Positions 1-64,000 of a stretch of 64,000 bases of DNA are shown here, one piece after another. The stretch comes from Agriterribacter humi (GTDB taxonomy: Bacteria > Bacteroidota > Bacteroidia > Chitinophagales > Chitinophagaceae). A program made the position numbers and the translations under genes. A model generated the notes under the pieces. That model was given only the letters and a program-made list of their open reading frames with translations. It was not told where the DNA came from and did not search any database. The DNA lies in NCBI RefSeq assembly GCF_009192765.1, contig NZ_VOHQ01000009.1, forward strand, positions 124,001-188,000. The letters run 5' to 3'. How positions within the stretch are numbered: the stretch's first letter is position 1; each line of letters starts with the position of its first letter.

Positions 1-1
1 C

Positions 2-1264
2 ATTGAAGAAGATGTGCAGGGCATTGCCCTTACCAGTTACCAGGGCGGGCACATAGAGTTCTTTAAATACATTAAAGATCTGCTTGATGAAAGCGGATGC
101 GGTCATATTAAAATTTTTGGAGGCGGTGGCGGCACTATCCTGCCACAGGAAGCAGAGCAACTACATCAGTATGGCATTACAAAAATATATAGTCCTGACG
201 ATGGCCGAAAAATGGGACTGGAAGGCATGATAGAGGAGGTCATCCGGCATTGCAGTTTTTCACTCACGGCAGCGTCTGAAAGCTGGACTGATGCATTGCC
301 TTTAGGAGAGAAGAAGGATATCAGAAAAATTGCCAGGGCTATTACCCTTGCGGAAAAAGGGGAAAGCTATTCAACTATTTTAGCGCATATGAAAGGTTCG
401 GACCGGACTGATATTCCGGTTATTGGTATCACGGGAACGGGTGGCGCCGGAAAATCATCTGTAACCGATGAAATTGTACGCCGTTACCTGGGTGCTTTTA
501 CTGATAAAACCATTGCTGTTATTTCGGTTGACCCGAGCAAGAAAAAAACAGGCGGCGCTTTGCTTGGAGACAGGATAAGAATGAATTCCATTTCGGGACC
601 ACGCGTTTATATGCGTTCGCTGGCTACCCGCGAAGACAATACAGCCATAAGTAAGGTGGCAAAAGATGCGATAGCCATTTGCAAAGCAGCAGGATATGAC
701 TGCATTATTCTTGAAACAGCGGGCGTAGGCCAAAGTGACATGAGCATTGTAGATTATTGCGACTTAAGTGTATATATAATGACCCCTGAATACGGAGCGG
801 CTTCCCAACTGGAAAAAATTAACATGCTGGATTACGCGGACATTATTGCTATTAACAAATTTGATAAAGCAGGGGCAGAAGATGCATTAAATGACGTAAG
901 AAAACAATACAGGCGCAATCACCTGTTGTTTACAGCCGCTAATGATGAATTGCCGGTAACAGGGATATGTGCCAATACATTTAATGACAAAAGAGTGAAT
1001 CATTTCTTTGGCTTACTGCTTCAAAAATTAAAAGAGAAAACAGGGGTGTTATGGGACGATGCTTTACCAAACAGTTCCCACGCTGAAGACGGAAGACAGG
1101 ATGCAATTGTTATACCACCAAGGCGTGTTCGTTATCTCAGCGAGATCAGCGACAGTGTGCGTGCTTACAATGCCCGGGTAAATGAACAAAGCGATATTGC
1201 GTCACAACTCTACCAGCTAAATGGTGCAATTCAAATATTAAAAACACTACCTGAAATGAAATAA
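2..1264 (+). CDS. icmF: IcmF-type mutase, N-terminal half: B12-binding plus G-protein chaperone domains (5' end outside window)
   Basis: This is the first half of a fused adenosylcobalamin-dependent isobutyryl-CoA mutase, which interconverts isobutyryl-CoA and n-butyryl-CoA. The frame is open to the window edge, so the start and the B12-ligating His motif lie outside. The visible part begins in the B12-binding domain (SSYQGGH-like stretch, glycine-rich loop near nt 122-136). It continues into a MeaI/MeaB-type GTPase with a P-loop GTGGAGKS at about nt 434-457 and a NKFD guanine-specificity motif near nt 853-866. It ends at the linker residues RRVRYLSEI that in IcmF proteins precede the mutase barrel. 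In most IcmF proteins the chain continues, but here a TAA ends it and the barrel is encoded by the next ORF, 47 nt downstream in another frame. Confidence 0.85.
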   Translation: MEEDVQGIALTSYQGGHIEFFKYIKDLLDESGCGHIKIFGGGGGTILPQEAEQLHQYGITKIYSPDDGRKMGLEGMIEEVIRHCSFSLTAASESWTDALPLGEKKDIRKIARAITLAEKGESYSTILAHMKGSDRTDIPVIGITGTGGAGKSSVTDEIVRRYLGAFTDKTIAVISVDPSKKKTGGALLGDRIRMNSISGPRVYMRSLATREDNTAISKVAKDAIAICKAAGYDCIILETAGVGQSDMSIVDYCDLSVYIMTPEYGAASQLEKINMLDYADIIAINKFDKAGAEDALNDVRKQYRRNHLLFTAANDELPVTGICANTFNDKRVNHFFGLLLQKLKEKTGVLWDDALPNSSHAEDGRQDAIVIPPRRVRYLSEISDSVRAYNARVNEQSDIASQLYQLNGAIQILKTLPEMK

Positions 1265-1311
1265 AGAAATTCCTACGCAAAAACAAGCACCTCAAAAAAT
1301 AACAATAACTC

Positions 1312-3267
1312 ATGCAATCCATATTACAAAAACAATACGAGGCACTCGAAAAAAAACTAAGTCCCGAAGTAAAAGAACTCATGGGCAAATGGAAAGAACT
1401 GAAAAATAAATACGAGGCAGATTTTTTTGAATATACTGTACGCGGTAAAGTCATTAAACAGCAAATCAATACCGTGTCTTTAAGCGGCACAAAAATTCCA
1501 AAAGTTGTTTTGCCTGCTTATAAAGACTGGGGAGATATTGTACAATGGCAAATGCAGGAGAACGTACCAGGTGAATTTCCCTATACCGCCGGGGTGTTTG
1601 AACTGAAACGGCAGGGAGAAGACCCAACAAGGATGTTTGCAGGCGAAGGCGGACCCGAACGTACCAACAAACGTTTTCATTATGTTTCTGCCGATCAGCC
1701 GGCAAAAAGGCTTTCCACCGCTTTTGACAGTGTTACATTGTATGGACAGGATCCTGCATACCGTCCCGATATTTACGGTAAAATTGGGAATGCCGGGGTT
1801 AGCATTGCAACGGTGGATGATGCTAAAAAACTATACAGCGGGTTTGATCTGTGCGATCCTTCCACCTCTGTAAGTATGACCATTAACGGCCCGGCACCGG
1901 TGATACTTGCATTTTTTATGAATGCAGCTATTGATCAGCAATGCGAAAAGTGGATAGAAGAAAACAAATTGTGGCATGAAGTAGAAAAGATACGAAAAAA
2001 GAAATATGAACATCAGCCTCCGCCTGTGTATTATAATCCTTCTTCTCCCGAAAGGCTACCGGATGGCAATAAGGGGCTGGGATTAAAATTATTGGGTTTG
2101 AGTGGTGATGAAGTATTGCCACGCGATGTGTATGAAAAAATTAAGGCCGAAGCATTGCAACAGGTACGTGGCACAGTGCAGGCAGATATACTAAAGGAAG
2201 ACCAGGCGCAAAATACCTGCATTTTTTCTACAGAATTTGCATTAAAACTGATGGGTGACGTGCAGGCATTTTTTATTGAAAATAAAGTACGCAATTTCTA
2301 CAGTGTAAGCATCAGCGGGTACCATATTGCAGAAGCGGGAGCCAATCCCGTTACCCAACTGGCATTTACCCTCGCCAACGGTTTTACCTATGTAGAGTAC
2401 TACCTGAGCCGCGGCATGCATATTGATGATTTCGCTCCTAACCTTTCATTTTTCTTTAGTAACGGCATGGATCCTGAATACAGTGTGATAGGCAGGGTGG
2501 CAAGAAGGATATGGGCTAAAGCCATAAAATATATTTACCATGGCAATGAACGCTCCCAAAAATTAAAATATCATATTCAAACCAGCGGCCGCAGCCTTCA
2601 TGCTCAGGAAATTGATTTTAATGATATACGCACTACACTACAGGCTTTATATGCTATTTATGACAACTGCAATTCATTACATACAAACGCATATGATGAG
2701 GCCATTACCACGCCTACTGAAGAAAGTGTGCGGAGAGCCATGGCCATACAGTTGATTATTAACCGCGAACTGGGCTCGGCAAAAACAGAAAACTTCATAC
2801 AGGGAAGTTTTGCTGTTGAAGCATTAACCGATCTTGTAGAAGAGGCCATACTTGCGGAATTTGACCGCATTTCCGACAGGGGCGGTGTACTCGGCGCCAT
2901 GGAAAGAATGTACCAGCGCAATAAAATTCAGGAAGAAAGTTTGCATTACGAAAGCCTCAAGCATTCCGGGGAGCTTCCTGTTGTAGGCGTAAATACTTTT
3001 TTAAATAAAAAGGGAAGCCCAACCCTGGTGCCTGATGAAGTGATCCGCAGTACTACGGAAGAAAAAGAACAGCAGATCGAAAATATGAAAGCATTCCAGA
3101 AACGAAATGAAGAGAAGTCAGCCGAAAAATTAGATGCGCTTAAGACAGCCGCAGGCAATAATGAAAACCTGTTTGAGGTACTGATGGATACGGTTAAATA
3201 TTGCAGTCTCGGGCAAATTACCCACGCCCTGTTCGAAGTGGGCGGTCAATACAGGAGAAATATGTAG
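1312..3267 (+). CDS. icmF: IcmF-type mutase, C-terminal half: substrate-binding TIM barrel
   Basis: This 651-residue ORF is the mutase (large-subunit) part of IcmF and would bind the acyl-CoA and catalyse the AdoCbl radical rearrangement. The signature TRMFAGEGG carries Phe109 where methylmalonyl-CoA mutases have Tyr89. Gln300 stands where they have Arg207, and the SGYH motif gives His338. The Phe/Gln pair is the known mark of isobutyryl- rather than methylmalonyl-CoA specificity. The ATG at 1312 has an in-frame TAA at 1306 just upstream, so it is not simply continuous with the previous ORF. No strong ribosome binding site is visible, which is usual in this phylum. It presumably works with the upstream B12/G-domain polypeptide. 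The split could be real gene fission or a frameshift; no linker residues seem to be lost. Confidence 0.88.
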
Positions 3268-3485
3268 TTGTACAACTCTATTTTAAAACATCAAAAGTTG
3301 ATCTGACCACTGGCCGAAAGCCCATGTAAATAAAAAATGTAAATAATTGATTATCAAAATAATATATACCTATCATGCCCAAAACCTTCCACTTTTAGAC
3401 AATTCCAAATTTTATCCTGAGTCTCAATTGCACCCCTCCTTCCTAAGTGCCTGTAAATTGTTTTTGATTTTGTTTTCTTCTGTTC

Positions 3486-5399
3486 CTAATATTTCAGAAA
3501 AGCATCGTACAGCACCTGCATATAAGCCTTGCCGGTAGTAAGCAGGCTGTCGGAATGAAAGCTGGTGATTTCTTCCGAAGGATACATCAGCCTTTTGGCG
3601 CGGTTATCAAATATCAAAGTATCTTTCGCAGATAACCATGCAAATCCATCATCGAAGGTATAGAAAGCAAATGCGTTGCGGCCGGGGTTGAACAAATCAT
3701 TTCCCCATTTAAAAGTAGTATCCTTTATTTGCAATTGTTTAAGAAGGGTAGGCGCAATGTCGGTTTGCGATCCTATGCCGGCAATTTTCTTTCCCCGATA
3801 CGCTTCTTTTAATACCTCTCCAAAAAAAAGAAGGGGGATGTGATAACGCGCGGGTTCATTAAATCTCCTGTCGCGCGGGAGATGGTGGCCATGATCGGCC
3901 GCTAAAACGAACAGGGTATTTTTATACCACGCTGTTTTTTTTACCGCTTCAAAAAAAGCTCCCAGCGACCGGTCGGTAAAATAACATGCATTTTTAAATT
4001 GCTCGTTCTGGCTATTGCCCTCAAAAACAGTTGGCATAGGCACTGTGAAAGGCTCATGACTGCTTGAAGTAATGACGTAAGAAAAAAATGGCTCTGCCGG
4101 GTGCTGCATTTCCTTTACATATTTATCAAATAAACTCTTATCATCAGCACCCCATTTATTAAATAAGCCTGCATCAGAAAAATCCTTCAATCCTACAATA
4201 CGGTCAAAACCCGCACGGTATGCAATCGTATTAAAACGCCCGAAACCCAGTTCGCCGCCGTAATAGAATGCATTATGATAATTTTCATTTTTTAGTGCCA
4301 GGGAAAAAAACGGCAAATGCTCAATTTTTTCGGGCTGATTGACAATGTTGGTTTGAGGTTGTGCCGGAAACCCACTCAGCATGGCTATAATGCCCTGGTC
4401 TGTACGCACCCCGCTTGCGTATATATCTGTAAATAAAATGCCTTCTTTGATCAGCTTACTCATATTGGGCGCCACACCACTGTCGCCGCCAAGTTCTGCA
4501 ATAACATCGGCAGTAAAACTTTCTAACTGAATAAAAACAATGTTGGGTCTTTGCTGTGTTAATACAAACAGGGTTGAATCTTTGCTGTTCGTTCTGTATA
4601 AATGGCTAACCAGTTCAGTGGCTTCAGCATCTGGCAAATAGGCGTATATATTCTTTTGACCGCTATGGCGGTTCTTTAAAAAACTGCTGCTCAGATGCCA
4701 GGCCGTATTTACGGCTGCATGATTGGCGACAGGAAAAGAGCTGAAATAAGCCGTGCTTTCATTAATGGGTATTTGCTGCCATCCACCACGGATGGTTAAA
4801 AAAATGAGCCCTGCAACAGTGATTAGCTGAGCGGTATATGAAACTTTTTCATTGTTTATTAATTTGGCCGTGGGTATGCTCATCCGCGAAAGCAACAGCC
4901 TGTACAAGAATCCTGCAATAATAATTTCAGCCAGCATAATAATGAACAACAAAACCAATGGTGAAGATTTACTGGTTTCAATGGCTTCGGCCGGATGAGC
5001 AAGCATTGAAATAGCACGGTAGTTTAATTTTACACCCCAGTTTTCATAAATACCCAGGTCGCCGCCCGAAATGAGTATGGTTACCACAAGCAATACCCAT
5101 GTGTATATTTTTAATGCCTTTTTAAAAAATGAAGCTTTTATAAGCTGCTGAACAATAAACAACAGCAGTGGTATAACAGCAAAATAGCCTGCCATGGAAA
5201 GATCAAGCCATAAACCATATACAAAGCTCTGTAATAAGCGGGTTGACCCGGCTGAAGAAAAACTGCTGTAATAGTATAGAACAAATACAAGGCGTTGCAC
5301 AAAAAAAACAAGTACCCAAAAAAGGTAGTACCTCAGGAAAAATACAAATGGCGCCGTTTTTCGCCAGTTCAATAAAGGGCTATTCATGAATTCCTGCAA
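3486..5399 (-). CDS. LtaS-type membrane-anchored alkaline phosphatase superfamily protein
   Basis: A 637-residue polytopic protein with about five hydrophobic segments in the first 205 residues, then an extracytoplasmic sulfatase/phosphoglycerol-transferase domain. The metal-ligand region NIVFIQLESF contains Glu293, and the nucleophile region SGVRTDQG contains Thr333. A later ADHGHH motif supplies further metal ligands. This architecture matches lipoteichoic acid synthase and related phosphoglycerol or phosphoethanolamine transferases. Gram-negative Bacteroidota have no lipoteichoic acid, so the acceptor is unknown; transfer of a head group to an envelope glycan or lipid is the likely role. 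It is a single gene convergent with the mutase genes. A start at the fifth codon (second ATG) is also possible. Confidence 0.8.
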   Translation of the reverse strand: MQEFMNSPLLNWRKTAPFVFFLRYYLFWVLVFFVQRLVFVLYYYSSFSSAGSTRLLQSFVYGLWLDLSMAGYFAVIPLLLFIVQQLIKASFFKKALKIYTWVLLVVTILISGGDLGIYENWGVKLNYRAISMLAHPAEAIETSKSSPLVLLFIIMLAEIIIAGFLYRLLLSRMSIPTAKLINNEKVSYTAQLITVAGLIFLTIRGGWQQIPINESTAYFSSFPVANHAAVNTAWHLSSSFLKNRHSGQKNIYAYLPDAEATELVSHLYRTNSKDSTLFVLTQQRPNIVFIQLESFTADVIAELGGDSGVAPNMSKLIKEGILFTDIYASGVRTDQGIIAMLSGFPAQPQTNIVNQPEKIEHLPFFSLALKNENYHNAFYYGGELGFGRFNTIAYRAGFDRIVGLKDFSDAGLFNKWGADDKSLFDKYVKEMQHPAEPFFSYVITSSSHEPFTVPMPTVFEGNSQNEQFKNACYFTDRSLGAFFEAVKKTAWYKNTLFVLAADHGHHLPRDRRFNEPARYHIPLLFFGEVLKEAYRGKKIAGIGSQTDIAPTLLKQLQIKDTTFKWGNDLFNPGRNAFAFYTFDDGFAWLSAKDTLIFDNRAKRLMYPSEEITSFHSDSLLTTGKAYMQVLYDAFLKY

Positions 5400-5704
5400 T
5401 TCTTAACTTAAATTAAATATAAGCTTTGCAAATTAAGTGTTATTATGGATTTCTCCGGCTATTGTACGCACCGCATCGCACATGAATATAATTTCTTCTG
5501 GAACAATCCATTATACACCCAAATCACAAAAGCAAACCTGCTTACCCGCAGGCAGGACTGTCCATCCCTTACGGATAAACCTCAAACTCAAAATCCGGTA
5601 GAGGCTATCAGCTAAGAGCAGTAGAGGAAGAATATACATACTACCCCTGACTGCTGATACCTGATTCTACCCGTAAGCAAATTCATCAACCGTAAACCTT
5701 TGTA
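5400..5704. other. Intergenic region between divergent genes, no gene seen
   Basis: This stretch separates the divergent LtaS-like gene and rlmN. It includes a short CCCGCAGGCAGG-like repeat piece near 5547 and a degenerate CTGACTGCTGATACCTGATT tract around 5646-5666. The tract belongs to the low-complexity intergenic sequence seen elsewhere in the window. No ORF or RNA gene is supported. Confidence 0.5.
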
Positions 5705-5712
5705 TATCTTTG
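5705..5712 (+). promoter_or_regulatory. Candidate Bacteroidota -7 box for rlmN
   Basis: TATCTTTG matches the TAnnTTTG -7 consensus and ends 5 nt before the rlmN ATG, so the transcript would be leaderless or nearly so. I see no clear -33 TTG at the expected 19-nt spacing, so this remains a candidate. Confidence 0.4.
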
Positions 5713-5717
5713 CGCCA

Positions 5718-6770
5718 ATGCAACCGGCAAAAAAACAAAATATTCGTGATTTAGACCTGGAGGAAATACAGCAATATTTCGAAAAAGCAGGTGATAAAAA
5801 ATTCAGGGCCAACCAGGTATATGAATGGCTATGGCAAAAACACGCCCATAGCTTTGAGGAGATGACCAACTTAAGTAAACCATTGAGAACCAGGCTAAGT
5901 GAAGATTTCAGTTTACCGGCTTTAACGATAGACGCTTCCCAGTTTTCGGCAGATGGCACCATTAAAAGCCGGTTTAAGACGGTTGACGGACACCTGGTGG
6001 AAGGCGTTCTTATTCCTACGGAATCAAGACAAACCGCCTGCGTATCTTCCCAGATCGGTTGTAGCCTGAGCTGCAAGTTTTGCGCTACAGGTTATATGGA
6101 CAGAAAACGCAATCTGAACTTTGATGAGATTTATGATGAAGTGGTATTGATCCATCAGCAGGCGGAAAAAACATATCAAAAGAAACTGAGCAATATTGTT
6201 TTTATGGGTATGGGAGAGCCGCTGCTCAATTATAAAAACGTATTAAAAGCTATTGAACGCATTTCATCGCCCGATGGACTGGGAATGAGCCCCAGACGCA
6301 TTACCGTTTCTACCGCAGGCGTAGCAAAAATGATCAAGCAACTGGGAGATGATGAGGTAAAGTTCAAACTGGCGCTTTCGTTACACGCAGCCAATGACAA
6401 AAAAAGGCACGAGATCATGCCTATCAACGATACCAATAATATTAAATCGCTGATAGATGCTTTGAACTATTTTTATAAGCAAACGCACAATGAAATTACA
6501 CTGGAATATATTCTCTTTAAGGATTTTAATGATTCGCTGCAGGATGCAGATGAACTGGTAAAAGTATACCGGCAGATCCCGGCGGATTTAGTAAACATCA
6601 TTGAATATAATCCTATAGACCTCGCCAGTTTTTCAAAACCCGATGAAGCTACTACTGAAAACTTTATGCAATACCTTGAAAAGAACAGGGTGAATGCAAG
6701 ATTAAGAAGGAGCAGGGGAAAAGATATTGACGCCGCCTGCGGACAATTAGCCAACAAAGAAAAACATTGA
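5718..6770 (+). CDS. rlmN: 23S rRNA (adenine-2503-C2)-methyltransferase RlmN
   Basis: This radical-SAM enzyme methylates C2 of A2503 in 23S rRNA and A37 of some tRNAs, using a methyl-cysteine intermediate. The [4Fe-4S] motif CSLSCKFC gives Cys115, Cys119 and Cys122. GMGEPLLNY is the family SAM-binding signature. A C-terminal Cys in DAACGQLA corresponds to the second catalytic cysteine. The protein is 350 residues, normal for RlmN. The ATG at 5718 was chosen because the conserved NIRDL start follows it; the open frame extends back only to a TTG at 5700 overlapping the putative promoter box. The next gene, a pseudouridine synthase, follows after 42 nt, so rRNA-modification genes are grouped here. 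Confidence 0.96.
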   Translation: MQPAKKQNIRDLDLEEIQQYFEKAGDKKFRANQVYEWLWQKHAHSFEEMTNLSKPLRTRLSEDFSLPALTIDASQFSADGTIKSRFKTVDGHLVEGVLIPTESRQTACVSSQIGCSLSCKFCATGYMDRKRNLNFDEIYDEVVLIHQQAEKTYQKKLSNIVFMGMGEPLLNYKNVLKAIERISSPDGLGMSPRRITVSTAGVAKMIKQLGDDEVKFKLALSLHAANDKKRHEIMPINDTNNIKSLIDALNYFYKQTHNEITLEYILFKDFNDSLQDADELVKVYRQIPADLVNIIEYNPIDLASFSKPDEATTENFMQYLEKNRVNARLRRSRGKDIDAACGQLANKEKH

Positions 6771-6812
6771 TCTTTCACAACCATTACTGTATTGTACAGT
6801 AAACTTTTTAAC

Positions 6813-8300
6813 ATGAGCAGAAAACCATTCGATAAATTCATTAACAAAGTAGAGAGCGGCGCAAAGAAAAAAGAAAGAATACGCCAGGAAAAAAAGAAGA
6901 TCAGGGCGGAGAAGAATGCATATTTTGATGAGCAAAAAAAATTGGCGCGGGAAAGAAGAGCGGGGAATAAGTTCCAGGATACAAGTTCCAGGTTTCAGGG
7001 TGCGGCAGGCAAGGTGCAGGGCAGAGGGGCAAAGACAGAGGAGAGGGGGCAGGGAACAGAGGGCAGAGGACAGACGACAGAGGACAGACGACAGAGGGCA
7101 GGAGGGCCGGGAAGAAGTTCCGGTAAACAGCATTCCGCTGATAAAAGAGACAATAAAGGGTACAGGGCACAGGGTAGAGAGGAAAAGACAGAGGAGAGAG
7201 GGCAGAGGATAGAGGAGAGAGGACAGAGGGCAGGAGGGCCGGGAAGAAGTTCCGGTAAACAGCATTCCGCTGATAAAAGAGACAATAAAGGGTACAGGGC
7301 ACAGGGTAGAGAGGAAAAGGCAGAGGAGAGAAAAGAGAGGACAGAGAACAGGGGGCAGAGGACAGGAGGGCCGGGAAGAAGTTCCGGGAGGCAAGACACA
7401 AGGCATAAGCCGGATGTGAAAAAAGAAATAGTACATAAAAACAATAGCAGCCAACGCGATAATACTAACCCGGCAAAGATTTTAAACAAAAGAACGGCTC
7501 AGCCAACACAGAAACCAATACCCGGTAAACCATCTTCAGCCAATGGCGATCCGGCTAAAGATCAAATGCCCTTAAACAAATTTATCGCATGGAGCGGAGT
7601 TTGTGGCAGGCGTGAAGCGGCCGATCTGATTAAAGCCGGCAAAGTGATCGTAAACAACCAGGTTATTAAGGAGCCGCCTTTCAGGGTAAATCAAAGTGAT
7701 AGCATAAAAGTAAATGGCAAAAAAATAACCATACAAAAAAACCTGGTCTACATCCTGCTTAATAAACCCAAGGATTATATTACCACCACCGATGATCCCG
7801 AAGGACGTAAAACGGTAATGGACCTGGTTAAACGGGCAACTACGGAAAGAGTATTCCCGGTAGGACGGTTAGACAGGAACACAACAGGTGTATTATTGCT
7901 TACCAATGACGGAGAGCTGGCACAACGCCTTACCCATCCCAAATATGAAGTAAAGAAAATTTATGAAGTTCGGGTAGACAAACCCGTTACCAAGCAGCAA
8001 TTGGATAAAATTGCCAGTGGTATTACGCTGGAAGACGGATTTATTCAGCCGGACGCCATAGCTTACGCCGACTCAAAAGACAAAAGCATTGTGGGCATAG
8101 AAATTCACAGCGGACGAAACAGGATTGTAAGACGCATTTTTGAACACCTGGGATTTAAAGTAAAAAATCTTGACAGGGTGATGTATGGCATCTTTACCAA
8201 AAAAAATGTAGACAGGGGTAAATGGCGCCTGCTCACGGAAAAAGAAATCCGTTTATTGAAACACCTGAATACTTCTTTCGCTAACAAAAAATCTTCCTGA
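6813..8300 (+). CDS. rluB: RluB-type pseudouridine synthase with long repeat-built N-terminal extension
   Basis: This rRNA large-subunit pseudouridine synthase has an S4 RNA-binding domain from about residue 252 (MPLNKFIAWSGVCGRR) and a catalytic domain with GRLDRNTTG, where Asp is the nucleophile (about residue 352). The C-terminal RsuA/RluB signature SGRNRIVRR is present. Typical family members are 240-300 residues; this one is about 495 because the first 250 residues are a basic, Arg/Gln/Glu/Gly-rich disordered extension. Much of it comes from 132-bp tandem repeats and AGAGGACAG-type simple sequence. Basic low-complexity extensions are known in Bacteroidota RluB-like proteins, but repeat-driven growth of this kind is unusual. 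The next gene is another pseudouridine synthase after only 7 nt. The start is ATG 6813; the open frame upstream lacks a better ATG. Confidence 0.92.
   Translation: MSRKPFDKFINKVESGAKKKERIRQEKKKIRAEKNAYFDEQKKLARERRAGNKFQDTSSRFQGAAGKVQGRGAKTEERGQGTEGRGQTTEDRRQRAGGPGRSSGKQHSADKRDNKGYRAQGREEKTEERGQRIEERGQRAGGPGRSSGKQHSADKRDNKGYRAQGREEKAEERKERTENRGQRTGGPGRSSGRQDTRHKPDVKKEIVHKNNSSQRDNTNPAKILNKRTAQPTQKPIPGKPSSANGDPAKDQMPLNKFIAWSGVCGRREAADLIKAGKVIVNNQVIKEPPFRVNQSDSIKVNGKKITIQKNLVYILLNKPKDYITTTDDPEGRKTVMDLVKRATTERVFPVGRLDRNTTGVLLLTNDGELAQRLTHPKYEVKKIYEVRVDKPVTKQQLDKIASGITLEDGFIQPDAIAYADSKDKSIVGIEIHSGRNRIVRRIFEHLGFKVKNLDRVMYGIFTKKNVDRGKWRLLTEKEIRLLKHLNTSFANKKSS
7101..7390 (+). repeat. 132-bp in-frame tandem repeat inside rluB
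   Basis: Copies start at 7101 and 7233 and a partial third starts at 7365, spaced exactly 132 bp (44 codons). Each begins GGAGGGCCGGGAAGAAGTTC and encodes GGPGRSSGKQHSAD followed by charged residues. The unit length is a multiple of three, so the frame is kept. The flanks (about 7010-7100) are purine-rich simple sequence of the same style. Confidence 0.9.
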
Positions 8301-8307
8301 TACTATC

Positions 8308-9030
8308 GTGCAAAAACTAAAACCGGAAATCATTTTCGAAAACGATGCTTTTGTGGCGATTAACAAACCGTCTGGCTTATTGTCGGTACCCGACAGGGAG
8401 GGAAAAGAAATCGCTCTAAAGCAATTATTGCAACAGCAATACGGACAAATATGGACAGTGCACCGCTTAGATAAAGATACCAGCGGCGTCATTGTATTTG
8501 CAAAAGATGAGATCACCCATAAGTTTTTATCAAAGCTGTTTGAAGGAAGGGAAGTAGAAAAATACTATACGGGCCTGGTACATGGTGTTCCTTCCGCGGA
8601 AAATGGTTCAGTTGATGCAGCCATCATGGAGCACCCTGTAAAAAGGGGGCTGATGGTAATCAATAAAAAAGGCAAATCTGCGCTTACAGATTTCACACAA
8701 TTAGAAAGTTTTGGCAAATTTTCGCTGATGCAGTTTCGCATACATACCGGCCGCACGCACCAGATACGGGTGCACATGAAACATATCGGCCACCCCATAG
8801 TGTGTGATCCTTTGTATGGGAATGGTGAGCCTATAATGTTGTCATCCATCAAGAAGAAATTCAATCTTTCAAAAAAAGAAGAAGAGGAAAAACCATTGTT
8901 TAACCGGCTTGCATTGCATGCGGAAAGATTACAATTCACCGATGCCAAAAAACAAAAGCATAATATAGAAGCCCCACTCCCCAAAGATATGCGGGCCTTT
9001 TTACAGCAATTGAGAAAATGGAAAAGCTGA
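8308..9030 (+). CDS. RluA-family pseudouridine synthase
   Basis: A 240-residue pseudouridine synthase of the RluA family. The catalytic motif HRLDKDTSG (His52 to Gly60, Asp55 as nucleophile) and the conserved RIHTGRTHQIRVH near residues 147-159 are clear. There is no S4 domain, so it resembles the short RluA/RluC-like tRNA or rRNA enzymes; the target position cannot be read from sequence. The start is a GTG at 8308, 7 nt after the stop of the preceding RluB-like gene. No in-frame ATG comes before the conserved N-terminal strand IIFENDAFVAINKPSG. Co-transcription with the upstream synthase is likely. Confidence 0.9.
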   Translation: MQKLKPEIIFENDAFVAINKPSGLLSVPDREGKEIALKQLLQQQYGQIWTVHRLDKDTSGVIVFAKDEITHKFLSKLFEGREVEKYYTGLVHGVPSAENGSVDAAIMEHPVKRGLMVINKKGKSALTDFTQLESFGKFSLMQFRIHTGRTHQIRVHMKHIGHPIVCDPLYGNGEPIMLSSIKKKFNLSKKEEEEKPLFNRLALHAERLQFTDAKKQKHNIEAPLPKDMRAFLQQLRKWKS

Positions 9031-9220
9031 ATGCTCCGCCTGTTGCCCCTTCTTCCCGGCTTGCTGTTCAATTTGCATGAACAGCACCCCGATCTTTTAC
9101 ATTCCGGGACATTTTGTGTATTGATGAATTTCCACTTTTAGTAAACAGGCATCCCCGTATAAATGGTAATGTTGCTATTGATAGCAGTAAATAGTAACCG
9201 TTAATAAAAATTAATTCATC

Positions 9221-9973
9221 ATGGATAACAAATCAGAAGCCGGAGCGCTGGATGTGCGGGTGCTTATTCCTATTGAAAGACATAAAACATTAATACAACG
9301 CTTCAGGGAACTGCCTGTTGACGATAGCTTTATCTTTATCAACGATCATGATCCTCTTCCACTCTATTATGAATTCCGCTCCATTTACGGAGATGTGGTA
9401 GGCTGGGAATACCTCAACCGGGGTGGAAGAGAATGGAAGGTGAAAGTTACCCGTACGGAAGCTTCGCAGGGCAGGACATTTACGGATATATCTACCCTGC
9501 TCGATCTTCGGAAAGCTCATGAAGGGGAGTGGAAACAAATTGTATTCCATCGCTATGGCATGATGGAGCAGGGCGATACGATGGAGATCATCGCTGAGAA
9601 AGACCCTAAAGACATTCATGGAATTTTCGTTAATAAGTTTGAAGGAAAGCATTCCTGGATCTACAAAAAGCAGGAACCCGGTGAATACGTTGTGCACATT
9701 ACAAAAAAAGTGAAGAGTGGTCTGGGAGAAGATGGTTTCTCGGTAGTCAATGAGTTTGACATCCGGCCCTTTCCACCAACAGAACGTCATGAAATGTTTT
9801 ATAAAGCCTTTGCCGATATACAACCGGGGGAAGCTTTTGAATTCATCAACGACCATGATCCGAAACCGCTTTATTACCAGATGGAAGCAGAAAGCAAGGA
9901 ACCTTTTAAATGGGAATACCTTCAGAAGGGACCCGAAGAATGGAAGGTGCGAGTGATCAAAACAAAAGGATAG
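9221..9973 (+). CDS. DUF2249-domain protein with repeated domains
   Basis: A soluble 250-residue protein made of DUF2249-like units. The first (about residues 9-78) has FINDHDPLPLYYE and WEYLNRGGREWKV. The last (about residues 180-249) has FINDHDPKPLYYQ and WEYLQKGPEEWKV. A diverged middle unit (about 80-165) lacks the clear INDHDP motif. Function is not established; the family often occurs near respiratory or nitrogen-oxide metabolism genes and hemerythrin-like proteins, and the conserved His/Asp cluster suggests metal or redox chemistry. The ATG at 9221 follows an AT-rich leader. The gene stands alone, upstream of a repeat-rich intergenic region. Confidence 0.8.
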   Translation: MDNKSEAGALDVRVLIPIERHKTLIQRFRELPVDDSFIFINDHDPLPLYYEFRSIYGDVVGWEYLNRGGREWKVKVTRTEASQGRTFTDISTLLDLRKAHEGEWKQIVFHRYGMMEQGDTMEIIAEKDPKDIHGIFVNKFEGKHSWIYKKQEPGEYVVHITKKVKSGLGEDGFSVVNEFDIRPFPPTERHEMFYKAFADIQPGEAFEFINDHDPKPLYYQMEAESKEPFKWEYLQKGPEEWKVRVIKTKG

Positions 9974-10868
9974 CTGCTTGCCGCCGGCAGGTTGGTTTCT
10001 TGTAATTTGCTATCTGGTGCTTTGTATTTGCTTCGGATTTCGGACTTCCGGCTTCGGATTTACTTTATTTGTCATTGACAGTGCAGCACACGCCACCCTA
10101 TTCGTCATTGAGCAGACCCCTTCGCCTGCCTGCCGGCAAGCTGCCTCAGGGTGACAAGCGCTAGTGCGTGGTTGAGCTATAGTACCAAAGCTGAAACATT
10201 ATTCCCCTGCCTGTCATGCTGAGGAACGAAGCATCTAAGAAATGATCATCTGTGCAGCGCATGCTACTCCATTCGCCACTGAGCAGACCCTTCACTGCCT
10301 CAGGGTGACAAGCAGTGGGTTGTTTAATTAGTTTTGTTGTAAATGCTCGATACGGTTACTACCGACCTGCGGATAGTACTATGATGCTGAAGAATGAAGC
10401 ATTTGTATCCACCTCGTGGACAGACTTTATTTCTCTTTTGTTTTTTGTCACTTTTTTTGCGGAAAAAAAGTAACCAAAAAAGCCCCGCCCGAACGACGTT
10501 CAGTCGGACGGGCGCCGGAAAACCCAGCCTGCCGGCTGGCAGGGGATACCCCTCGTTTTCCGGGAGGAGCCCTGATGGAACTTTTGTGCTGCTGTGATTT
10601 CAACTTCATTTCGCTGCTGCTTTCTCATTTTTCAATAGTCCGCACCATCGCTATTATATTTGAGCATTGAAATTGCGTTTCGTTTCGGATGTTGGATTTG
10701 AAATTTTAAATTTATCCGCCCCGGCGGACAGGCCTGCCTGCCGGTAGGCAAGTTTGTTTCTTGTAATTTGCTATTCGGTGCTTTGTATGGCTTCGGATTT
10801 ATTTTATCTGCCATTGGCACGAAGCTCGCCTGCCTGCAGGGAAGCATCTGTGCAACATATCCGAAATA
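9974..10868. repeat. Repeat-rich noncoding region between DUF2249 gene and nrdA
   Basis: No credible gene lies in these 895 bp. Several diverged repeat families occur twice or more. One unit, TTTCTTGTAATTTGCTAT plus GGTGCTTTGTAT and CTTCGGATTT, is at 9992-10040 and 10752-10800, with a weaker relative near 48774-48840. A unit with CATTGAGCAGACCCCTT and TGCCTCAGGGTGACAAGC is at 10100-10160 and 10268-10314. A unit like TGCTGAGGAACGAAGCATCT is at 10217-10236 and again near 10384-10405. A strong inverted repeat (ACTTTTTTT/AAAAAAAGT arms) lies at 10447-10474 and could act as a bidirectional terminator. Such dispersed elements are common between genes in large Chitinophagaceae genomes. Confidence 0.75.
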
Positions 10869-13247
10869 CTAAGCGCTGCAGGTTACGCAACCTTCTTCCA
10901 TACTGCACGACTGCCCCGCTGTTTCGCTTTCGTCAATCATTTGCGTGCCTGCCGCATTTACCAATGGCTCAGCCATTTTGCCTCCCTGTTTCTCTACCGT
11001 AAACTGCACGGCCTGCGAAGCAGCCTTGGTACGCAAATAATACATGCCTGTTTTTAATCCTTTTTTCCATGCATAAAAATGCATTGAGGTAAGCTTGCCG
11101 GCATTGGGGTTGTCAACAAATAGATTAAGCGATTGCGACTGGCAGATATAAGCGCCTCTTTCGGCCGCCATATCAATAATAGTACGTTGTTTGATTTCCC
11201 AAACGGTTTTATATATTTCCCTGATATGACCCGGTATTTCTTCAATTTTTTGAACAGAGCCATTGTGTATCATGATCTTGTTCTTCATATCATCGTTCCA
11301 CAAATTCAGCTCTACCAGGTCTTTCAGCAAATGTTTATTTACCACCACAAACTCCCCGCTCAAAACACGGCGTACATAAATATTAGAGGTATATGGCTCA
11401 AAGCATTCGTTATTTCCCAGTATCTGCGATGTAGATGCGGTAGGCATTGGCGCTACCAGCAAAGAATTCCTAACTCCATGTGTTATTACTTCATCTTTAA
11501 GCCGGTACCAATCCCAGCGCATCGTAGGTTCTACACCCCACATGTCAAATTGAAATACTCCTTTTGATACAGGAGAGCCGGCAAAAGTTTCATAGGGACC
11601 CTGTAGTTTAGCCAGGTCTTTACTGGCAGTCATAGCTGCGAAATAAATGGTTTCAAAAATTTCAGCGTTCAGCTTCCGGGCTTCTTCACTTTCAAACGGG
11701 AGGCGTAATAAAATAAATGTATCGGCCAGTCCCTGTACGCCCAGTCCTACGGGGCGATGCCTCATATTTGAATTCCTGGCCTCTTCCACAGGATAATAAT
11801 TATGATCTATGATCTTGTTCAGGTTTTTGGTTACCTCGTAAGTAACCTCATACAGTTTGTCGTGATCAAATACGCCGTTGTTTACGAATCGTGGTAAAGC
11901 AAGGGAGGCCAGATTACATACCGCTATTTCGTCGGGAGAAGTGAACTCCATTATTTCGGTACAAAGATTGGAACTTTTAATAGTGCCCAGGTTTTGCTGG
12001 TTCGATTTCCGGTTAGCGGCATCCTTGTACAATAAGTAAGGCGTACCGGTTTCAATCTGTGCATCCAGTAAGGCAAACCACAGGTCCTGCGCCTTCACTG
12101 TTTTTCTCCCCCTTCCTTCTTTTTCATATTGTTCATACAGATTTTCAAAGGCTTCACCCCAGCATTCATGCAGGCCCGGCGCTTCATGCGGACAGAATAA
12201 ACTCCAGTCTCCATTGGCTTCCACCCTTTTCATGAACAAATCCGGTATCCATAAGGCATAAAACAAATCTCTTGCCCGCATTTCTTCCTTGCCATGATTT
12301 TTCTTCAGATCTAAAAATTCAAATACATCTGCATGCCAGGGCTCAAGATAAATGGCGAATGCGCCTTTTCGTTTACCCCCGCCCTGGTCAACGTAACGGG
12401 CTGTATCATTAAACACACGAAGCATGGGAATAATGCCATTGCTGGTTCCGTTGGTGCCGCCAATATAGCTGCCCGTAGCGCGGATATCATGAATGGATAA
12501 TCCTATGCCACCGGCACTTTGAGAAATCTTTGCCGTTTGCTTCAGCGTATCGTAAATGCCGTCTATACTGTCTTCCTTCATCGTTAATAAAAAGCAGGAC
12601 GACATTTGCGGCTTTGGTGTTCCCGCATTAAAAAGCGTTGGCGTGGCATGCGTGAACCAGCGTTCGCTCATTAAATGATAGGTTTTGACAGCGCTTTCAA
12701 TATCATCTTTGTGTATGCCAATAGCCACACGCATATACATATGCTGCGGACGTTCCACAACCTTGCCGTCTATGCGCAGCAGGTAAGACTTCTCCAGGGT
12801 TTTAAATCCGAAATAGTCAAATCCATAATCACGGTCATAAATAATAGTAGAATCAAGCAGTTCAGCATTGTCATGAATTACTTTCCAAACATCATCGGCG
12901 AGCAAGGGGGCCGCTTTACCGGCTTTTGCATCTTTGCAGGTATACAATAACTGCATGGTATGCGAAAAACTTTTGATGGTGTTTTTATGCAGGTTGCTTA
13001 CCGCGATGCGACTGGCAAGCAATGCATAATCCGGGTGTTTTACCGTAAGTGAAGCGGCTGTTTCCGCAGCCAGGTTATCGAGCTCTGTGGTGGTAACGCC
13101 ATCGTATAATCCTTCAATCACTTTTTTTGCTACATCAATTGAATTTACAAAGCGCCTGTCTAACCCGTAGCAGAGCTTTTCAATACGGGCGGTTATTTTA
13201 TCAAATTTTACGGATTCTCTCTTTCCGTTTCGTTTTATTACCTGCAT
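10869..13247 (-). CDS. nrdA: Class Ia ribonucleoside-diphosphate reductase, alpha subunit
   Basis: The large catalytic subunit of the oxygen-dependent ribonucleotide reductase reduces NDPs to dNDPs. Its 792 residues begin with an ATP-cone domain ([16 protein letters not shown]), the site of dATP feedback. The active-site region shows SSCFLL and the NLCTEIMEF triad (Asn, Cys, Glu). The C-terminal tail EEGCVTCSA holds the redox-active CxxC that relays electrons from thioredoxin or glutaredoxin. It is the last gene of a leftward cluster nrdB, small 4-helix-bundle ORF, nrdA, and so should be under the cobalamin riboswitch upstream of nrdB unless an internal promoter exists. The 73-nt gap before it holds a GAAAAGTGAAAAGACAGAGG-type simple-sequence tract. 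Confidence 0.96.
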
Positions 13248-13320
13248 GGTGTGTGTTTTAATAAATTAATATTTCAATGTGAAAAGTGAAAAGACAGAGG
13301 GTGAAAGAGAAATACAGCTT

Positions 13321-13620
13321 CTACGTTCTTTCAACCATTTTGGTTAATAGTGCAAAACAGGAATTAAGAAGTGATCTCAATTCATTCAACGCATCCTTAC
13401 TTAAATAATCAAGGTCTACCATTGCCTCGGCTGCCGCATCAATTTCAATTACTGATCCACAACTGATTTCCCAAAACCGTTTAGGTTCTGCTGCTGATCT
13501 TCCTGACGCACCTTCATTAATATTCAACTTAACTGAAAGCGCTGCCCGCCTGATCTGCTGAACAAGATTAAATTTTTCTTCCGGAGGAAGCTGTAATGTA
13601 ATCCTGTAACAAACTTTCAT
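13321..13620 (-). CDS. Four-helix-bundle (S23/IVP-like) protein, N-terminus uncertain
   Basis: The 99 residues from ATG 13620 match the four-helix-bundle family related to 23S rRNA intervening-sequence proteins (QQIRRAALSV, INEGASGR, and the C-terminal helix). The family is usually about 115-125 residues and starts with a K-N/D-L-x-V-Y/W helix. Those residues (HKNLQVYTISRQL) are encoded in frame just upstream, from about 13659, but no ATG, GTG or TTG precedes them before an in-frame TAA at 13681-13683. Either a rare start codon is used, or the original start was lost and the product is truncated. The gene sits between nrdB and nrdA, on the same strand, probably as a passenger. Function is unknown; these proteins form pentameric helical bundles. 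Confidence 0.65.
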   Translation of the reverse strand: MKVCYRITLQLPPEEKFNLVQQIRRAALSVKLNINEGASGRSAAEPKRFWEISCGSVIEIDAAAEAMVDLDYLSKDALNELRSLLNSCFALLTKMVERT

Positions 13621-13740
13621 TAACTGTCGGGAAATAGTATATACCTGCAGGTTCTTGTGACCAGGATTTAAAAATATAGGTTAGTATTTTGAGGTGAGGA
13701 AGTGATCGCATTAAAATTACAAAATACTTTTCGACGAAAC

Positions 13741-13813
13741 CCTTCTCCCCTCTCACTTCTCACTTCTGATCTCTGACCTCTGATTTCTCCCTCTCACCTC
13801 TTACCCCTCCCCT
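13741..13813. repeat. Polypyrimidine simple-sequence tract
   Basis: A degenerate CTCTCACTTCTCACTTCTGA / CTCTGACCTCTGATTTCTCC tract directly follows the nrdB stop. Related tracts occur at 13278-13314, in the riboswitch loop at 15000-15046 and, as purine strand, inside rluB. It is probably neutral slippage-prone sequence. Confidence 0.7.
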
Positions 13814-13814
13814 C

Positions 13815-14783
13815 CTAAAAATCTTCTTCCAAACTAAAGGCCTGCGCCTCTTTGCCTGCGCCCAGCACACCGGATTTCTGGTAGTCTCCAACGCGTTTTT
13901 CAAAAAAGTTGGTTTTGCCTTCCAATGATATCATCTCCATAAAATCAAAAGGATTGGCAGCATTGAATATTTTATCATATCCCAGTTCCACCAGCCAGCG
14001 GTCGGCCACAAACTCAATGTATTGCTGCATGAGTTTTGCATTCATGCCAATAAGCGCAACAGGCAAAGCTTCTGTTATAAACTCTTTTTCTATTTCCACA
14101 GCATCTTTAATAATGCCATGCACATCCTCCTGCGATAATGTATTGCTGAGCATACTGTACAACTGGCAGGCGAATTCGCAATGCAGTCCTTCATCACGGC
14201 TTATCAATTCATTGCTGAAAGTAAGTCCCGGCATTAAACCCCTTTTCTTCAGCCAGAAGAGCGAACAAAAACTACCGCTGAAAAATATGCCTTCTACCGC
14301 GGCAAAGGCCACCAGTCGTTCAGCAAATGAACCGTTTTCAATCCAACGCAGCGCCCATTCCGCTTTACGTTTCACTGCCGGTATGGTTTCAATAGCATGA
14401 AATAAGCGGTCTTTCTCTACAGGATCTTTTATATACGTATCAATCAGCAGCGCATAGGTTTCCGAATGAATATTTTCCATCATGATCTGGAAGCCGTAAA
14501 AGCATCGGGCTTCCGGCAACTGCACTTCGCTCATGAAATTTACCGCAAGGTTTTCATTTACGATACCGTCGCTTGCAGCAAAAAAAGCCAGCACATGCGA
14601 AATAAAATGACGTTCGCCATCATTGAGGTTAGCCCAGTGCTGCAAGTCGCCACTGAGGTCAATTTCCTCTGCCGTCCAGAAACTGGCTTCATGTTTCTTA
14701 TACATTTCCCACAGTTTGGGATAATTGATAGGCAGAATAACAAACCTGTCTTTGTTTTCTTTCAATAAGAGTTCTGTTTCCAT
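13815..14783 (-). CDS. nrdB: Class Ia ribonucleoside-diphosphate reductase, beta (radical) subunit
   Basis: The small subunit holds the diiron-tyrosyl radical cofactor that starts catalysis in NrdA. Putative iron ligands are Asp42 (TAEEID), Glu103 and His106 ([10 protein letters not shown]), Glu164 (AAVEGIFF), and Glu198 and His201 ([10 protein letters not shown]). Tyr110 is in the radical position, so this is a normal radical-bearing class Ia protein. The [19 protein letters not shown] stretch is close to eukaryotic R2, as is common in Bacteroidota. Length is 322 residues. It is the first gene of the leftward nrd cluster, about 135 nt downstream of a cobalamin riboswitch. Confidence 0.96.
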
Positions 14784-14917
14784 GTAACATTCGTTTAAGA
14801 AATGAAAAATAAAATAATAGGACTAACGAAGACAAGGCAGGAGAAGACAAGATTACATATAGCGATAAAGATGCCTGACCCACCCTTGCTTTTCCTCCGA
14901 AAGCAAATAGTGAAACA

Positions 14918-15125
14918 ATGCCGCCTGGCAGGTCTTCTGGCTTGGTTTACTGCTGAACACCTTCCCGTGGCGCCGGGGCGCCACAGTGGTATGAAGATTC
15001 AGCAAGTGAGAGGTGAGTAGTGAATAGTGAGTGAGAAATACACACCGACTTTTACCTACTGCCAACTCACAAACCTTACAGCTACGGGGATAGCACCGGA
15101 TTTACACCGGCTTCCCTTTTAATCT
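14918..15125 (-). promoter_or_regulatory. Cobalamin (AdoCbl-type) riboswitch upstream of nrdB
   Basis: Read on the minus strand, the leader has the hallmark blocks in order. GGGAAGCCGGTG...AATCCGGTGC and CCCCGTAGCTGTAAG come from about 15118 down to 15072. CCACTGTGGCGCC followed by GGGAAGG comes from about 14992 to 14965, and the B12 box AAGCCAGAAGACCTGCC from about 14943 to 14927. This is the classic cobalamin aptamer. The region between the second and third blocks (about 15000-15046) is a CTCACTCACTATTCACTACT-like simple-sequence insert. Cobalamin binding would be expected to lower expression of the B12-independent reductase, implying a B12-dependent (class II) enzyme elsewhere in the genome. 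The expression platform is not obvious; a TTGCTTT/AAAGCAA hairpin lies just downstream. Confidence 0.93.
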
Positions 15126-15420
15126 GCTACAAAATAATTTTGTATTTGAACCAATGCGGACATCAAATATAGAAACGAAACAACCGCTCTACAGAAAGAC
15201 TTATCAACAGGTGTGCAAAACCATCAGGCCCGCAGGAGGAACGCCGGCAGAAGCCATCTAACAAAACTTTGAGGAATCATCTTACTGTATTCTTTTACGG
15301 TAGCCCTTGTTGGCAAAGTTTTTGTCTGGATTTGGGCCGGAAAAGAATTGACGCAATTTTAATTGGCATCCGGAACAGTAGAGAGCAGGCAAAAACAAAC
15401 CCAAAATAGATCGAACAACT
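15126..15420. other. Divergent promoter region between nrd riboswitch and beta-lactamase gene
   Basis: This gene-free stretch holds the nrd -7 candidate (15164-15171) and must contain the promoter for the beta-lactamase gene. I see no consensus -7/-33 pair on the plus strand and no other structure. Confidence 0.4.
15164..15171 (-). promoter_or_regulatory. Candidate -7 box for the riboswitch-nrd transcript
   Basis: On the minus strand TATATTTG fits the TAnnTTTG -7 consensus. The predicted start about 7 nt downstream would place the 5' end some 30 nt before the riboswitch core. A -33 TTG at ideal spacing was not found. Confidence 0.45.
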
Positions 15421-16158
15421 ATGCGCACTATACTTTTTATACTCACATTTTTTATATGTGCCACAGGCATCGGGCAAAGTGACGCTCAAAAATTAATCAT
15501 TACACCGCTCACCAAAGACTTTTACATCTATACCACATTTGGCGATCCCGGAAACGGGTCCCTGTATCCTGCCAACGGAATGTACCTGGTAACCAGCCAG
15601 TGCGCTGTTTTGTTTGACACACCCTGGGACACAACCCAGTTTCAGCCACTGCTCGACAGCATACAAACGAGGCACAATCAAAAAGTGATCATGTGCATTG
15701 CCACACATTTTCACAGCGACAGAACAGCCGGGCTGCATTATTACAAACAAAAGGGCATTAAAACGTATACGACAAAACATACGGACGACCTGCTGAAAGA
15801 AAAAAACGGGCCCAGGGCCGAGTTTTTAATTTATGGGGATACCACTTTTAATGTTGGGCGATACGCTTTTGAAACATTTTATCCCGGCAAGGGACACAGC
15901 CCGGACAATATTGTACTCTGGTTCGGCAGGGACAGCATTTTATACGGCGGTTGTTTTATAAAGAGCATTGAAACCAACAGTCCGGGCAATTTGTCGGACG
16001 CCAACATTACCGAATGGATAAGATCCATAGAAAATGTTCAAAATACATTCGGAAACCCGGCTTTTACCATTACCGGGCACCAAAGCTGGGCAAGCAAAAA
16101 ATCTTTATCCCATACCTTAAAGATTTTAAAAGAATACAAAAGCGCAAACAGCAAATAA
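15421..16158 (+). CDS. Subclass B1 metallo-beta-lactamase
   Basis: A 245-residue secreted zinc hydrolase with an N-terminal hydrophobic signal segment (about residues 1-19). All six B1 zinc ligands are present: His96, His98 and Asp100 in THFHSDRTAG, His159 in GKGHSPDN, Cys178 in GGCFIKS, and His220 in TGHQSW. The Cys ligand and the HxHxD motif separate B1 from B2 and B3 and from glyoxalase-II-like relatives. HFHSDRTAG and GGCFIKS resemble acquired carbapenemases such as IMP. Length and signal peptide fit chromosomal Bacteroidota enzymes of the BlaB/IND/CfiA kind. Carbapenem hydrolysis is expected from the family but not shown. It is not flanked by mobile-element genes, so it is probably intrinsic. 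Confidence 0.88.
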   Translation: MRTILFILTFFICATGIGQSDAQKLIITPLTKDFYIYTTFGDPGNGSLYPANGMYLVTSQCAVLFDTPWDTTQFQPLLDSIQTRHNQKVIMCIATHFHSDRTAGLHYYKQKGIKTYTTKHTDDLLKEKNGPRAEFLIYGDTTFNVGRYAFETFYPGKGHSPDNIVLWFGRDSILYGGCFIKSIETNSPGNLSDANITEWIRSIENVQNTFGNPAFTITGHQSWASKKSLSHTLKILKEYKSANSK

Positions 16159-16609
16159 GTCCGCTACAGCAGGGCTTGCACAGCCTGAACAAAAGGAGAT
16201 CATCGCGAACTGAATATTTTACCTGTTAAAAAAATAGCCATGGTATAAAATTATGCCTATAGCATTATTCGATATGGGTAAAGGCTATACTTTATTTTCG
16301 AAAAGTGATTACAAAAACACCAGGCATGCGCATTACGCCATTGAAGTGGTATGCTGCACAGATGGCGCATTTCTATAAAATGTTCGGCATCTATCCTTTT
16401 TTTGTGCTGAAAACTTAGCAGGTTTATACAAGTTTCCCGTTTCCTGTTTATGGAATTTTGCTGCATCGTTTCAGGAAAGATTCAAAACTAACCCCTGTTG
16501 TATAAACCAGGTCATTTATGAATAACCATTGTTGCCGGGCAAAGTGTTCAACCACTTTGCCGGCGGGCAACATCCCGGGTGCGGAGATGGCTGTGTGCCC
16601 GGTATTTAT
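16159..16609. other. Intergenic region between convergent genes
   Basis: No supported gene. The only clear structure is the hairpin at 16531-16571, listed separately. Short reading frames on the minus strand here show no family resemblance. Confidence 0.45.
16531..16571. terminator. Strong hairpin between convergent genes
   Basis: GTTGCCGGGCAAAGTG pairs with CACTTTGCC-GGC-GGGCAAC around a six-base loop, with small bulges. It lies between the ends of the beta-lactamase gene and the membrane-protein gene. There is no strong T-run, so it may be a terminator or an mRNA-end stabiliser. Confidence 0.5.
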
Positions 16610-17008
16610 TTATGTATAGAAGCCTTTCCATTTTATTGCACAGCCTGTAAAATAAACAAAGGCAAAGAAAAAGAAGATGACATAGGTAACCACCGAATGC
16701 GTTGAGAATACAGTATTATCCTGCAAAATAACGTACACCGCGAAGGAAACCAGCATCGCTGTGCTCAGCGTGGAAAGCATGAAATTGATTTTCCTGATAT
16801 CTATAAGCGCTGAGAAGATTAGATATCCTGCGGATACCAGCGATGCAAATGATAAAATAAAAGCGGAAGGATCGCCTTTTACACCTGATCCGATTCCCAT
16901 CAGTAAAATAAAAAACATAGGCAACGCCAACTTTTCGCCAACCACAAGAATACAAAAGAAGCTTATAGCAGTACCAATTTTAATAATGGATAAAACCGTA
17001 TTTGACAT
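16610..17008 (-). CDS. Small integral membrane protein of unknown function
   Basis: About 132 residues with four predicted membrane helices (VLSIIKIGTAISFFCILVV, a segment around LALPMFFILLMG, FILSFASLVSAGYLIFSAL, and two close C-terminal hydrophobic stretches). I recognise no family. The ATG at 17008 (MSNTV) is preferred over an upstream GTG at 17017. It converges with the beta-lactamase gene and has no obvious partner. Coding character is supported by the long hydrophobic pattern and lack of a competing frame. Confidence 0.55.
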   Translation of the reverse strand: MSNTVLSIIKIGTAISFFCILVVGEKLALPMFFILLMGIGSGVKGDPSAFILSFASLVSAGYLIFSALIDIRKINFMLSTLSTAMLVSFAVYVILQDNTVFSTHSVVTYVIFFFFAFVYFTGCAIKWKGFYT

Positions 17009-17632
17009 GCGTTGCACTTTATATTATCCCCGAATTAAAGGTAGTCGTTTTGTTTGAACAGGATATTCACAGCCTTGCTATTGAACGTACGGCAAAGCCC
17101 AACGCCTGTATATTTTCCCTGCATGCTTTTGACCATCACCGCCCGCAGCGTGAAGGGAAATGCCTGCGGGATTTTTGTAAGAATAAAATAATCTCCTTAC
17201 CTTGAAGGAGCATTGATCCATCATTCTACAAACAGCCTGAACCCGTATTTTCATCATTCAGCGTCTTTTTTATGTACCCGTATGCAACGCCTGTTGTGGG
17301 CTATGCAGCCGCATGACTGTGACTGAGATGGCGAAGCGCTGCCCGCTTATCCGCGTATAAGGGCGGCTTAGAAACGTTTAAAAACGGATAGGAGAAATTG
17401 TACTGGTGCTGTGACGTTTGAAAACTGCCCTTTTGGTAGAGCACTAATCAGGTTACCGGGTAAATTAAATTTAAAGTGATGACCAGGTAGGGGGAGGAAA
17501 TATAAATGTTGTATGCAACCTATAGGACCACAGGTTTCTTTTCGTGGTGGGAACATTATACAGGAAAGTGTTTTGTTTTTGTAGGGTTGTTGGGGTTGAC
17601 AACATGTAAGAAAAGATTAGGATTGACATTTT
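17009..17632. other. Intergenic region, no gene seen
   Basis: About 620 bp without a credible gene. Hairpins occur at about 17141-17171 (CCCGCAG / CTGCGGG arms followed by ATTTTTG) and 17191-17208 (CTCCTT / AAGGAG). The base composition shifts to AT-rich near 17560, where the accessory island begins. Confidence 0.45.
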
Positions 17633-18259
17633 ATGACAATAGGAGCAGTTAGAATTTTATCATTTTTAAAAAATAGCCAACTTTCAAATAATATTGATGT
17701 TGATATTGCTGTTGGCGTAAACCTGACCGTAAGTGAAGTAATACACTTTGCTTCAAACCTTGAGCAAGAGAAATACATTATAGATGTTAGCAATGAATAT
17801 CAACAAAATTTAGGAGTAAAATCTTGGCTAATAACGAATGAAGGAATTATTAAATTAAAAGAAATCGAATCTATTCCCCAAAAAGAAAAACTTGATAAAA
17901 TATCAAAATCAGATGGGACATTTATTTGCAGACCAGCAAACCAAGATATTACTCCAAAAGCTTTTGAAGTTAATCCCGTAGTAATGGTAGCGGGATTTGA
18001 AACACCAACTGAAAGGAGAATGCTTTGGATGATTGCCCATTACCCATATTTATTAAACTCTTTTTTCTTAGACGACTTGGGTAGAGATAGCTTAAAACTG
18101 AAACATTATATAAAGCAATCGGAAGATAACATAGCTTATTATATAACGATAAAAGGGCAACTTCATAGGCTGACAAGTCATCCACAATGGATTTTTATTC
18201 AGCTTTTATTAGCCGCATTTTTAGCATTGATTGTAGGGATTATTATAAAAAAATGGTAA
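17633..18259 (+). CDS. Hypothetical protein with N-terminal winged-helix-like part and C-terminal membrane anchor
   Basis: A 208-residue AT-rich gene at the left end of the accessory island. The first 80 residues (ILSFLKNSQLSNNIDVDIA, then TVSEVIHFASNLEQEKYI, then a short wing-like LITNEGIIKL) look like a winged-helix fold. The C-terminus ends in one hydrophobic helix (FIQLLLAAFLALIVGIIIKKW), giving a tail-anchored topology with the rest cytoplasmic. I do not recognise a named family. It lies outside the two stem-loop repeats that bracket the restriction-modification operon but has similar composition, so it may be a separate accessory cassette. Confidence 0.65.
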   Translation: MTIGAVRILSFLKNSQLSNNIDVDIAVGVNLTVSEVIHFASNLEQEKYIIDVSNEYQQNLGVKSWLITNEGIIKLKEIESIPQKEKLDKISKSDGTFICRPANQDITPKAFEVNPVVMVAGFETPTERRMLWMIAHYPYLLNSFFLDDLGRDSLKLKHYIKQSEDNIAYYITIKGQLHRLTSHPQWIFIQLLLAAFLALIVGIIIKKW

Positions 18260-18430
18260 TAATAAAAGCGATAAATATCAAAATAATGCATGCCCATGTG
18301 GATAATCGTTTATTTCTCTCTATAACTTCATATCTGAAGTTTTTGTATTTTGGCTAGACAAAGCGTAAATAATGATAGTACTTCAAGTATGCAGGTTGTG
18401 ACAAAATGTTTTGTTGGACGAAAGGCTGCA

Positions 18431-18622
18431 TACAACACGCTTGGCAAAAATGCGGGCAGGACGGAATACGTTCGTCGACTTTTGGTTCTTCGTTTTAGCT
18501 TTTGTTCCGGCGGAATGCAGTCGGCAAAAATTATAACTTGTACTTTAAGTAAATAATCAACTTCGGTAGCCCGGCAGGACGGATCGCTATTACCCGCACT
18601 TCGCCAACCTGTACCGTTATGT
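18431..18622. repeat. Long imperfect inverted repeat, attC-like layout
   Basis: The arms TTGGC (18441-18445) and TGCGGG (18451-18456) pair with CCCGCA (18593-18598) and GCCAA (18603-18607). The outer ends read CATACAAC... and ...CCGTTATG, reminiscent of the AAC/GTT ends of integron attC sites. An 11-bp direct repeat GGCAGGACGGA lies at 18455-18465 and 18573-18583. No integron integrase is in the window. Confidence 0.5.
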
Positions 18623-18687
18623 GTCACCCTATTGAACATCCTACACATATACAAACACCCATGACTTTGCCGACACGACCCCACGCT

Positions 18688-18765
18688 ATTTTTAGCACAT
18701 TGCAAGGCGCACAAACCTTGACACAAAGCAAATCCCGATTACAATCGGGACAAAGAGCTAAAAAT
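18688..18765. repeat. Left copy of island-flanking stem-loop repeat
   Basis: A 9-bp outer stem ATTTTTAGC / GCTAAAAAT encloses TTGCAAGGCGCACAAA, GACACAAAGC and an inner hairpin ATCCCGAT/ATCGGGA followed by CAAAGAG. The interior closely matches the element at 30513-30586 at the other end of the island, while the outer stem differs in sequence. Confidence 0.75.
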
Positions 18766-19012
18766 GCCAACGCACAGCCCACCCACCCTGGCTGACGAAT
18801 ATCTATCATCATTTGTTCGACACACTTCAGCAATAAATCTTTATTCAGCACCCAAGCCCACCCACCACCCAGCGGACGGAATTCTTTTGAGCTGCATCTC
18901 AACCATCAACAAAATAACTACTGTAGACAGCCCAAAAGTTCAACACTATCCTTACTTTGACAAAGACCTATAATTCATCCATCCAATTGAGACACTTTTA
19001 TATTTTAACTTG

Positions 19013-19045
19013 TATATTTGACAAAAAAGTCCAAAATAATTTGTC
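19013..19045 (+). promoter_or_regulatory. Promoter and candidate operator of the XRE / restriction-modification operon
   Basis: TATATTTG (19013-19020) fits the -7 consensus. Overlapping it, GACAAA (19020-19025) and TTTGTC (19040-19045) form an inverted repeat with a 14-nt spacer across the predicted start point. This is where an autoregulating XRE/C protein would bind. The ATG follows at 19049. Confidence 0.5.
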
Positions 19046-19048
19046 TAA

Positions 19049-19348
19049 ATGAATAACGAAACATTTGGTGAATACATAAAAAAAGCAAGAGAGGCAATAA
19101 AACTGCCTCTCCGAAAGGTAGCTGCACATCTTGATATTGACACTTCAACATTGAGTAAGGTTGAACGAGGCGACAGACCGGCATCGCCAGACTACTTGCA
19201 ACCTCTTGCAGAAATTTTAAAACTGGACATAAAAGAAGTTCAAACAAAATTTATCGCAGACAAAATCAGTAAAGACTTTGGAGGAATGGAACATTTAACA
19301 GAAGGATTAAAAGCAGCGGAAAAACAAATTAAAAAATCAAAAAAGTAG
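19049..19348 (+). CDS. XRE-family helix-turn-helix regulator of the restriction-modification operon
   Basis: A 99-residue protein with a Cro/C1-type HTH at about residues 8-62 (REAIKLPLRKVAAHLDIDTS, SKVERGDRPASPDYL) and a Lys-rich C-terminal tail. It abuts the downstream helicase gene exactly: its TAG ends at 19348 and the next ATG starts at 19349. It is therefore almost certainly co-transcribed with the operon. Small XRE proteins in this position often act as controller proteins that delay or balance nuclease expression. An inverted repeat overlaps its promoter, consistent with autoregulation. Confidence 0.88.
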   Translation: MNNETFGEYIKKAREAIKLPLRKVAAHLDIDTSTLSKVERGDRPASPDYLQPLAEILKLDIKEVQTKFIADKISKDFGGMEHLTEGLKAAEKQIKKSKK

Positions 19349-22300
19349 ATGGCAACCAAATTCTTTACAAATAAAGACAACAATACATTAATAAGTAAGT
19401 TCGAAGGCATTTTCACAAATACCCAGGTTCATTATTTTGATGCGTTGGTAGGTTTTTTTAGAGCATCTGGCTATTTCAGAATAAGACCATTGTTAACCAA
19501 TACATCAAAAATCAGAATACTTGTTGGAATTGATGTTGACCATTTGATAAGTGAAGCAGCAAGAAAAGGACTTGAATTTAATTTCAATACTGAAGTTACA
19601 AGGGAAGAATTTTTGGCAGAACTAAAAAACGATATACAGAGTGCATCATACCTTAGGAAGGTAGAAGAAGGGATTTTACAATTTGTAAATGACATTATTG
19701 AAAACAAAATTGAAATTAAAGCACATCCCAGCCAAAAGCTCCATTCTAAAATTTATATTTTCAGGCCTGAAAATTTCAACGAACATCATTCAGGCTCAGT
19801 AATTACAGGTTCAAGTAATCTTTCTGAATCAGGACTTGAAAGAAACTTCGAATTCAATGTTGAACTACGGGACTTTGATGATGTTGCCTATGCTTTAAAA
19901 ACATTTAATGAATTATGGCTGGAAGCAATTGACATATTACCATCTTCAATTGCAGCCTTAAAAACAGAAACTTATTTGAATGAAGATTTTACACCGTTTG
20001 AAGTTTATATCAAATTCCTGATTGAATATTTTGGAAAAAGCATTGAGTACGACCCTGAATCTGTTTCTGATTTACCAAAGGGCTACAAAAAATTACATTA
20101 TCAAATTGATGCAGTTAATGATGGCTACAATAAATTAATGCAACACAATGGGTTTGTTTTAGCAGATGTTGTGGGATTAGGCAAAACAATTATTGCAACT
20201 ATCGTTGCAAAGAAGTTCTACTTCTCCAACGGTTACCGGACAAAAATATTGATTATTCATCCGCCAGCATTAAAGAACAACTGGGAGAGAACAATCAGAG
20301 ATTTTGAAGTTCCAAACGTAACTTTTATAACCAACGGAAGTTTACATAAAATTACTCACCCTGAATACTATGATTTGATTATTGTTGATGAAGCCCATAA
20401 GTTCAGAAGTGATGAATCTGATATGTTCAACTTGCTGCAAAAGATTTGTAAAACACCAAGAAAAAACCCGGCGCCTGATGGCAGCAAAGAGAAACGGGTA
20501 ATCTTAGTTACTGCAACACCTTTAAATAATCAGCCAGCAGATATAAGAAATCAATTATACCTTTTTCAAGATTCAAAAACATCAAGTTTAGAAATTGGAA
20601 ATATTCAACATTTTTTTAGAAGGCTAATCGATGATTATGATAAACTTAAAAAGCAAAAAGATAAATCAATAATAGCCAAAGAGGTTAAACGTATATATGA
20701 TATTATCCGTGTAAAAGTTTTAGAACCTATTATTGTTCGCAGAACAAGAACCGACATAAGAAATACTGAAGAATATTGGAACGATATAAAAGCTCAGGGT
20801 TATACGTTTCCAGATATTGAACCACCCAAACAAATTCTTTACCAAATGAATGAAGAGTTAAGTGATTTATATGATGAAACCCTGAACAAGTTAAAAGATA
20901 CTAAAAATGGCCTTCGATATTTCCGCTATCAAGCCATTAAATATTTACCTGTAGAAATAAAGGAGAAATTTTTTAATAAAAATGCCGACATCATTTCTGA
21001 TTCCTTGGCTAAAATAATGAAAACCCTTTTGGTAAAGCGTATTGACAGCAGCTTTGAAGCTTTTAAAATAAGTTTGAAGCGATATTATGACGCTAATACG
21101 GCAATGGTGAAGATGATTGAAAATGGCAGAATTTACATTGCCCCTAAATTAGGAGTAAGCGAATATATTCTTAACGATGATGAACAAGCATTACAAGACA
21201 TCTTAGCTGAATCTGATGACCCGGATTTGATTCAGGCATTTTCTGTTGAAGAATTTGATAGCATATTTATTGAAGGTATCCATCACGACCAAAAAGTATT
21301 GGAAAAGCTGTTTACTAAATGGAAAGAAATAAAACAAGACCCGAAATATGATGAATTGGTTTACCGGATAAAAAAGGAATTGATGGATAAGTCTATTAAC
21401 GACAACGGAAAACTAATTGTATTCAGTGAATCTAAAGAAACAACAGATTATTTAGCTAAACGGTTGAAGAAGGACAACTTCACAAGACTTATTTCAGTTG
21501 ACAGTTCCAACCAAAAAGATTTAACCGATATCATAGAGGCAAATTTTGATGCTAATATAAAACTCGAAGATCAATTAAATGATATTGACATTATCATTAC
21601 AACTGAAGTATTAGCTGAAGGTGTAAACTTACACCGTTCAAATATTATTTTGAATTATGATATTCCATGGAATGCAACACGACTGATGCAGCGTATTGGC
21701 CGTGTAAACCGTATCGGAACGCCATCTAAGAGAATTTATATTTATAACTTTTTCCCTACTTCTAAAACAGACAGTGAAATTGAATTGAATAAAAAGGCTT
21801 ACATAAAATTGCAAGCATTTCATTCTGCATTAGGTGAAGACAGTCAAATTTATTCAGACGAAGAAGAATTTGGAACGTTCGGCCTTTTTGAAAAAGTGCC
21901 AGAGGAAGAAAGAGATGAAAGATTAGTCTTTTTGAATGAGTTAAGAAAATTCAGGGATGAGCAGCCTGAATCATATAAACGTATCAGAGATAAAATACCA
22001 AGAAGAGCAAGAACAGGCAGAAGTGACAAAAGCAGAAAAGACACTTCTTTGGTTTACATCAAAAATCAAAAAAGAGACAGCTTCTACTATATTGACAATG
22101 GTTTGAAGTTTGAAGAACTAACCTTTATTGAAGCTGCCAGGATATTTAAAGCACATATAACCGAAAAGCCGGTTAAACTTCATCATTCACACCACGACCA
22201 AATTGGCATTGCGTTACAAACGTTTCGTGAGGAAGAAAACTTGGCCGCGTTAGGTGACAAAGGCAAAGTAAAACTGGGGCCAAACGACCAACGAGCCTTA

Positions 22301-22642
22301 GATTTTATTCACCCACAAATAAATTTAGATTTTGTGAGCAATGATGAAAAAGAAATTTTAAATGCTGCTAAGTCTGCCATTATAAAAGGTAAGTTCCAAA
22401 AACTACCAAGAGAAATAAACAAACTGGCAAAGGAACGAAAAACACAAAGCGATGAAGCCAAGAAGAACCCGAATATTAAACCCATGAGTAATGTGGATGC
22501 GTTTCAGCGGCTAATTAAAATCTTAAAGGCCTACCCATTATTAGATGTATTGAGAGAAGATGAGCAAGAAGCAAAACCGAAAAAGATTGAAACCAAATAC
22601 AATGCACCACAAATAATCATTTCAGAATCATTTGCAGGATAA
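19349..22642 (+). CDS. PLD-like nuclease domain fused to SNF2-type helicase
   Basis: A 1097-residue protein. The N-terminal part (about residues 1-200) is a phospholipase-D-like domain with LHSKIYIF (His132, Lys134) and GSSNLSESGL (154-163), the usual single-motif nuclease form. The helicase core follows with motif I GLGKT (276-280), DEAH (347-350), LVTATPLNNQ, and the C-terminal RecA domain with a LMQRIGRVNRIG motif. Such proteins move on DNA and cut, and are found with methyltransferases in restriction-like defence systems such as DISARM and related loci. The gene starts directly after the XRE stop. Its TAA overlaps the methyltransferase ATG by one base (TAATG), so translation is probably coupled. 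Confidence 0.88.
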   Translation: MATKFFTNKDNNTLISKFEGIFTNTQVHYFDALVGFFRASGYFRIRPLLTNTSKIRILVGIDVDHLISEAARKGLEFNFNTEVTREEFLAELKNDIQSASYLRKVEEGILQFVNDIIENKIEIKAHPSQKLHSKIYIFRPENFNEHHSGSVITGSSNLSESGLERNFEFNVELRDFDDVAYALKTFNELWLEAIDILPSSIAALKTETYLNEDFTPFEVYIKFLIEYFGKSIEYDPESVSDLPKGYKKLHYQIDAVNDGYNKLMQHNGFVLADVVGLGKTIIATIVAKKFYFSNGYRTKILIIHPPALKNNWERTIRDFEVPNVTFITNGSLHKITHPEYYDLIIVDEAHKFRSDESDMFNLLQKICKTPRKNPAPDGSKEKRVILVTATPLNNQPADIRNQLYLFQDSKTSSLEIGNIQHFFRRLIDDYDKLKKQKDKSIIAKEVKRIYDIIRVKVLEPIIVRRTRTDIRNTEEYWNDIKAQGYTFPDIEPPKQILYQMNEELSDLYDETLNKLKDTKNGLRYFRYQAIKYLPVEIKEKFFNKNADIISDSLAKIMKTLLVKRIDSSFEAFKISLKRYYDANTAMVKMIENGRIYIAPKLGVSEYILNDDEQALQDILAESDDPDLIQAFSVEEFDSIFIEGIHHDQKVLEKLFTKWKEIKQDPKYDELVYRIKKELMDKSINDNGKLIVFSESKETTDYLAKRLKKDNFTRLISVDSSNQKDLTDIIEANFDANIKLEDQLNDIDIIITTEVLAEGVNLHRSNIILNYDIPWNATRLMQRIGRVNRIGTPSKRIYIYNFFPTSKTDSEIELNKKAYIKLQAFHSALGEDSQIYSDEEEFGTFGLFEKVPEEERDERLVFLNELRKFRDEQPESYKRIRDKIPRRARTGRSDKSRKDTSLVYIKNQKRDSFYYIDNGLKFEELTFIEAARIFKAHITEKPVKLHHSHHDQIGIALQTFREEENLAALGDKGKVKLGPNDQRALDFIHPQINLDFVSNDEKEILNAAKSAIIKGKFQKLPREINKLAKERKTQSDEAKKNPNIKPMSNVDAFQRLIKILKAYPLLDVLREDEQEAKPKKIETKYNAPQIIISESFAG

Positions 22643-25600
22643 TGACAAAAGAAGAATTACACGATAAGCTAAGAGCAACTTACAAAAGGGATAACTGGAA
22701 ACAGATTGTGAATGACATTTTCCCTAACCGTGAGTTTTTTGCTACCGAAGAATCTGTTGAAGTAACAACACAATCACAACGGGATTTAACGCAAAATATC
22801 ATTCGGTTTGGTAACATTAAATTAGATGACGGCAATGCTTTGGCTTTATATGAAGTGGAACTAAAACCAAATGCTTCTAACGTTTCCCGAAATAGAGTTG
22901 GCTTACGTAATTTAATTACATCAGAAGTTATTCCCGGCATCGTTGACGGGGCATTAATTGTATATCACCAAAAAGAGCATGACGATTGGCGTTTTTCTTT
23001 TTATTCAAAATCTAAGTACTGGGATGATGAAGGCAATGAGATAAAAAAAGAAACACATCCCAAACGATATACTTATGTTTTAGGTGAGGGCGAAACCTGT
23101 GTAACACCGAGAGAACGTTTTTGGCATTTGGTAGAGAAAAGAACCCGAACGATTAAAGATGTGTTAGAAGCCTTCTCAGTTGAAAAAGTATCGAAAGAGT
23201 TTTTTGTAAAATACAAAAAACACTATCAAGCCTTTGTAGATGAATTAATGAAAGAAGATAACTTTCATGCCAGGGCTATTTTTGGAGCTGATGCAAAGCT
23301 GGCCCGGGATTTTACAAAGAAAATGCTTGGCCGGATAATTTTCCTGCAATTCCTGCAAAAGAAAGGCTGGCTGGATGTTGCCATTGATAAACAGTACGGT
23401 CAGGGAAACAAAAGCTTCGTAGCAGAATTTTTCTCAAACAACAATAATGATACCTTTTACACCACTTGTTTAGTTCCGCTTTTCTTTGAAACACTCAACA
23501 ACCCGAAGAATGAAGTTTTTAAAGTAACCGGAACAAAGTTTCCTTACTTAAATGGAGGTTTGTTTGAAAGGGACGAAATTGAGAAAAAACCAAAAGCAGA
23601 TTTTATTGTTTTTAGTAAAATGCTTTTTGAAAATCTATTTGCCTTTTTAGGAGAATACAATTTTACCATTGATGAAAGTACACCTGACGATTTAGATATT
23701 GGTATAGACCCGGAAATGCTGGGACATATTTTTGAAAACCTGCTGGAAGACAATAGAGAGAAAGGTGCATTCTATACACCTAAGCTCATTGTGCAGTATA
23801 TGTGCCAGGAAGTGCTGATTCAGTATTTGGAATTACACCTGGGCAAAAATGCCGCTATTGAAAAATTCATCCGGTACAAAGACCGGGGCGATGAAAATGA
23901 TAAACATAATTTCATCCGAAAAAACGCTTCAAAAATAAGCCGGTTATTAGACGATGTGAAAATTTGCGACCCGGCCATTGGTTCGGGTGCATTCCCTATG
24001 GGTTTGCTGCAGGAAATATTTCATGCAAAGCTTGCATTGGATTGGACATTGTTAGATAAAAAAGGCGATGTAAAAAGAGCTATCATCCAAAACTCTATTT
24101 ATGGTGTAGATAAAGACAAAGGTGCTGTTGATATTGCCCGTTTGCGTTTTTGGTTATCGTTGATTGTAGATGAAGATGTAGAAGAAGGAGAAAAGCCGCA
24201 GCCATTGCCCAACTTTGACTACAAAATTATGCAAGGTGATTCTTTGCTGGAAAGCTTTAAAGGCTATTCATTAAATTACCATGAGGTACAACAAGAACAG
24301 GGGCAAAAGGATTTGTTTAATGTGGAACAACAAATCAATATTTTCAAAAAAACCCATACCGATTTAGCTGCATTAGAGAAAGATTTTTTTGACCCAAAGA
24401 ACAACCACCGTAAAGAAGAAATCAGGAATAAAATAGACGAGCTGGTAGCATTTAGTATAGAACAGTCTTTTAAAGATTTAGTAAACGAGAAGAAAAAAAA
24501 TGCTGCCGCACTTAATAAAAACATTGCTCCCAAGGGTTCTAAAGAAAGAGTGAAACAAGATAAGGTTTTAGCGAAATTAGAAACTGAAACTGAGCAAATG
24601 CAACAGGCTTTAAAAGACATAAAGCCATTGTTGAAAAAAGATGAAAAACCCTGGTTTTTGTGGCACTTGTTTTTTAAAGATGTATTTGATAAAGGCGGCT
24701 TTGATATTGTAATAGGCAACCCGCCTTACATACGACAAGAAAGCATTACCGATATTAAACCTTATTTAGAAAAAATTGACGGCAAGCCAAACTACGAAGT
24801 GTATAACAGCACCAGCGATATCTACACTTACTTTTTTGAATTGGGGCATAAAATATTGAAAGCAGATAAGGGTGTATTCTCCTATATCTGTTCTAAAAAA
24901 TATACCCGCGCCAAATACGGACAAAATCTAAGAAAATATTTATTAAGCAAAACCCAACTGAGCGGTTATGTTGATTTTAATGAGGTGCAAGTATTTGGAG
25001 CTACTGTAGATACTTCAATTATATTTTTTCAGAAAAAAACTAATGTTATTTCTGACTATACTTTCTTGTTCTGCCAAGTCGGTAACGATATTCAAAAGAA
25101 TGAGCCTCTAATCGAGTATCTCAATAGAAATGGCAGCCGATATGATAGAAAATATTTGAATGATGACAATTGGACATTTGCTGATAAGCCCAGCAATACG
25201 CTTATCGAGGACATACGAAGCAAAGGACGAAAGCTCAAGGATTGGGATGTAATAATAAATTTTGGAATTAAAACTGGGCTTAACAAGGCCTTTTATATCA
25301 ATGGTGAAACAAAAGAAGACTTAATCAGAAAGGATTCTGCAAGTAAAGAAATTATTTATCCAATACTCAGAGGAAGAGATATTGGCAAGTATGAATACAA
25401 ACACAATGACGTTTGGGTAATTTTTACAAAAAGAGGAATTTTAATTGATAAGTATCCCGCTGTAAAAGAGTTTTTATTTGATTTTTACGAAGACCTAAAA
25501 CCAAAAGAAACAAAGCAAGATAGGAATGGAAGAAAACCAGGTCCTTACAAATGGTACGAAATTCAAGATAATGTGGCCTATTATAAAGATTTCTTGAAGC

Positions 25601-26208
25601 CAAAAATCGCATGGATTGAGTTATCTGATAAACCGCAATTAGCCTTCGATGAAAGTGGCTTTTTTGTTGATGCGACATGTTTTGTAATGACCGGGGACCA
25701 CATAAAATATCTTTTATCGATTCTCAATTCAAAACTTTCAGATTGGTATTTTAATTTTAATACTACGAGTTCTGGTGTGGGCACAAATAGATGGAAAAAA
25801 GCTTACATCGAAAATATTCCAATCCCCGAAATCCCGAAATCTGAAATGCGACCATTTGAAATATTGGTAGATTATGTCACCTTCATTAAAAAATACGAAG
25901 ACCGAATAAGTCCATACACCCCAAACGACCACATGGCAGCCAACTTTGAAGAACTGATTGATGCCTGTGTGTACGAGTTGTATTTTAAAGAACATATGCA
26001 GGAAAAGGAAATTACAGTTATAAAAGAAGTAAGCGAACTCTTACAACCTATTGACCACTTAGATGAAAAAATACAGGCAACAAAAATTATCAGCATCATC
26101 AATAAAGTGTATGATGAATACAAAAGCACCGATAATATTATCCGCAGGCGTATTTTAGATTTCCCTGTAAAAAGTGCCGACATCATCAATGTAATCCAAA
26201 ATGGCTAA
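22642..26208 (+). CDS. Type IIG-like restriction endonuclease/adenine-N6 methyltransferase
   Basis: An 1188-residue protein with a possible PD-(D/E)xK nuclease domain at the N-terminus (Asp62 in KLDDGN and Glu73-Leu-Lys75 in YEVELK). An N6-adenine methyltransferase core follows, with motif I DPAIGSGAFP (about residues 443-452) and catalytic motif IV NPPY (about residues 693-696). The C-terminal third should include the target-recognition domain. This Eco57I/PglX-like layout makes it able to modify, and perhaps cut, DNA by itself. The PLD-helicase just upstream suggests that cleavage may need translocation. Its stop overlaps the next ATG (26201) by 8 nt. It could also be the methylase of a BREX- or DISARM-like system, but pglZ, brxC, brxL and drmA/B are absent here. 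Confidence 0.85.
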   Translation: MTKEELHDKLRATYKRDNWKQIVNDIFPNREFFATEESVEVTTQSQRDLTQNIIRFGNIKLDDGNALALYEVELKPNASNVSRNRVGLRNLITSEVIPGIVDGALIVYHQKEHDDWRFSFYSKSKYWDDEGNEIKKETHPKRYTYVLGEGETCVTPRERFWHLVEKRTRTIKDVLEAFSVEKVSKEFFVKYKKHYQAFVDELMKEDNFHARAIFGADAKLARDFTKKMLGRIIFLQFLQKKGWLDVAIDKQYGQGNKSFVAEFFSNNNNDTFYTTCLVPLFFETLNNPKNEVFKVTGTKFPYLNGGLFERDEIEKKPKADFIVFSKMLFENLFAFLGEYNFTIDESTPDDLDIGIDPEMLGHIFENLLEDNREKGAFYTPKLIVQYMCQEVLIQYLELHLGKNAAIEKFIRYKDRGDENDKHNFIRKNASKISRLLDDVKICDPAIGSGAFPMGLLQEIFHAKLALDWTLLDKKGDVKRAIIQNSIYGVDKDKGAVDIARLRFWLSLIVDEDVEEGEKPQPLPNFDYKIMQGDSLLESFKGYSLNYHEVQQEQGQKDLFNVEQQINIFKKTHTDLAALEKDFFDPKNNHRKEEIRNKIDELVAFSIEQSFKDLVNEKKKNAAALNKNIAPKGSKERVKQDKVLAKLETETEQMQQALKDIKPLLKKDEKPWFLWHLFFKDVFDKGGFDIVIGNPPYIRQESITDIKPYLEKIDGKPNYEVYNSTSDIYTYFFELGHKILKADKGVFSYICSKKYTRAKYGQNLRKYLLSKTQLSGYVDFNEVQVFGATVDTSIIFFQKKTNVISDYTFLFCQVGNDIQKNEPLIEYLNRNGSRYDRKYLNDDNWTFADKPSNTLIEDIRSKGRKLKDWDVIINFGIKTGLNKAFYINGETKEDLIRKDSASKEIIYPILRGRDIGKYEYKHNDVWVIFTKRGILIDKYPAVKEFLFDFYEDLKPKETKQDRNGRKPGPYKWYEIQDNVAYYKDFLKPKIAWIELSDKPQLAFDESGFFVDATCFVMTGDHIKYLLSILNSKLSDWYFNFNTTSSGVGTNRWKKAYIENIPIPEIPKSEMRPFEILVDYVTFIKKYEDRISPYTPNDHMAANFEELIDACVYELYFKEHMQEKEITVIKEVSELLQPIDHLDEKIQATKIISIINKVYDEYKSTDNIIRRRILDFPVKSADIINVIQNG

Positions 26209-27877
26209 AAAATATTTACATAGCATAGAGTTGCAAAACTTTAAAGCGTTTCCTGAATATGAAATCATCAATATTGAAGGGAAACATGCCATTATCTGGG
26301 GTGTAAACGGAAGCGGTAAGTCTTCTGTATTTTGGAGTTTATATACTTTTCTTCAATGTGCAGGTAAAGCAGCCGATGATTACAAAAAATATTTCGATGG
26401 TGGCGACCAGGATTTAAAAAACATTTTTGGCGGTACTACCGCCCCATTTGTAAAACTTGCTTTTGCAGAAAAAGATGCAAAAGGTAATGTGCTTCCGGCA
26501 ACAAAAGAAACATTTGTATTAGACCTTGCAACTGATACAGATACAAGAAAGGAATTAATCCGTTCTTACTATCTGAGCAGCGAATTTATTTCTCACAGAC
26601 TGTTGCTTAACTTTTCAAATTTCCGAAACAGTCAGGCTCTGAATCTTTGGCCATATTTTGAAAGAGATATTCTTCCTTTTTTTAGCAGTAAAGGAAAAAA
26701 TTTGTATGACTTACTGAAAGAGTTCAGGGAAAAAATTAATACTGAGACTACCAAGGCGCTCAACACAATGAGAGATGATTTTAACAATGGGTTACAGGAT
26801 TTGATTCTGCCGTTGGTAAAAGTTAATACCGGCAAAGCTCATAATGTGCTGACAGAATATTACAATGATAATCTTTCGGAAAAGAAGGAATTTTCCCAAC
26901 TTGACATATTTAATCCCACCCTTTTAGATTATACTGGCAGCAAGGGCAAAAGAGCCGTTATTAATCCTGAAATTACCCTGAAGGCAAAATTTGGGAGGAC
27001 AGCAGCAACACTAACTGACATTAACAAACCTCATATTTTTTATAATGAGGCAAGAATTAACGGGATAGCCTTAGCTATTCGTTTTGTGCTGATGGAAAAC
27101 CGAACCAATAAAGCCCAAAACAATTTGCTGTGTTTAGATGATTTGCTGATAAGCCTTGACATGCACAACAGAAGAAAGGTAATAGAATTGTTGCTTTCAA
27201 AATACACTGCGGATTATCAGTTGCTATTATTTACCCATGAGAAAGGATTTTTTAATGAATTTCAGCGTTCAGTAAAAAATAATGAGAAGGATTGGAAGGC
27301 AATCATTTTCAGAGAAACACCCATTGATAAAAATCCAAAGGTTGAAGAAAAAGGAATCCAGACCTATTATGATAAAGCCAAAGAATTCTTTGACAACAAC
27401 GAATATGAAGCTTGTGCATTGTTTTTAAGAAAAGAAGCAGAAAGACTTTTAGCAAAAGTGTTTGATCCAGCATTGGATTTTGTGTGGCGTTCAGATTTGT
27501 TATTGACCTTAGGAGACTATGTTGGCAGAGCGAGAGGAGAAGACAAACAAGATATTTCAGAACTTAAAAAAGCAGTTCTAAATCCGAATATTACAGATGC
27601 AGCGTTGAACAAAATATTTGACGATGCTATTGCTGGATTAGGAACAACAATTCCAGAAAAGAAACTGAAAAGTCACATTAAATCTTTGAAGCAAAGCATA
27701 AAAACTATGAGGACGAATGCCACAACTAAGGATAAACTGAAAGTTGTGTTAGACAAAGTTGATGCTGCAACCGGAAGAACGCTTAATCCAGCGGCACATT
27801 TTAACGAAGAACCATTTTTCAAAGATGAAATGGAAGAAGCATTAAAAACTATTGATGAATTGAGAAAAGCAGTGTAA
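26201..27877 (+). CDS. RecF/SMC-like AAA ATPase of the defence operon
   Basis: A 558-residue ATPase with an N-terminal P-loop GVNGSGKSS (residues 34-42) after LQNFKAFPEYEI, the usual start of RecF/SMC/OLD-type ATPases. Walker B is in LLCLDDLLISLD near residue 305. It lacks a long coiled coil. The C-terminal 170 residues are helical and of unknown role. The start overlaps the methyltransferase gene by 8 nt, a sign of coupled translation. Similar ATPases act as DNA-end or translocation sensors in several restriction-like systems, but the exact role cannot be read from sequence. Confidence 0.8.
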   Translation: MAKKYLHSIELQNFKAFPEYEIINIEGKHAIIWGVNGSGKSSVFWSLYTFLQCAGKAADDYKKYFDGGDQDLKNIFGGTTAPFVKLAFAEKDAKGNVLPATKETFVLDLATDTDTRKELIRSYYLSSEFISHRLLLNFSNFRNSQALNLWPYFERDILPFFSSKGKNLYDLLKEFREKINTETTKALNTMRDDFNNGLQDLILPLVKVNTGKAHNVLTEYYNDNLSEKKEFSQLDIFNPTLLDYTGSKGKRAVINPEITLKAKFGRTAATLTDINKPHIFYNEARINGIALAIRFVLMENRTNKAQNNLLCLDDLLISLDMHNRRKVIELLLSKYTADYQLLLFTHEKGFFNEFQRSVKNNEKDWKAIIFRETPIDKNPKVEEKGIQTYYDKAKEFFDNNEYEACALFLRKEAERLLAKVFDPALDFVWRSDLLLTLGDYVGRARGEDKQDISELKKAVLNPNITDAALNKIFDDAIAGLGTTIPEKKLKSHIKSLKQSIKTMRTNATTKDKLKVVLDKVDAATGRTLNPAAHFNEEPFFKDEMEEALKTIDELRKAV

Positions 27878-27916
27878 TAATGAAGTGCTATTATAATTGC
27901 ATAAAATTCTAAACCA

Positions 27917-29248
27917 ATGCCCGAACAACAAAACATAGAATACAAACAAAGCTGGCACGATGATTATCTGAAATGGGTTTGCGGTTTTGCCAATGCACAA
28001 GGTGGTGTAATATTTATTGGAAAAGATGATAATGGTAAAGTAGTTGGCATTAACGATTACAAAAAACTGATGGATGAAATACCCAACAAAGTGAAAGACC
28101 TGATGGGTATTTTGGTTGATGTAAACCTGCATGAAGGAAATGGCTTGTACTTTCTTGAAATTATTACGCAGCCCTATGCAGTGCCTATTTCTTTACGTGG
28201 CAGGTATTATTACCGCAGCGGGAGTACCAAACAGGAATTAATTGGCGCAGCACTCACCGATTATTTGCTTCGCAAAAGTGGTAAGACATGGGATGAGGTT
28301 AGCGAACCCACAGCTACCCTTGATGATATTGACGATGCCAGTTTAAAATCATACATAGCAGCTTCACTTCATGCAGGCAGAATTGCAGATGTGGAAGGGT
28401 TGAGCAAAGCAGATTTGATTGCCAAACTTCGTTTGACAGATAATACCAGTAACATTAAAAGAGCTGCTATTGTTTTGTTTGGTAAGAACCCGGCAAAGTT
28501 TTTTAATAATTGTGTTGTAAAAATTGGCCGCTTCGGAAAAGACAGCAGCGACATTAGATTCCAGGAGACAGTGGAAGGCAATATTGTTTATTTACTGAAA
28601 GAAGTGATGGAACAATTAAACCGGAAATTTTTTACCCGTGCTATTTCATTTGAAGGTATGCAAAGGATTGAGAAAGGTGAATATCCTATTGCAGCACTTC
28701 GTGAAATGTTACTCAATGCGTTGGTGCATCGAAATTACTTAGGTTCTTCGGTGGTGCAGATGCGTATGTTTGACAACTACTTTAACATCTGGAATGAAGG
28801 TGAATTGCCTGCCGGTATTAGTCTGGATTCACTCAAACGGCAGCATCCATCACGACCAAGAAATTTGCTGATAGCTGATGTCTGTTTCAAAGGCGGCTAT
28901 ATTGATGCATGGGGAAGCGGCACATTAAAGATTATCAGTACCTGCAAAGAAGCAGGATTGCCCGACCCCGAAATCATTGAGCAGGATGGTGGCATATTAG
29001 TAACCCTGTTTAAAAACAAGTATAGTGCAGACCAGTTGCAGAAATTGGGATTAAATGAGCGGCAGGTAAAAGCGGTACTGTATGTGGTGGAGAATGGAAA
29101 AATCACAAATAGCGATTATCAGGAGATGAATAAAATATCAAAAAGAACTGCAACTAATGATTTGACTTCACTTGTAACAACTTTTAATTTATTTGAAAAG
29201 TCGGGAACTTTTGGTGCAGGAATCTCTTATCAACTAAAAGGGCAATAA
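27917..29248 (+). CDS. AlbA_2 (Schlafen-like) DNA-binding and HATPase-type regulator
   Basis: A 443-residue protein. The N-terminus (EYKQSWHDDYLKWVCGFANAQ, GGVIFIGKDDNG) is an AlbA_2/Schlafen-type nucleic-acid-binding domain. The middle holds a GHKL-like ATPase module (LREMLLNALVHRNY, FNIWNEGELP, AWGSGTLKI). The C-terminus is a winged helix (NERQVKAVLYVVENGKITNSDY). Members of this family are annotated as ATP-binding transcriptional regulators and are frequent in defence islands. It follows the ATPase gene after 39 nt on the same strand and is probably the last gene of the operon. An array of short phased repeats starts at its very end. Confidence 0.8.
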   Translation: MPEQQNIEYKQSWHDDYLKWVCGFANAQGGVIFIGKDDNGKVVGINDYKKLMDEIPNKVKDLMGILVDVNLHEGNGLYFLEIITQPYAVPISLRGRYYYRSGSTKQELIGAALTDYLLRKSGKTWDEVSEPTATLDDIDDASLKSYIAASLHAGRIADVEGLSKADLIAKLRLTDNTSNIKRAAIVLFGKNPAKFFNNCVVKIGRFGKDSSDIRFQETVEGNIVYLLKEVMEQLNRKFFTRAISFEGMQRIEKGEYPIAALREMLLNALVHRNYLGSSVVQMRMFDNYFNIWNEGELPAGISLDSLKRQHPSRPRNLLIADVCFKGGYIDAWGSGTLKIISTCKEAGLPDPEIIEQDGGILVTLFKNKYSADQLQKLGLNERQVKAVLYVVENGKITNSDYQEMNKISKRTATNDLTSLVTTFNLFEKSGTFGAGISYQLKGQ

Positions 29249-29356
29249 TAGGGAAAATGGGGCAATGATAGGGCAAAAAAGGGGCAAAATATTCGACTCA
29301 AACGACTCATGAAGGACTCATAATTGACTCAATCCGATGTTGGCTCAGTTGGCTCA
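29240..29356 (+). repeat. Helically phased short repeats between AlbA_2 gene and primase remnant
   Basis: GGGCAA occurs at 29240, 29260, 29271 and 29282 (spacings 20, 11, 11). GACTCA occurs at 29295, 29304, 29315 and 29326 (spacings 9, 11, 11), and GGCTCA at 29342 and 29351. The near-11-bp period suits binding on one DNA face. It could be an operator array, or the decayed coding tail of a longer regulator with G-K/Q repeats. Confidence 0.6.
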
Positions 29357-29388
29357 ATATATTGGCCGCTTCTATAACGAAAAGAAAT

Positions 29389-30473
29389 ATGGATGAAAAT
29401 TTCTCTAATCAAATTCAACTCTTCAAATCTGTTTTTAAAGGCAGAGAAGATGTATTTGCGGTTCGTTGGGAGAAAGAAACTAAAAGTGGCTATATACCTG
29501 CCTATTTCTATGACCCGTATATGTATCGGGCTCATAAAATAAAGGGTGGCACTTTCCAGAATTATAAAGACAAAGCCTACCTGAAACTTACTGATAAAGA
29601 AATTGCAAAGCATCTAAATGGCGAACAACTTATTGGCATTTATCCTTTGCTTTCAGATAACTCATCGTGGTTTTTAGTTGCCGATTTTGACAAAGAAAAT
29701 TGGATAGCCGAAGCCAAATCGTTTATAAATTCTTGTGAGGCTAAAGGGCTTCCTGCAAATTTAGAGCGTTCCCGTTCGGGAAATGGCGGTTATGTATGGC
29801 TATTCTTTGAACAACCATATCCGGCAATAAGAAGCAGGAAACTTTTCATTTCAATACTTGAAGCGTCAGGAGCATTTTCTATGTTCGACAAGAGTTCCAG
29901 TTTCGACCGATTATTTCCCAATCAGGATTTCCTTTCGGGTAAAGGTTTAGGAAACCTGATTGCTTTACCGCTTTTCAAAAAAACATTTGAACAAGGGAAT
30001 AGTTGCTTTATTGATGCAGACACTTTAGAACCACTAAAAGAACAGTTTGAATTTCTGAAAAATATAAAGAGGATTTCCATTTCAGAATTAGACAAATCTT
30101 ATCAGTTAGTTTCGACATCTGTATTTCTACTCCACCTAAAGCAAACAATGGGAAGCCTTCAATTGCATTAAGCAACGAAGCAAGAATCAGTCGTGAAAGA
30201 ATGACAACTCCATTAATAAATTTCCTGAAAGAAGAATTAAATTTTGCAAGCACAGAGTTTATCATCAAAAAGAAAATAGGTAAAAATACTTTCGGGACTG
30301 AACGCTATTTCAAATTTGTAGGAGAAACGGAAAACGAAGTTTTTGTTCCAAGAGGCTTCATTGGAAAATTAATTCGTTTTTGCAGGGAGAATACAAAGGG
30401 TTTATTATTTGGAAAGATTTATTGGAAGAGCAAATTGTATGACACAACAGCCAATAATTGCATCATGACTTGA
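29389..30473 (+). pseudogene. Frameshifted, truncated AEP-primase (TOTE-like) gene
   Basis: The first 260 residues resemble the archaeo-eukaryotic primase domain of TOTE-type conflict proteins, with VADFDKENW carrying the Asp pair and RSRSGNGGYVWLFF. This frame stops at 30171. The family-like sequence resumes in another frame, open from about 30115 (STPPKANNGK, then SNEARISRERMTTPLINFLK) and continues to 30473. A single frameshift near 30115-30130 is therefore indicated. In the family the primase is followed by a DEAD/DEAH helicase of several hundred residues. Here sequence stops after about 90 residues of the linker (FIGKLIRFCREN), so the helicase is missing. The break is about 40 bp from the right stem-loop repeat, so the island edge appears to have cut the gene. 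Confidence 0.7.
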
Positions 30474-30783
30474 AGACAATAGGCGAAGTGTCTAATAGCC
30501 AACGCACCAAGTCAGGCACATTTGCAAGGCACACAAAGCCGACACACAAAAGCCAATCCCGAAAGCCATCGGGACAAAAGAGCCTGCCTTGTTCCTACGC
30601 TTCCGGGACACACCCTGACACGGTAGATACATACCTTCAATTTAAGTTACCAAGACGAAGGGCGCACATACAACTGGGGGTTTGCTGCTATGCTGGCTGA
30701 CGAATAAATCCTGATCTTTTTGTTCATCATCGGCAGCGGTTCGGTCAAACGTAATTCTATTGGGCTTCAGTTCCGGGTTGCTT
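30474..30783. other. Right edge of the accessory island
   Basis: No gene. It carries the right stem-loop repeat (30513-30586) and the shared motif CTGGCTGACGAATA near 30691, also found next to the left copy near 18788. Composition returns to the chromosomal average beyond it. Confidence 0.5.
30513..30586. repeat. Right copy of island-flanking stem-loop repeat
   Basis: An outer CAGGC / GCCTG stem encloses ACATTTGCAAGGCACACAAA, GACACACAAAAGCC and the CCCGA/TCGGG hairpin followed by ACAAAAGAG. The interior is very similar to that at 18688-18765. GCCAACGCAC precedes this copy (30498-30507) and follows the left copy. Confidence 0.75.
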
Positions 30784-32154
30784 CTATACATGCTTTGGCA
30801 ACACAAAAGGATGACGATGCTCACGGGTCAGCATTTCGTTCGCTTCTGCATCGCTGATGAATTGCATCTTCACCCGATCAAAATCAAGACTGCGCCCCAA
30901 ACGATAAGATATATTGGCCAAATGAATAAGCGCGCATGAATAAAAACCTTCGCGGATATCGCCTTTCGCAACACGCTGATCATTGGCGCGTATGGCATTG
31001 ATAAAATCCTGGTAGTGATCGCCCAGTCCGCTTCCCTTTTCGCCCGGCTCACGGTCTTTTCCCATAAACGTCTCCCATTCATTCACATTCTTGCTCATAA
31101 ATCCCCTGGATCCATAGAACAGGTTGCCCACCGTATTGTCGGCGCTCATCATGTAACTGTTGCCCGCCTGCGGCGTTTCGCTTTTTACTCCCTCGCGGTT
31201 GGTGATCCAGTGCCGCACTTCAAATTGCAGGATCTTTTTTTTATCGCCGGCGCCGTTGCTATTGGGGAACTCAAATATCGCCATCATATCGTTGGGCGTT
31301 TGCTGATCGTCATCAAACATAAAATGGCCGCCCACAGCCGTTATTTTTGAAGGCAGGGTAACGCCAAGGCCCCAGCGCGCAATATCCATTTCATGAACGC
31401 CCTGGTTGCCTATATCTCCATTGCCATAGTCCCAGTTCCAGTGCCAGTTGTAATGAAAGCGGTTTTTGGAGAATGCCCGTTTGGGCGCGGGGCCCAGCCA
31501 CAGGTCATAGTCAACGCCGGCGGGAACGGGCTCATCCGGTGTCTTACCAATGCTGTCGCGCCATTTGTAACAAAGCCCCTTTGCCAGGTACACCTCGCCC
31601 AGCTTCCCGGAATGCAGGAAGCCTGCCATGGTTTGCGCGCAGGGATTGCTTCTTTGTTCAGCGCCATCCTGAACAATAACCTTATACTTTTCAGCCGCCT
31701 CCACTAATTTCTGTCCTTCATAAAAATTATGACAACAGGGCTTTTCCACAGATACATGTTTGCCCGCCTGGATGGCCCAGATAGCGGCAAGGGCATGCCA
31801 ATGGTTGGGCGTTGCTATTGAAACCGCGTCAATATCTTTATCTTCATAAAGTTTTCTCAGATCGGTATATGTTTTGGGGGCGGGCAACATTTTACCGGTA
31901 AAATGTTTTTTGATCCGTTCGTTAAACAAATTACTGTCTACATCGCATAGCGCACTTACGCGGGTATCTTTTAACCCGGAGTAGGCTGCGATATGATTCT
32001 GTCCCATGCCGTGTATTCCTATTACTGCAACGTTTACCCGCTCATTGGCGCCAAGGATTGAAGCATACGATTTGGCGCTGAGGGCTGTACTGCCCATGCC
32101 TATTCCGGCCGCGCCCATGATGGTTTTTTTAATAAACTCTCTTCTTGCTGTCAT
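30784..32154 (-). CDS. Gfo/Idh/MocA-family oxidoreductase, Tat-exported
   Basis: A 456-residue NAD(P)-dependent oxidoreductase of the Gfo/Idh/MocA family. The N-terminus MTARREFIKK followed by a hydrophobic alanine/glycine segment is a twin-arginine signal, so the folded enzyme with its cofactor is probably periplasmic. The Rossmann motif VAVIGIHGMG lies around residue 43, and the EKPCCHN motif carries the catalytic-region Lys. Periplasmic members with Tat signals are very common in Bacteroidota and usually act on sugars or sugar-like compounds; the substrate here is unknown. The next gene upstream on the same strand is a PhyH dioxygenase (gap 101 nt), so both may serve one catabolic route. 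Confidence 0.88.
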   Translation of the reverse strand: MTARREFIKKTIMGAAGIGMGSTALSAKSYASILGANERVNVAVIGIHGMGQNHIAAYSGLKDTRVSALCDVDSNLFNERIKKHFTGKMLPAPKTYTDLRKLYEDKDIDAVSIATPNHWHALAAIWAIQAGKHVSVEKPCCHNFYEGQKLVEAAEKYKVIVQDGAEQRSNPCAQTMAGFLHSGKLGEVYLAKGLCYKWRDSIGKTPDEPVPAGVDYDLWLGPAPKRAFSKNRFHYNWHWNWDYGNGDIGNQGVHEMDIARWGLGVTLPSKITAVGGHFMFDDDQQTPNDMMAIFEFPNSNGAGDKKKILQFEVRHWITNREGVKSETPQAGNSYMMSADNTVGNLFYGSRGFMSKNVNEWETFMGKDREPGEKGSGLGDHYQDFINAIRANDQRVAKGDIREGFYSCALIHLANISYRLGRSLDFDRVKMQFISDAEANEMLTREHRHPFVLPKHV

Positions 32155-32255
32155 CTTTTAAAATTAATGCTTAAAAACGAATGCCCTGTTTTTTCCGCGG
32201 ATTTTCAATGGATAAAATCAAATCTGTTTTTTACACGACTTCACGAAACGGGCTG

Positions 32256-33053
32256 CTACTGCTTAAACCCGGCATCGCCTGTATGTAAAACCATTTTTGC
32301 TTCCAGGATGGATTCATCCGGCATGGGTTCGAAAGGCGTATAGCAGGAAGGATGCTGCTCTTTGTAGGGTTTGTTTTTTGCCAGGTTGAAGGTAGATATT
32401 AAGGACCACCTGGGCCCGGCGCTGGTATTTTTATCGGAACGGTGCAGCAGGTTGCAATGAAAAAATAAGGTATCGCCCGGTTCTAATTCAACATAAACCA
32501 ACTCCAGGCGCTCCAGCGCTATATTTACCTTTTCCATATCAGCCCCCTTCTGACCTCCCGTTGTGCCATGTTCTACCCTTCCCATTAAATGAGATCCTTT
32601 TAAAACCTGTAAACAACCATTTTCACGGGTGGCTTCTGTTAACGCAACCATTACGCTGATCATACAGGGAAATAAAAACCCATCGCTATACCAATAACCA
32701 TAATCCTGGTGCCATTCCCAGGCGCCGCCAACAAAAGGCTCCTTTTGCATGAGCTTGGTATGAAAATGAGCCGGTTCGCCATTCAGCAATAAGGATACAC
32801 CGTCGGACATCCTGCGCGACCGGGCAAACAGGCTGTAAATATTATCGCCCAGGGTATACCATAAAGCCAGCTTGGTGCTGTTGCCATCCTTGTCCTTTCT
32901 GCCATAAGTGTTGCGTTGGATAACCTCATCATTTTCCGCAGCCTGCATCAAAAGATTAATTTCATTTTTTGTATAGAGTGACTTCACGATTGCATAACCA
33001 TTCAACTCAAAAGCAGCTTTATCTGCAGCAGACAATTTTATAAATTGTTCCAT
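32256..33053 (-). CDS. Phytanoyl-CoA dioxygenase (PhyH) family protein
   Basis: A 265-residue Fe(II)/2-oxoglutarate-dependent oxygenase. The iron ligands are His115 and Asp117 in WHQDYGYW and His204 in LLHRSD. The substrate 2-oxoglutarate should be bound by the Arg in GPRWSLISTF. ATG 33053 (MEQFIKLSAADK) is chosen because it directly precedes the usual family start; the frame is open for 46 more codons upstream but that sequence is not family-like. Bacterial PhyH proteins hydroxylate diverse small molecules, so the substrate is not known. It lies upstream of the Gfo/Idh/MocA gene on the same strand. Confidence 0.87.
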   Translation of the reverse strand: MEQFIKLSAADKAAFELNGYAIVKSLYTKNEINLLMQAAENDEVIQRNTYGRKDKDGNSTKLALWYTLGDNIYSLFARSRRMSDGVSLLLNGEPAHFHTKLMQKEPFVGGAWEWHQDYGYWYSDGFLFPCMISVMVALTEATRENGCLQVLKGSHLMGRVEHGTTGGQKGADMEKVNIALERLELVYVELEPGDTLFFHCNLLHRSDKNTSAGPRWSLISTFNLAKNKPYKEQHPSCYTPFEPMPDESILEAKMVLHTGDAGFKQ

Positions 33054-33509
33054 CTTATTTGATTTTGTATTTAGAATTGGTCGTTTAAGTTGTGGATTGC
33101 TTTGTAAATAATGATTTTGTTGGCAACTTTCATGATTTTTTGTTTCACGAGACCCAGAGCCCTTCGAAAAAGGCCGGCGAGTTTCAACCATTTATTTGCA
33201 CTAAAGGCTGGTTACCACCTAGTTGAAACCAAAAGTTCTCTAATATCAACCTTCAGATAAATTATTTCCCCGGCGGGTCATCTGGGCTTTACTATTGAAT
33301 GCATAGTGGCACCCCGGCGAGACCAAAAAACACGGACTTAAGAAAGAAAAATGTAAATTTAAACAACAAACGACAGCACCAGGGGAGCAATAACCACCCT
33401 ATCGCGGAACTTGGGGACAGAAGCGAATTCATAATTTTTATCCCACGAGGCTATTAAGACCCACAAAAAGAGTTTGTAAATATAAAAATTTATGCACTCT
33501 AAAGACTGA
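33054..33509. other. Intergenic region with HTH-gene remnant
   Basis: No intact gene. The stretch 33198-33259 repeats the 3' end of the XRE gene at 33491-33556, described separately. A short minus-strand frame through this area shows no family pattern. Confidence 0.5.
33212..33259 (-). pseudogene. C-terminal remnant of a duplicated XRE regulator
   Basis: Read on the minus strand this encodes YLKVDIRELLVSTRW then a stop. It is nearly identical to the C-terminus of the intact regulator about 300 bp away (YLKIDIRELLVSTKG). The rest of the copy is gone. It indicates a tandem duplication followed by deletion. Confidence 0.75.
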
Positions 33510-33719
33510 TCATCCCTTGGTTGAAACCAGAAGTTCTCTAATATCAATCTTCAGATACCTGGCAATTTCATAAAGGGTTTTTATGGAAGGCTGTTTGCTA
33601 TTGGTACACCAGGCCGAAACAGTTTGATCCGAAACCTTAATTTTTTTTGCCAGTTCGTTATTGGCAACACCTCTTTCAGCCAATACTGCTTTAATTCTGT
33701 TGTAGGAAATTTTACTCAT
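33510..33719 (-). CDS. Small XRE-family helix-turn-helix protein
   Basis: A 69-residue stand-alone Cro/C1-type HTH (YNRIKAVLAERGVANNELAK, then SDQTVSAWCTNSKQPSIKTL). It covers little more than the DNA-binding domain. The ATG at 33719 (MSKISYN) is preferred over one seven codons upstream because it fits the HTH start. An AT-rich region with T/A runs precedes it. A broken duplicate of its 3' end lies about 300 bp downstream. Stand-alone XRE proteins of this size commonly control nearby accessory genes, but no specific target is evident. Confidence 0.8.
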   Translation of the reverse strand: MSKISYNRIKAVLAERGVANNELAKKIKVSDQTVSAWCTNSKQPSIKTLYEIARYLKIDIRELLVSTKG

Positions 33720-33968
33720 TAAAATAACGGATGTCAGCAAATATAATCACACCGTAACTAATTGATTTTTAGTTATAATTAAACTATTTAATTAATTATT
33801 TTAATTATTGTATGTATAAATTATGTTATTAGATTAATTTTAGTATATTTGTAAATAGGCTAATTAATTTTTAGGGTTTAATTTATTTTTGCGATACTTC
33901 GAAAATAATTGGAAGCATTCGCTTTGAGTCTCGCATTAGAAACGTCGGAAATTTCAATGTCACGGGAT

Positions 33969-34009
33969 GATAAGTAGGATGCCCACGCTACGGCGTGGGC
34001 TCTTCTTAT
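33969..34009. repeat. REP-like hairpin with TACG loop
   Basis: GCCCACGC (33981-33988) pairs perfectly with GCGTGGGC (33993-34000) around TACG, a UNCG-type tetraloop closed by C-G. An outer ATAAG/CTTAT pairing and a GTAGG tetranucleotide-like flank resemble REP elements mobilised by TnpA_REP (RAYT) transposases. No such transposase is in the window. Confidence 0.5.
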
Positions 34010-34161
34010 ACGTGGCAAGGCCTCCGACGGCCTCTAATGCGGTAAGTTGAGTTCCGCGCCATTTTTTTTATATGGCGGTACCATCATCTTAAAGACCATA
34101 CCATTCAAGGCCATTAATGTTGGAAGGATGCATCAAACTGCTGCTATAACATTCGTTTCTT

Positions 34162-34203
34162 CTGCACCATATACAAATAATGGTGCAGGCTACCAGCCTG
34201 CAC
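34162..34203 (+). promoter_or_regulatory. Two mutually exclusive hairpins upstream of tlpA-susCD
   Basis: CTGCACCAT (34162-34170) pairs with ATGGTGCAG (34180-34188). GTGCAGGCT (34183-34191) pairs with AGCCTGCAC (34195-34203). The two 9-bp stems share the arm GTGCAG, so only one can form at a time. No T-run follows. It could be a leader switch or overlapping palindromic repeats. Confidence 0.4.
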
Positions 34204-34412
34204 AGTTGCCCGCTTTTTATCACTCCTATATCCTGCTGTTCGCCTGTAAGCCAAAGAACCCTGTGTAACCATTATGCAATGGGCCTTTACGGGCTGTGCG
34301 GATGGTTGCTTTTTTCTCTTGTTTTCTCATGTTTTATAAAAACCGCCGGCCCGGGCCCGTTGCGCAGCATATTTATAGTATAACTCTTCTGTTCATCATT
34401 CAATTTTCCGCT

Positions 34413-35717
34413 ATGAGAAAATTAAAATGCGGGGCACTGGCATTGCTATGGCCGGTTATGAGCTGCTTTGCACAAAATGCTCCGCCACAAATAAAGCCCC
34501 TTACCATTGGCGATACTGTGCCCGACCTGGTGTTGACCAATGTAATTAATTACCCCGTTTCTGAAATCCGATTATCTGATCTGAAAGGAAAGCTGGTGAT
34601 ACTGGATTTTTGGGCTACCTGGTGCGGGGCCTGCCTGGCTGGTATTCCCAAAGCTCAAGAGCTACAAAAGCAATTCAAAGACAAGGTTCAGATTGTGCTG
34701 GTAAATAGCGATACCAGCGAAAACGCTGCAAAAGTTGCCACTTTTTTAGATAGGCGAAGTAATAAAACCGGGCAGAAGCTAACGCTACCCTACGCCGTTC
34801 AGAACGCCATCTTTAATGACTATTTCCCCCACAAAGAAGTGCCGCACTATGTATGGATAAATGAGGCAGGCAAAATAAACGGCATTACAACTGCTGATGA
34901 AGTAACCCCGGAAAATATTTCTGCTTTCTTAGAGGATTCTTCAAAAATACTTTATACTAAAAAAGACCACCTACGCTTTAACCCCGATAAGCCTTTGCTC
35001 ATTGATGAAAATGGCGGCGATAACCCAACAGGGTTCATCTATCGTTCGATTTTTACAGGATTTAAAGAATATTTAGGCGCATCATTAGGAAGTGTGTTGG
35101 AGCAAGAAGATAAAACGATACGTTATTTCATTTTAAATTCCAACCTGTCTGTTTTTCTTCAAATTGCCTACCGGGAGATTTTTAAGGATTACGGGCCAGA
35201 AAGAATACATGTGGAAACTCCCCGGTATTCAAGAGAAAGTATTCTTGACCCTGCAATAAGTCAGCTTCCTGAAAACAGGTTTTGCTATGAAATCATTTTG
35301 CCAACAGTTTCGCAGGATGAAATTAAAACGTATTTGCAGCAGGACATTATGCGAACTTTCGGGATTACAGCAAAAAGTGATAAGCGAACACTTGATTGCT
35401 ATGTAATGAAAGCCGGAAAAGCTGCACATAATCTTCGCACGAAAGGAGACAACTCAAATATTGATATTGCTCCGACCACTTTAAAAAAGCAGATCACTAA
35501 CCAGCCTATTAACGCATTAATCAATGTATTGCAGGCAACCTTCGGTTCGGCAGTAGTTGATGAAACTGGTATTGATTACAATATAGACATTTCTTTTCCT
35601 TCTGATTTTCTGGAATACAGTAGCTCCGATACAAAAGCTTTTTTGGAGAAAAAAGGTCTTACACTATCTCCATCTAAGAAAGAACTGGAGGTAGTGGTAA
35701 TTACAGATAAACAATAA
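34413..35717 (+). CDS. TlpA-like thioredoxin fused to DUF3738-type domain
   Basis: A secreted 434-residue protein with a signal peptide (MRKLKCGALALLWPV, cleavage after about SCFA). A TlpA/ResA-like thioredoxin domain has WCGAC (Cys71, Cys74). The C-terminal part (from about residue 235) resembles the DUF3738/TIGR03435 'soil-associated' domain, ending VVDETGIDYNIDI... and a terminal strand VVVITDKQ. The active CxxC suggests thiol-disulfide exchange in the periplasm. ATG 34413 is preferred because the signal peptide starts there. It is the first gene of a tlpA-susC-susD operon (27-nt gap), and a MauE-like redox membrane protein faces the cluster, which strengthens a redox role. Confidence 0.85.
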   Translation: MRKLKCGALALLWPVMSCFAQNAPPQIKPLTIGDTVPDLVLTNVINYPVSEIRLSDLKGKLVILDFWATWCGACLAGIPKAQELQKQFKDKVQIVLVNSDTSENAAKVATFLDRRSNKTGQKLTLPYAVQNAIFNDYFPHKEVPHYVWINEAGKINGITTADEVTPENISAFLEDSSKILYTKKDHLRFNPDKPLLIDENGGDNPTGFIYRSIFTGFKEYLGASLGSVLEQEDKTIRYFILNSNLSVFLQIAYREIFKDYGPERIHVETPRYSRESILDPAISQLPENRFCYEIILPTVSQDEIKTYLQQDIMRTFGITAKSDKRTLDCYVMKAGKAAHNLRTKGDNSNIDIAPTTLKKQITNQPINALINVLQATFGSAVVDETGIDYNIDISFPSDFLEYSSSDTKAFLEKKGLTLSPSKKELEVVVITDKQ

Positions 35718-35744
35718 CCATTTAACCACTCAAACTGCATTCAA

Positions 35745-38700
35745 ATGAAAAAGTATATAAAACTGTCAATGCTTATGCCCTTGCTACTAAGCTCTTTGCT
35801 TTGCTTAGCTCAGGTAGTACAGGATAAGACAAGTGTCATAAATGTCAAAGGCAGGGTAGTTGATGAATCGGGCAATCCGGTATCAGCAACTGTAACTGTA
35901 AAAGGCACTACAATTGCCACTGGCACAAATGCCGGCGGCAACTTTGAAATTAAAAATATTGACGTTAATTCGATACTAACCATTACGGGTGTTTCAATAG
36001 AAACGCTGGACTTCCCGGTAGAAGGAAGATCCGATCTGGGGATAATAAGCATTCGCCCAAATTTCAAGGCTGGGGAAGAAATAATAGTGGAAGCCAACAC
36101 AGGATACCAGCGGGCAAAGCCAAATGAACTTAATGGTTCCATTGTGGTCATAGACAATAAGACACTGAACCAGCAGGTTGGAACAAATATTTTGAAACGT
36201 CTTGACGGGGTTACAAGTGGACTGTTGTTTACCAACAAGCAAAATAACAACCTTGAAAGTGACTTAAATATTTCTATCAGAGGATTAAGTACAATCAACG
36301 GGCCTTTGAATCCAATTATAGTATTAGACAACTTTATTTATGAAGGGAGTATAAATAACATTAATCCGAATGATATTGAATCAATATCCATCTTGAAAGA
36401 TGCAGCAGCAACATCAATTTATGGGGCACGGGGAGGAAACGGTGTAATAGTTATTACTAGCAAAAAGGGCAAATTTAATCAGCCTGTTAAAGTTAACTTT
36501 AATAGCACTGCAATTCTCAGTGAAAAACCTGACCTATTCTATCACTCACAAATATCTTCCTATGATTATATAGACGTGGAGCAATTCCTATTCCAGAAAG
36601 GATTCTACAACAGCCAAATTAATTTTTCTTGGTACTATAGGAAACCATTTTCACCAGCTTTGCAGACTTTTGTTGACAAAGACAATGGGTTAATAAGTGC
36701 TGAGGATTATACAGCACATATAAACGAACTAAAGAGCTACGATGTACGCAATGACTATGAAAAATATCTTTATAGGAAAGCACTTACACAACAATATTCA
36801 GTAAACGTAAGAGGTGGATCACAGACAAACAATTATAGCTTTTCAGTGAATTATGACAGAAGTAAAGGCTCACTGCACGAGCAGTTTAATAAACTTAATA
36901 TTCATATTCAAAATACTTACCAACCACATAAGAAATTACAATTAACTCTGGTAGCGTACTACACAAATAGTCTATCAAAATCAGGAAAACCTTCATCTGT
37001 TCAACTTGACAGCAAACCAATACCATACTTACGGCTTGTTGATGATGAGGGTAATGCCGAACCCATAGCACTATATCATTCAGGATATACAGATACCATC
37101 GGCATGAGTAAACTTCTCGACTGGAATTATTACCCTTTAGATGACTACAAACACAATACCCTAAATACCCGTATAGAGGATATAGTTGCAAACATTGGGA
37201 TTAACTACAAGTTGATGCCGGGAATGGACATAGACCTTAAATACCAATACCAGCGGCAAAGGAACGAAGCGAATAGGTATGCAGATATCGAAAGTCTATA
37301 TGCACGGGACTTGATAAACCGGTTTACACAAATTGATCATACCAGTGGAACTATAAAATACATTGTTCCCAATAATGGGATCCTAATGCTGTATAATAAC
37401 ATAGTAAATGCTCAGAACTTTAGGGTACAGGCTAATTACAACAGACAATGGGATCAACATACCGTAAATATCATTGCCGGATTTGAGGTGCGGGATATTA
37501 TCCGCAATGGGAATAGTAGTACTCACTATGGGGTTAACAAAGACCCTCTTACTACTGCTAATGTTGACTATATTAACCAGTATCCAACTATACCCTTTGG
37601 AAACTTAGGAACTGTTTTAGGTGCTCCCACAATATCCCTCACAACCAGCCGCTTTATTTCTGCATATGCAAATGCCTCTTATATTTTCAAAAGCAAATAT
37701 CAGCTATCAGGAAGTTTACGAAAAGATGGCGCAAACATATTGGGAGTAGCAACCAATGATAAATGGAAGCCTCTTTGGTCGGTAGGGGTAGGCTGGAATT
37801 TGTCAAAGGAGAGCTTCTATCAATCTACTCTATTTCCCTCGCTAAGACTACGGGCCAGTTATGGCTATAGTGGGAACCTCGATATAACAAAGACCGCATT
37901 GCCCGTGGCTGCCTATGGAACCAATCCGATAACCAATCTACCATATACACAAATCTCCACTCTAAACAATCAAAATTTACAATGGGAGGAATCTCGGCAG
38001 GTAAATATTGCCGTTGATTTTAAAATAAAAGATGGAACTCTAATAGGGACAGTTGAGTTTTATACAAAAAAAGGAAGCCAACTGTATGGATTGGCCAACT
38101 ATGACTATACCACTTGGGGATATTTACAGCAAATCACAAAAAACATTGCCGGAATGGCTGGCAGAGGCATTGATGTTTCTTTGACCAGCAAGAATATAAA
38201 CAAAAAAATGAAATGGTTTACTGAACTTCTTTTCAACTATAATGAGAGCAAGGTTACGGAATATTACTCTACAGATGCTGAACAGGGAACTGGTCTTTTA
38301 GGAAATGGGATGACTATTACTCCCGTTATAGGAAAGCCTCTATATGCAATTGCGGCCTACCGCTGGGCTGGGTTAACCAATCAGGGAGACCCACAAGGCT
38401 ATTTGAATAATCAGCCATCAACAGACTATGAAAGCATCTTATATTCCACTTACACTGATGGCATTAAGAACAACTCCAGCATAACTTATATTGGCTCCGC
38501 TGCACCAGTAATCTTTGGTTCTATAATAAATACTTTTGCTTTGGGTAAACTATCCGCATCTATTAACATCTCCTATAAATTGGGTTACTATTTCAAAAAA
38601 CCCTCGCTCTCATATGGCACTCTGTTCAACTATGGGATTGGGACAAAGGATTATAGTATTAGGTGGAAGCAGTCCGGGGATGAAAATATTACCAATGTGC

Positions 38701-38987
38701 CAGCAATGGTCTATACTGATTATCCGCAATTTTCTTCCAGGGATGATTTTTATAACAATGCTGAAATTAATGTGTTACGAGCTGATCACATTAGATTACA
38801 GTATATCAACATAAACTATCTGATTAGGGAATCTGGGCCAAACTCAAGGATTGGACTAAGAGCTTATGTCAATTTCTCCAATTTAGGAATTTTATGGCGG
38901 GCAAATAAAGAAAGTATAGATCCCGATTATCCTTATTCTTTACCGCTTCCCAAGTCTTATGCAATTGGATTGCAGGTGACATTTTAA
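35745..38987 (+). CDS. SusC/RagA-family TonB-dependent outer-membrane transporter
   Basis: A 1080-residue outer-membrane receptor: signal peptide (residues about 1-22, ending LCLAQ), a carboxypeptidase-regulatory-like repeat (INVKGRVVDESGNPVSATV), and a plug domain with the SusC signature (IRGLSTINGPLNPIIVLDN, ISILKDAAATSIYGARGGNG). A 22-strand barrel follows and ends in the aromatic LQVTF. It takes up a large nutrient together with the SusD lipoprotein encoded 19 nt downstream. No glycoside hydrolase, peptidase, sigma or anti-sigma gene lies beside it, so the substrate is open; the adjoining redox genes argue against a standard polysaccharide locus. Confidence 0.95.
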   Translation: MKKYIKLSMLMPLLLSSLLCLAQVVQDKTSVINVKGRVVDESGNPVSATVTVKGTTIATGTNAGGNFEIKNIDVNSILTITGVSIETLDFPVEGRSDLGIISIRPNFKAGEEIIVEANTGYQRAKPNELNGSIVVIDNKTLNQQVGTNILKRLDGVTSGLLFTNKQNNNLESDLNISIRGLSTINGPLNPIIVLDNFIYEGSINNINPNDIESISILKDAAATSIYGARGGNGVIVITSKKGKFNQPVKVNFNSTAILSEKPDLFYHSQISSYDYIDVEQFLFQKGFYNSQINFSWYYRKPFSPALQTFVDKDNGLISAEDYTAHINELKSYDVRNDYEKYLYRKALTQQYSVNVRGGSQTNNYSFSVNYDRSKGSLHEQFNKLNIHIQNTYQPHKKLQLTLVAYYTNSLSKSGKPSSVQLDSKPIPYLRLVDDEGNAEPIALYHSGYTDTIGMSKLLDWNYYPLDDYKHNTLNTRIEDIVANIGINYKLMPGMDIDLKYQYQRQRNEANRYADIESLYARDLINRFTQIDHTSGTIKYIVPNNGILMLYNNIVNAQNFRVQANYNRQWDQHTVNIIAGFEVRDIIRNGNSSTHYGVNKDPLTTANVDYINQYPTIPFGNLGTVLGAPTISLTTSRFISAYANASYIFKSKYQLSGSLRKDGANILGVATNDKWKPLWSVGVGWNLSKESFYQSTLFPSLRLRASYGYSGNLDITKTALPVAAYGTNPITNLPYTQISTLNNQNLQWEESRQVNIAVDFKIKDGTLIGTVEFYTKKGSQLYGLANYDYTTWGYLQQITKNIAGMAGRGIDVSLTSKNINKKMKWFTELLFNYNESKVTEYYSTDAEQGTGLLGNGMTITPVIGKPLYAIAAYRWAGLTNQGDPQGYLNNQPSTDYESILYSTYTDGIKNNSSITYIGSAAPVIFGSIINTFALGKLSASINISYKLGYYFKKPSLSYGTLFNYGIGTKDYSIRWKQSGDENITNVPAMVYTDYPQFSSRDDFYNNAEINVLRADHIRLQYININYLIRESGPNSRIGLRAYVNFSNLGILWRANKESIDPDYPYSLPLPKSYAIGLQVTF

Positions 38988-39006
38988 TCACTAAAAAATT
39001 AGAGTT

Positions 39007-40383
39007 ATGCAGATCGCTCACAAGCATTATAAAACATTAGGTATAATAATCGTTATTTCAACAACTCTGTTTACTTCTATGTCTTGTAAAAAATTTCTCG
39101 CTGAAAAACCTGATGCTTCGTTAACTGTGCCAAAAACACTAACGGAGTTGGAAGGTTTGTTCAATGACGCAGAAAGGATGAACTTTAATCTTACACCATC
39201 AATGGGCGAATCTTCCGCTGACGACTATTTTCTGTTGCAAGAGACCTATGATGCTCTACCGACACAGTGGCAACAGGTCTACAGTTGGTCACTTAAAGAA
39301 TATCGCTTCCAAAATGATTGGAGTGCAAACTACATTCCGGTTTACAATGCTAATTTTGCCTTAGAATCGCTGTCAAAAATTCAGCGCACAGCGAGTAATG
39401 AAAGACAATGGGACAAAGTCAAAGGATATTCGCTCTTTTTTCGAGCTTACAGCTTTCTGAACCTTGTGTGGATATTTTCAAAAGCGTATGATTCTTCTAC
39501 TGCAAGCACAGATTTAGGTATTGTTCTGAGGCTGGGAGCGGATTTCAACCAACCATCCCACCGCTCATCTGTAGAACAGACTTACCATCAAATTATAAAG
39601 GATACTAAAGAGGCGGCCAATTACCTTCCCGAAATGTCATCAAATGTACTCCTACCCTCAAAAGCAGCATGTTACGGTTTGTTGTCACGAACATACCTTT
39701 CTACGCGCCAATATGATAGTGCTTATAAGTATAGCGATTTGTGCATTCAGTTGACAGATGATATTCTTGACTATAACACGATTCCGGTTACCGATGACAT
39801 ACCTTTCCCGAGACTGGATAACCCCGAAACTATCTTTTACTCGGAAATGAATACATTTAACACAAACCACTACTCGTTCTCCGGATTTGTAGATTCTACG
39901 TTGATCCGCCTCTATAATGCGAATGATCTAAGATTAACTGCATTTTTTAGTCCACAAAATAATTTACATAGGTTTAAAGGAGCATATACCGCCAATAGCA
40001 TTTTGTTATTTACAGGACTTGCAAATGATGAAATCTTTTTAATTAGAGCAGAGTGTTCTGCAAGAAAGAATATGATTAGTGGGGCAATGAATGATTTGAA
40101 TACTTTAATGAAGAAAAGATGGAATAACGATTTACCCTATTTGGATTTTATCGCCATCGACAGAGAACACGCAATTACTCAAATATTGGCAGAGCGCAGG
40201 AAAGAATTGTTGATGCGGGGAATACGATGGAGTGATATAAAGAGATTAAATAAAGAAGGGAGAGAAATTATTCCTAAAAGACTAATAAATGGAAATGAAA
40301 TTTCGCTACCGTCCAATAACAGTCGTTATGCATTACCTATTCCAGCAGATATAATCAGTATCACAGGTATGCCTCAGAATTAG
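39007..40383 (+). CDS. SusD/RagB-family nutrient-binding outer-membrane lipoprotein
   Basis: A 458-residue lipoprotein partner of the SusC transporter. A signal segment ends in MSC-KKF, with Cys27 as the likely lipidation site. The SusD-like TPR region (DKVKGYSLFFRAYSFLNLVW) and the C-terminal RagB-type sequence (AERRKELLMRGIRWSDIKRLN) are clear. It caps the SusC barrel and captures the substrate. It follows SusC after 19 nt and is followed by an intrinsic terminator. Confidence 0.94.
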   Translation: MQIAHKHYKTLGIIIVISTTLFTSMSCKKFLAEKPDASLTVPKTLTELEGLFNDAERMNFNLTPSMGESSADDYFLLQETYDALPTQWQQVYSWSLKEYRFQNDWSANYIPVYNANFALESLSKIQRTASNERQWDKVKGYSLFFRAYSFLNLVWIFSKAYDSSTASTDLGIVLRLGADFNQPSHRSSVEQTYHQIIKDTKEAANYLPEMSSNVLLPSKAACYGLLSRTYLSTRQYDSAYKYSDLCIQLTDDILDYNTIPVTDDIPFPRLDNPETIFYSEMNTFNTNHYSFSGFVDSTLIRLYNANDLRLTAFFSPQNNLHRFKGAYTANSILLFTGLANDEIFLIRAECSARKNMISGAMNDLNTLMKKRWNNDLPYLDFIAIDREHAITQILAERRKELLMRGIRWSDIKRLNKEGREIIPKRLINGNEISLPSNNSRYALPIPADIISITGMPQN

Positions 40384-40398
40384 CCTTTTTACATGAAA

Positions 40399-40428
40399 GA
40401 AGCAGGAAGGCTTCCTGCTTCTTTATTT
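40399..40428. terminator. Intrinsic terminator after susD
   Basis: A perfect 10-bp stem GAAGCAGGAA / TTCCTGCTTC with a GGC loop, followed by TTTATTT. It lies 15 nt after the SusD stop and before the convergent gene, and ends the tlpA-susCD transcript. Confidence 0.88.
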
Positions 40429-40469
40429 ACTCTTTGCTACGTTTCGCACCCGATTTTGTTGAAAGTCGT

Positions 40470-40835
40470 TTAATTAGCCTTATTGTAAATTGTCCCACCA
40501 CCTGAAGGAATTGCACTCACGTAGTGAACACTGCCGGTATATAATGAGGCAGTAATAGAAAAAGACGTGCTTAATGTGTTATCAGGATTGATAAATGATG
40601 GGTTATCAGTTACCTGCATTTCGCACGCCTTTTGATTTACATTTGTGGGACAGTTTTGCGAAGTTGTTACATATTGCCACTTACTTTTGTCTTCTACATT
40701 TGGTTTTGAATAAGGATTCGATGACGGAGGATTGTACCTAAACAGTTTGGTAGCAAATTTTTTCTCAGGCGCTTTAAAAGATATGGCTGCAAAAGCCAGT
40801 GCTATGGCAAATATGCCAAATAAATAACGTGTCAT
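40470..40835 (-). CDS. Small secreted two-cysteine protein
   Basis: A 121-residue protein with an N-terminal signal peptide (YLFGIFAIALAFAAISF) and two cysteines, Cys62 (NCPTN) and Cys71 (ACEMQ), likely to form a disulfide in the exported form. It resembles small secreted Bacteroidota proteins of the DUF6520 kind, but that assignment is tentative. It lies 43 nt downstream of a MauE-like redox membrane gene on the same strand and converges with the TlpA-SusCD operon. Its disulfide could be a target of the MauE/TlpA system. Function is unknown. Confidence 0.6.
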   Translation of the reverse strand: MTRYLFGIFAIALAFAAISFKAPEKKFATKLFRYNPPSSNPYSKPNVEDKSKWQYVTTSQNCPTNVNQKACEMQVTDNPSFINPDNTLSTSFSITASLYTGSVHYVSAIPSGGGTIYNKAN

Positions 40836-40878
40836 GATGATCGTTTTTAATTAAGAAATGGTTTTGTGTTTGAAAATT

Positions 40879-41394
40879 CTATTGTTTTTTAGGTGGAGAT
40901 TTATTCATCATTCCTTTATGTTTATTGTATAATAAAATGCTGGTTATAGAAAGAACAATCAGCGACAGGTTAAAAACGATATGCTGCCTCCACGATAACT
41001 CAGCCAATACCCCACCACAGGTACAGGGAAGTTTCGGCATATAAAGAATCATATACCCAAGATATATTGTAAAAGCTGTGATTACTGTTGCTGATACCCA
41101 CAACCCGATACGGCGAAATGCAGGTATAAACAATAGTACTGCAATAGCAAACTCAGTTACTGGCAACAGCCAGGCAATTATACCTGCTAAAGGCTTCAAT
41201 AAGACGGATTGACTCAATGTATATCGGAATTGCTCATAATCCATTAGCTTACTCCAGGCTGTATATAAAAAAACAAGTAATAACGCCCCGCATATAAAAT
41301 CAGCCGACAGTATCTGCCAGTTAATTTTTTTTCTCCACTTGTATTTGAGCGTAATTCCCACTTTTCTATTTGATAAGGTTAATAATATCTTCAA
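40879..41394 (-). CDS. MauE/DoxX-like redox membrane protein
   Basis: A 171-residue membrane protein with about four hydrophobic segments (FICGALLLVFLYTAW, IIAWLLPVTEFAIAVLLFI, SATVITAFTIYLGYMILYM, a C-terminal IVFNLSLIVLSITSILLY). A CTCGG motif (Cys124, Cys126) is typical of MauE-type proteins. MauE was first known from methylamine utilisation as a helper in disulfide formation; Bacteroidota homologues often sit next to SusCD and TlpA-like genes. Here it is upstream of the two-cysteine secreted protein. A role in passing disulfides to that protein is inference. Confidence 0.82.
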   Translation of the reverse strand: MKILLTLSNRKVGITLKYKWRKKINWQILSADFICGALLLVFLYTAWSKLMDYEQFRYTLSQSVLLKPLAGIIAWLLPVTEFAIAVLLFIPAFRRIGLWVSATVITAFTIYLGYMILYMPKLPCTCGGVLAELSWRQHIVFNLSLIVLSITSILLYNKHKGMMNKSPPKKQ

Positions 41395-41524
41395 CAGCGC
41401 TTGCCACTATTCACTATCCCATCCGTTCCGGGAGCTGCTATTGATTTACGCTGATGTAAAATTCTATATCCTCAGCGAGGAAACATTGTATAAACAGGTT
41501 GTATTGTAAATTGTATATTCAGAC

Positions 41525-42559
41525 CTATTGATCCTCCTGGTTTCTTTTGCGGAATGCCTGGGGCGTATACCCAAACCTGGCTTTAAAACATTTTATAAAA
41601 TGAGGCGGATCTGAAAAACCCATGCGCAGCGCGATGGTATATACGGAAAGCTTTGTAGTTACAATAAGCTTCATGGCAGCCCGCAGCCTCTGCTCCTGTA
41701 TATAACGATGAATGGGCTTATTGAATAAAATACGAAACAGCTTCTTCAGCACGGCAGGGCTCATGTTGAAATCTTTTGCCATAGCGCTTATGGTAATGCT
41801 GTCGCCCAGTCCGTTTTCAATATACGCCGCAAATGTTTCTTTGTTTTTTTCGAAATGGGCCGGCTCAGGTAGCGGCGATTCAAGATGGCGGGCGCAAAGC
41901 GACAGCAACTCCTTTACACGCGCCTGCAGGTACAATTTTCGTTCCGTACTTTCATGAGTGGATGCTGTAATTTTGAAGACCAGTTGGCGGATGCGGTGGT
42001 TAATGCTGCCTACCCGGAGCCGGAAACCATTGTTCGACAAGGAGCGGGCATAATGGAGCAACTTGTACACCGTGGCAAATTTGCCTGCCAGTTCACGTAA
42101 ATAAGAAATATTCAACTGCACTAAAAACCATACATGCTCGCCCTGCTCAAACCATAGCTTATGCCGGCCTTTGGGAAGATACAGCAGTTGATAAACATTC
42201 TTTTCGATTTTCCATGTATCTGCTTTCACTTTCATATCGGCCTTCCCTTTAAATGGATAAACCAGGTATATTGTCGCCCGGGGGTTGAGAGCGAAAAGGA
42301 TCGCTTTTCCCGGCATAAAAAAACGTATCTGCTCAAACTCCAAACCACCCCATTTGCTTTTCTGCGCTAAATAACTTCCAAATTTTCCCTGGCAATAAGT
42401 GGGTAGTGAAAATGGTGTGCGCCATTTTTGTAATGGTTCGGGTATGTCGTACCCGGTAACAAGGCTCTCGGCAGCCTTATCGCCAGGAAAATATTGCATA
42501 GGAAAAGCGTTTGTTGGCAGGGCAAATTCATGATTTTTTTTTCGTTTTATCAATTGCAT
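41525..42559 (-). CDS. AraC-family transcriptional regulator
   Basis: A 344-residue regulator with the two-HTH AraC domain at the C-terminus (about residues 240-340: YIENGLGDSITISAMAKDF, RLRAAMKLIVTTKLSVYTIA, MGFSDPPHFIKCFKARFG). The N-terminal 200 residues form a possible ligand-binding region without a recognised family. It is encoded next to the MauE/secreted-protein pair and convergent with nothing nearby, so control of that cluster or of the TlpA-SusCD operon is plausible but unproven. No clear operator was identified. Confidence 0.86.
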   Translation of the reverse strand: MQLIKRKKNHEFALPTNAFPMQYFPGDKAAESLVTGYDIPEPLQKWRTPFSLPTYCQGKFGSYLAQKSKWGGLEFEQIRFFMPGKAILFALNPRATIYLVYPFKGKADMKVKADTWKIEKNVYQLLYLPKGRHKLWFEQGEHVWFLVQLNISYLRELAGKFATVYKLLHYARSLSNNGFRLRVGSINHRIRQLVFKITASTHESTERKLYLQARVKELLSLCARHLESPLPEPAHFEKNKETFAAYIENGLGDSITISAMAKDFNMSPAVLKKLFRILFNKPIHRYIQEQRLRAAMKLIVTTKLSVYTIALRMGFSDPPHFIKCFKARFGYTPQAFRKRNQEDQ

Positions 42560-42631
42560 CCTTTTAAGCTACCTTATAAGGCCGCTTATAAAAATTTCAT
42601 CCAGAAATAATTACAATCTCAAAAAAACAGG

Positions 42632-43852
42632 TTATGATGGAGTGTTGTGAGAACGGATGCTCTTCCTGTTTGCCAGCTTTATTTTTCTTAAAGCCGAAAG
42701 CATGTCATTAAGAATTTGTTCCACTTTGTCAATAACATCAGGCGCGGATTTTGAAATACTGTTTTTAAGGTGCTCATCAGAGAACTCATCACCGGGGTTC
42801 TTTCCTACGGTTACAACATTTCTTGCCATAAATTGGGTAAGCTCACGCATGCTCTTTATGCGAAATATACCGGTTTCAATAAACAATCTGATGATCAATC
42901 CCAACTGGCTGATGGTAAGGGTAGTTACGATCTTTCGCGTATCTCTTCCATTACCGTTTCCGTTCAAAAAAAATTGTTCCTTCCATTCTCTCTTTTTAAA
43001 CTTAACAAGATCGTGGAGATTATCGCGAAGCATAGTGGAAACGGGCTCCCGTTCATGGTTCCAGGCATATCCCGCTACAGGTTTTAACCTTTCAAAGAAT
43101 TTCCCGGCACGCGAATAGCTGTAAATGGCATCTTTGCCGGCAGGCATTTTCTGAATTACCCAATTACGGCAGAATTTATAAAAGACAAGACGATTAAAGT
43201 TAAGCCTGCACAGGTTCTCTATCAGTTGCTTGGTAATATCCAAAGGATATTTCCGGTGTTTTGTACGCCCGGCCTCATGGATTATCATCTTCCCGATATC
43301 ACGCATCATATAGAGCTGGCCGTAAGTAAGCGATTCACTATCTGCATTCAGCAAAAATTCAAAGCTGTTTGTTATCAGCCTGCATAAATGAATGTCTGGC
43401 TTCAGCAGTTCCAACCCGTCATCTATAAAAGGAATCGCCGCCCGCAATTCATTTATAATCTCCTGCTGAGTTGAATATGCTGCCGGGACATCCATTCGCA
43501 TATCTTCGGCAAAATGAACTTCTACTATTTTCAACAGGGAGTGTATTTGGCACAAGGCCTCATTATACAACGGCCATGTGGCGTTTGCTGTAAGTCTGCG
43601 TTTATGCATCAGCATATACTGATGCAGCCTGCCGGTTATGTCAAGCAAATGCATTTGATGGTAGCGGATATACCGTCTCCGCATTGCTTCGGAATAATTG
43701 CAAAAAAGTACGGAAAGTAATTTTTGTTCGGCCTGCGTACGCTCCTGTTTCATTTGGGCTATCAGCGGCTGCAAAACATTCGTCTCCGGTTTATCGTTGT
43801 CGTCAAGCAACTTCAAAATGATGTTTTCTATGCGTGATAATTCATATTGCAT
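42632..43852 (-). CDS. Conserved-looking helical protein of unknown function
   Basis: About 406 residues, almost wholly helical by residue pattern, with no signal peptide or membrane segment. A C-terminal block (TTLTISQLGLIIRLFIETG, then MRELTQFMARNV) resembles the C-termini of uncharacterised Bacteroidota proteins found near mobile-element genes, but I cannot assign a family. It is not a clear RteC. ATG 43852 (MQYELSRIE) is chosen over an upstream candidate because the N-terminal helix starts there. It diverges from the peptide/acyltransferase locus across 330 bp, so shared regulation is possible. Confidence 0.6.
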   Translation of the reverse strand: MQYELSRIENIILKLLDDNDKPETNVLQPLIAQMKQERTQAEQKLLSVLFCNYSEAMRRRYIRYHQMHLLDITGRLHQYMLMHKRRLTANATWPLYNEALCQIHSLLKIVEVHFAEDMRMDVPAAYSTQQEIINELRAAIPFIDDGLELLKPDIHLCRLITNSFEFLLNADSESLTYGQLYMMRDIGKMIIHEAGRTKHRKYPLDITKQLIENLCRLNFNRLVFYKFCRNWVIQKMPAGKDAIYSYSRAGKFFERLKPVAGYAWNHEREPVSTMLRDNLHDLVKFKKREWKEQFFLNGNGNGRDTRKIVTTLTISQLGLIIRLFIETGIFRIKSMRELTQFMARNVVTVGKNPGDEFSDEHLKNSISKSAPDVIDKVEQILNDMLSALRKIKLANRKSIRSHNTPS

Positions 43853-44183
43853 ACGGTAAGCTTTATTATCAAAATTAATTGTGCAGCCACCCAAAGAAAT
43901 ACCGGCTACTTATATACGTCACTTTAATGTGCTTGCTGATATATACAATAAGGTAGTTGGTATAAAATATTTTTGGGAATGATAAGCCGGGTAAGCCTTT
44001 GCCAGGCCATCCTTAACCACGGCAACCTTCAGCACCCTCTGCACGGCAATACACCATTTCGTATAGTGCAAAACATTTTTTGCATAACAGTTTTTCCCGC
44101 TCTCCAGATTAAAATGAGGTTTGAGGTGTAAACAACACAGTTGAATCGTAAACCATATTGTAAACACATTAAACTGCCGCATC
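43853..44183. promoter_or_regulatory. Divergent promoter region with GTAAAC direct repeats before peptide gene
   Basis: No gene. Three GTAAAC direct repeats occur at 44128, 44148 and 44160, just before the peptide ATG (44184). The 20-bp spacing between the first two is close to the two-turn spacing of LytTR-type binding sites. A LytTR response regulator is encoded 2.6 kb downstream. Binding is inference. Confidence 0.4.
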
Positions 44184-44330
44184 ATGAACAAAAGTGAAAG
44201 CATCTTCGGTATTTCTTTCAGTATTGAGGAAGTTAAAGACATGTTTAAGAACACAAGCTCAGCTATATATGAATTGCTGAGCGGGGAATCCTGTATTGTT
44301 GTTACTCCGCCCTTACCGCCGGGAACGTAA
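44184..44330 (+). CDS. Small peptide gene, candidate RiPP-like precursor
   Basis: A 48-codon ORF with ATG 44184 and TAA 44328-44330. The N-terminal 34 residues look like a leader: charged, with an amphipathic helix SIEEVKDMFKNTSSAIYELL ending at a Ser-Gly pair (residues 33-34). The C-terminal part (residues 35-48) holds one Cys (37), a hydrophobic VVT run and a PPLPPGT end, i.e. a core-like tail with four prolines. It is followed after about 31 nt by an intrinsic terminator and then by an acyltransferase gene with an RRE-like domain. That layout (abundant short precursor transcript, reduced read-through to the enzyme) is typical of RiPP loci. A longer frame on the opposite strand lacks family features. 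Coding potential is inferred, not proven. Confidence 0.6.
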   Translation: MNKSESIFGISFSIEEVKDMFKNTSSAIYELLSGESCIVVTPPLPPGT

Positions 44331-44361
44331 TTGCAATACCGCATTGAGGTTTTGTTTCACC

Positions 44362-44388
44362 AGGAATCTTTAACAGGATTCCTTTTTT
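44362..44388 (+). terminator. Intrinsic terminator/attenuator between peptide gene and acyltransferase
   Basis: AGGAATC (44362-44368) pairs with GATTCCT (44377-44383) around an 8-nt loop, followed by five more T. It sits between the peptide stop and the acyltransferase start, so most transcripts could end after the peptide. Confidence 0.8.
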
Positions 44389-44474
44389 GCGGGTGAGCAC
44401 CTGTTTACCTGGCGTTTTCGATTTGGACTTATTGCATATGCTTCCACTTTCTCAGTGATTTTAAAATAACCTGT

Positions 44475-45614
44475 ATGAAGAACAAAGAATACCTGGCAAA
44501 AAGAGATGAACTGGTTTCTTTTTTTTCCGGGGACAACCATTTAAAAGATGATGAAAAGCTGGGCATCCAGTTCAATCTTGTAAGTGCCAGCCTGCTTAAC
44601 TACCTGCCCGAAATAGCGTTTCCCCATCATGAGGATATTTATAAAAACATTTTGCTTCATCAGCATCTCAGCAGGCTTGAAGAATCATTTTATGGTGCGC
44701 TGGATTATGTAACCTGCGAAAACTTAAACAAGGATATACGATCGGTGCTGCGATATAAGCCTTCTATTATCTGTACTTTTCATACCGGCTCGTACCGGGT
44801 AATTAATCTGTGGTTAACCAAACATAATATCCCGTACGTGCTGGTTATTGCCAGAAACGTGATTGCCGCCCAGGGCGACCGCTTTTTGCAATCTTATAAC
44901 CAACTGCCAGGTTCACATAAAGCGCATTCATTTTCATGGATTGATGCCGAATCGCCATCGTCGGGGCTAAAAATGTTACGCGAAATTAAAAACGGTAAAA
45001 ATCTCTTACTGTACATAGATGGCAATACAGGCTCTGGCAGTAATACAATGAGTAATCACAATCATTTGACAATTGATTTCTTCGCCCGCCAGATCTTTGC
45101 AAGGAAAGGCATTGCGCTCCTGGCGCATATTGCACATTCGCCCATTATAACCGTGGCTTCCTACCGGAAATCCATAGCCGATATAAGACTTCGTTTCTTT
45201 GATCCGCTTTTTCCTGACGCAAAACAGGAGCGGGCCGCTTTTGCAAAGGCAACCACTCAAAAAATATACAATATGGTTGCGCCCATAATAAAGGCCCACC
45301 CCCACCAATGGGAAGGCTGGATGTACCTGCATAAATCGGCCCGTATCACTGTCACTGATGAAAAATTAGCCGGTAGCGCAAACATGAAACCAGTTGCCTG
45401 TGAGCGTGTATTATTCAATTCTGCAGGATTTGGTATATTTAAGATAGAGGATAATGCATTTTTATTCCAGAAAAACAATTACAGGTTTTATCCTGTTAAT
45501 AAATCCTTGTATCATTTATTGTCTGGCTGCATGTTGCAACCCGTGAGCAGAAAAAATATTGAGTCCGGCTTATTTTCCCTGTTATACGCAAAAAAAGTGC
45601 TGGTGAGCGTTTAA
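44475..45614 (+). CDS. LpxL-like acyltransferase with C-terminal PqqD/RRE-like domain
   Basis: A 379-residue protein. Residues about 1-290 match the lipid A/lauroyl acyltransferase (LpxL/HtrB) fold: TFHTGSYRVINLWL (101-114), LLLYIDGNTGSGSN (177-190), FFARQIFARKGI (202-213) and the C-terminal PHQWEGWMYLHKSAR (276-290). The family HX4(D/E) motif is altered: His103 is kept but position 108 is Arg. Residues about 305-379 are an added domain that looks like PqqD, the RiPP recognition element: IFKIEDNAFLFQ, FYPVNKSLYHLLSG, then a helix IESGLFSLLYAKKVL. This suggests an acyltransferase that recognises a leader peptide, here perhaps the product of the preceding 48-codon gene. It lacks the N-terminal membrane anchor usual in LpxL. 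The acyl donor and acceptor are unknown. Confidence 0.65.
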   Translation: MKNKEYLAKRDELVSFFSGDNHLKDDEKLGIQFNLVSASLLNYLPEIAFPHHEDIYKNILLHQHLSRLEESFYGALDYVTCENLNKDIRSVLRYKPSIICTFHTGSYRVINLWLTKHNIPYVLVIARNVIAAQGDRFLQSYNQLPGSHKAHSFSWIDAESPSSGLKMLREIKNGKNLLLYIDGNTGSGSNTMSNHNHLTIDFFARQIFARKGIALLAHIAHSPIITVASYRKSIADIRLRFFDPLFPDAKQERAAFAKATTQKIYNMVAPIIKAHPHQWEGWMYLHKSARITVTDEKLAGSANMKPVACERVLFNSAGFGIFKIEDNAFLFQKNNYRFYPVNKSLYHLLSGCMLQPVSRKNIESGLFSLLYAKKVLVSV

Positions 45615-45650
45615 CAGCCTGTAAAGCAATTTATATGCAAACGATAGTTT

Positions 45651-46766
45651 ATGCATCTATTTTTCAAATCGGGATATAAGAAAATACATCCTGCTGTTAT
45701 TCATACCTGCGCCTGGATAGCTTATACCGGTTATATTTATATTGCCAATTACCTGTCTAACCCGAAGTTGAGGATAATTGATACCATCACATTTCTTATT
45801 CCCTATTATATTACTTTTTATGTAGTGCTTTATTTCCTTAACCTCTTTAAAAACAGGGGCCTTGCCTGGAGCATTGCGTCTTTTTTTATTGTTTTTGTGT
45901 TAATGTCGGTGTTCGGCTATTGCTTTATTTACTGGCTTTTGCCGTTAATGGGTTTAAAGCTTTACAAAACAGGGGATTTCCTTCTTTTCCTGCAGGCGGC
46001 TGTATTGGGATATGTGCAGTTCTTCACCTATGCCATGCTCTATTTTTATTTTTATAAAACCATCAGGAAGGAACGCGAATTACGAAAACTGGAAGAGGAA
46101 AAATCAAAGCTCGAACAACAGAAAATACAGAAGGAACTGGAAAATGCAATATTGAAACAACAGGAGCTAAAGGCAAAACAGGAAAAGCTGGAGTTTGAAT
46201 ATGCTTTCCTGCGATCCCAGATCAACCCTCATTTTCTGCACAATACGCTGAACATTCTCTTCTCGCAGGCAATGAAAGTATCGCCCGACCTGGCCGATAA
46301 TATCGGGAAACTGAGCGACATGATGCGTTATTCAATGGAAAGCATGGAATACAAAAGCGGCGTTGTCTCCGTTCAAAAAGAATTAGACAACCTGCAAACT
46401 CTGATAGAGATCAATAATATGCGCTTTGCCCAAGCGCATGCTGTAGACTATTGCGTGGAAGGCGAAGTGCAGGGACAGCTTGTGCCCCCGCTTTGTATGA
46501 TAACGATTGTTGAAAATGCCTTTAAATACGGTGATAGTAAAGATGCTGCCCACCCCGTTCAGATAAAAGTGAAGCTGCGTACAGGACAGGTTTATTTTTT
46601 TTGTCGCAATAAAAAAAAGAAAAATAATATCGAGCTTTCCTCCCATAGCATAGGAATAACCAACCTCACTAAGCGCCTTGATGCTGTATTTAAGGACAGG
46701 TACAGGATTGAAACAACCGATGAAGAAATGTTTTATACTTTCGAGTTAACCATAAACACCACCTGA
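45651..46766 (+). CDS. LytS/AgrC-like membrane histidine kinase
   Basis: A 371-residue sensor kinase of the His_kinase (LytS/YehU) family. Four hydrophobic segments fill residues 14-136, followed by a coiled coil (140-185) and the phosphoacceptor motif QINPHFLHNTLN with His194. An ATPase region follows, with VENAFKYG and SIGITNLTKRLD. There is no large periplasmic domain, so the signal is probably sensed in or near the membrane, as suits a hydrophobic or lipidated peptide. It begins 36 nt after the acyltransferase stop and its stop is 1 nt from the next ATG, so it is operonic with the response regulator. Confidence 0.92.
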   Translation: MHLFFKSGYKKIHPAVIHTCAWIAYTGYIYIANYLSNPKLRIIDTITFLIPYYITFYVVLYFLNLFKNRGLAWSIASFFIVFVLMSVFGYCFIYWLLPLMGLKLYKTGDFLLFLQAAVLGYVQFFTYAMLYFYFYKTIRKERELRKLEEEKSKLEQQKIQKELENAILKQQELKAKQEKLEFEYAFLRSQINPHFLHNTLNILFSQAMKVSPDLADNIGKLSDMMRYSMESMEYKSGVVSVQKELDNLQTLIEINNMRFAQAHAVDYCVEGEVQGQLVPPLCMITIVENAFKYGDSKDAAHPVQIKVKLRTGQVYFFCRNKKKKNNIELSSHSIGITNLTKRLDAVFKDRYRIETTDEEMFYTFELTINTT

Positions 46767-46767
46767 T

Positions 46768-47526
46768 ATGATTAAATGTGTAGTAGTAGATGATGAATTA
46801 CCGGCTATTGATGTACTGGCAACCTATATCAACCAATTGCCCGGCATTGAACTGGCGGGGACTGCCACAAATCCTTTGGAAGGAATTGAAATCATTAAGC
46901 AAACGCATCCTGATGTAGTGTTTTTGGACGTTCAGATGCAGGAGATGAACGGACTTGAATTGATGCAGCTTCTTGACAAAGAAACACTCGTTGTATTTTG
47001 CACCGCCTATTCGGAATTTGCAATAAAGAGTTATGACCTCCGCGCCGTGGATTACCTGATGAAACCTATTCGCTTACCGCGCTTTATGCAAGCCATTGAG
47101 CGTGTAGCTGATATGATGTCAGCCAAATCAACCATCGTGCCGGAAGCGATCCCGGATGATTATCTTTTTGTAAAAACAGAGCATAAAGGGAAGATGATAA
47201 AAATTGACATGCAGGATATTGATTTCGTAGAGGCGTTACGTAACTACGTGGCATTTTACAGGGGAAAACAGAAAACACTGGCTTATATTTCCATGAAAGA
47301 ACTGGAAAACCGTTTACCCAAAAGCCAGTTCGTCCGTGTGCACAAATCCTTTATTGTGGCAATAAAACAGGTCAGCTCTATGGAATACAGCGAACTTATA
47401 CTGAAGAATACTTCAAGGCATATCCCGATCGGTAATAATTACAAAGCCCTGTTTATGGATCTGTTAAAAGATAAGTTGCTTTTTTGGGGAACGGTTGCAA
47501 GCATAATGTGCGAAGGGACCGGGTAG
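46768..47526 (+). CDS. LytTR-family response regulator
   Basis: A 252-residue response regulator with a receiver domain (phosphoacceptor Asp54 in VVFLDVQMQEM, the CTAYSEFAIKSYDLRAVDYLMKP stretch with the conserved Thr/Ser and Lys) and a LytTR DNA-binding domain (KTEHKGKMIKIDMQDIDFVE, RNYVAFY, FVRVHKSFIVA). It pairs with the kinase encoded one base upstream. LytTR regulators often control peptide or bacteriocin loci and act on spaced direct repeats; GTAAAC repeats lie upstream of the peptide gene. Confidence 0.93.
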   Translation: MIKCVVVDDELPAIDVLATYINQLPGIELAGTATNPLEGIEIIKQTHPDVVFLDVQMQEMNGLELMQLLDKETLVVFCTAYSEFAIKSYDLRAVDYLMKPIRLPRFMQAIERVADMMSAKSTIVPEAIPDDYLFVKTEHKGKMIKIDMQDIDFVEALRNYVAFYRGKQKTLAYISMKELENRLPKSQFVRVHKSFIVAIKQVSSMEYSELILKNTSRHIPIGNNYKALFMDLLKDKLLFWGTVASIMCEGTG

Positions 47527-47648
47527 CAGCAGTTTTGTAAAAAACCTTTTTAAACGAAGGCGGTAAATGTCCCGCGAGATCCCTGGGCCCCGCGAAAAAA
47601 CCTATGATTGCCCGTACAAAGGCTTCACAATTTTGATATCTGTAAAAA

Positions 47649-48638
47649 TCATTGCAACAGCAGCCGGCATTCTTTCAGCAGTGCTTCTTTATCTATGGCA
47701 GCAGTGCCCACAATTTCGCATACCAGCCCTCCGGCTATATTGGCTGCTTCCGCCATCAGGTGAACGTTGCGGGTAGCGGCATACACCAGCGAAGCCACCG
47801 CTATCACTGTATCGCCGGCGCCGCTTACATCGGCAATATCGCGGATATGTGAAGGCACAATGGCGCCTTCATCCTTTTGCTTATAAAAAACACCTTTTTC
47901 GGAAAGCGTAATTAAGGAAATTTGATGACCCAGCTTTTCGGCCAACGCATCATGAATATCGTGGAGTAATTTTTCATTCACTTCACCGGCAATGATATTC
48001 AGCCCTTCCATCGCTTCTTTTAAATTGGGCTTAAAAATATCTACACTTTTATAGGCGAAAAAGTTTTTACGCTTGGGGTCAACGGCAGTAATGATATGGT
48101 TGTGCCTGCACAGGTCAATTACTTTTTGTATTACCAGTTCCGTAAGCACCCCCTTGTTATAATCTTCCAGAATAATTACCTGCGGCTTTTCCTGCGCTAT
48201 ATAATGCTGCACGGCCAGTATCAATCTGTTCTCATCCTCATAACCCAAATCATCGGTAACTTCATGATCCAGCCGCATCATTTGCTGGTTGCGGCCAATA
48301 ACGCGGATCTTGTTGGTAGTGATTCTTTTTGAACTTTGCAATATAAAACTGGTATCAATGCCCTGCTGCGCAAACATTTTTTGCAGGGCATGGCCATCAT
48401 CATCATTACCCGTTACTGATATTACCGATGCCCTGGCGCCTAAAGAACAAATGTTCAGCGCCACATTGCCTGCTCCGCCTATACGGTATTCTTTTTTATT
48501 TACAGCCACAATAGGCACGGGCGCTTCGGGCGAAATACGGTCAACCTTACCCCACATATAGGTATCCAGCATAACATCGCCCACAATACCTACTTTTATA
48601 TTTTTAAAGGATTCAAAAAGATTTGCTATATCGTTCAT
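47649..48638 (-). CDS. rfaE1: D-glycero-beta-D-manno-heptose-7-phosphate kinase
   Basis: A 329-residue PfkB-family kinase of the HldE/RfaE domain-I type, which makes ADP-heptose precursor for the lipopolysaccharide core by phosphorylating heptose-7-phosphate at C1. Family features are GDVMLDTYMWGKVDRISPEAPVPI, GGAGNVALN and the C-terminal VSGAGDTVIA, where Asp is the catalytic base. The nucleotidyltransferase domain present in fused HldE is absent, so the adenylyl step needs another gene. It faces the response-regulator gene and lies beyond a repeat-bearing gap from the amino-acid permease. Confidence 0.92.
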   Translation of the reverse strand: MNDIANLFESFKNIKVGIVGDVMLDTYMWGKVDRISPEAPVPIVAVNKKEYRIGGAGNVALNICSLGARASVISVTGNDDDGHALQKMFAQQGIDTSFILQSSKRITTNKIRVIGRNQQMMRLDHEVTDDLGYEDENRLILAVQHYIAQEKPQVIILEDYNKGVLTELVIQKVIDLCRHNHIITAVDPKRKNFFAYKSVDIFKPNLKEAMEGLNIIAGEVNEKLLHDIHDALAEKLGHQISLITLSEKGVFYKQKDEGAIVPSHIRDIADVSGAGDTVIAVASLVYAATRNVHLMAEAANIAGGLVCEIVGTAAIDKEALLKECRLLLQ

Positions 48639-48909
48639 GCCTTAACGGATTTGGAATTTGAGATTTTAGATCTGAGATTGAGGCAGCAATCAGATTCAGC
48701 GCTCAACCCTCAGATTTGGATTTGGAAAGTTTATTGTTTTTGATTTCTTGTTTTATTCTTCAGATTTCAAGCTTAAGGCTTCGGATTTGTCAATTGAAAT
48801 TTCTTTGGTTCTTGTCTTTTGTCATTTGGTGCTTTGCATTCCTCCCTGCAACATGCAACTTGTAACCTGTAACCTGCAACAATTTCCACATTTTCAAATT
48901 TCCAAATTC
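48639..48909. repeat. Intergenic repeat-type sequence
   Basis: No gene. It contains degenerate GGATTTGGAATTTGAGATTT-like pieces, a CTTCGGATTTGTC / TTGGTGCTTTGCATT unit related to repeats at 9992 and 10752, and a CATTTTCAAATTTCCAAATT / CTCAAATTCTC tract at about 48890-48918. Confidence 0.6.
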
Positions 48910-50331
48910 TCAAATTCTCATCCTGCTCTTTGCAATATAATACACCGGTATTCCCAGTAAAATAATGCCCAGCCCCGGGAGCGTGTAGTTGCTTTCAAAA
49001 ATCAGCAGCAATATGGCCAATGCTGTGGCTGCCAGTATGTAAACCATGGGCAGTACCGGGTAACCAAACGCCTTATAGCTGCGCGCAATATCAGGCCGCT
49101 TCCTGCGCAATATGTATATACCGGTTATGGTAAGCACATAAAACACCAGCACGCCAAATATTACCATAGCCAGCAAATCATTATAGCTCCCTGTAAGGCA
49201 TAAGGCCGATGCCCATACGCATTGTATCCACAACCCGCGACCCGGAACGCTGAATGCATTTAATTGTCCCGCCCCTTTAAAAAACAGCCCATCCTTTGCC
49301 ATAGTATAATAAATACGGGCGCCCGCCAAAATTAAGCCGTTGTTGCATCCAAATGTAGAGATCATGATCATTACCGCCACAATGAGCGAACCGTTGTTGC
49401 CAAAAATTTTCTCCGCGGCCGCCACACCCACCCTGTCGTTTGCGGCAAAAGCAATTTCATTAAAAGGCAACACAGCCAAATACATTACATTAGCCGCAAC
49501 ATAAACAATGGTAACAATAGATGTTCCCAGGAACAATGCCCTTCCTATATTTTTTTCGGGGTTTTTAATTTCAGCAGCAATAAAGGTTACATTATTCCAG
49601 GCATCGCTGCTGAATAAAGTACCTTTCATTGAAACTGCAATAGCGCCAAATAAAGCCAATCCCGACAGCAGCGTAGTAACCGTTTGGCCATTTACATTTG
49701 CAATATTCGAAAATTGCCAGGCATTTTGCCAGTTGGCATTCCATACTTCCGCTTTGGCGCCGGTTAAAAAACCAAATACAATTAAACCCAATAAAGAAAG
49801 GATCTTGGTAAGCGTAAAAGTGGTTTGAATGATCTTTCCGTTTTTAACTCCCCGGCTATTAATATAAGTAAGAAGAATAATTGAGATGATAGCCAATACC
49901 TGTGCTCCGGAAATTTTAAACCATGCAATATGAAATAATACATTTTGTTCGCTAAACGCCGGAATAAGATAGGCTGTGAATTTTGCAAAGGCAACCGCCA
50001 CTGCGGCAATGGTACCGGTTTGTATTACGCCAAACTGCGTCCATCCAAATAAAAAGGCCACAAACGGATTGTAGGCTTCCCTGAGGTAAACGTATTGCCC
50101 GCCGGCTTTGGGAAACATGCCCGACAGCTCGCCATAGCTCAGGGCGGCAATTAAAGTAACTACACCAGCCAGTATCCACATCAGCAACAACGTTCCTGCT
50201 CCGCCTACATTACGTGCAATTTCGGCGCTCACAATAAATATACCCGACCCTATCATGGATCCCGCAACCAGCATGGTGGCATCCAATAATCCCAGCGAAG
50301 GTTTAAATTGTTTTGAGGTATCCTTCTCCAT
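48910..50331 (-). CDS. APC-superfamily amino-acid permease
   Basis: A 473-residue transporter with about 12 membrane helices. The family start LGLLDATMLVAGSMIGSGIF is conserved; GSGIF is the substrate/helix-1 motif of amino-acid/polyamine/organocation carriers. It probably takes up or exchanges amino acids; the substrate is not determinable. ATG 50331 (MEKDTSKQ) is used because the homologous region begins there. An alternative upstream frame is open but runs through an intrinsic terminator. The ATG sits directly after that terminator's T-run. Confidence 0.9.
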   Translation of the reverse strand: MEKDTSKQFKPSLGLLDATMLVAGSMIGSGIFIVSAEIARNVGGAGTLLLMWILAGVVTLIAALSYGELSGMFPKAGGQYVYLREAYNPFVAFLFGWTQFGVIQTGTIAAVAVAFAKFTAYLIPAFSEQNVLFHIAWFKISGAQVLAIISIILLTYINSRGVKNGKIIQTTFTLTKILSLLGLIVFGFLTGAKAEVWNANWQNAWQFSNIANVNGQTVTTLLSGLALFGAIAVSMKGTLFSSDAWNNVTFIAAEIKNPEKNIGRALFLGTSIVTIVYVAANVMYLAVLPFNEIAFAANDRVGVAAAEKIFGNNGSLIVAVMIMISTFGCNNGLILAGARIYYTMAKDGLFFKGAGQLNAFSVPGRGLWIQCVWASALCLTGSYNDLLAMVIFGVLVFYVLTITGIYILRRKRPDIARSYKAFGYPVLPMVYILAATALAILLLIFESNYTLPGLGIILLGIPVYYIAKSRMRI

Positions 50332-50357
50332 AAAAAAATCCCGGAACTTTCCGGGAC
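50332..50357 (-). terminator. Intrinsic terminator after ompH, directly before permease ATG
   Basis: On the minus strand CCCGGAA pairs with TTCCGGG, followed by ATTTTTTT, and then the permease ATG. It ends the ompH transcript. Read-through is needed if the permease has no promoter of its own inside the hairpin. Confidence 0.8.
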
Positions 50358-50389
50358 CTGAAGATAATACATTCAATTGCTCCTGCCTG

Positions 50390-51001
50390 CTATTTTTTCT
50401 TCTCTTCTTTTTTATACATGGCATTCAACCCCGTAATCACATCTTCCGTAATATTAAACACAGGGTCTTCATACAAAAAGATATTCGCGTTTTTGGAATA
50501 AGAAAAAACATACGTATATCCCCTTTCCTTACAGTAGCCCGTTAAATAATCATTTATTTTCTTAAAAATATCATCGCGCATGATCATCGCTTCCTGCTGC
50601 ACATCCTGTTCCGTTTTGCGGCGCTGGTTTTCCAGCACCTGCAATTGCTGATCATACTCTTTTTTAAAGGCGTCTGCTTCGGCCTGCGTAATGGCATTTC
50701 CCCTTTTCAAAAAATCTATCCGCCGCTTGTCCAATTGCTGGTAGGCTCCGTTCAACTGCCTGTCTAACCCGTCCTTCTTTTTTTCAAAAGATTCCATTTT
50801 GCCTTTATAAAATTCAAACCTTGCGTCTATTGAATCCAGGTCTACATATGCGATCTTTAAAGTCTTTGCATGTGAAGTATCGCCCGAACGCAGTTCGGTA
50901 AGCAGGTTGCGCAGCTTACTGGTATGGGTTTGCTGCTGGTAAAACAATATGCCTGCCAGAACCAAAGCGATTGAACTCAATATTATGGAGAGATACTTCA
51001 T
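50390..51001 (-). CDS. OmpH/Skp-family periplasmic chaperone
   Basis: A 203-residue protein with an N-terminal signal or anchor (LSIILSSIALVLAGILF), then a long charged coiled-coil segment (about residues 65-140: FEKKKDGLDRQLNGAYQQL, EYDQQLQVLENQRRKTEQDV) and a C-terminal small strand domain. This is the OmpH/Skp pattern; Skp holds unfolded outer-membrane proteins in the periplasm. In Bacteroidota several paralogues exist, so the client is not defined. It is followed by an intrinsic terminator. Confidence 0.85.
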   Translation of the reverse strand: MKYLSIILSSIALVLAGILFYQQQTHTSKLRNLLTELRSGDTSHAKTLKIAYVDLDSIDARFEFYKGKMESFEKKKDGLDRQLNGAYQQLDKRRIDFLKRGNAITQAEADAFKKEYDQQLQVLENQRRKTEQDVQQEAMIMRDDIFKKINDYLTGYCKERGYTYVFSYSKNANIFLYEDPVFNITEDVITGLNAMYKKEEKKK

Positions 51002-51325
51002 GCGTGTTTTTTTTGCAAATTATACAAATAACAAATAAGCATATTGCTTTTAAAGAACACTTAACAATAGTGCAAAAAACCAGGGTCAATAACGGCTACT
51101 TTCACGCTGCTGCCTGTTTCCGGACCCGTAATGATTTTGGAGGTTACCGGCAGCAGAAATTGTGGCATCGTTTCTTGCGTCGCAATCACTTCATCTGCAG
51201 TACCAACACATCAGCAATGCTTCCGTAAGCGTTAGTACCGACGGTGCTGTAATGGATTGCTCAGCTATTCATAATAAAAAAGGAGCAGAGATTGTGCTCT
51301 ACTCCTTCCAGATTATTTTATCAAA
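51002..51325. other. Intergenic region between ompH and rpoC
   Basis: Apart from the rpoC terminator (51275-51305) no feature is visible. It should hold the ompH promoter on the minus strand, but no consensus pair was found. Confidence 0.5.
51275..51305 (-). terminator. Intrinsic terminator of rpoBC
   Basis: On the minus strand GGAGTAGAG pairs with CTCTGCTCC (one mismatch) around a CACAAT loop, followed by TTTTTTT. It lies about 20 nt after the rpoC stop. Confidence 0.87.
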
Positions 51326-54300
51326 TTATTCTTCCTCATCAAAGCTCATGGCCTCACGGGTAGTTTGCAACAATTCGTATTCTTCCTTGCTGCCTACTAT
51401 TACATTGTCAAACTCACGCAGCCCTGTACCAGCCGGTATAGGATGTCCGGTAATTACATTTTCTTTCAGCCCGAGCATATCATCCGTTTTACCCTGTATG
51501 GCGGCTGAGCTCAGCACCTTGGTTGTTTCCTGGAATGATGCAGCGGATATCCAGCTATGCGTACCCAATGATGCTTTGGTAATACCCAGCAATACTGGTT
51601 TAGAAGTGGCGGGATTGGCGTCCCTGAATTCTACCAGTTTTTTATCGCCCCTGCGAAGGATAGAGTTTTCTTCACGCAATTCGCGCAAACTTACAATTTG
51701 TCCTGCACGCAGTTTAGCAGAATCGCCGGGCTCCGTTACTACCTTCTTATCATATATCCAGTCATTCTCTTCAATAAATTCAAAGCGGTCTTCCAGGTCT
51801 TCCTCCAGGAACTTGGTATCGCCCGGCTCAACAATTTCAATCTTCTTCATCATCTGCCTTACAATTACCTCAATATGCTTATCATTTATGCGCACACCCT
51901 GCAGGCGGTATACTTCCTGAATTTCGTTTACTACGTATTCCTGTACTGCAAAAGGCCCTTTAATATTAAGAATATCGGCAGGAGCTGTTTGCCCGTCAGA
52001 CAAAGGCGTACCGGCTCTTACAAAGTCGCCGTCCTGTACAAGAATTTGCCGTGTAAGGGGAACTAAGTATTTTTTTACAACGCCATCCTTGGCTTCAATG
52101 ATAATCTCGCGGTTACCCCGTTTTACCACACCAAAAGAAACTACCCCGTCAATTTCAGAAACAATGGCAGGATTGCCCGGGTTACGTGCTTCAAACAATT
52201 CCGTTACACGTGGTAAACCACCGGTAATATCACGCAGCTTGCCCAATACACGTGGGATTTTAACCAATACCTGCCCGGCGCGAACCTCTTCTGTTTCATC
52301 AACTACAATATGCGAACCTACGGGAAGGTTATACGTTTTAATTTCCTTGCCTTCCACCAAAAGCATTGGTATCTTGGTCTTATCTTTTGTTTCAATTACT
52401 ACTTTTTCCCGGTGTCCTGTTTGTTCATCAGCTTCCTCGCGATAGGTAAATCCTTCCAGTACACTGTCAAACTTGATGGTTCCTGCCTGTTCAGAAATAA
52501 TTACATTATTAAATGGATCCCATGAACAGATAATATCGCCCTTCTCTACTTTTTGGCCATCTTTTACCATTAAAGTGGCGCCGTAAGGAATATTATTGGT
52601 AATGAGCAGCCTGTCATTTTTTACATCAATGATCCTCAGTTCACCTGTACGGCCAATTACAATCTGTATTTTTTCGCCCTGGTTGTTTTCTGCAGTTACC
52701 GTACGCAACCCGTCAAACTGCACAGTGCCATCGAACTTAGCGGCTAACTGCGAATCAACGGTAGCCGACCCTGCCACACCACCCACGTGGAAGGTACGAA
52801 GGGTTAACTGTGTACCTGGTTCACCGATTGACTGGGCGGCAATAATACCTACTGCATCTCCCCTTTGGGCAAGATAACCCGTTGCCAGGTTAAGTCCGTA
52901 GCATTTTACACAAACACCACGCTTGCTTTCGCATGTTAACACAGAACGTATCTCCACGGTTTCAATTCCGCTTTCTTCAATTGTTTTAGCAACTTCTTCT
53001 GTAATTTGCTCACCTGCCCCTATAATCAACTCATCTGTTACAGGATTGTATACATCGTGTACCGAAGTGCGTCCTAATATACGATCGTATAAAGGTTCTA
53101 CTATATCTTCATTATCTTTTAATGCGCTGATGGCGATGCCCCGCAACGTGCCACAATCTTCATCATTGATCACCACATCCTGGGCCACATCTACCAAACG
53201 GCGGGTGAGGTAACCGGCATCGGCTGTTTTTAAAGCGGTATCGGCCAAACCCTTACGTGCACCGTGTGTTGAAATAAAATATTCCAATACATTCAGCCCA
53301 TCTTTAAAGTTGGATAAGATCGGGTTTTCAATGATCTCTGATCCGCTGGAACCACTTTTACGTGGTTTAGCCATCAAACCTCTTATTCCTGCGAGCTGTT
53401 TTACCTGTTGCTTACTACCACGGGCACCCGAATCCAGCATCATATAAACAGAGTTGAAGCCTTGTTTATCTGTTGCCATTTCACGTATAAGCGTTTCCGT
53501 AACACGGGTATCCACACGCGACCATATATCAATGATCTGGTTATACCGTTCGTTATTGGTAATGAGACCCATGTTGTAGTTTTCCCAAACTTCTTTTACT
53601 TCTTCGGATGCTGAATCAACCAGTTCCTGCTTCAACTGAGGGATAACAAGATCATTAATATTAAAGGAAAGCCCTCCTCTGAATGCGGTACGGAAACCCA
53701 ATTGCTTGATATCGTCAAGGAATTTAGCGGTTTTGGGAACATTGGTAATTTTAATGATGTCACCAATAATTTCCCTGAGTGATTTTTTGGTAAGTAATGC
53801 ATTTATAAATCCTACTTCTTCGGGAACATGCTGGTTAAAAATTACACGACCTACTGTGGTATCAATGAGTTTCTTTTCCAGCTCACCGTTATCTTTGCGA
53901 AGTGTGGCTCTTACCCTGATATGTGCATGGAGGTCAACCTTATTTTCGTTGTAGGCAATAATAACCTCTTCTGCGCTATAAAAGCTCTTACCTTCTCCTT
54001 TTACCTTTTCTGTTTCGGTTGATTTCTTACCTTTTGAAATATAATACAAACCCAGTACCATGTCCTGCGAAGGAAGGGTAATAGGTGTGCCGTTTTGCGG
54101 GTTGAGAATATTGTGCGAAGACAGCATAAGCAACTGCGCTTCCAAAATAGCGGCGCTGCTCAGTGGAACGTGAACGGCCATTTGGTCACCATCAAAGTCG
54201 GCGTTGAACGCAGAACATACCAACGGGTGTAACTGTATCGCTTTCCCTTCTACCAATTTTGGCTGAAATGCCTGGATGGATAAACGGTGCAGTGTGGGGG

Positions 54301-55618
54301 CACGGTTTAGCATAATAGGATGTCCCTTAAGAATGTTTTCAAGGATATCCCAAACTATTGCTTCCTTACGGTCAACTAATTTTCTGGCGCTTTTTACTGT
54401 TTTTACAATACCTCTTTCAATGAGCTTGCGGATAATAAAGGGCTTAAACAATTCAGCGCCCATATCTTTTGGCAGTCCGCACTCATGCAATTTCAAATCT
54501 GGCCCTACCACAATTACCGAACGTCCCGAATAGTCAACACGTTTACCCAAAAGGTTCTGACGGAAACGACCCTGCTTTCCTTTAAGCACATCACTCAACG
54601 ATTTCAATGCACGTCCGCCTTCGGCTTTAACCGCATTGGATTTACGTGAGTTATCAAACAAAGAATCTATGGCTTCCTGGAGCATACGTTTTTCGTTACG
54701 CAGGATCACTTCAGGCGCTTTGATCTCCAGCAGGCGTTTTAAACGGTTATTACGGATAATAACGCGGCGGTATAAATCATTCAGATCAGATGAAGCGAAA
54801 CGGCCACCGTCCAAAGGCACTAACGGGCGAAGTTCCGGAGGTATAACCGGTATATACTGCATTACCATCCATTCCGGACGATTTTCAATTCTGCCGTTGG
54901 CATCGCGAAACGATTCCACTACGCTCAAACGTTTTAAAGCATCCGCTTTACGCTGCTGCGAGGTTTCAGTAGCGGCTGCATTGCGCAGGTCGTAACTCAA
55001 CTGATCCAGATCAATTCGTCCGAGCATGGCATGAATAGCTTCCGCACCCATTTTAGCGATGAACTTCAGGGGATCATCATCAGGAAGGTATTGGTTGTCT
55101 TTAGGGAGATTTTCCAGTATCTCTAAGTATTCTTCTTCAGGAAGCAGGTCTCCCACTTTAAGATTACGGTCTTCGCGTATGCCCGGCTGTATTACTACGT
55201 ATCTTTCGTAGTATACAATGCTTTCCATTTTTTTGGAACTGATGCCCAGCAGGTAACCGATTTTATTGGGAAGGCTTTTAAAATACCATATATGAACTAC
55301 CGGCACTACTAATTTGATATGCCCCATCCTTTCGCGGCGCACTTTTTTTTCTGTAACTTCCACACCACAGCGGTCGCAAACAATACCCTTATAACGGATA
55401 CGCTTATACTTACCGCAGGCACATTCATAATCTTTTACCGGTCCAAAAATTCTTTCGCAGAACAAACCATCTCTTTCGGGCTTGTAGGTACGATAGTTAA
55501 TGGTTTCAGGCTTCAAAACCTCACCATAAGACCGCTCCAGGATGGCATCCGGGGAAGCCAGGCTGATCGTGATCTTGGAAAAATTTGACTTGGGGCGATT
55601 ATCTTTTTTGATAGCCAT
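51326..55618 (-). CDS. rpoC: DNA-directed RNA polymerase subunit beta'
   Basis: The 1430-residue largest RNA polymerase subunit. The catalytic NADFDGD motif that binds the active-site magnesium is present ([16 protein letters not shown]). The N-terminal zinc-finger cysteines ([20 protein letters not shown]) and the bridge-helix/trigger-loop sequence ([20 protein letters not shown]) are intact. Length fits the Bacteroidota form. It follows rpoB after 86 nt and is followed by an intrinsic terminator. Confidence 0.98.
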
Positions 55619-55704
55619 ATAGCGTTTATAATTTGTAGTTTGTTGTTTGTTGTTGCATGAATGCTGAACGGTTTATGAAATATTCATTCACCACCCATTG
55701 CTTA

Positions 55705-58700
55705 CTATTCAAATTTCAACTCTAATCCTAATCCTCTCAATTCGTGCACCAATACATTGAATGATTCGGGCAATCCAGCTCTTGGAATGTTATCGCCTTT
55801 TACAATAGCCTCATAGGTTTTTGCACGGCCAATAATATCATCCGATTTCAGGGTCAGCAGTTCCTGCAATATGTTGGATGCACCATATGCTTCCAGCGCC
55901 CACACTTCCATTTCACCAAAACGCTGTCCGCCAAATTGTGCCTTACCACCCAATGGTTGCTGTGTAATTAAGCTGTAGGGTCCAATGCTTCTTGCATGCA
56001 TCTTATCATCCACCATGTGGTGCAGCTTGATCATATAAATGATACCTACGGTAGCTTTCTGATCAAAGCGGTCGCCGGTTTCACCATCGTACAGGTAAGT
56101 ATGACCGAAAGAAGGCAACCCCGCTTTATCAACATAGCCTGCAATTTCTTCAACGGAAGCACCATCAAAAATTGGTGTAGCGAATTTCACCCCTAATTTT
56201 TCGGCAGCCCATCCCAGCACGGTTTCATATATCTGTCCGAGGTTCATACGACTGGGTACGCCCAAAGGATTCAATACAATATCTACCGGTGTGCCATCTT
56301 CAAGGAAAGGCATATCTTCTGCACGAACAATTTTAGCTACAATACCTTTATTACCGTGGCGTCCCGCCATCTTATCTCCCACCTTCAGCTTGCGTTTTAC
56401 GGCAAGGTATACTTTAGCCAGCTTCAATACACCCGCAGGCAATTCATCACCTATCGAAATATTGAATTTCTCTCTTTTGTATCTTCCTAATTCTTCGTTG
56501 AACTTGATGTTGAAGTTGTGCAGCAAAATGTTAACCTGGTTATCAATATGTGCATCACCCGTCCAGCCCAATGGGTTAATATTCTGATAATCCAGCCCGG
56601 TAAGATTTTTGGCGTTGAATTTGGCGCTCTTGCCTATCTGCATCTCACCAAAATTATTGGTTACACCGGCAGAGGATTTATTGTTCAACAACACCTGCAG
56701 CTTACCGATCAGTACGTCAAGCAAATCCTTTTCGTTCTGCTCATGTACTTTTTCCAGCTTATCAATAGCGGCCTTTTCGCGCACCTTCATGTTCTTATCT
56801 TTCTTGGCGCGCTGAAACAGCTTCTTATCAATTACCACACCTTCGGTTCCGCTCGGCGCCTTCAACGAGGCATCCTTGGCATCTCCTGCCTTATCGCCAA
56901 AGATGGCCCTCAGTAATTTTTCTTCCGGTGTAGGATCACTTTCTCCCTTAGGCGTAATTTTACCAATGATGATATCACCTTCCTTAACCTGAGCACCTAT
57001 GCGAATAATGCCATGCTGATCAAGGTCCTTGGTGGCTTCTTCAGATACGTTGGGAATATCAGGCGTTAATTCTTCTTCTCCCAGTTTGGTATCGCGTACT
57101 TCGAGTTCATATTCAGAAATATGGATAGAAGTAAACAAATCTTCACGGGCTACTTTTTCACTGATCACGATAGCATCTTCAAAGTTGTACCCTTTCCATG
57201 GCATGAAAGCCACTTTAAGATTGCGACCTAAAGCCAGCTCACCATCTTTTGTTGCGTATCCTTCAGTAAGAAAATCACCGTTTTTAACGCGCTGACCCTT
57301 TTTAACAGCCGGGCGGAGATTGATACAGGTTTCCTGGTTCGTTTTCATGAACTTGGTAAGCCTGTAAATCCTGAGATCATCTTCAAAGCTCACTAATTTC
57401 TGCGCTTCATCTCTTTCGTAACGTACATGTATTTCGTTGGCATCCACAAACTCTACCACACCTTCGCCATCTGCATGTATCTGGATACGGGCATCCCTTG
57501 CCGCTTTTCCTTCCAGCCCGGTGCCCACAAAAGGCGCCTGCGGAACAATCAGCGGAACAGCCTGGCGTTGCATGTTCGATCCCATCAGCGCACGGTTGGC
57601 ATCATCATGTTCCAGGAAAGGAATAAGCGATGCGCTTAAACCCACAATCTGGTTGGGCGCCACGTCCATATATTCTACATCTGTTCTTTCCAGTATAGGG
57701 AAATCGCCGGTTTGGCGCGATCTTACCATATCTTCTACAAATGTTCCGGTGCTATCCAGGGGAGCATTTGCCTGTGCTATTTTTGCCTCGTCTTCTTCTT
57801 CGGCGCTCAGGTAGTTCAGTTGTTTCATGTCTACCTTTCCTTCATGCACTTTGCGATAGGGCGTTTCAATAAAACCCATTTCGTTGATCTTGGCGTGCAC
57901 ACACAAAGTAGAGATCAACCCAATGTTAGGGCCTTCCGGTGTTTCAATGGTACACAGGCGTCCATAGTGGGAGTAGTGTACGTCGCGTACCTCAAAGCCT
58001 GCACGTTCACGGCTTAAACCGCCGGGTCCGAGTGCAGAAATACGGCGTTTATGTGTGATTTCACTCAGCGGGTTCGTTTGGTCGAGAAATTGCGATAACT
58101 GCGATGTACCGAAAAATGAATTGATCACCGAGGATAATGTTCTCGCATTGATCAGGTCAACAGGGGTAAATACTTCGTTATCCCTAACATTCATTCTTTC
58201 GCGGATGGTTCTGGCCATACGTGCCAGCCCCACACCAAACTGTGCAAACAATTGCTCACCTACCGTGCGCACACGGCGGTTGCTGAGGTGATCTATATCG
58301 TCTATTTCCGCTTTGGCATTTGTTAAACGAACAAGGTATTTGATGATCTCAATAATATCTTCCTTTGTTAATGTTTTTTGATCAAGCGGCTGGTGAAGGT
58401 TCAGCTTGCGGTTGATCTTATAGCGTCCTACTTCTCCCAGGTCATACCTTTTATCAGAAAAGAAGAGTTTATCAATAATGCCACGGGCTGTTTCATTATC
58501 AGGAGCATCAGCGCCACGCAACTGGCGGTAAATATGCTGAACTGCTTCCAGTTCGGAGTTGGCGCTATCCTTATTTAAGGTATTGTATATAATCGCGTAA
58601 TCTCCGCTCACTTCCTCTTTCTGAATGAATACCCCTTTCACATCCATCTCCGATATCAGGTCTACTGCTTCAGCGTCTAAAACCGTATCACGTTCCAGCA

Positions 58701-59514
58701 CCACTTCGTTTCTTTCAATTGAAACTACTTCGCCGGTGTCCTCATCCACAAAATCCTCTACCCAGGTCCTTAATACACGGGCGGCTAATCGTTTGCCTAT
58801 ATAAGGTGTTAATGCTTTTTTGTCTGCCTTTACTTCGTCGGCCATACCGAATAATTCCAGTATATCCTTATCGGTCTCAAATCCTATAGAACGCAATAAA
58901 GTAGTTACAGGGAATTTCTTTTTCCGGTCAATGTACGCATACATTACATTGTTAATGTCTGTAGCGAATTCCATCCATGCCCCCTTAAAAGGAATTACCC
59001 TTGCGGAGTAAATTTTTGTACCGTTGGGGTGCAGTGACTGTCCGAAGAATACTCCCGGTGAACGGTGTAGCTGGGATACAACCACCCTTTCTGCTCCATT
59101 GATCACAAATGTGCCGCGTGGCGTCATATAGGGGATGTTACCCAAAAATACATCCTGAACAATGGTTTGGAAATCCACATGCTCTTCATCGTTACAGCTT
59201 AAGCGTAACTTGGCTTTTAACGGAACAGCATAGGTTAAACCACGTTCCATACATTCTTCAATGCTGTAGCGTGGCGGATCAATAAAATAATCCAGGAACT
59301 CCAGCACGAAAATGTTCCGGGTATCCGTAATCGGAAAATTTTCCTTGAACACTTTAAACAGCCCTTCAACATTCCGCTTGTCCGGCGTTGTTTCCAACTG
59401 GAAAAACTCTTTAAAAGACTGAATCTGGATTTCTAATAAGTCCGGCGTTTCCGCTAAATGCTTGATTTTTCCGAAATCAATTCTATTGTGTGTAGCAACT
59501 TTTGTTGAAGACAT
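55705..59514 (-). CDS. rpoB: DNA-directed RNA polymerase subunit beta
   Basis: The 1269-residue beta subunit. The rifampicin region reads [20 protein letters not shown] and then [14 protein letters not shown], with the usual wild-type residues at the classical resistance positions. The C-terminal clamp-contacting [11 protein letters not shown] is conserved. ATG 59514 ([17 protein letters not shown]) is the likely start; ten more codons are open upstream. rpoB leads the rpoBC operon on the minus strand, with its own consensus promoter about 140 nt upstream. The ribosomal-protein genes rplJ/rplL, normally just upstream, are not here. Confidence 0.98.
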
Positions 59515-59655
59515 AGTATAAAAAGCGCTTTTTATTTGGTTCAATGACGAAATACCCGCATCCCTCTGTTTTCGCTTGGAAACAAAAGAAATTAGAAATC
59601 AGTCACTTATAATTCAATTGAAAAGTCAAATTGTATCAGGCCCAATTTAAGGAGT

Positions 59656-59686
59656 GCAAAGGTACAGAATATAGGCATTATAACAA
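59656..59686 (-). promoter_or_regulatory. Consensus Bacteroidota promoter of rpoBC
   Basis: On the minus strand TTG (59686-59684) and TACCTTTG (59664-59657) are separated by exactly 19 nt, matching the TTG-N19-TAnnTTTG consensus. Transcription would start near 59650, leaving a leader of about 135 nt before rpoB. A perfect palindrome AAAAAGCGCTTTTT lies just before the rpoB ATG (about 59519-59532). Confidence 0.78.
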
Positions 59687-59871
59687 GCTTTTTTAAATTT
59701 TAACCTGTTTTTTTATACGCAGTGATTAAAATGTGGAAAAAATTAACCTTCAGTATCTTTGTATTAAAAATAATGCACATGTATTTGATGCCTGCTTCCT
59801 CTCCTTTTTGATACGCTAAGCGAATTGGTAAGCGCATATTTCAAAAATGCAAGCATGACGGTTTAAGGAAA
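59687..59871. other. Spacer between rpoB promoter and phosphatase gene
   Basis: Together with the rpoB leader (59515-59655) this makes a 357-bp gene-free gap. No terminator or other structure is obvious after the phosphatase gene. Confidence 0.4.
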
Positions 59872-60762
59872 TTATTTAAATGCAGACATAACAGGTTTGC
59901 CACGCCACGCCTGAGGCATTTTTAAACCTAAAATGTAAGCAAGCGTTGCGGCGGTATCGTACGTAATAATTACATCCGTTATCTCATTTCCACTTCGCAC
60001 TTCAGGTCCATTCATAATCCAGGGTATTAAAACCTCATCTGGTGATTTACCGCCGTGTCCTTTCCCCTTGCCGCCATGGTCGGCGCTTATGATCATGATG
60101 GTTTCATTTTCGATGCCGGCATCTTTAACGGACTGAACGATAGTGCCGATCCGGCGGTCCACCCTTTTCAATTCTTCATAATATGCAGGGGTTCTGTGCC
60201 CAATATTGTGTCCAACTCCATCCGGCTCGCTGAGATGGATAAAAGTCAAATTCGGCTTTTCTTTTTTAATAACAGATGCTGCTGTGTCTGCAAAAAAATC
60301 GCCGCCGGCTTCTTCATCATGTATTACAATGTCAACTGCCTTTTTTTCAAAAAGATAACCAATTCCTTCCCAGTTATAGATTACTGCTGATTTGTATTGT
60401 GGTTTTTGCTGCTTCAGCAACCCGAAAATGCCCGGAAAAACGCCGTACTCATTTGTTGCGGCAGAAGGTATCTCAGGCGTTTTACTATCCCATTCTGTAT
60501 ACCCATGTAAGGTGGGGCCGGCGCCCATTAACATAGATGCCCAGTTGACAGCGCTGGAGGAGGGCAATACACTAAGCGCCTTCAGGCTCCAGGATCCGGT
60601 TGACATTAATTGCTTCAATACAGGCATGTCGGCGTCCGGAACTGCGTATGCGCCAAATCCATCAATACCGATCAGTACTACGTGTTTGATTTTCTTTACC
60701 TGTGATTTTGACTGCAACACCCCTATGGTGCAAAGCAAAAAAAACAGAACTGTTTTTTTCAT
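59872..60762 (-). CDS. Exported alkaline phosphatase/nucleotide pyrophosphatase-family protein
   Basis: A 296-residue protein with a signal peptide (VLFFLLCTIGVLQSKS). It belongs to the alkaline phosphatase superfamily, type I phosphodiesterase/nucleotide pyrophosphatase branch: metal motif LIGIDGFG, a serine-rich nucleophile loop PSSSAVNWASM, SEPDGVGHNIGH and SADHGGKGKGHGG carrying metal ligands. It hydrolyses phosphomono- or diesters outside the cytoplasm; substrate unknown. It is 22 nt downstream of a metallophosphoesterase gene on the same strand, suggesting a phosphate-scavenging pair. Confidence 0.87.
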   Translation of the reverse strand: MKKTVLFFLLCTIGVLQSKSQVKKIKHVVLIGIDGFGAYAVPDADMPVLKQLMSTGSWSLKALSVLPSSSAVNWASMLMGAGPTLHGYTEWDSKTPEIPSAATNEYGVFPGIFGLLKQQKPQYKSAVIYNWEGIGYLFEKKAVDIVIHDEEAGGDFFADTAASVIKKEKPNLTFIHLSEPDGVGHNIGHRTPAYYEELKRVDRRIGTIVQSVKDAGIENETIMIISADHGGKGKGHGGKSPDEVLIPWIMNGPEVRSGNEITDVIITYDTAATLAYILGLKMPQAWRGKPVMSAFK

Positions 60763-60784
60763 CAGTTTATTTTTATGTGAAAGT

Positions 60785-61741
60785 TTACAGCGATAGTTTC
60801 CTGTCGCTGATGATGGTGGGGAATCGTTTTCTTATCTTGTCCGGAACCGGGTCTCTGTAAATGGTTCTGCGCCCCTGTATGGTGAGCTTTCCGCTGCTTA
60901 GCGTTACAAATGCAAAAATGGAATCTTTAAAATAATGCGGGCCTTCATTGTATACGTAGGTGGCGCTGTTGATAATAAAATAATGAACGTTGTTGCGAAT
61001 ACCATACCGGTCGTCGTGATCGTGCCCCATAAATACGGCAACCACTTTCCCGTTGCTCCCGCTTTTCTCGGCATTTAAATTAGCATCATCAAAAATATCC
61101 AGTATCTCATCCGCATTTCCCAACTCATCAAAATAGTCGCTGATAAAAACCGGCTGGTGCATAAAAACGATCACGGGTTTATCATTGGCAAACAGATCCT
61201 TTTTCAGCCAGTCCAATTGTGGTTGGTCGGTAAAACTCCGGAAGGGTGACGAATAAGGGCTCCAATTTGAATTATCGTAATGCACCAGTGATTTATCCTC
61301 CTTTCTTAAAAAATTCCTGTCCATTACCACAAAATGATAGCCATCAAAATCATAAGAATAGTAGGGTTGAGCCATGCCCCACAGCGCCATAATGGTTTCC
61401 TTATTGCATACATCCATATCGTGATTGCCGAGCACATGGTATTTCGGTCCTTTGAACCTGTTCCATTCGGCCATTATACCTTCGGACTGCTGCGGCCTGC
61501 AAAAGTCGCCGCATTGCAGTATAAAATCAGGCGATATCTTCAGCACTTCGTCCATGAATGCTTTCAGCCTTGTTTCCTCCTTGTTTTTAAATTGCAGGTG
61601 ATGGAGGTCTGATATGATACCAAAACTCACAGCCTTTCTGCTGTTACTGTTGTCTGTGGGAAGTGAAAATACACGCGAATGCAACAGGTTGCCTGCGCCG
61701 GCTGCTGCCAGTGTTTTTATGAAATTGCGACGTTGCCACAT
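60785..61741 (-). CDS. Tat-exported calcineurin-like metallophosphoesterase
   Basis: A 318-residue phosphoesterase with a twin-arginine signal (WQRRNFIKTLAAAGAGNLL). The two-metal site is clear: SDLHH (Asp, His), QCGDFCRP (Asp), LGNHDMD (Asn, His), and MGHDHDD (His-x-His). The enzyme is probably periplasmic and cleaves phosphodiesters or monoesters of unknown nature. It sits between an FAD oxidoreductase and an alkaline-phosphatase-superfamily gene, with gaps of 31 and 22 nt, so the three form a likely operon. Confidence 0.9.
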   Translation of the reverse strand: MWQRRNFIKTLAAAGAGNLLHSRVFSLPTDNSNSRKAVSFGIISDLHHLQFKNKEETRLKAFMDEVLKISPDFILQCGDFCRPQQSEGIMAEWNRFKGPKYHVLGNHDMDVCNKETIMALWGMAQPYYSYDFDGYHFVVMDRNFLRKEDKSLVHYDNSNWSPYSSPFRSFTDQPQLDWLKKDLFANDKPVIVFMHQPVFISDYFDELGNADEILDIFDDANLNAEKSGSNGKVVAVFMGHDHDDRYGIRNNVHYFIINSATYVYNEGPHYFKDSIFAFVTLSSGKLTIQGRRTIYRDPVPDKIRKRFPTIISDRKLSL

Positions 61742-61772
61742 ATTGCTTACATTATTATTGCTGTGTTATTTT

Positions 61773-63035
61773 CTAACCACTGCGTTTCATAGATCTGGCC
61801 ATCGCACATTTCTCCAGCCAGCTTGTACTGAATGGATCTATCTTACCGAACCGTGCAACATTAAACTCGGAGAGGTCGAACACCGGTTCATTTCCTGCAG
61901 CCAACTCAGCAAGCGCCAGCCCAACGCCACCGCTTACAGCAATGCCCGCTCCGCAGCAACCAGATGCCAGCAAAAAATTATCAACACCGGGCACTTTACC
62001 CATTACCAGTTGTCCATCCGGCGTATAACCCGAAAAGCCAGCTATATAATACTTAATGCCAGTTTCGTAAAAAGCCGGGAAAAATCTTGCCAGCCGTTCC
62101 GCGTTTTCAGCCAGGTCATTCATCCCTTTGTCTTCACTGAAAACGAAGTGACTGATATCGTCTGGTATTTTGTCTGGTGAGGCGTATAATGATTTTTGTT
62201 CGCGTACCCCAAACAATAGCGCACCTCCTTCGGGCCGCGCATAGGCCTGGGCATCGGGTAATAACACCATGGGCCCATCTGCAGGAAAAATATCAGCCTT
62301 ATCGGTTATCCAGTACTGGCTTCTTACCGGCGCCATGGGAATTCCCGTTCCGGTTTGCTTGGCCCAAATGGGCGCCCATGCTCCAGCAGCATCAATTACA
62401 ACATCTGCCTCAATTGTTCCAAGGGATGTTTTCACACCCTGCACCGCGCCGGCAGCATATAAAATTTCCGTTACGGCACAACCCTGCATAATATCCGCAC
62501 CCTGCTGCTTCGCGCACCGCGCAAAAAAAGTTCCCAGCAGGTAGGGATCACAGTAAGCTTCACCCGGCATGAAACCGATGCGTAAAGCTTCGTCTGCTTT
62601 GAGCCAGGGGCACAGCCGTTGTGCCGCTTCATGACTAAGATAATCATAGGGTTGATGGAACTGTTGTGCAGTATGCATTAACTGCTCCAGTTCCTTCACG
62701 CTGCCATCGCTTGCCGCAACATGCATCATTCCTACCTTTCTCATGTCCAGCGATTCTTCCAGTTGTTTTTCCATCTGCATCACCGCCTGGTAGGTCTCCA
62801 GTGCAAGCGGTATGTAGGAATGTTTTGATCTGACGATCGTCATCAGTGCGGCGGCCCTGCTGGTAGCTGCGTTGCATATTTCGTTACGCTCAATTACAAT
62901 AACTTTTTTTCCCGGATGATTACGTGTGTAATAATAGGCAATGGAGCATCCAAATATGCCGCCTCCTATTACCACCACATTTGCTTTTTTTAATATTGCT
63001 GACACGATTATTGTATTTTTTGATTGATCAGCCAC
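61773..63035 (-). CDS. DAO-family FAD-dependent oxidoreductase
   Basis: A 420-residue cytoplasmic flavoprotein. The dinucleotide-binding motif VVVIGGGIFGCSIAYY begins near residue 20, followed by VIERNEICNAATSRA. The C-terminal FSGYTPDGQLVMGKVPGV and ASGCCGAGIAVSGGVG segments match D-amino-acid oxidase/sarcosine oxidase/glycine oxidase (DadA-like) proteins. It would oxidise an amine or amino acid; substrate is not clear. It heads the leftward gene group with two phosphatases and follows the PfkB gene after 90 nt. Confidence 0.86.
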   Translation of the reverse strand: MADQSKNTIIVSAILKKANVVVIGGGIFGCSIAYYYTRNHPGKKVIVIERNEICNAATSRAAALMTIVRSKHSYIPLALETYQAVMQMEKQLEESLDMRKVGMMHVAASDGSVKELEQLMHTAQQFHQPYDYLSHEAAQRLCPWLKADEALRIGFMPGEAYCDPYLLGTFFARCAKQQGADIMQGCAVTEILYAAGAVQGVKTSLGTIEADVVIDAAGAWAPIWAKQTGTGIPMAPVRSQYWITDKADIFPADGPMVLLPDAQAYARPEGGALLFGVREQKSLYASPDKIPDDISHFVFSEDKGMNDLAENAERLARFFPAFYETGIKYYIAGFSGYTPDGQLVMGKVPGVDNFLLASGCCGAGIAVSGGVGLALAELAAGNEPVFDLSEFNVARFGKIDPFSTSWLEKCAMARSMKRSG

Positions 63036-63125
63036 ATTACATCATTACGGGCTAATTACAGAACCCTGAAGAGAACAAAAGGTGCAAAAGGAACCAATTA
63101 ATTAAAGCATGAACATCATATACGA

Positions 63126-64000
63126 TTACCCTAATGACATCACATCCGCTGCGTTGTAATCCGGACAGGCTCCATGCCGGCCGGCCACAAATGCGCCCAT
63201 TTTACAGGCAAATTCCAACGTCTTCTGTATATCTGGCTGAAGCATGAACCGGGAAATGAAACCCGCTAAAAAAGCATCGCCGCTTCCAATGGTATCGGCT
63301 ACCTGTACTTTGAAACCGGGGTGCTCAAAATAGGTTCCGTCATGTAAAACGGATGCGCCCTTATCACCCCGGGTGGTAATAATTGTATTCAAATGAAATT
63401 TTTGCTGCAAAGCCTGCATCTGCTCATTTTCACTGCCGGAAAGCGCATACCAGGCGCCAAGCAATTGTAACTCGTCTGTATTTAGTTTCAGCAAGTCGGC
63501 GTGTTGCATAAGGTATTCCAGCACCTTTTTTTCGTAATGCGGCTTGCGCAGATTGATATCTAAAATTTTATATGGAGCGGTTTCTAACAGTTCGAAAAGG
63601 GTTTGCGCCGATTTTTCATTCCTGGCCACGAGGCTCCCAAAAATAAAATATTCCGCCGCCGACACCAGCTTTTGCACCTGCATGCTGAAAGGAATAAAAT
63701 CCCAGGCCACCGGCTGAATGATCTCATAGCTCACATTATTACCACTCAGGGTAGCAAGTACCGTTCCTGTATCGTATGCTTCATCTTTTTGGATAAAAGA
63801 AGTACCCAATCCCCTTGACGAAATAAATTGCAGGAGTTCCTCCCCTAAAGGATCATTTCCAACCCTGCTGATCATAGCTGTGGGTACCTGCAAATGATTG
63901 AGATGATAAGCCACATTCATTGGAGCACCTCCCGGCAGCCTGGCGTCCGGAAGTATATCCCATAAAATTTCTCCGAAACACACGGCTGTGAAATCGTTTG
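63126..64000 (-). CDS. PfkB-family carbohydrate kinase (fructokinase-like), start outside window
   Basis: At least 285 residues of a ribokinase/PfkB sugar kinase. The N-terminal family sequence VCFGEILWD begins at a GTG (63983), but the frame stays open to the window edge (residues NDFTA precede it), so the true start is probably a few codons outside. The substrate motif PGGAPMNVAYHL and the catalytic IGSGDAFLAGF (Asp as base) are intact. GGAPMN is common in fructokinase-like members. It is upstream of the FAD oxidoreductase on the same strand. Confidence 0.88.
   Translation of the reverse strand, partial: NDFTAVCFGEILWDILPDARLPGGAPMNVAYHLNHLQVPTAMISRVGNDPLGEELLQFISSRGLGTSFIQKDEAYDTGTVLATLSGNNVSYEIIQPVAWDFIPFSMQVQKLVSAAEYFIFGSLVARNEKSAQTLFELLETAPYKILDINLRKPHYEKKVLEYLMQHADLLKLNTDELQLLGAWYALSGSENEQMQALQQKFHLNTIITTRGDKGASVLHDGTYFEHPGFKVQVADTIGSGDAFLAGFISRFMLQPDIQKTLEFACKMGAFVAGRHGACPDYNAADVMSLG

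Follow-up and report, generated by a model that had tools for sequence, protein, structure and literature searches.

Does the row of a small peptide gene, an acyltransferase-like gene and a two-component system found in Agriterribacter humi constitute a peptide signalling circuit, and does it belong to any known type? The locus lies within a stretch of 64,000 nucleotides (positions 124,001 to 188,000 of contig NZ_VOHQ01000009.1, hereafter the window), and an initial annotation had proposed that the peptide is acylated after leader recognition, released and sensed at the membrane, closing an autoregulated loop.

Organization of the cassette

All parts of the row described by the initial annotation, i.e., the peptide gene, a terminator, an LpxL-like acyltransferase (AT), a LytS-type kinase and a LytTR regulator, were confirmed on the + strand between 44184 and 47526. 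Together with the elements upstream, the locus contains:

44057..44088, + strand: LytTR-type direct repeat, TTTCGTATAGT-N10-TTTTGCATAAC, 21-bp spacing (motif model over 18 loci)
44114..44123, + strand: ATGAGGTTTG, of which GTTTG is aligned in several relatives
44184..44330, + strand: precursor peptide gene (48 aa), with a leader-like half and a Cys followed by 11 residues
44362..44388, + strand: terminator-like hairpin with T-run, between the peptide and AT genes
44475..45614, + strand: AT gene, encoding an LPLAT/LpxL-fold protein with an HX4R motif (H103-R108) and an RRE-like C-terminal domain
45378..45611, + strand: RRE-like domain (AT residues 302–379; model and Foldseek)
45651..46766, + strand: LytS-type membrane histidine kinase gene (PF06580, E 6e-19; hydropathy)
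46768..47526, + strand: LytTR response regulator gene (PF04397 LytTR, 5.6e-20; PF00072 Response_reg, 1.1e-19)

The consensus of the Bacteroidota –7 element is TAnnTTTG, and we take ATGAGGTTTG to resemble such an element. With regard to the kinase, which had been described as a four-helix protein, a hydropathy scan revealed three clear membrane segments (residues 42–67, 69–105 and 110–132), but the fourth was less clear and could stem either from the long second segment (69–105) or from a weak stretch near residues 15–34. The Pfam scan of the cassette genes assigned no family to the peptide, and neither an exporter nor a protease gene was found in the window's cassette. A search against a defence library yielded no match for the AT, and its weak matches to the kinase (1.3e-4) and the peptide (7e-3) were taken as chance. 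The cassette is adjoined by a 420-aa ORF on the – strand (42632–43894), for which neither Pfam nor NCBIfam gave a significant match (lowest E-value 0.1, in Pfam).

Conservation of the precursor peptide

Small ORFs situated upstream of the AT gene, or upstream of an M50 gene where one is present, were found to have in common a core centred on S-C or C-C and, ahead of it, a leader of the form IF....[IL]S[IL]..LE.R. An HMM of 12 peptides from other loci recovered the window's peptide from 1,831 six-frame segments at an E-value of 1.1e-9 (runner-up 0.27), and an HMM of 13 peptides, run over 34,687 segments, returned six loci outside its training set at E < 1e-3 (L034, L036, its near twin L037, L039, L040 and L044), each time with the peptide directly upstream of an AT or M50 gene. 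Most AT homologues are accompanied by an adjacent small peptide ORF, in line with what the initial annotation had expected of them, and the precursor gene adjoins that of the presumed maturase, as in RiPP systems with an RRE. Pooled pN/pS values of the peptide were 0.16 in Sphingobacterium (n = 8), 0.33 in Larkinella (n = 5), 0.50 in Runella with Rhabdobacter (n = 4) and 0.47 in Ferruginibacter (n = 3, two of which have an identical peptide). It is very probable that the peptide and the AT represent a RiPP-type precursor and its maturase.

Tandem precursors occur in Riemerella (two) and in one Flavobacteriaceae strain (three). The ATs of Larkinella, Runella and Rhabdobacter (L058–L064, L066–L075) come without a kinase and with a conserved precursor of 58–67 aa, which has a variable stretch before its CC/SC core and lies upstream of the AT, L062 and L065 excepted. 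A terminator-like hairpin follows the peptide gene at 24 of 43 loci (vs. 6.3% in shuffles), i.e., in 19/22 Chitinophagaceae/Weeksellaceae rows and in 5/21 rows elsewhere.

Distribution of the gene set

The window's own genome has a single AT copy, and the AT was found in 16 of 394 genomes of the same family. Within the genus, one other genome carries an AT (37% identity) and seven are listed without one, and genome G051 harbours two copies that are 49% and 38% identical to that of the window. At the 17 family loci, the kinase gene is located behind the AT in 15 and the regulator gene is present in 14, with differing flanks. The named scan comprised 63 loci from several Bacteroidota families and one gammaproteobacterial MAG; the AT was readable in 62, with an adjacent kinase in 39 and both kinase and regulator in 36. 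At some of the 23 loci without an adjacent kinase (e.g., L034) it is missing because the contig ends there. Since 14 named loci duplicate family loci, the 79 ATs in total amount to 65 distinct ones.

Sets of AT, kinase and regulator, with a small peptide ORF upstream and with differing flanks, were present in Chitinophagaceae, Weeksellaceae and Sphingobacteriaceae, and no such kinase was found when the short flanking regions of the 22 LpxL-like loci from the phylum scan (14 of them confirmed as HX4E) were inspected. On the AT tree, three changes suffice to explain the kinase label (shuffled mean 19.7), and AT identity follows kinase identity with an r of 0.88 over 38 loci, a correlation that shared descent alone could produce. 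No AT relatives were found in plasmids and IMG/VR. A distant relative with HX4Y is encoded at L033 (9812–10840) in a different operon without kinase, and is perhaps part of a different peptide system.

An RRE-like domain at the C-terminus of the AT

The C-terminal domain of the AT had been claimed to have a PqqD/RRE shape. When this domain was modelled alone (pLDDT 92.5), the top six Foldseek matches were TbiB1 with leader (four times), TigE and the PbtF RRE, at a best E-value of 0.089 and none of them significant; ThcOx, the McbBCD complex, MccB and a sactipeptide enzyme appeared lower, amid unrelated proteins. TigE and CteB are RRE-carrying proteins. The predicted fold is RRE-like, which supports the claim as far as shape is concerned, but no RRE was found by sequence via Pfam, a PDB profile search or profile comparison. 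Judging from the model, we regard the domain as quite probably an RRE.

Loss of this domain maps to one change on the AT tree (support 83/88). In Sphingobacterium and Parapedobacter, whose ATs are without the domain, the peptides lack the LE.R leader as well. A clear connection between the two losses did not emerge, because the Olivibacter peptides (L065, L076), again from loci without the domain, keep LSL..F-like stretches, and because in Larkinella and Runella the domain is combined with a leader of another type.

The catalytic motif of the AT

The model of the AT (pLDDT 83.5) matched PatA (E 1.3e-11) and LpxM (1.4e-10), and its sequence scored 20.9 bits against Pfam Lip_A_acyltrans, below the cut-off of 22.3 that was passed by all four AT relatives scanned. 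His103, Gly105, Asp182, Trp279 and Trp282 are invariant in 65/65 ATs. The His of the catalytic motif is thus kept, but the acid of HX4E, present in 14/14 readable canonical relatives, is replaced by Arg (Arg108) in 63 of the 65, by Met in one and by Tyr in another, which speaks against the acyl transfer that had been proposed and means that the AT family falls outside the HX4D/E motif of LpxL lipid A acyltransferases. The Arg might point towards either a different chemistry or an easier acceptor such as a thiol, and we consider acyl transfer to Cys about as likely as not.

A cysteine at a fixed position in the clade without the domain

In 17 Sphingobacteriaceae ATs the C-terminal domain is absent or reduced to a degenerate piece, as judged by eye from the alignment. 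Among the 42 upstream ORFs examined, a Cys exactly sixth from the ORF end was found at 16 of these 17 loci, vs. 2 of 68 control genes at the same loci and 11 of 264 across all loci, under an exact-position rule that was fixed after the peptides had been seen. Eight of the 17 loci belong to closely related Sphingobacterium and two Olivibacter loci are near-identical, and when each of these groups is taken once the count becomes 8/9 lineages. The residues after the Cys vary (FFRTI/F, DIEIL, DFVVP, EYWDL, DPWIF, EHIYL, DNFII and WFDGL), with L092, where seven residues follow, as the exception. Where the C-terminal domain and a kinase are both present, the stretch after the Cys is 3 to 15 residues long (11 in the window).

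Some cores have Thr or Ser instead of Cys (L024 and L046, both with kinase, L044 and the three L078 peptides). Either the modified residue is a nucleophile in general, or these cores count against Cys being the target. A looser test, i.e., any Cys within the last 20 residues, was positive at 56/64 AT loci vs. 146/264 control genes and 191/405 control ORFs, and was replaced by the exact-position test because it was weak and non-discriminating. The fixed Cys position in the clade without the domain, followed by a variable tail, is new here; the initial annotation mentioned neither a Cys close to the C-terminus nor the M50 protease and arginase contexts nor the existence of this clade.

RiPP-type contexts in relatives

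The M50 proteins of L024 and L028 matched the NCBIfam daptide (6e-27 and 1e-26, respectively) and YydH/LiaK (4e-11 and 1e-16) models below their curated cut-offs, and further M50 genes precede the AT in Filimonas, Riemerella, Bergeyella, Polaribacter and more (home-made HMM). An arginase-family protein adjoins the AT in Neolewinella (PF00491, 1e-53), and a similar arginase-like protein was seen by eye beside the AT of a Cyclobacteriaceae MAG. An ATP-grasp-like gene follows the AT in Hymenobacter (MvdD pre-ATP-grasp, at an E-value of only 0.18) and, by eye, in Neolewinella. At L070 (5383–7915) and L095 (5436–7819), AT relatives adjoin M50 and arginase-like genes as well as tandem precursors containing Arg and Cys, the products of which are possibly ornithine-containing, lipidated RiPPs.

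A direct repeat in the peptide promoter

The best direct repeat upstream of the peptide gene at 18 Chitinophagaceae-type loci was of the form TTTCACATAAC-N10-TTTCACATAAC, often with GTTTG on its 3′ side. Its distance to the peptide start was 105–135 bp at 17 of these loci and 211 bp at L046. The motif model, seeded by eye from a generic repeat scan, reached a leave-one-out mean of 15.5 vs. 6.0 for base-shuffled sequences under the same procedure (highest of 30 shuffles: 7.7), and did better than the generic 9-mer repeat scan (7.2 vs. 6.6 in shuffles). The window's repeat had a leave-one-out score of 17.7, and 5/18 promoters scored 10.4 or less; among 121 other upstream regions, 10 reached the lowest trained score and 2.5% the leave-one-out median. 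The presence of this LytTR-type repeat ahead of the peptide gene lends support to the initial annotation's claim of autoregulation.

When a 16-locus model was run over 445,032 bases from 26 sources, 21 sites of at least 16.5 were obtained, vs. 0 in 110,715 shuffled bases. Thirteen of these were situated at cassettes (12 in the training set) and eight elsewhere, i.e., four before secreted/lipoprotein genes, one before a MauE gene (L038) and three without a clear target. The four secreted proteins or lipoproteins are, in L040, one that is thioredoxin-like and one of 273 aa whose hydrophobic end is Cys-rich, in L048 a lipoprotein of 154 aa, and in Terrimonas ferruginea a lipoprotein of 241 aa with a Cys-rich end; the labels "bacteriocin-like" and "thioredoxin-like" were given by eye, with no significant Pfam match. 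A site of lower score (15.1) accompanies a LanC gene in Filimonas zeae.

Behind the strong direct repeat and thioredoxin-like gene of L040, a Gly/Ala-rich ORF with Cys at both ends (11840–12030) is followed by a small membrane protein, a pair that by eye looks like a bacteriocin and its immunity protein. Both the window (40470–41394, – strand) and L038 (11496–12450, + strand) have, not far from the cassette and near SusC/SusD genes, a MauE gene accompanied by one for a small protein that is DUF6520-like or secreted; the MauE locus repeat scores 23.9 in L038, and the window has no site of 13 or more there. Across the 5.69-Mb genome, the zero-mismatch repeat pattern, written after the site had been seen, matched the window site only. 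No own-genome regulon emerged when up to two mismatches were allowed (62 matches vs. 93 for the reversed pattern), nor did six near matches inspected by eye reveal a convincing cassette-type promoter.

A working model and its alternatives

A conserved gene set, a conserved peptide, an RRE-like predicted fold and a conserved promoter repeat are apparent at the level of sequence. With moderate confidence, we read the locus as an autoinducing modified-peptide signalling cassette whose logic resembles that of comQXPA or agr while being a member of neither, a reading that partly supports the interpretation in the initial annotation. The precursor leader would bind the RRE-like domain, as its fold suggests, after which the LPLAT domain would act on a residue close to the C-terminal end, the likeliest modification being a fatty acyl chain placed on the Cys (Thr/Ser in some relatives). 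The leader would then be removed, by the M50/YydH-like protease in some relatives and by some other protease in the case of the window, and the short modified C-terminal peptide would exit the cell. The adjacent membrane kinase, which likely senses this product, would phosphorylate the LytTR regulator, and the latter might bind the 21-bp direct repeat and raise transcription of the peptide gene, with the terminator holding peptide transcripts in excess over those of the enzyme. More tentatively, the product may be an S-acyl-cysteine ribosomal lipopeptide pheromone, made by an RRE-guided LPLAT-fold maturase whose motif has changed for thiol acylation, sensed by the LytS-type kinase and switching on bacteriocin-like genes in some species.

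The same cassette might instead yield an agr-like cyclic signal, with the AT closing a thiolactone, lactone or other ring from Cys/Thr to the C-terminus. The constant distance of five residues between Cys and C-terminus in the clade without the domain and the departure of HX4R from acyltransferases are in keeping with this, but the distance ranges from 3 to 15 residues at loci with the domain, and the LPLAT fold is not known for ATP-dependent carboxylate activation; we find a ring unlikely. Equally improbable in our estimation is a mainly antimicrobial lipopeptide or RiPP, whose production or immunity would be autoinduced by the two-component system as for nisin. Kinase-less AT relatives do cluster with M50, arginase or ATP-grasp-like genes, and repeats adjoin possible bacteriocin genes in relatives, but the conserved set is without an immunity or transporter gene, and the tails vary among close relatives as in pheromones.

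It is very improbable that the small ORF merely attenuates an envelope-modifying AT and two-component system without giving rise to a peptide product. The AT is indeed an LpxL homologue and the terminator follows the ORF in most Chitinophagaceae/Weeksellaceae rows (19/22), but the peptide sequence is conserved even where no terminator was found (16/21 other rows), and both the RRE-like domain and the M50 and arginase contexts argue against such a role.

Comparison with known systems

The cassette stands outside comQXPA, agr, the GNAT-lipidated RiPPs and LpxL, because for each of them a defining feature was looked for and not found. In Bacillus, comQXPA comprises a precursor (of the ComX pheromone), the prenyltransferase ComQ, a membrane kinase and a NarL-type regulator, with a Trp near the C-terminus being modified. 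The cassette shares this part order and logic of precursor, lipid-moving enzyme, membrane kinase and regulator and, as proposed, the position of the modified residue near the C-terminus, but it has an LPLAT-fold AT with RRE-like domain instead of ComQ (Pfam revealed no ComQ-type polyprenyl synthetase among the cassette genes), a Cys instead of a Trp, and a LytTR instead of a NarL-type regulator. In agrBDCA, the membrane protease/cyclase AgrB, a C-terminal piece with Cys and a LytTR regulator are combined with an autoregulated promoter containing direct repeats. The short C-terminal Cys piece, membrane kinase, LytTR regulator and direct-repeat autoregulated promoter recur here, but the cassette holds no AgrB gene, its kinase matches PF06580, and the Cys-sixth clade is without a tail after the core. 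The variable residues after a fixed-position Cys in that clade are reminiscent of both ComX and agr. Both are Gram-positive systems in which a peptide pheromone comes with its own modifying enzyme.

LpxL, LpxM and PatA have the fold and the conserved His in common with the AT, which differs from them by HX4R, DGN for DQ, the RRE-like domain and the adjoining peptide gene. As in the YydH/LiaK and daptide systems, a related M50 protein lies beside the peptide in some relatives (not in the window), but its scores are below the curated cut-offs, and neither an epipeptide radical SAM nor a daptide enzyme was noted next to it.

GNAT-lipidated RiPPs, i.e., selidamides, nostolysamides and lipolanthines, carry acyl groups on amine acceptors (PMC13060382). 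The presumed acyl transfer to a ribosomal peptide is shared, but the AT has no GNAT match and an LPLAT fold, and the proposed acceptor is a thiol. DAG-RiPPs combine the lipoprotein pathway, a signal peptide and an MNIO enzyme (PMC12636315); the cassette resembles them in that a ribosomal peptide from Bacteroidota has a conserved Cys and, as proposed, a lipid. Pfam revealed no MNIO gene in the cassette, and no signal peptide was seen by eye in the 48 aa.

A review of two-component quorum sensing (PMC8895600) names AHLs, AI-2, DPO and the like, all of them small molecules, as the signals of Gram-negatives, and states that Bacteroidetes have homologues of some peptide-sensing kinases and regulators. 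Neither an LPLAT/LpxL-type RiPP enzyme nor, for Bacteroidota, a peptide pheromone coupled to a LytTR pair was found in the literature covered (subscription journals largely outside). If the S-acyl-cysteine reading is true, the cassette would represent a new RiPP class together with peptide quorum sensing in Bacteroidota, and would extend the RiPP-lipidating enzymes by an LPLAT-fold enzyme with RRE-like domain. As a portable four-gene cassette in three Bacteroidota families, it would give this phylum a peptide language with lineage-specific tails.
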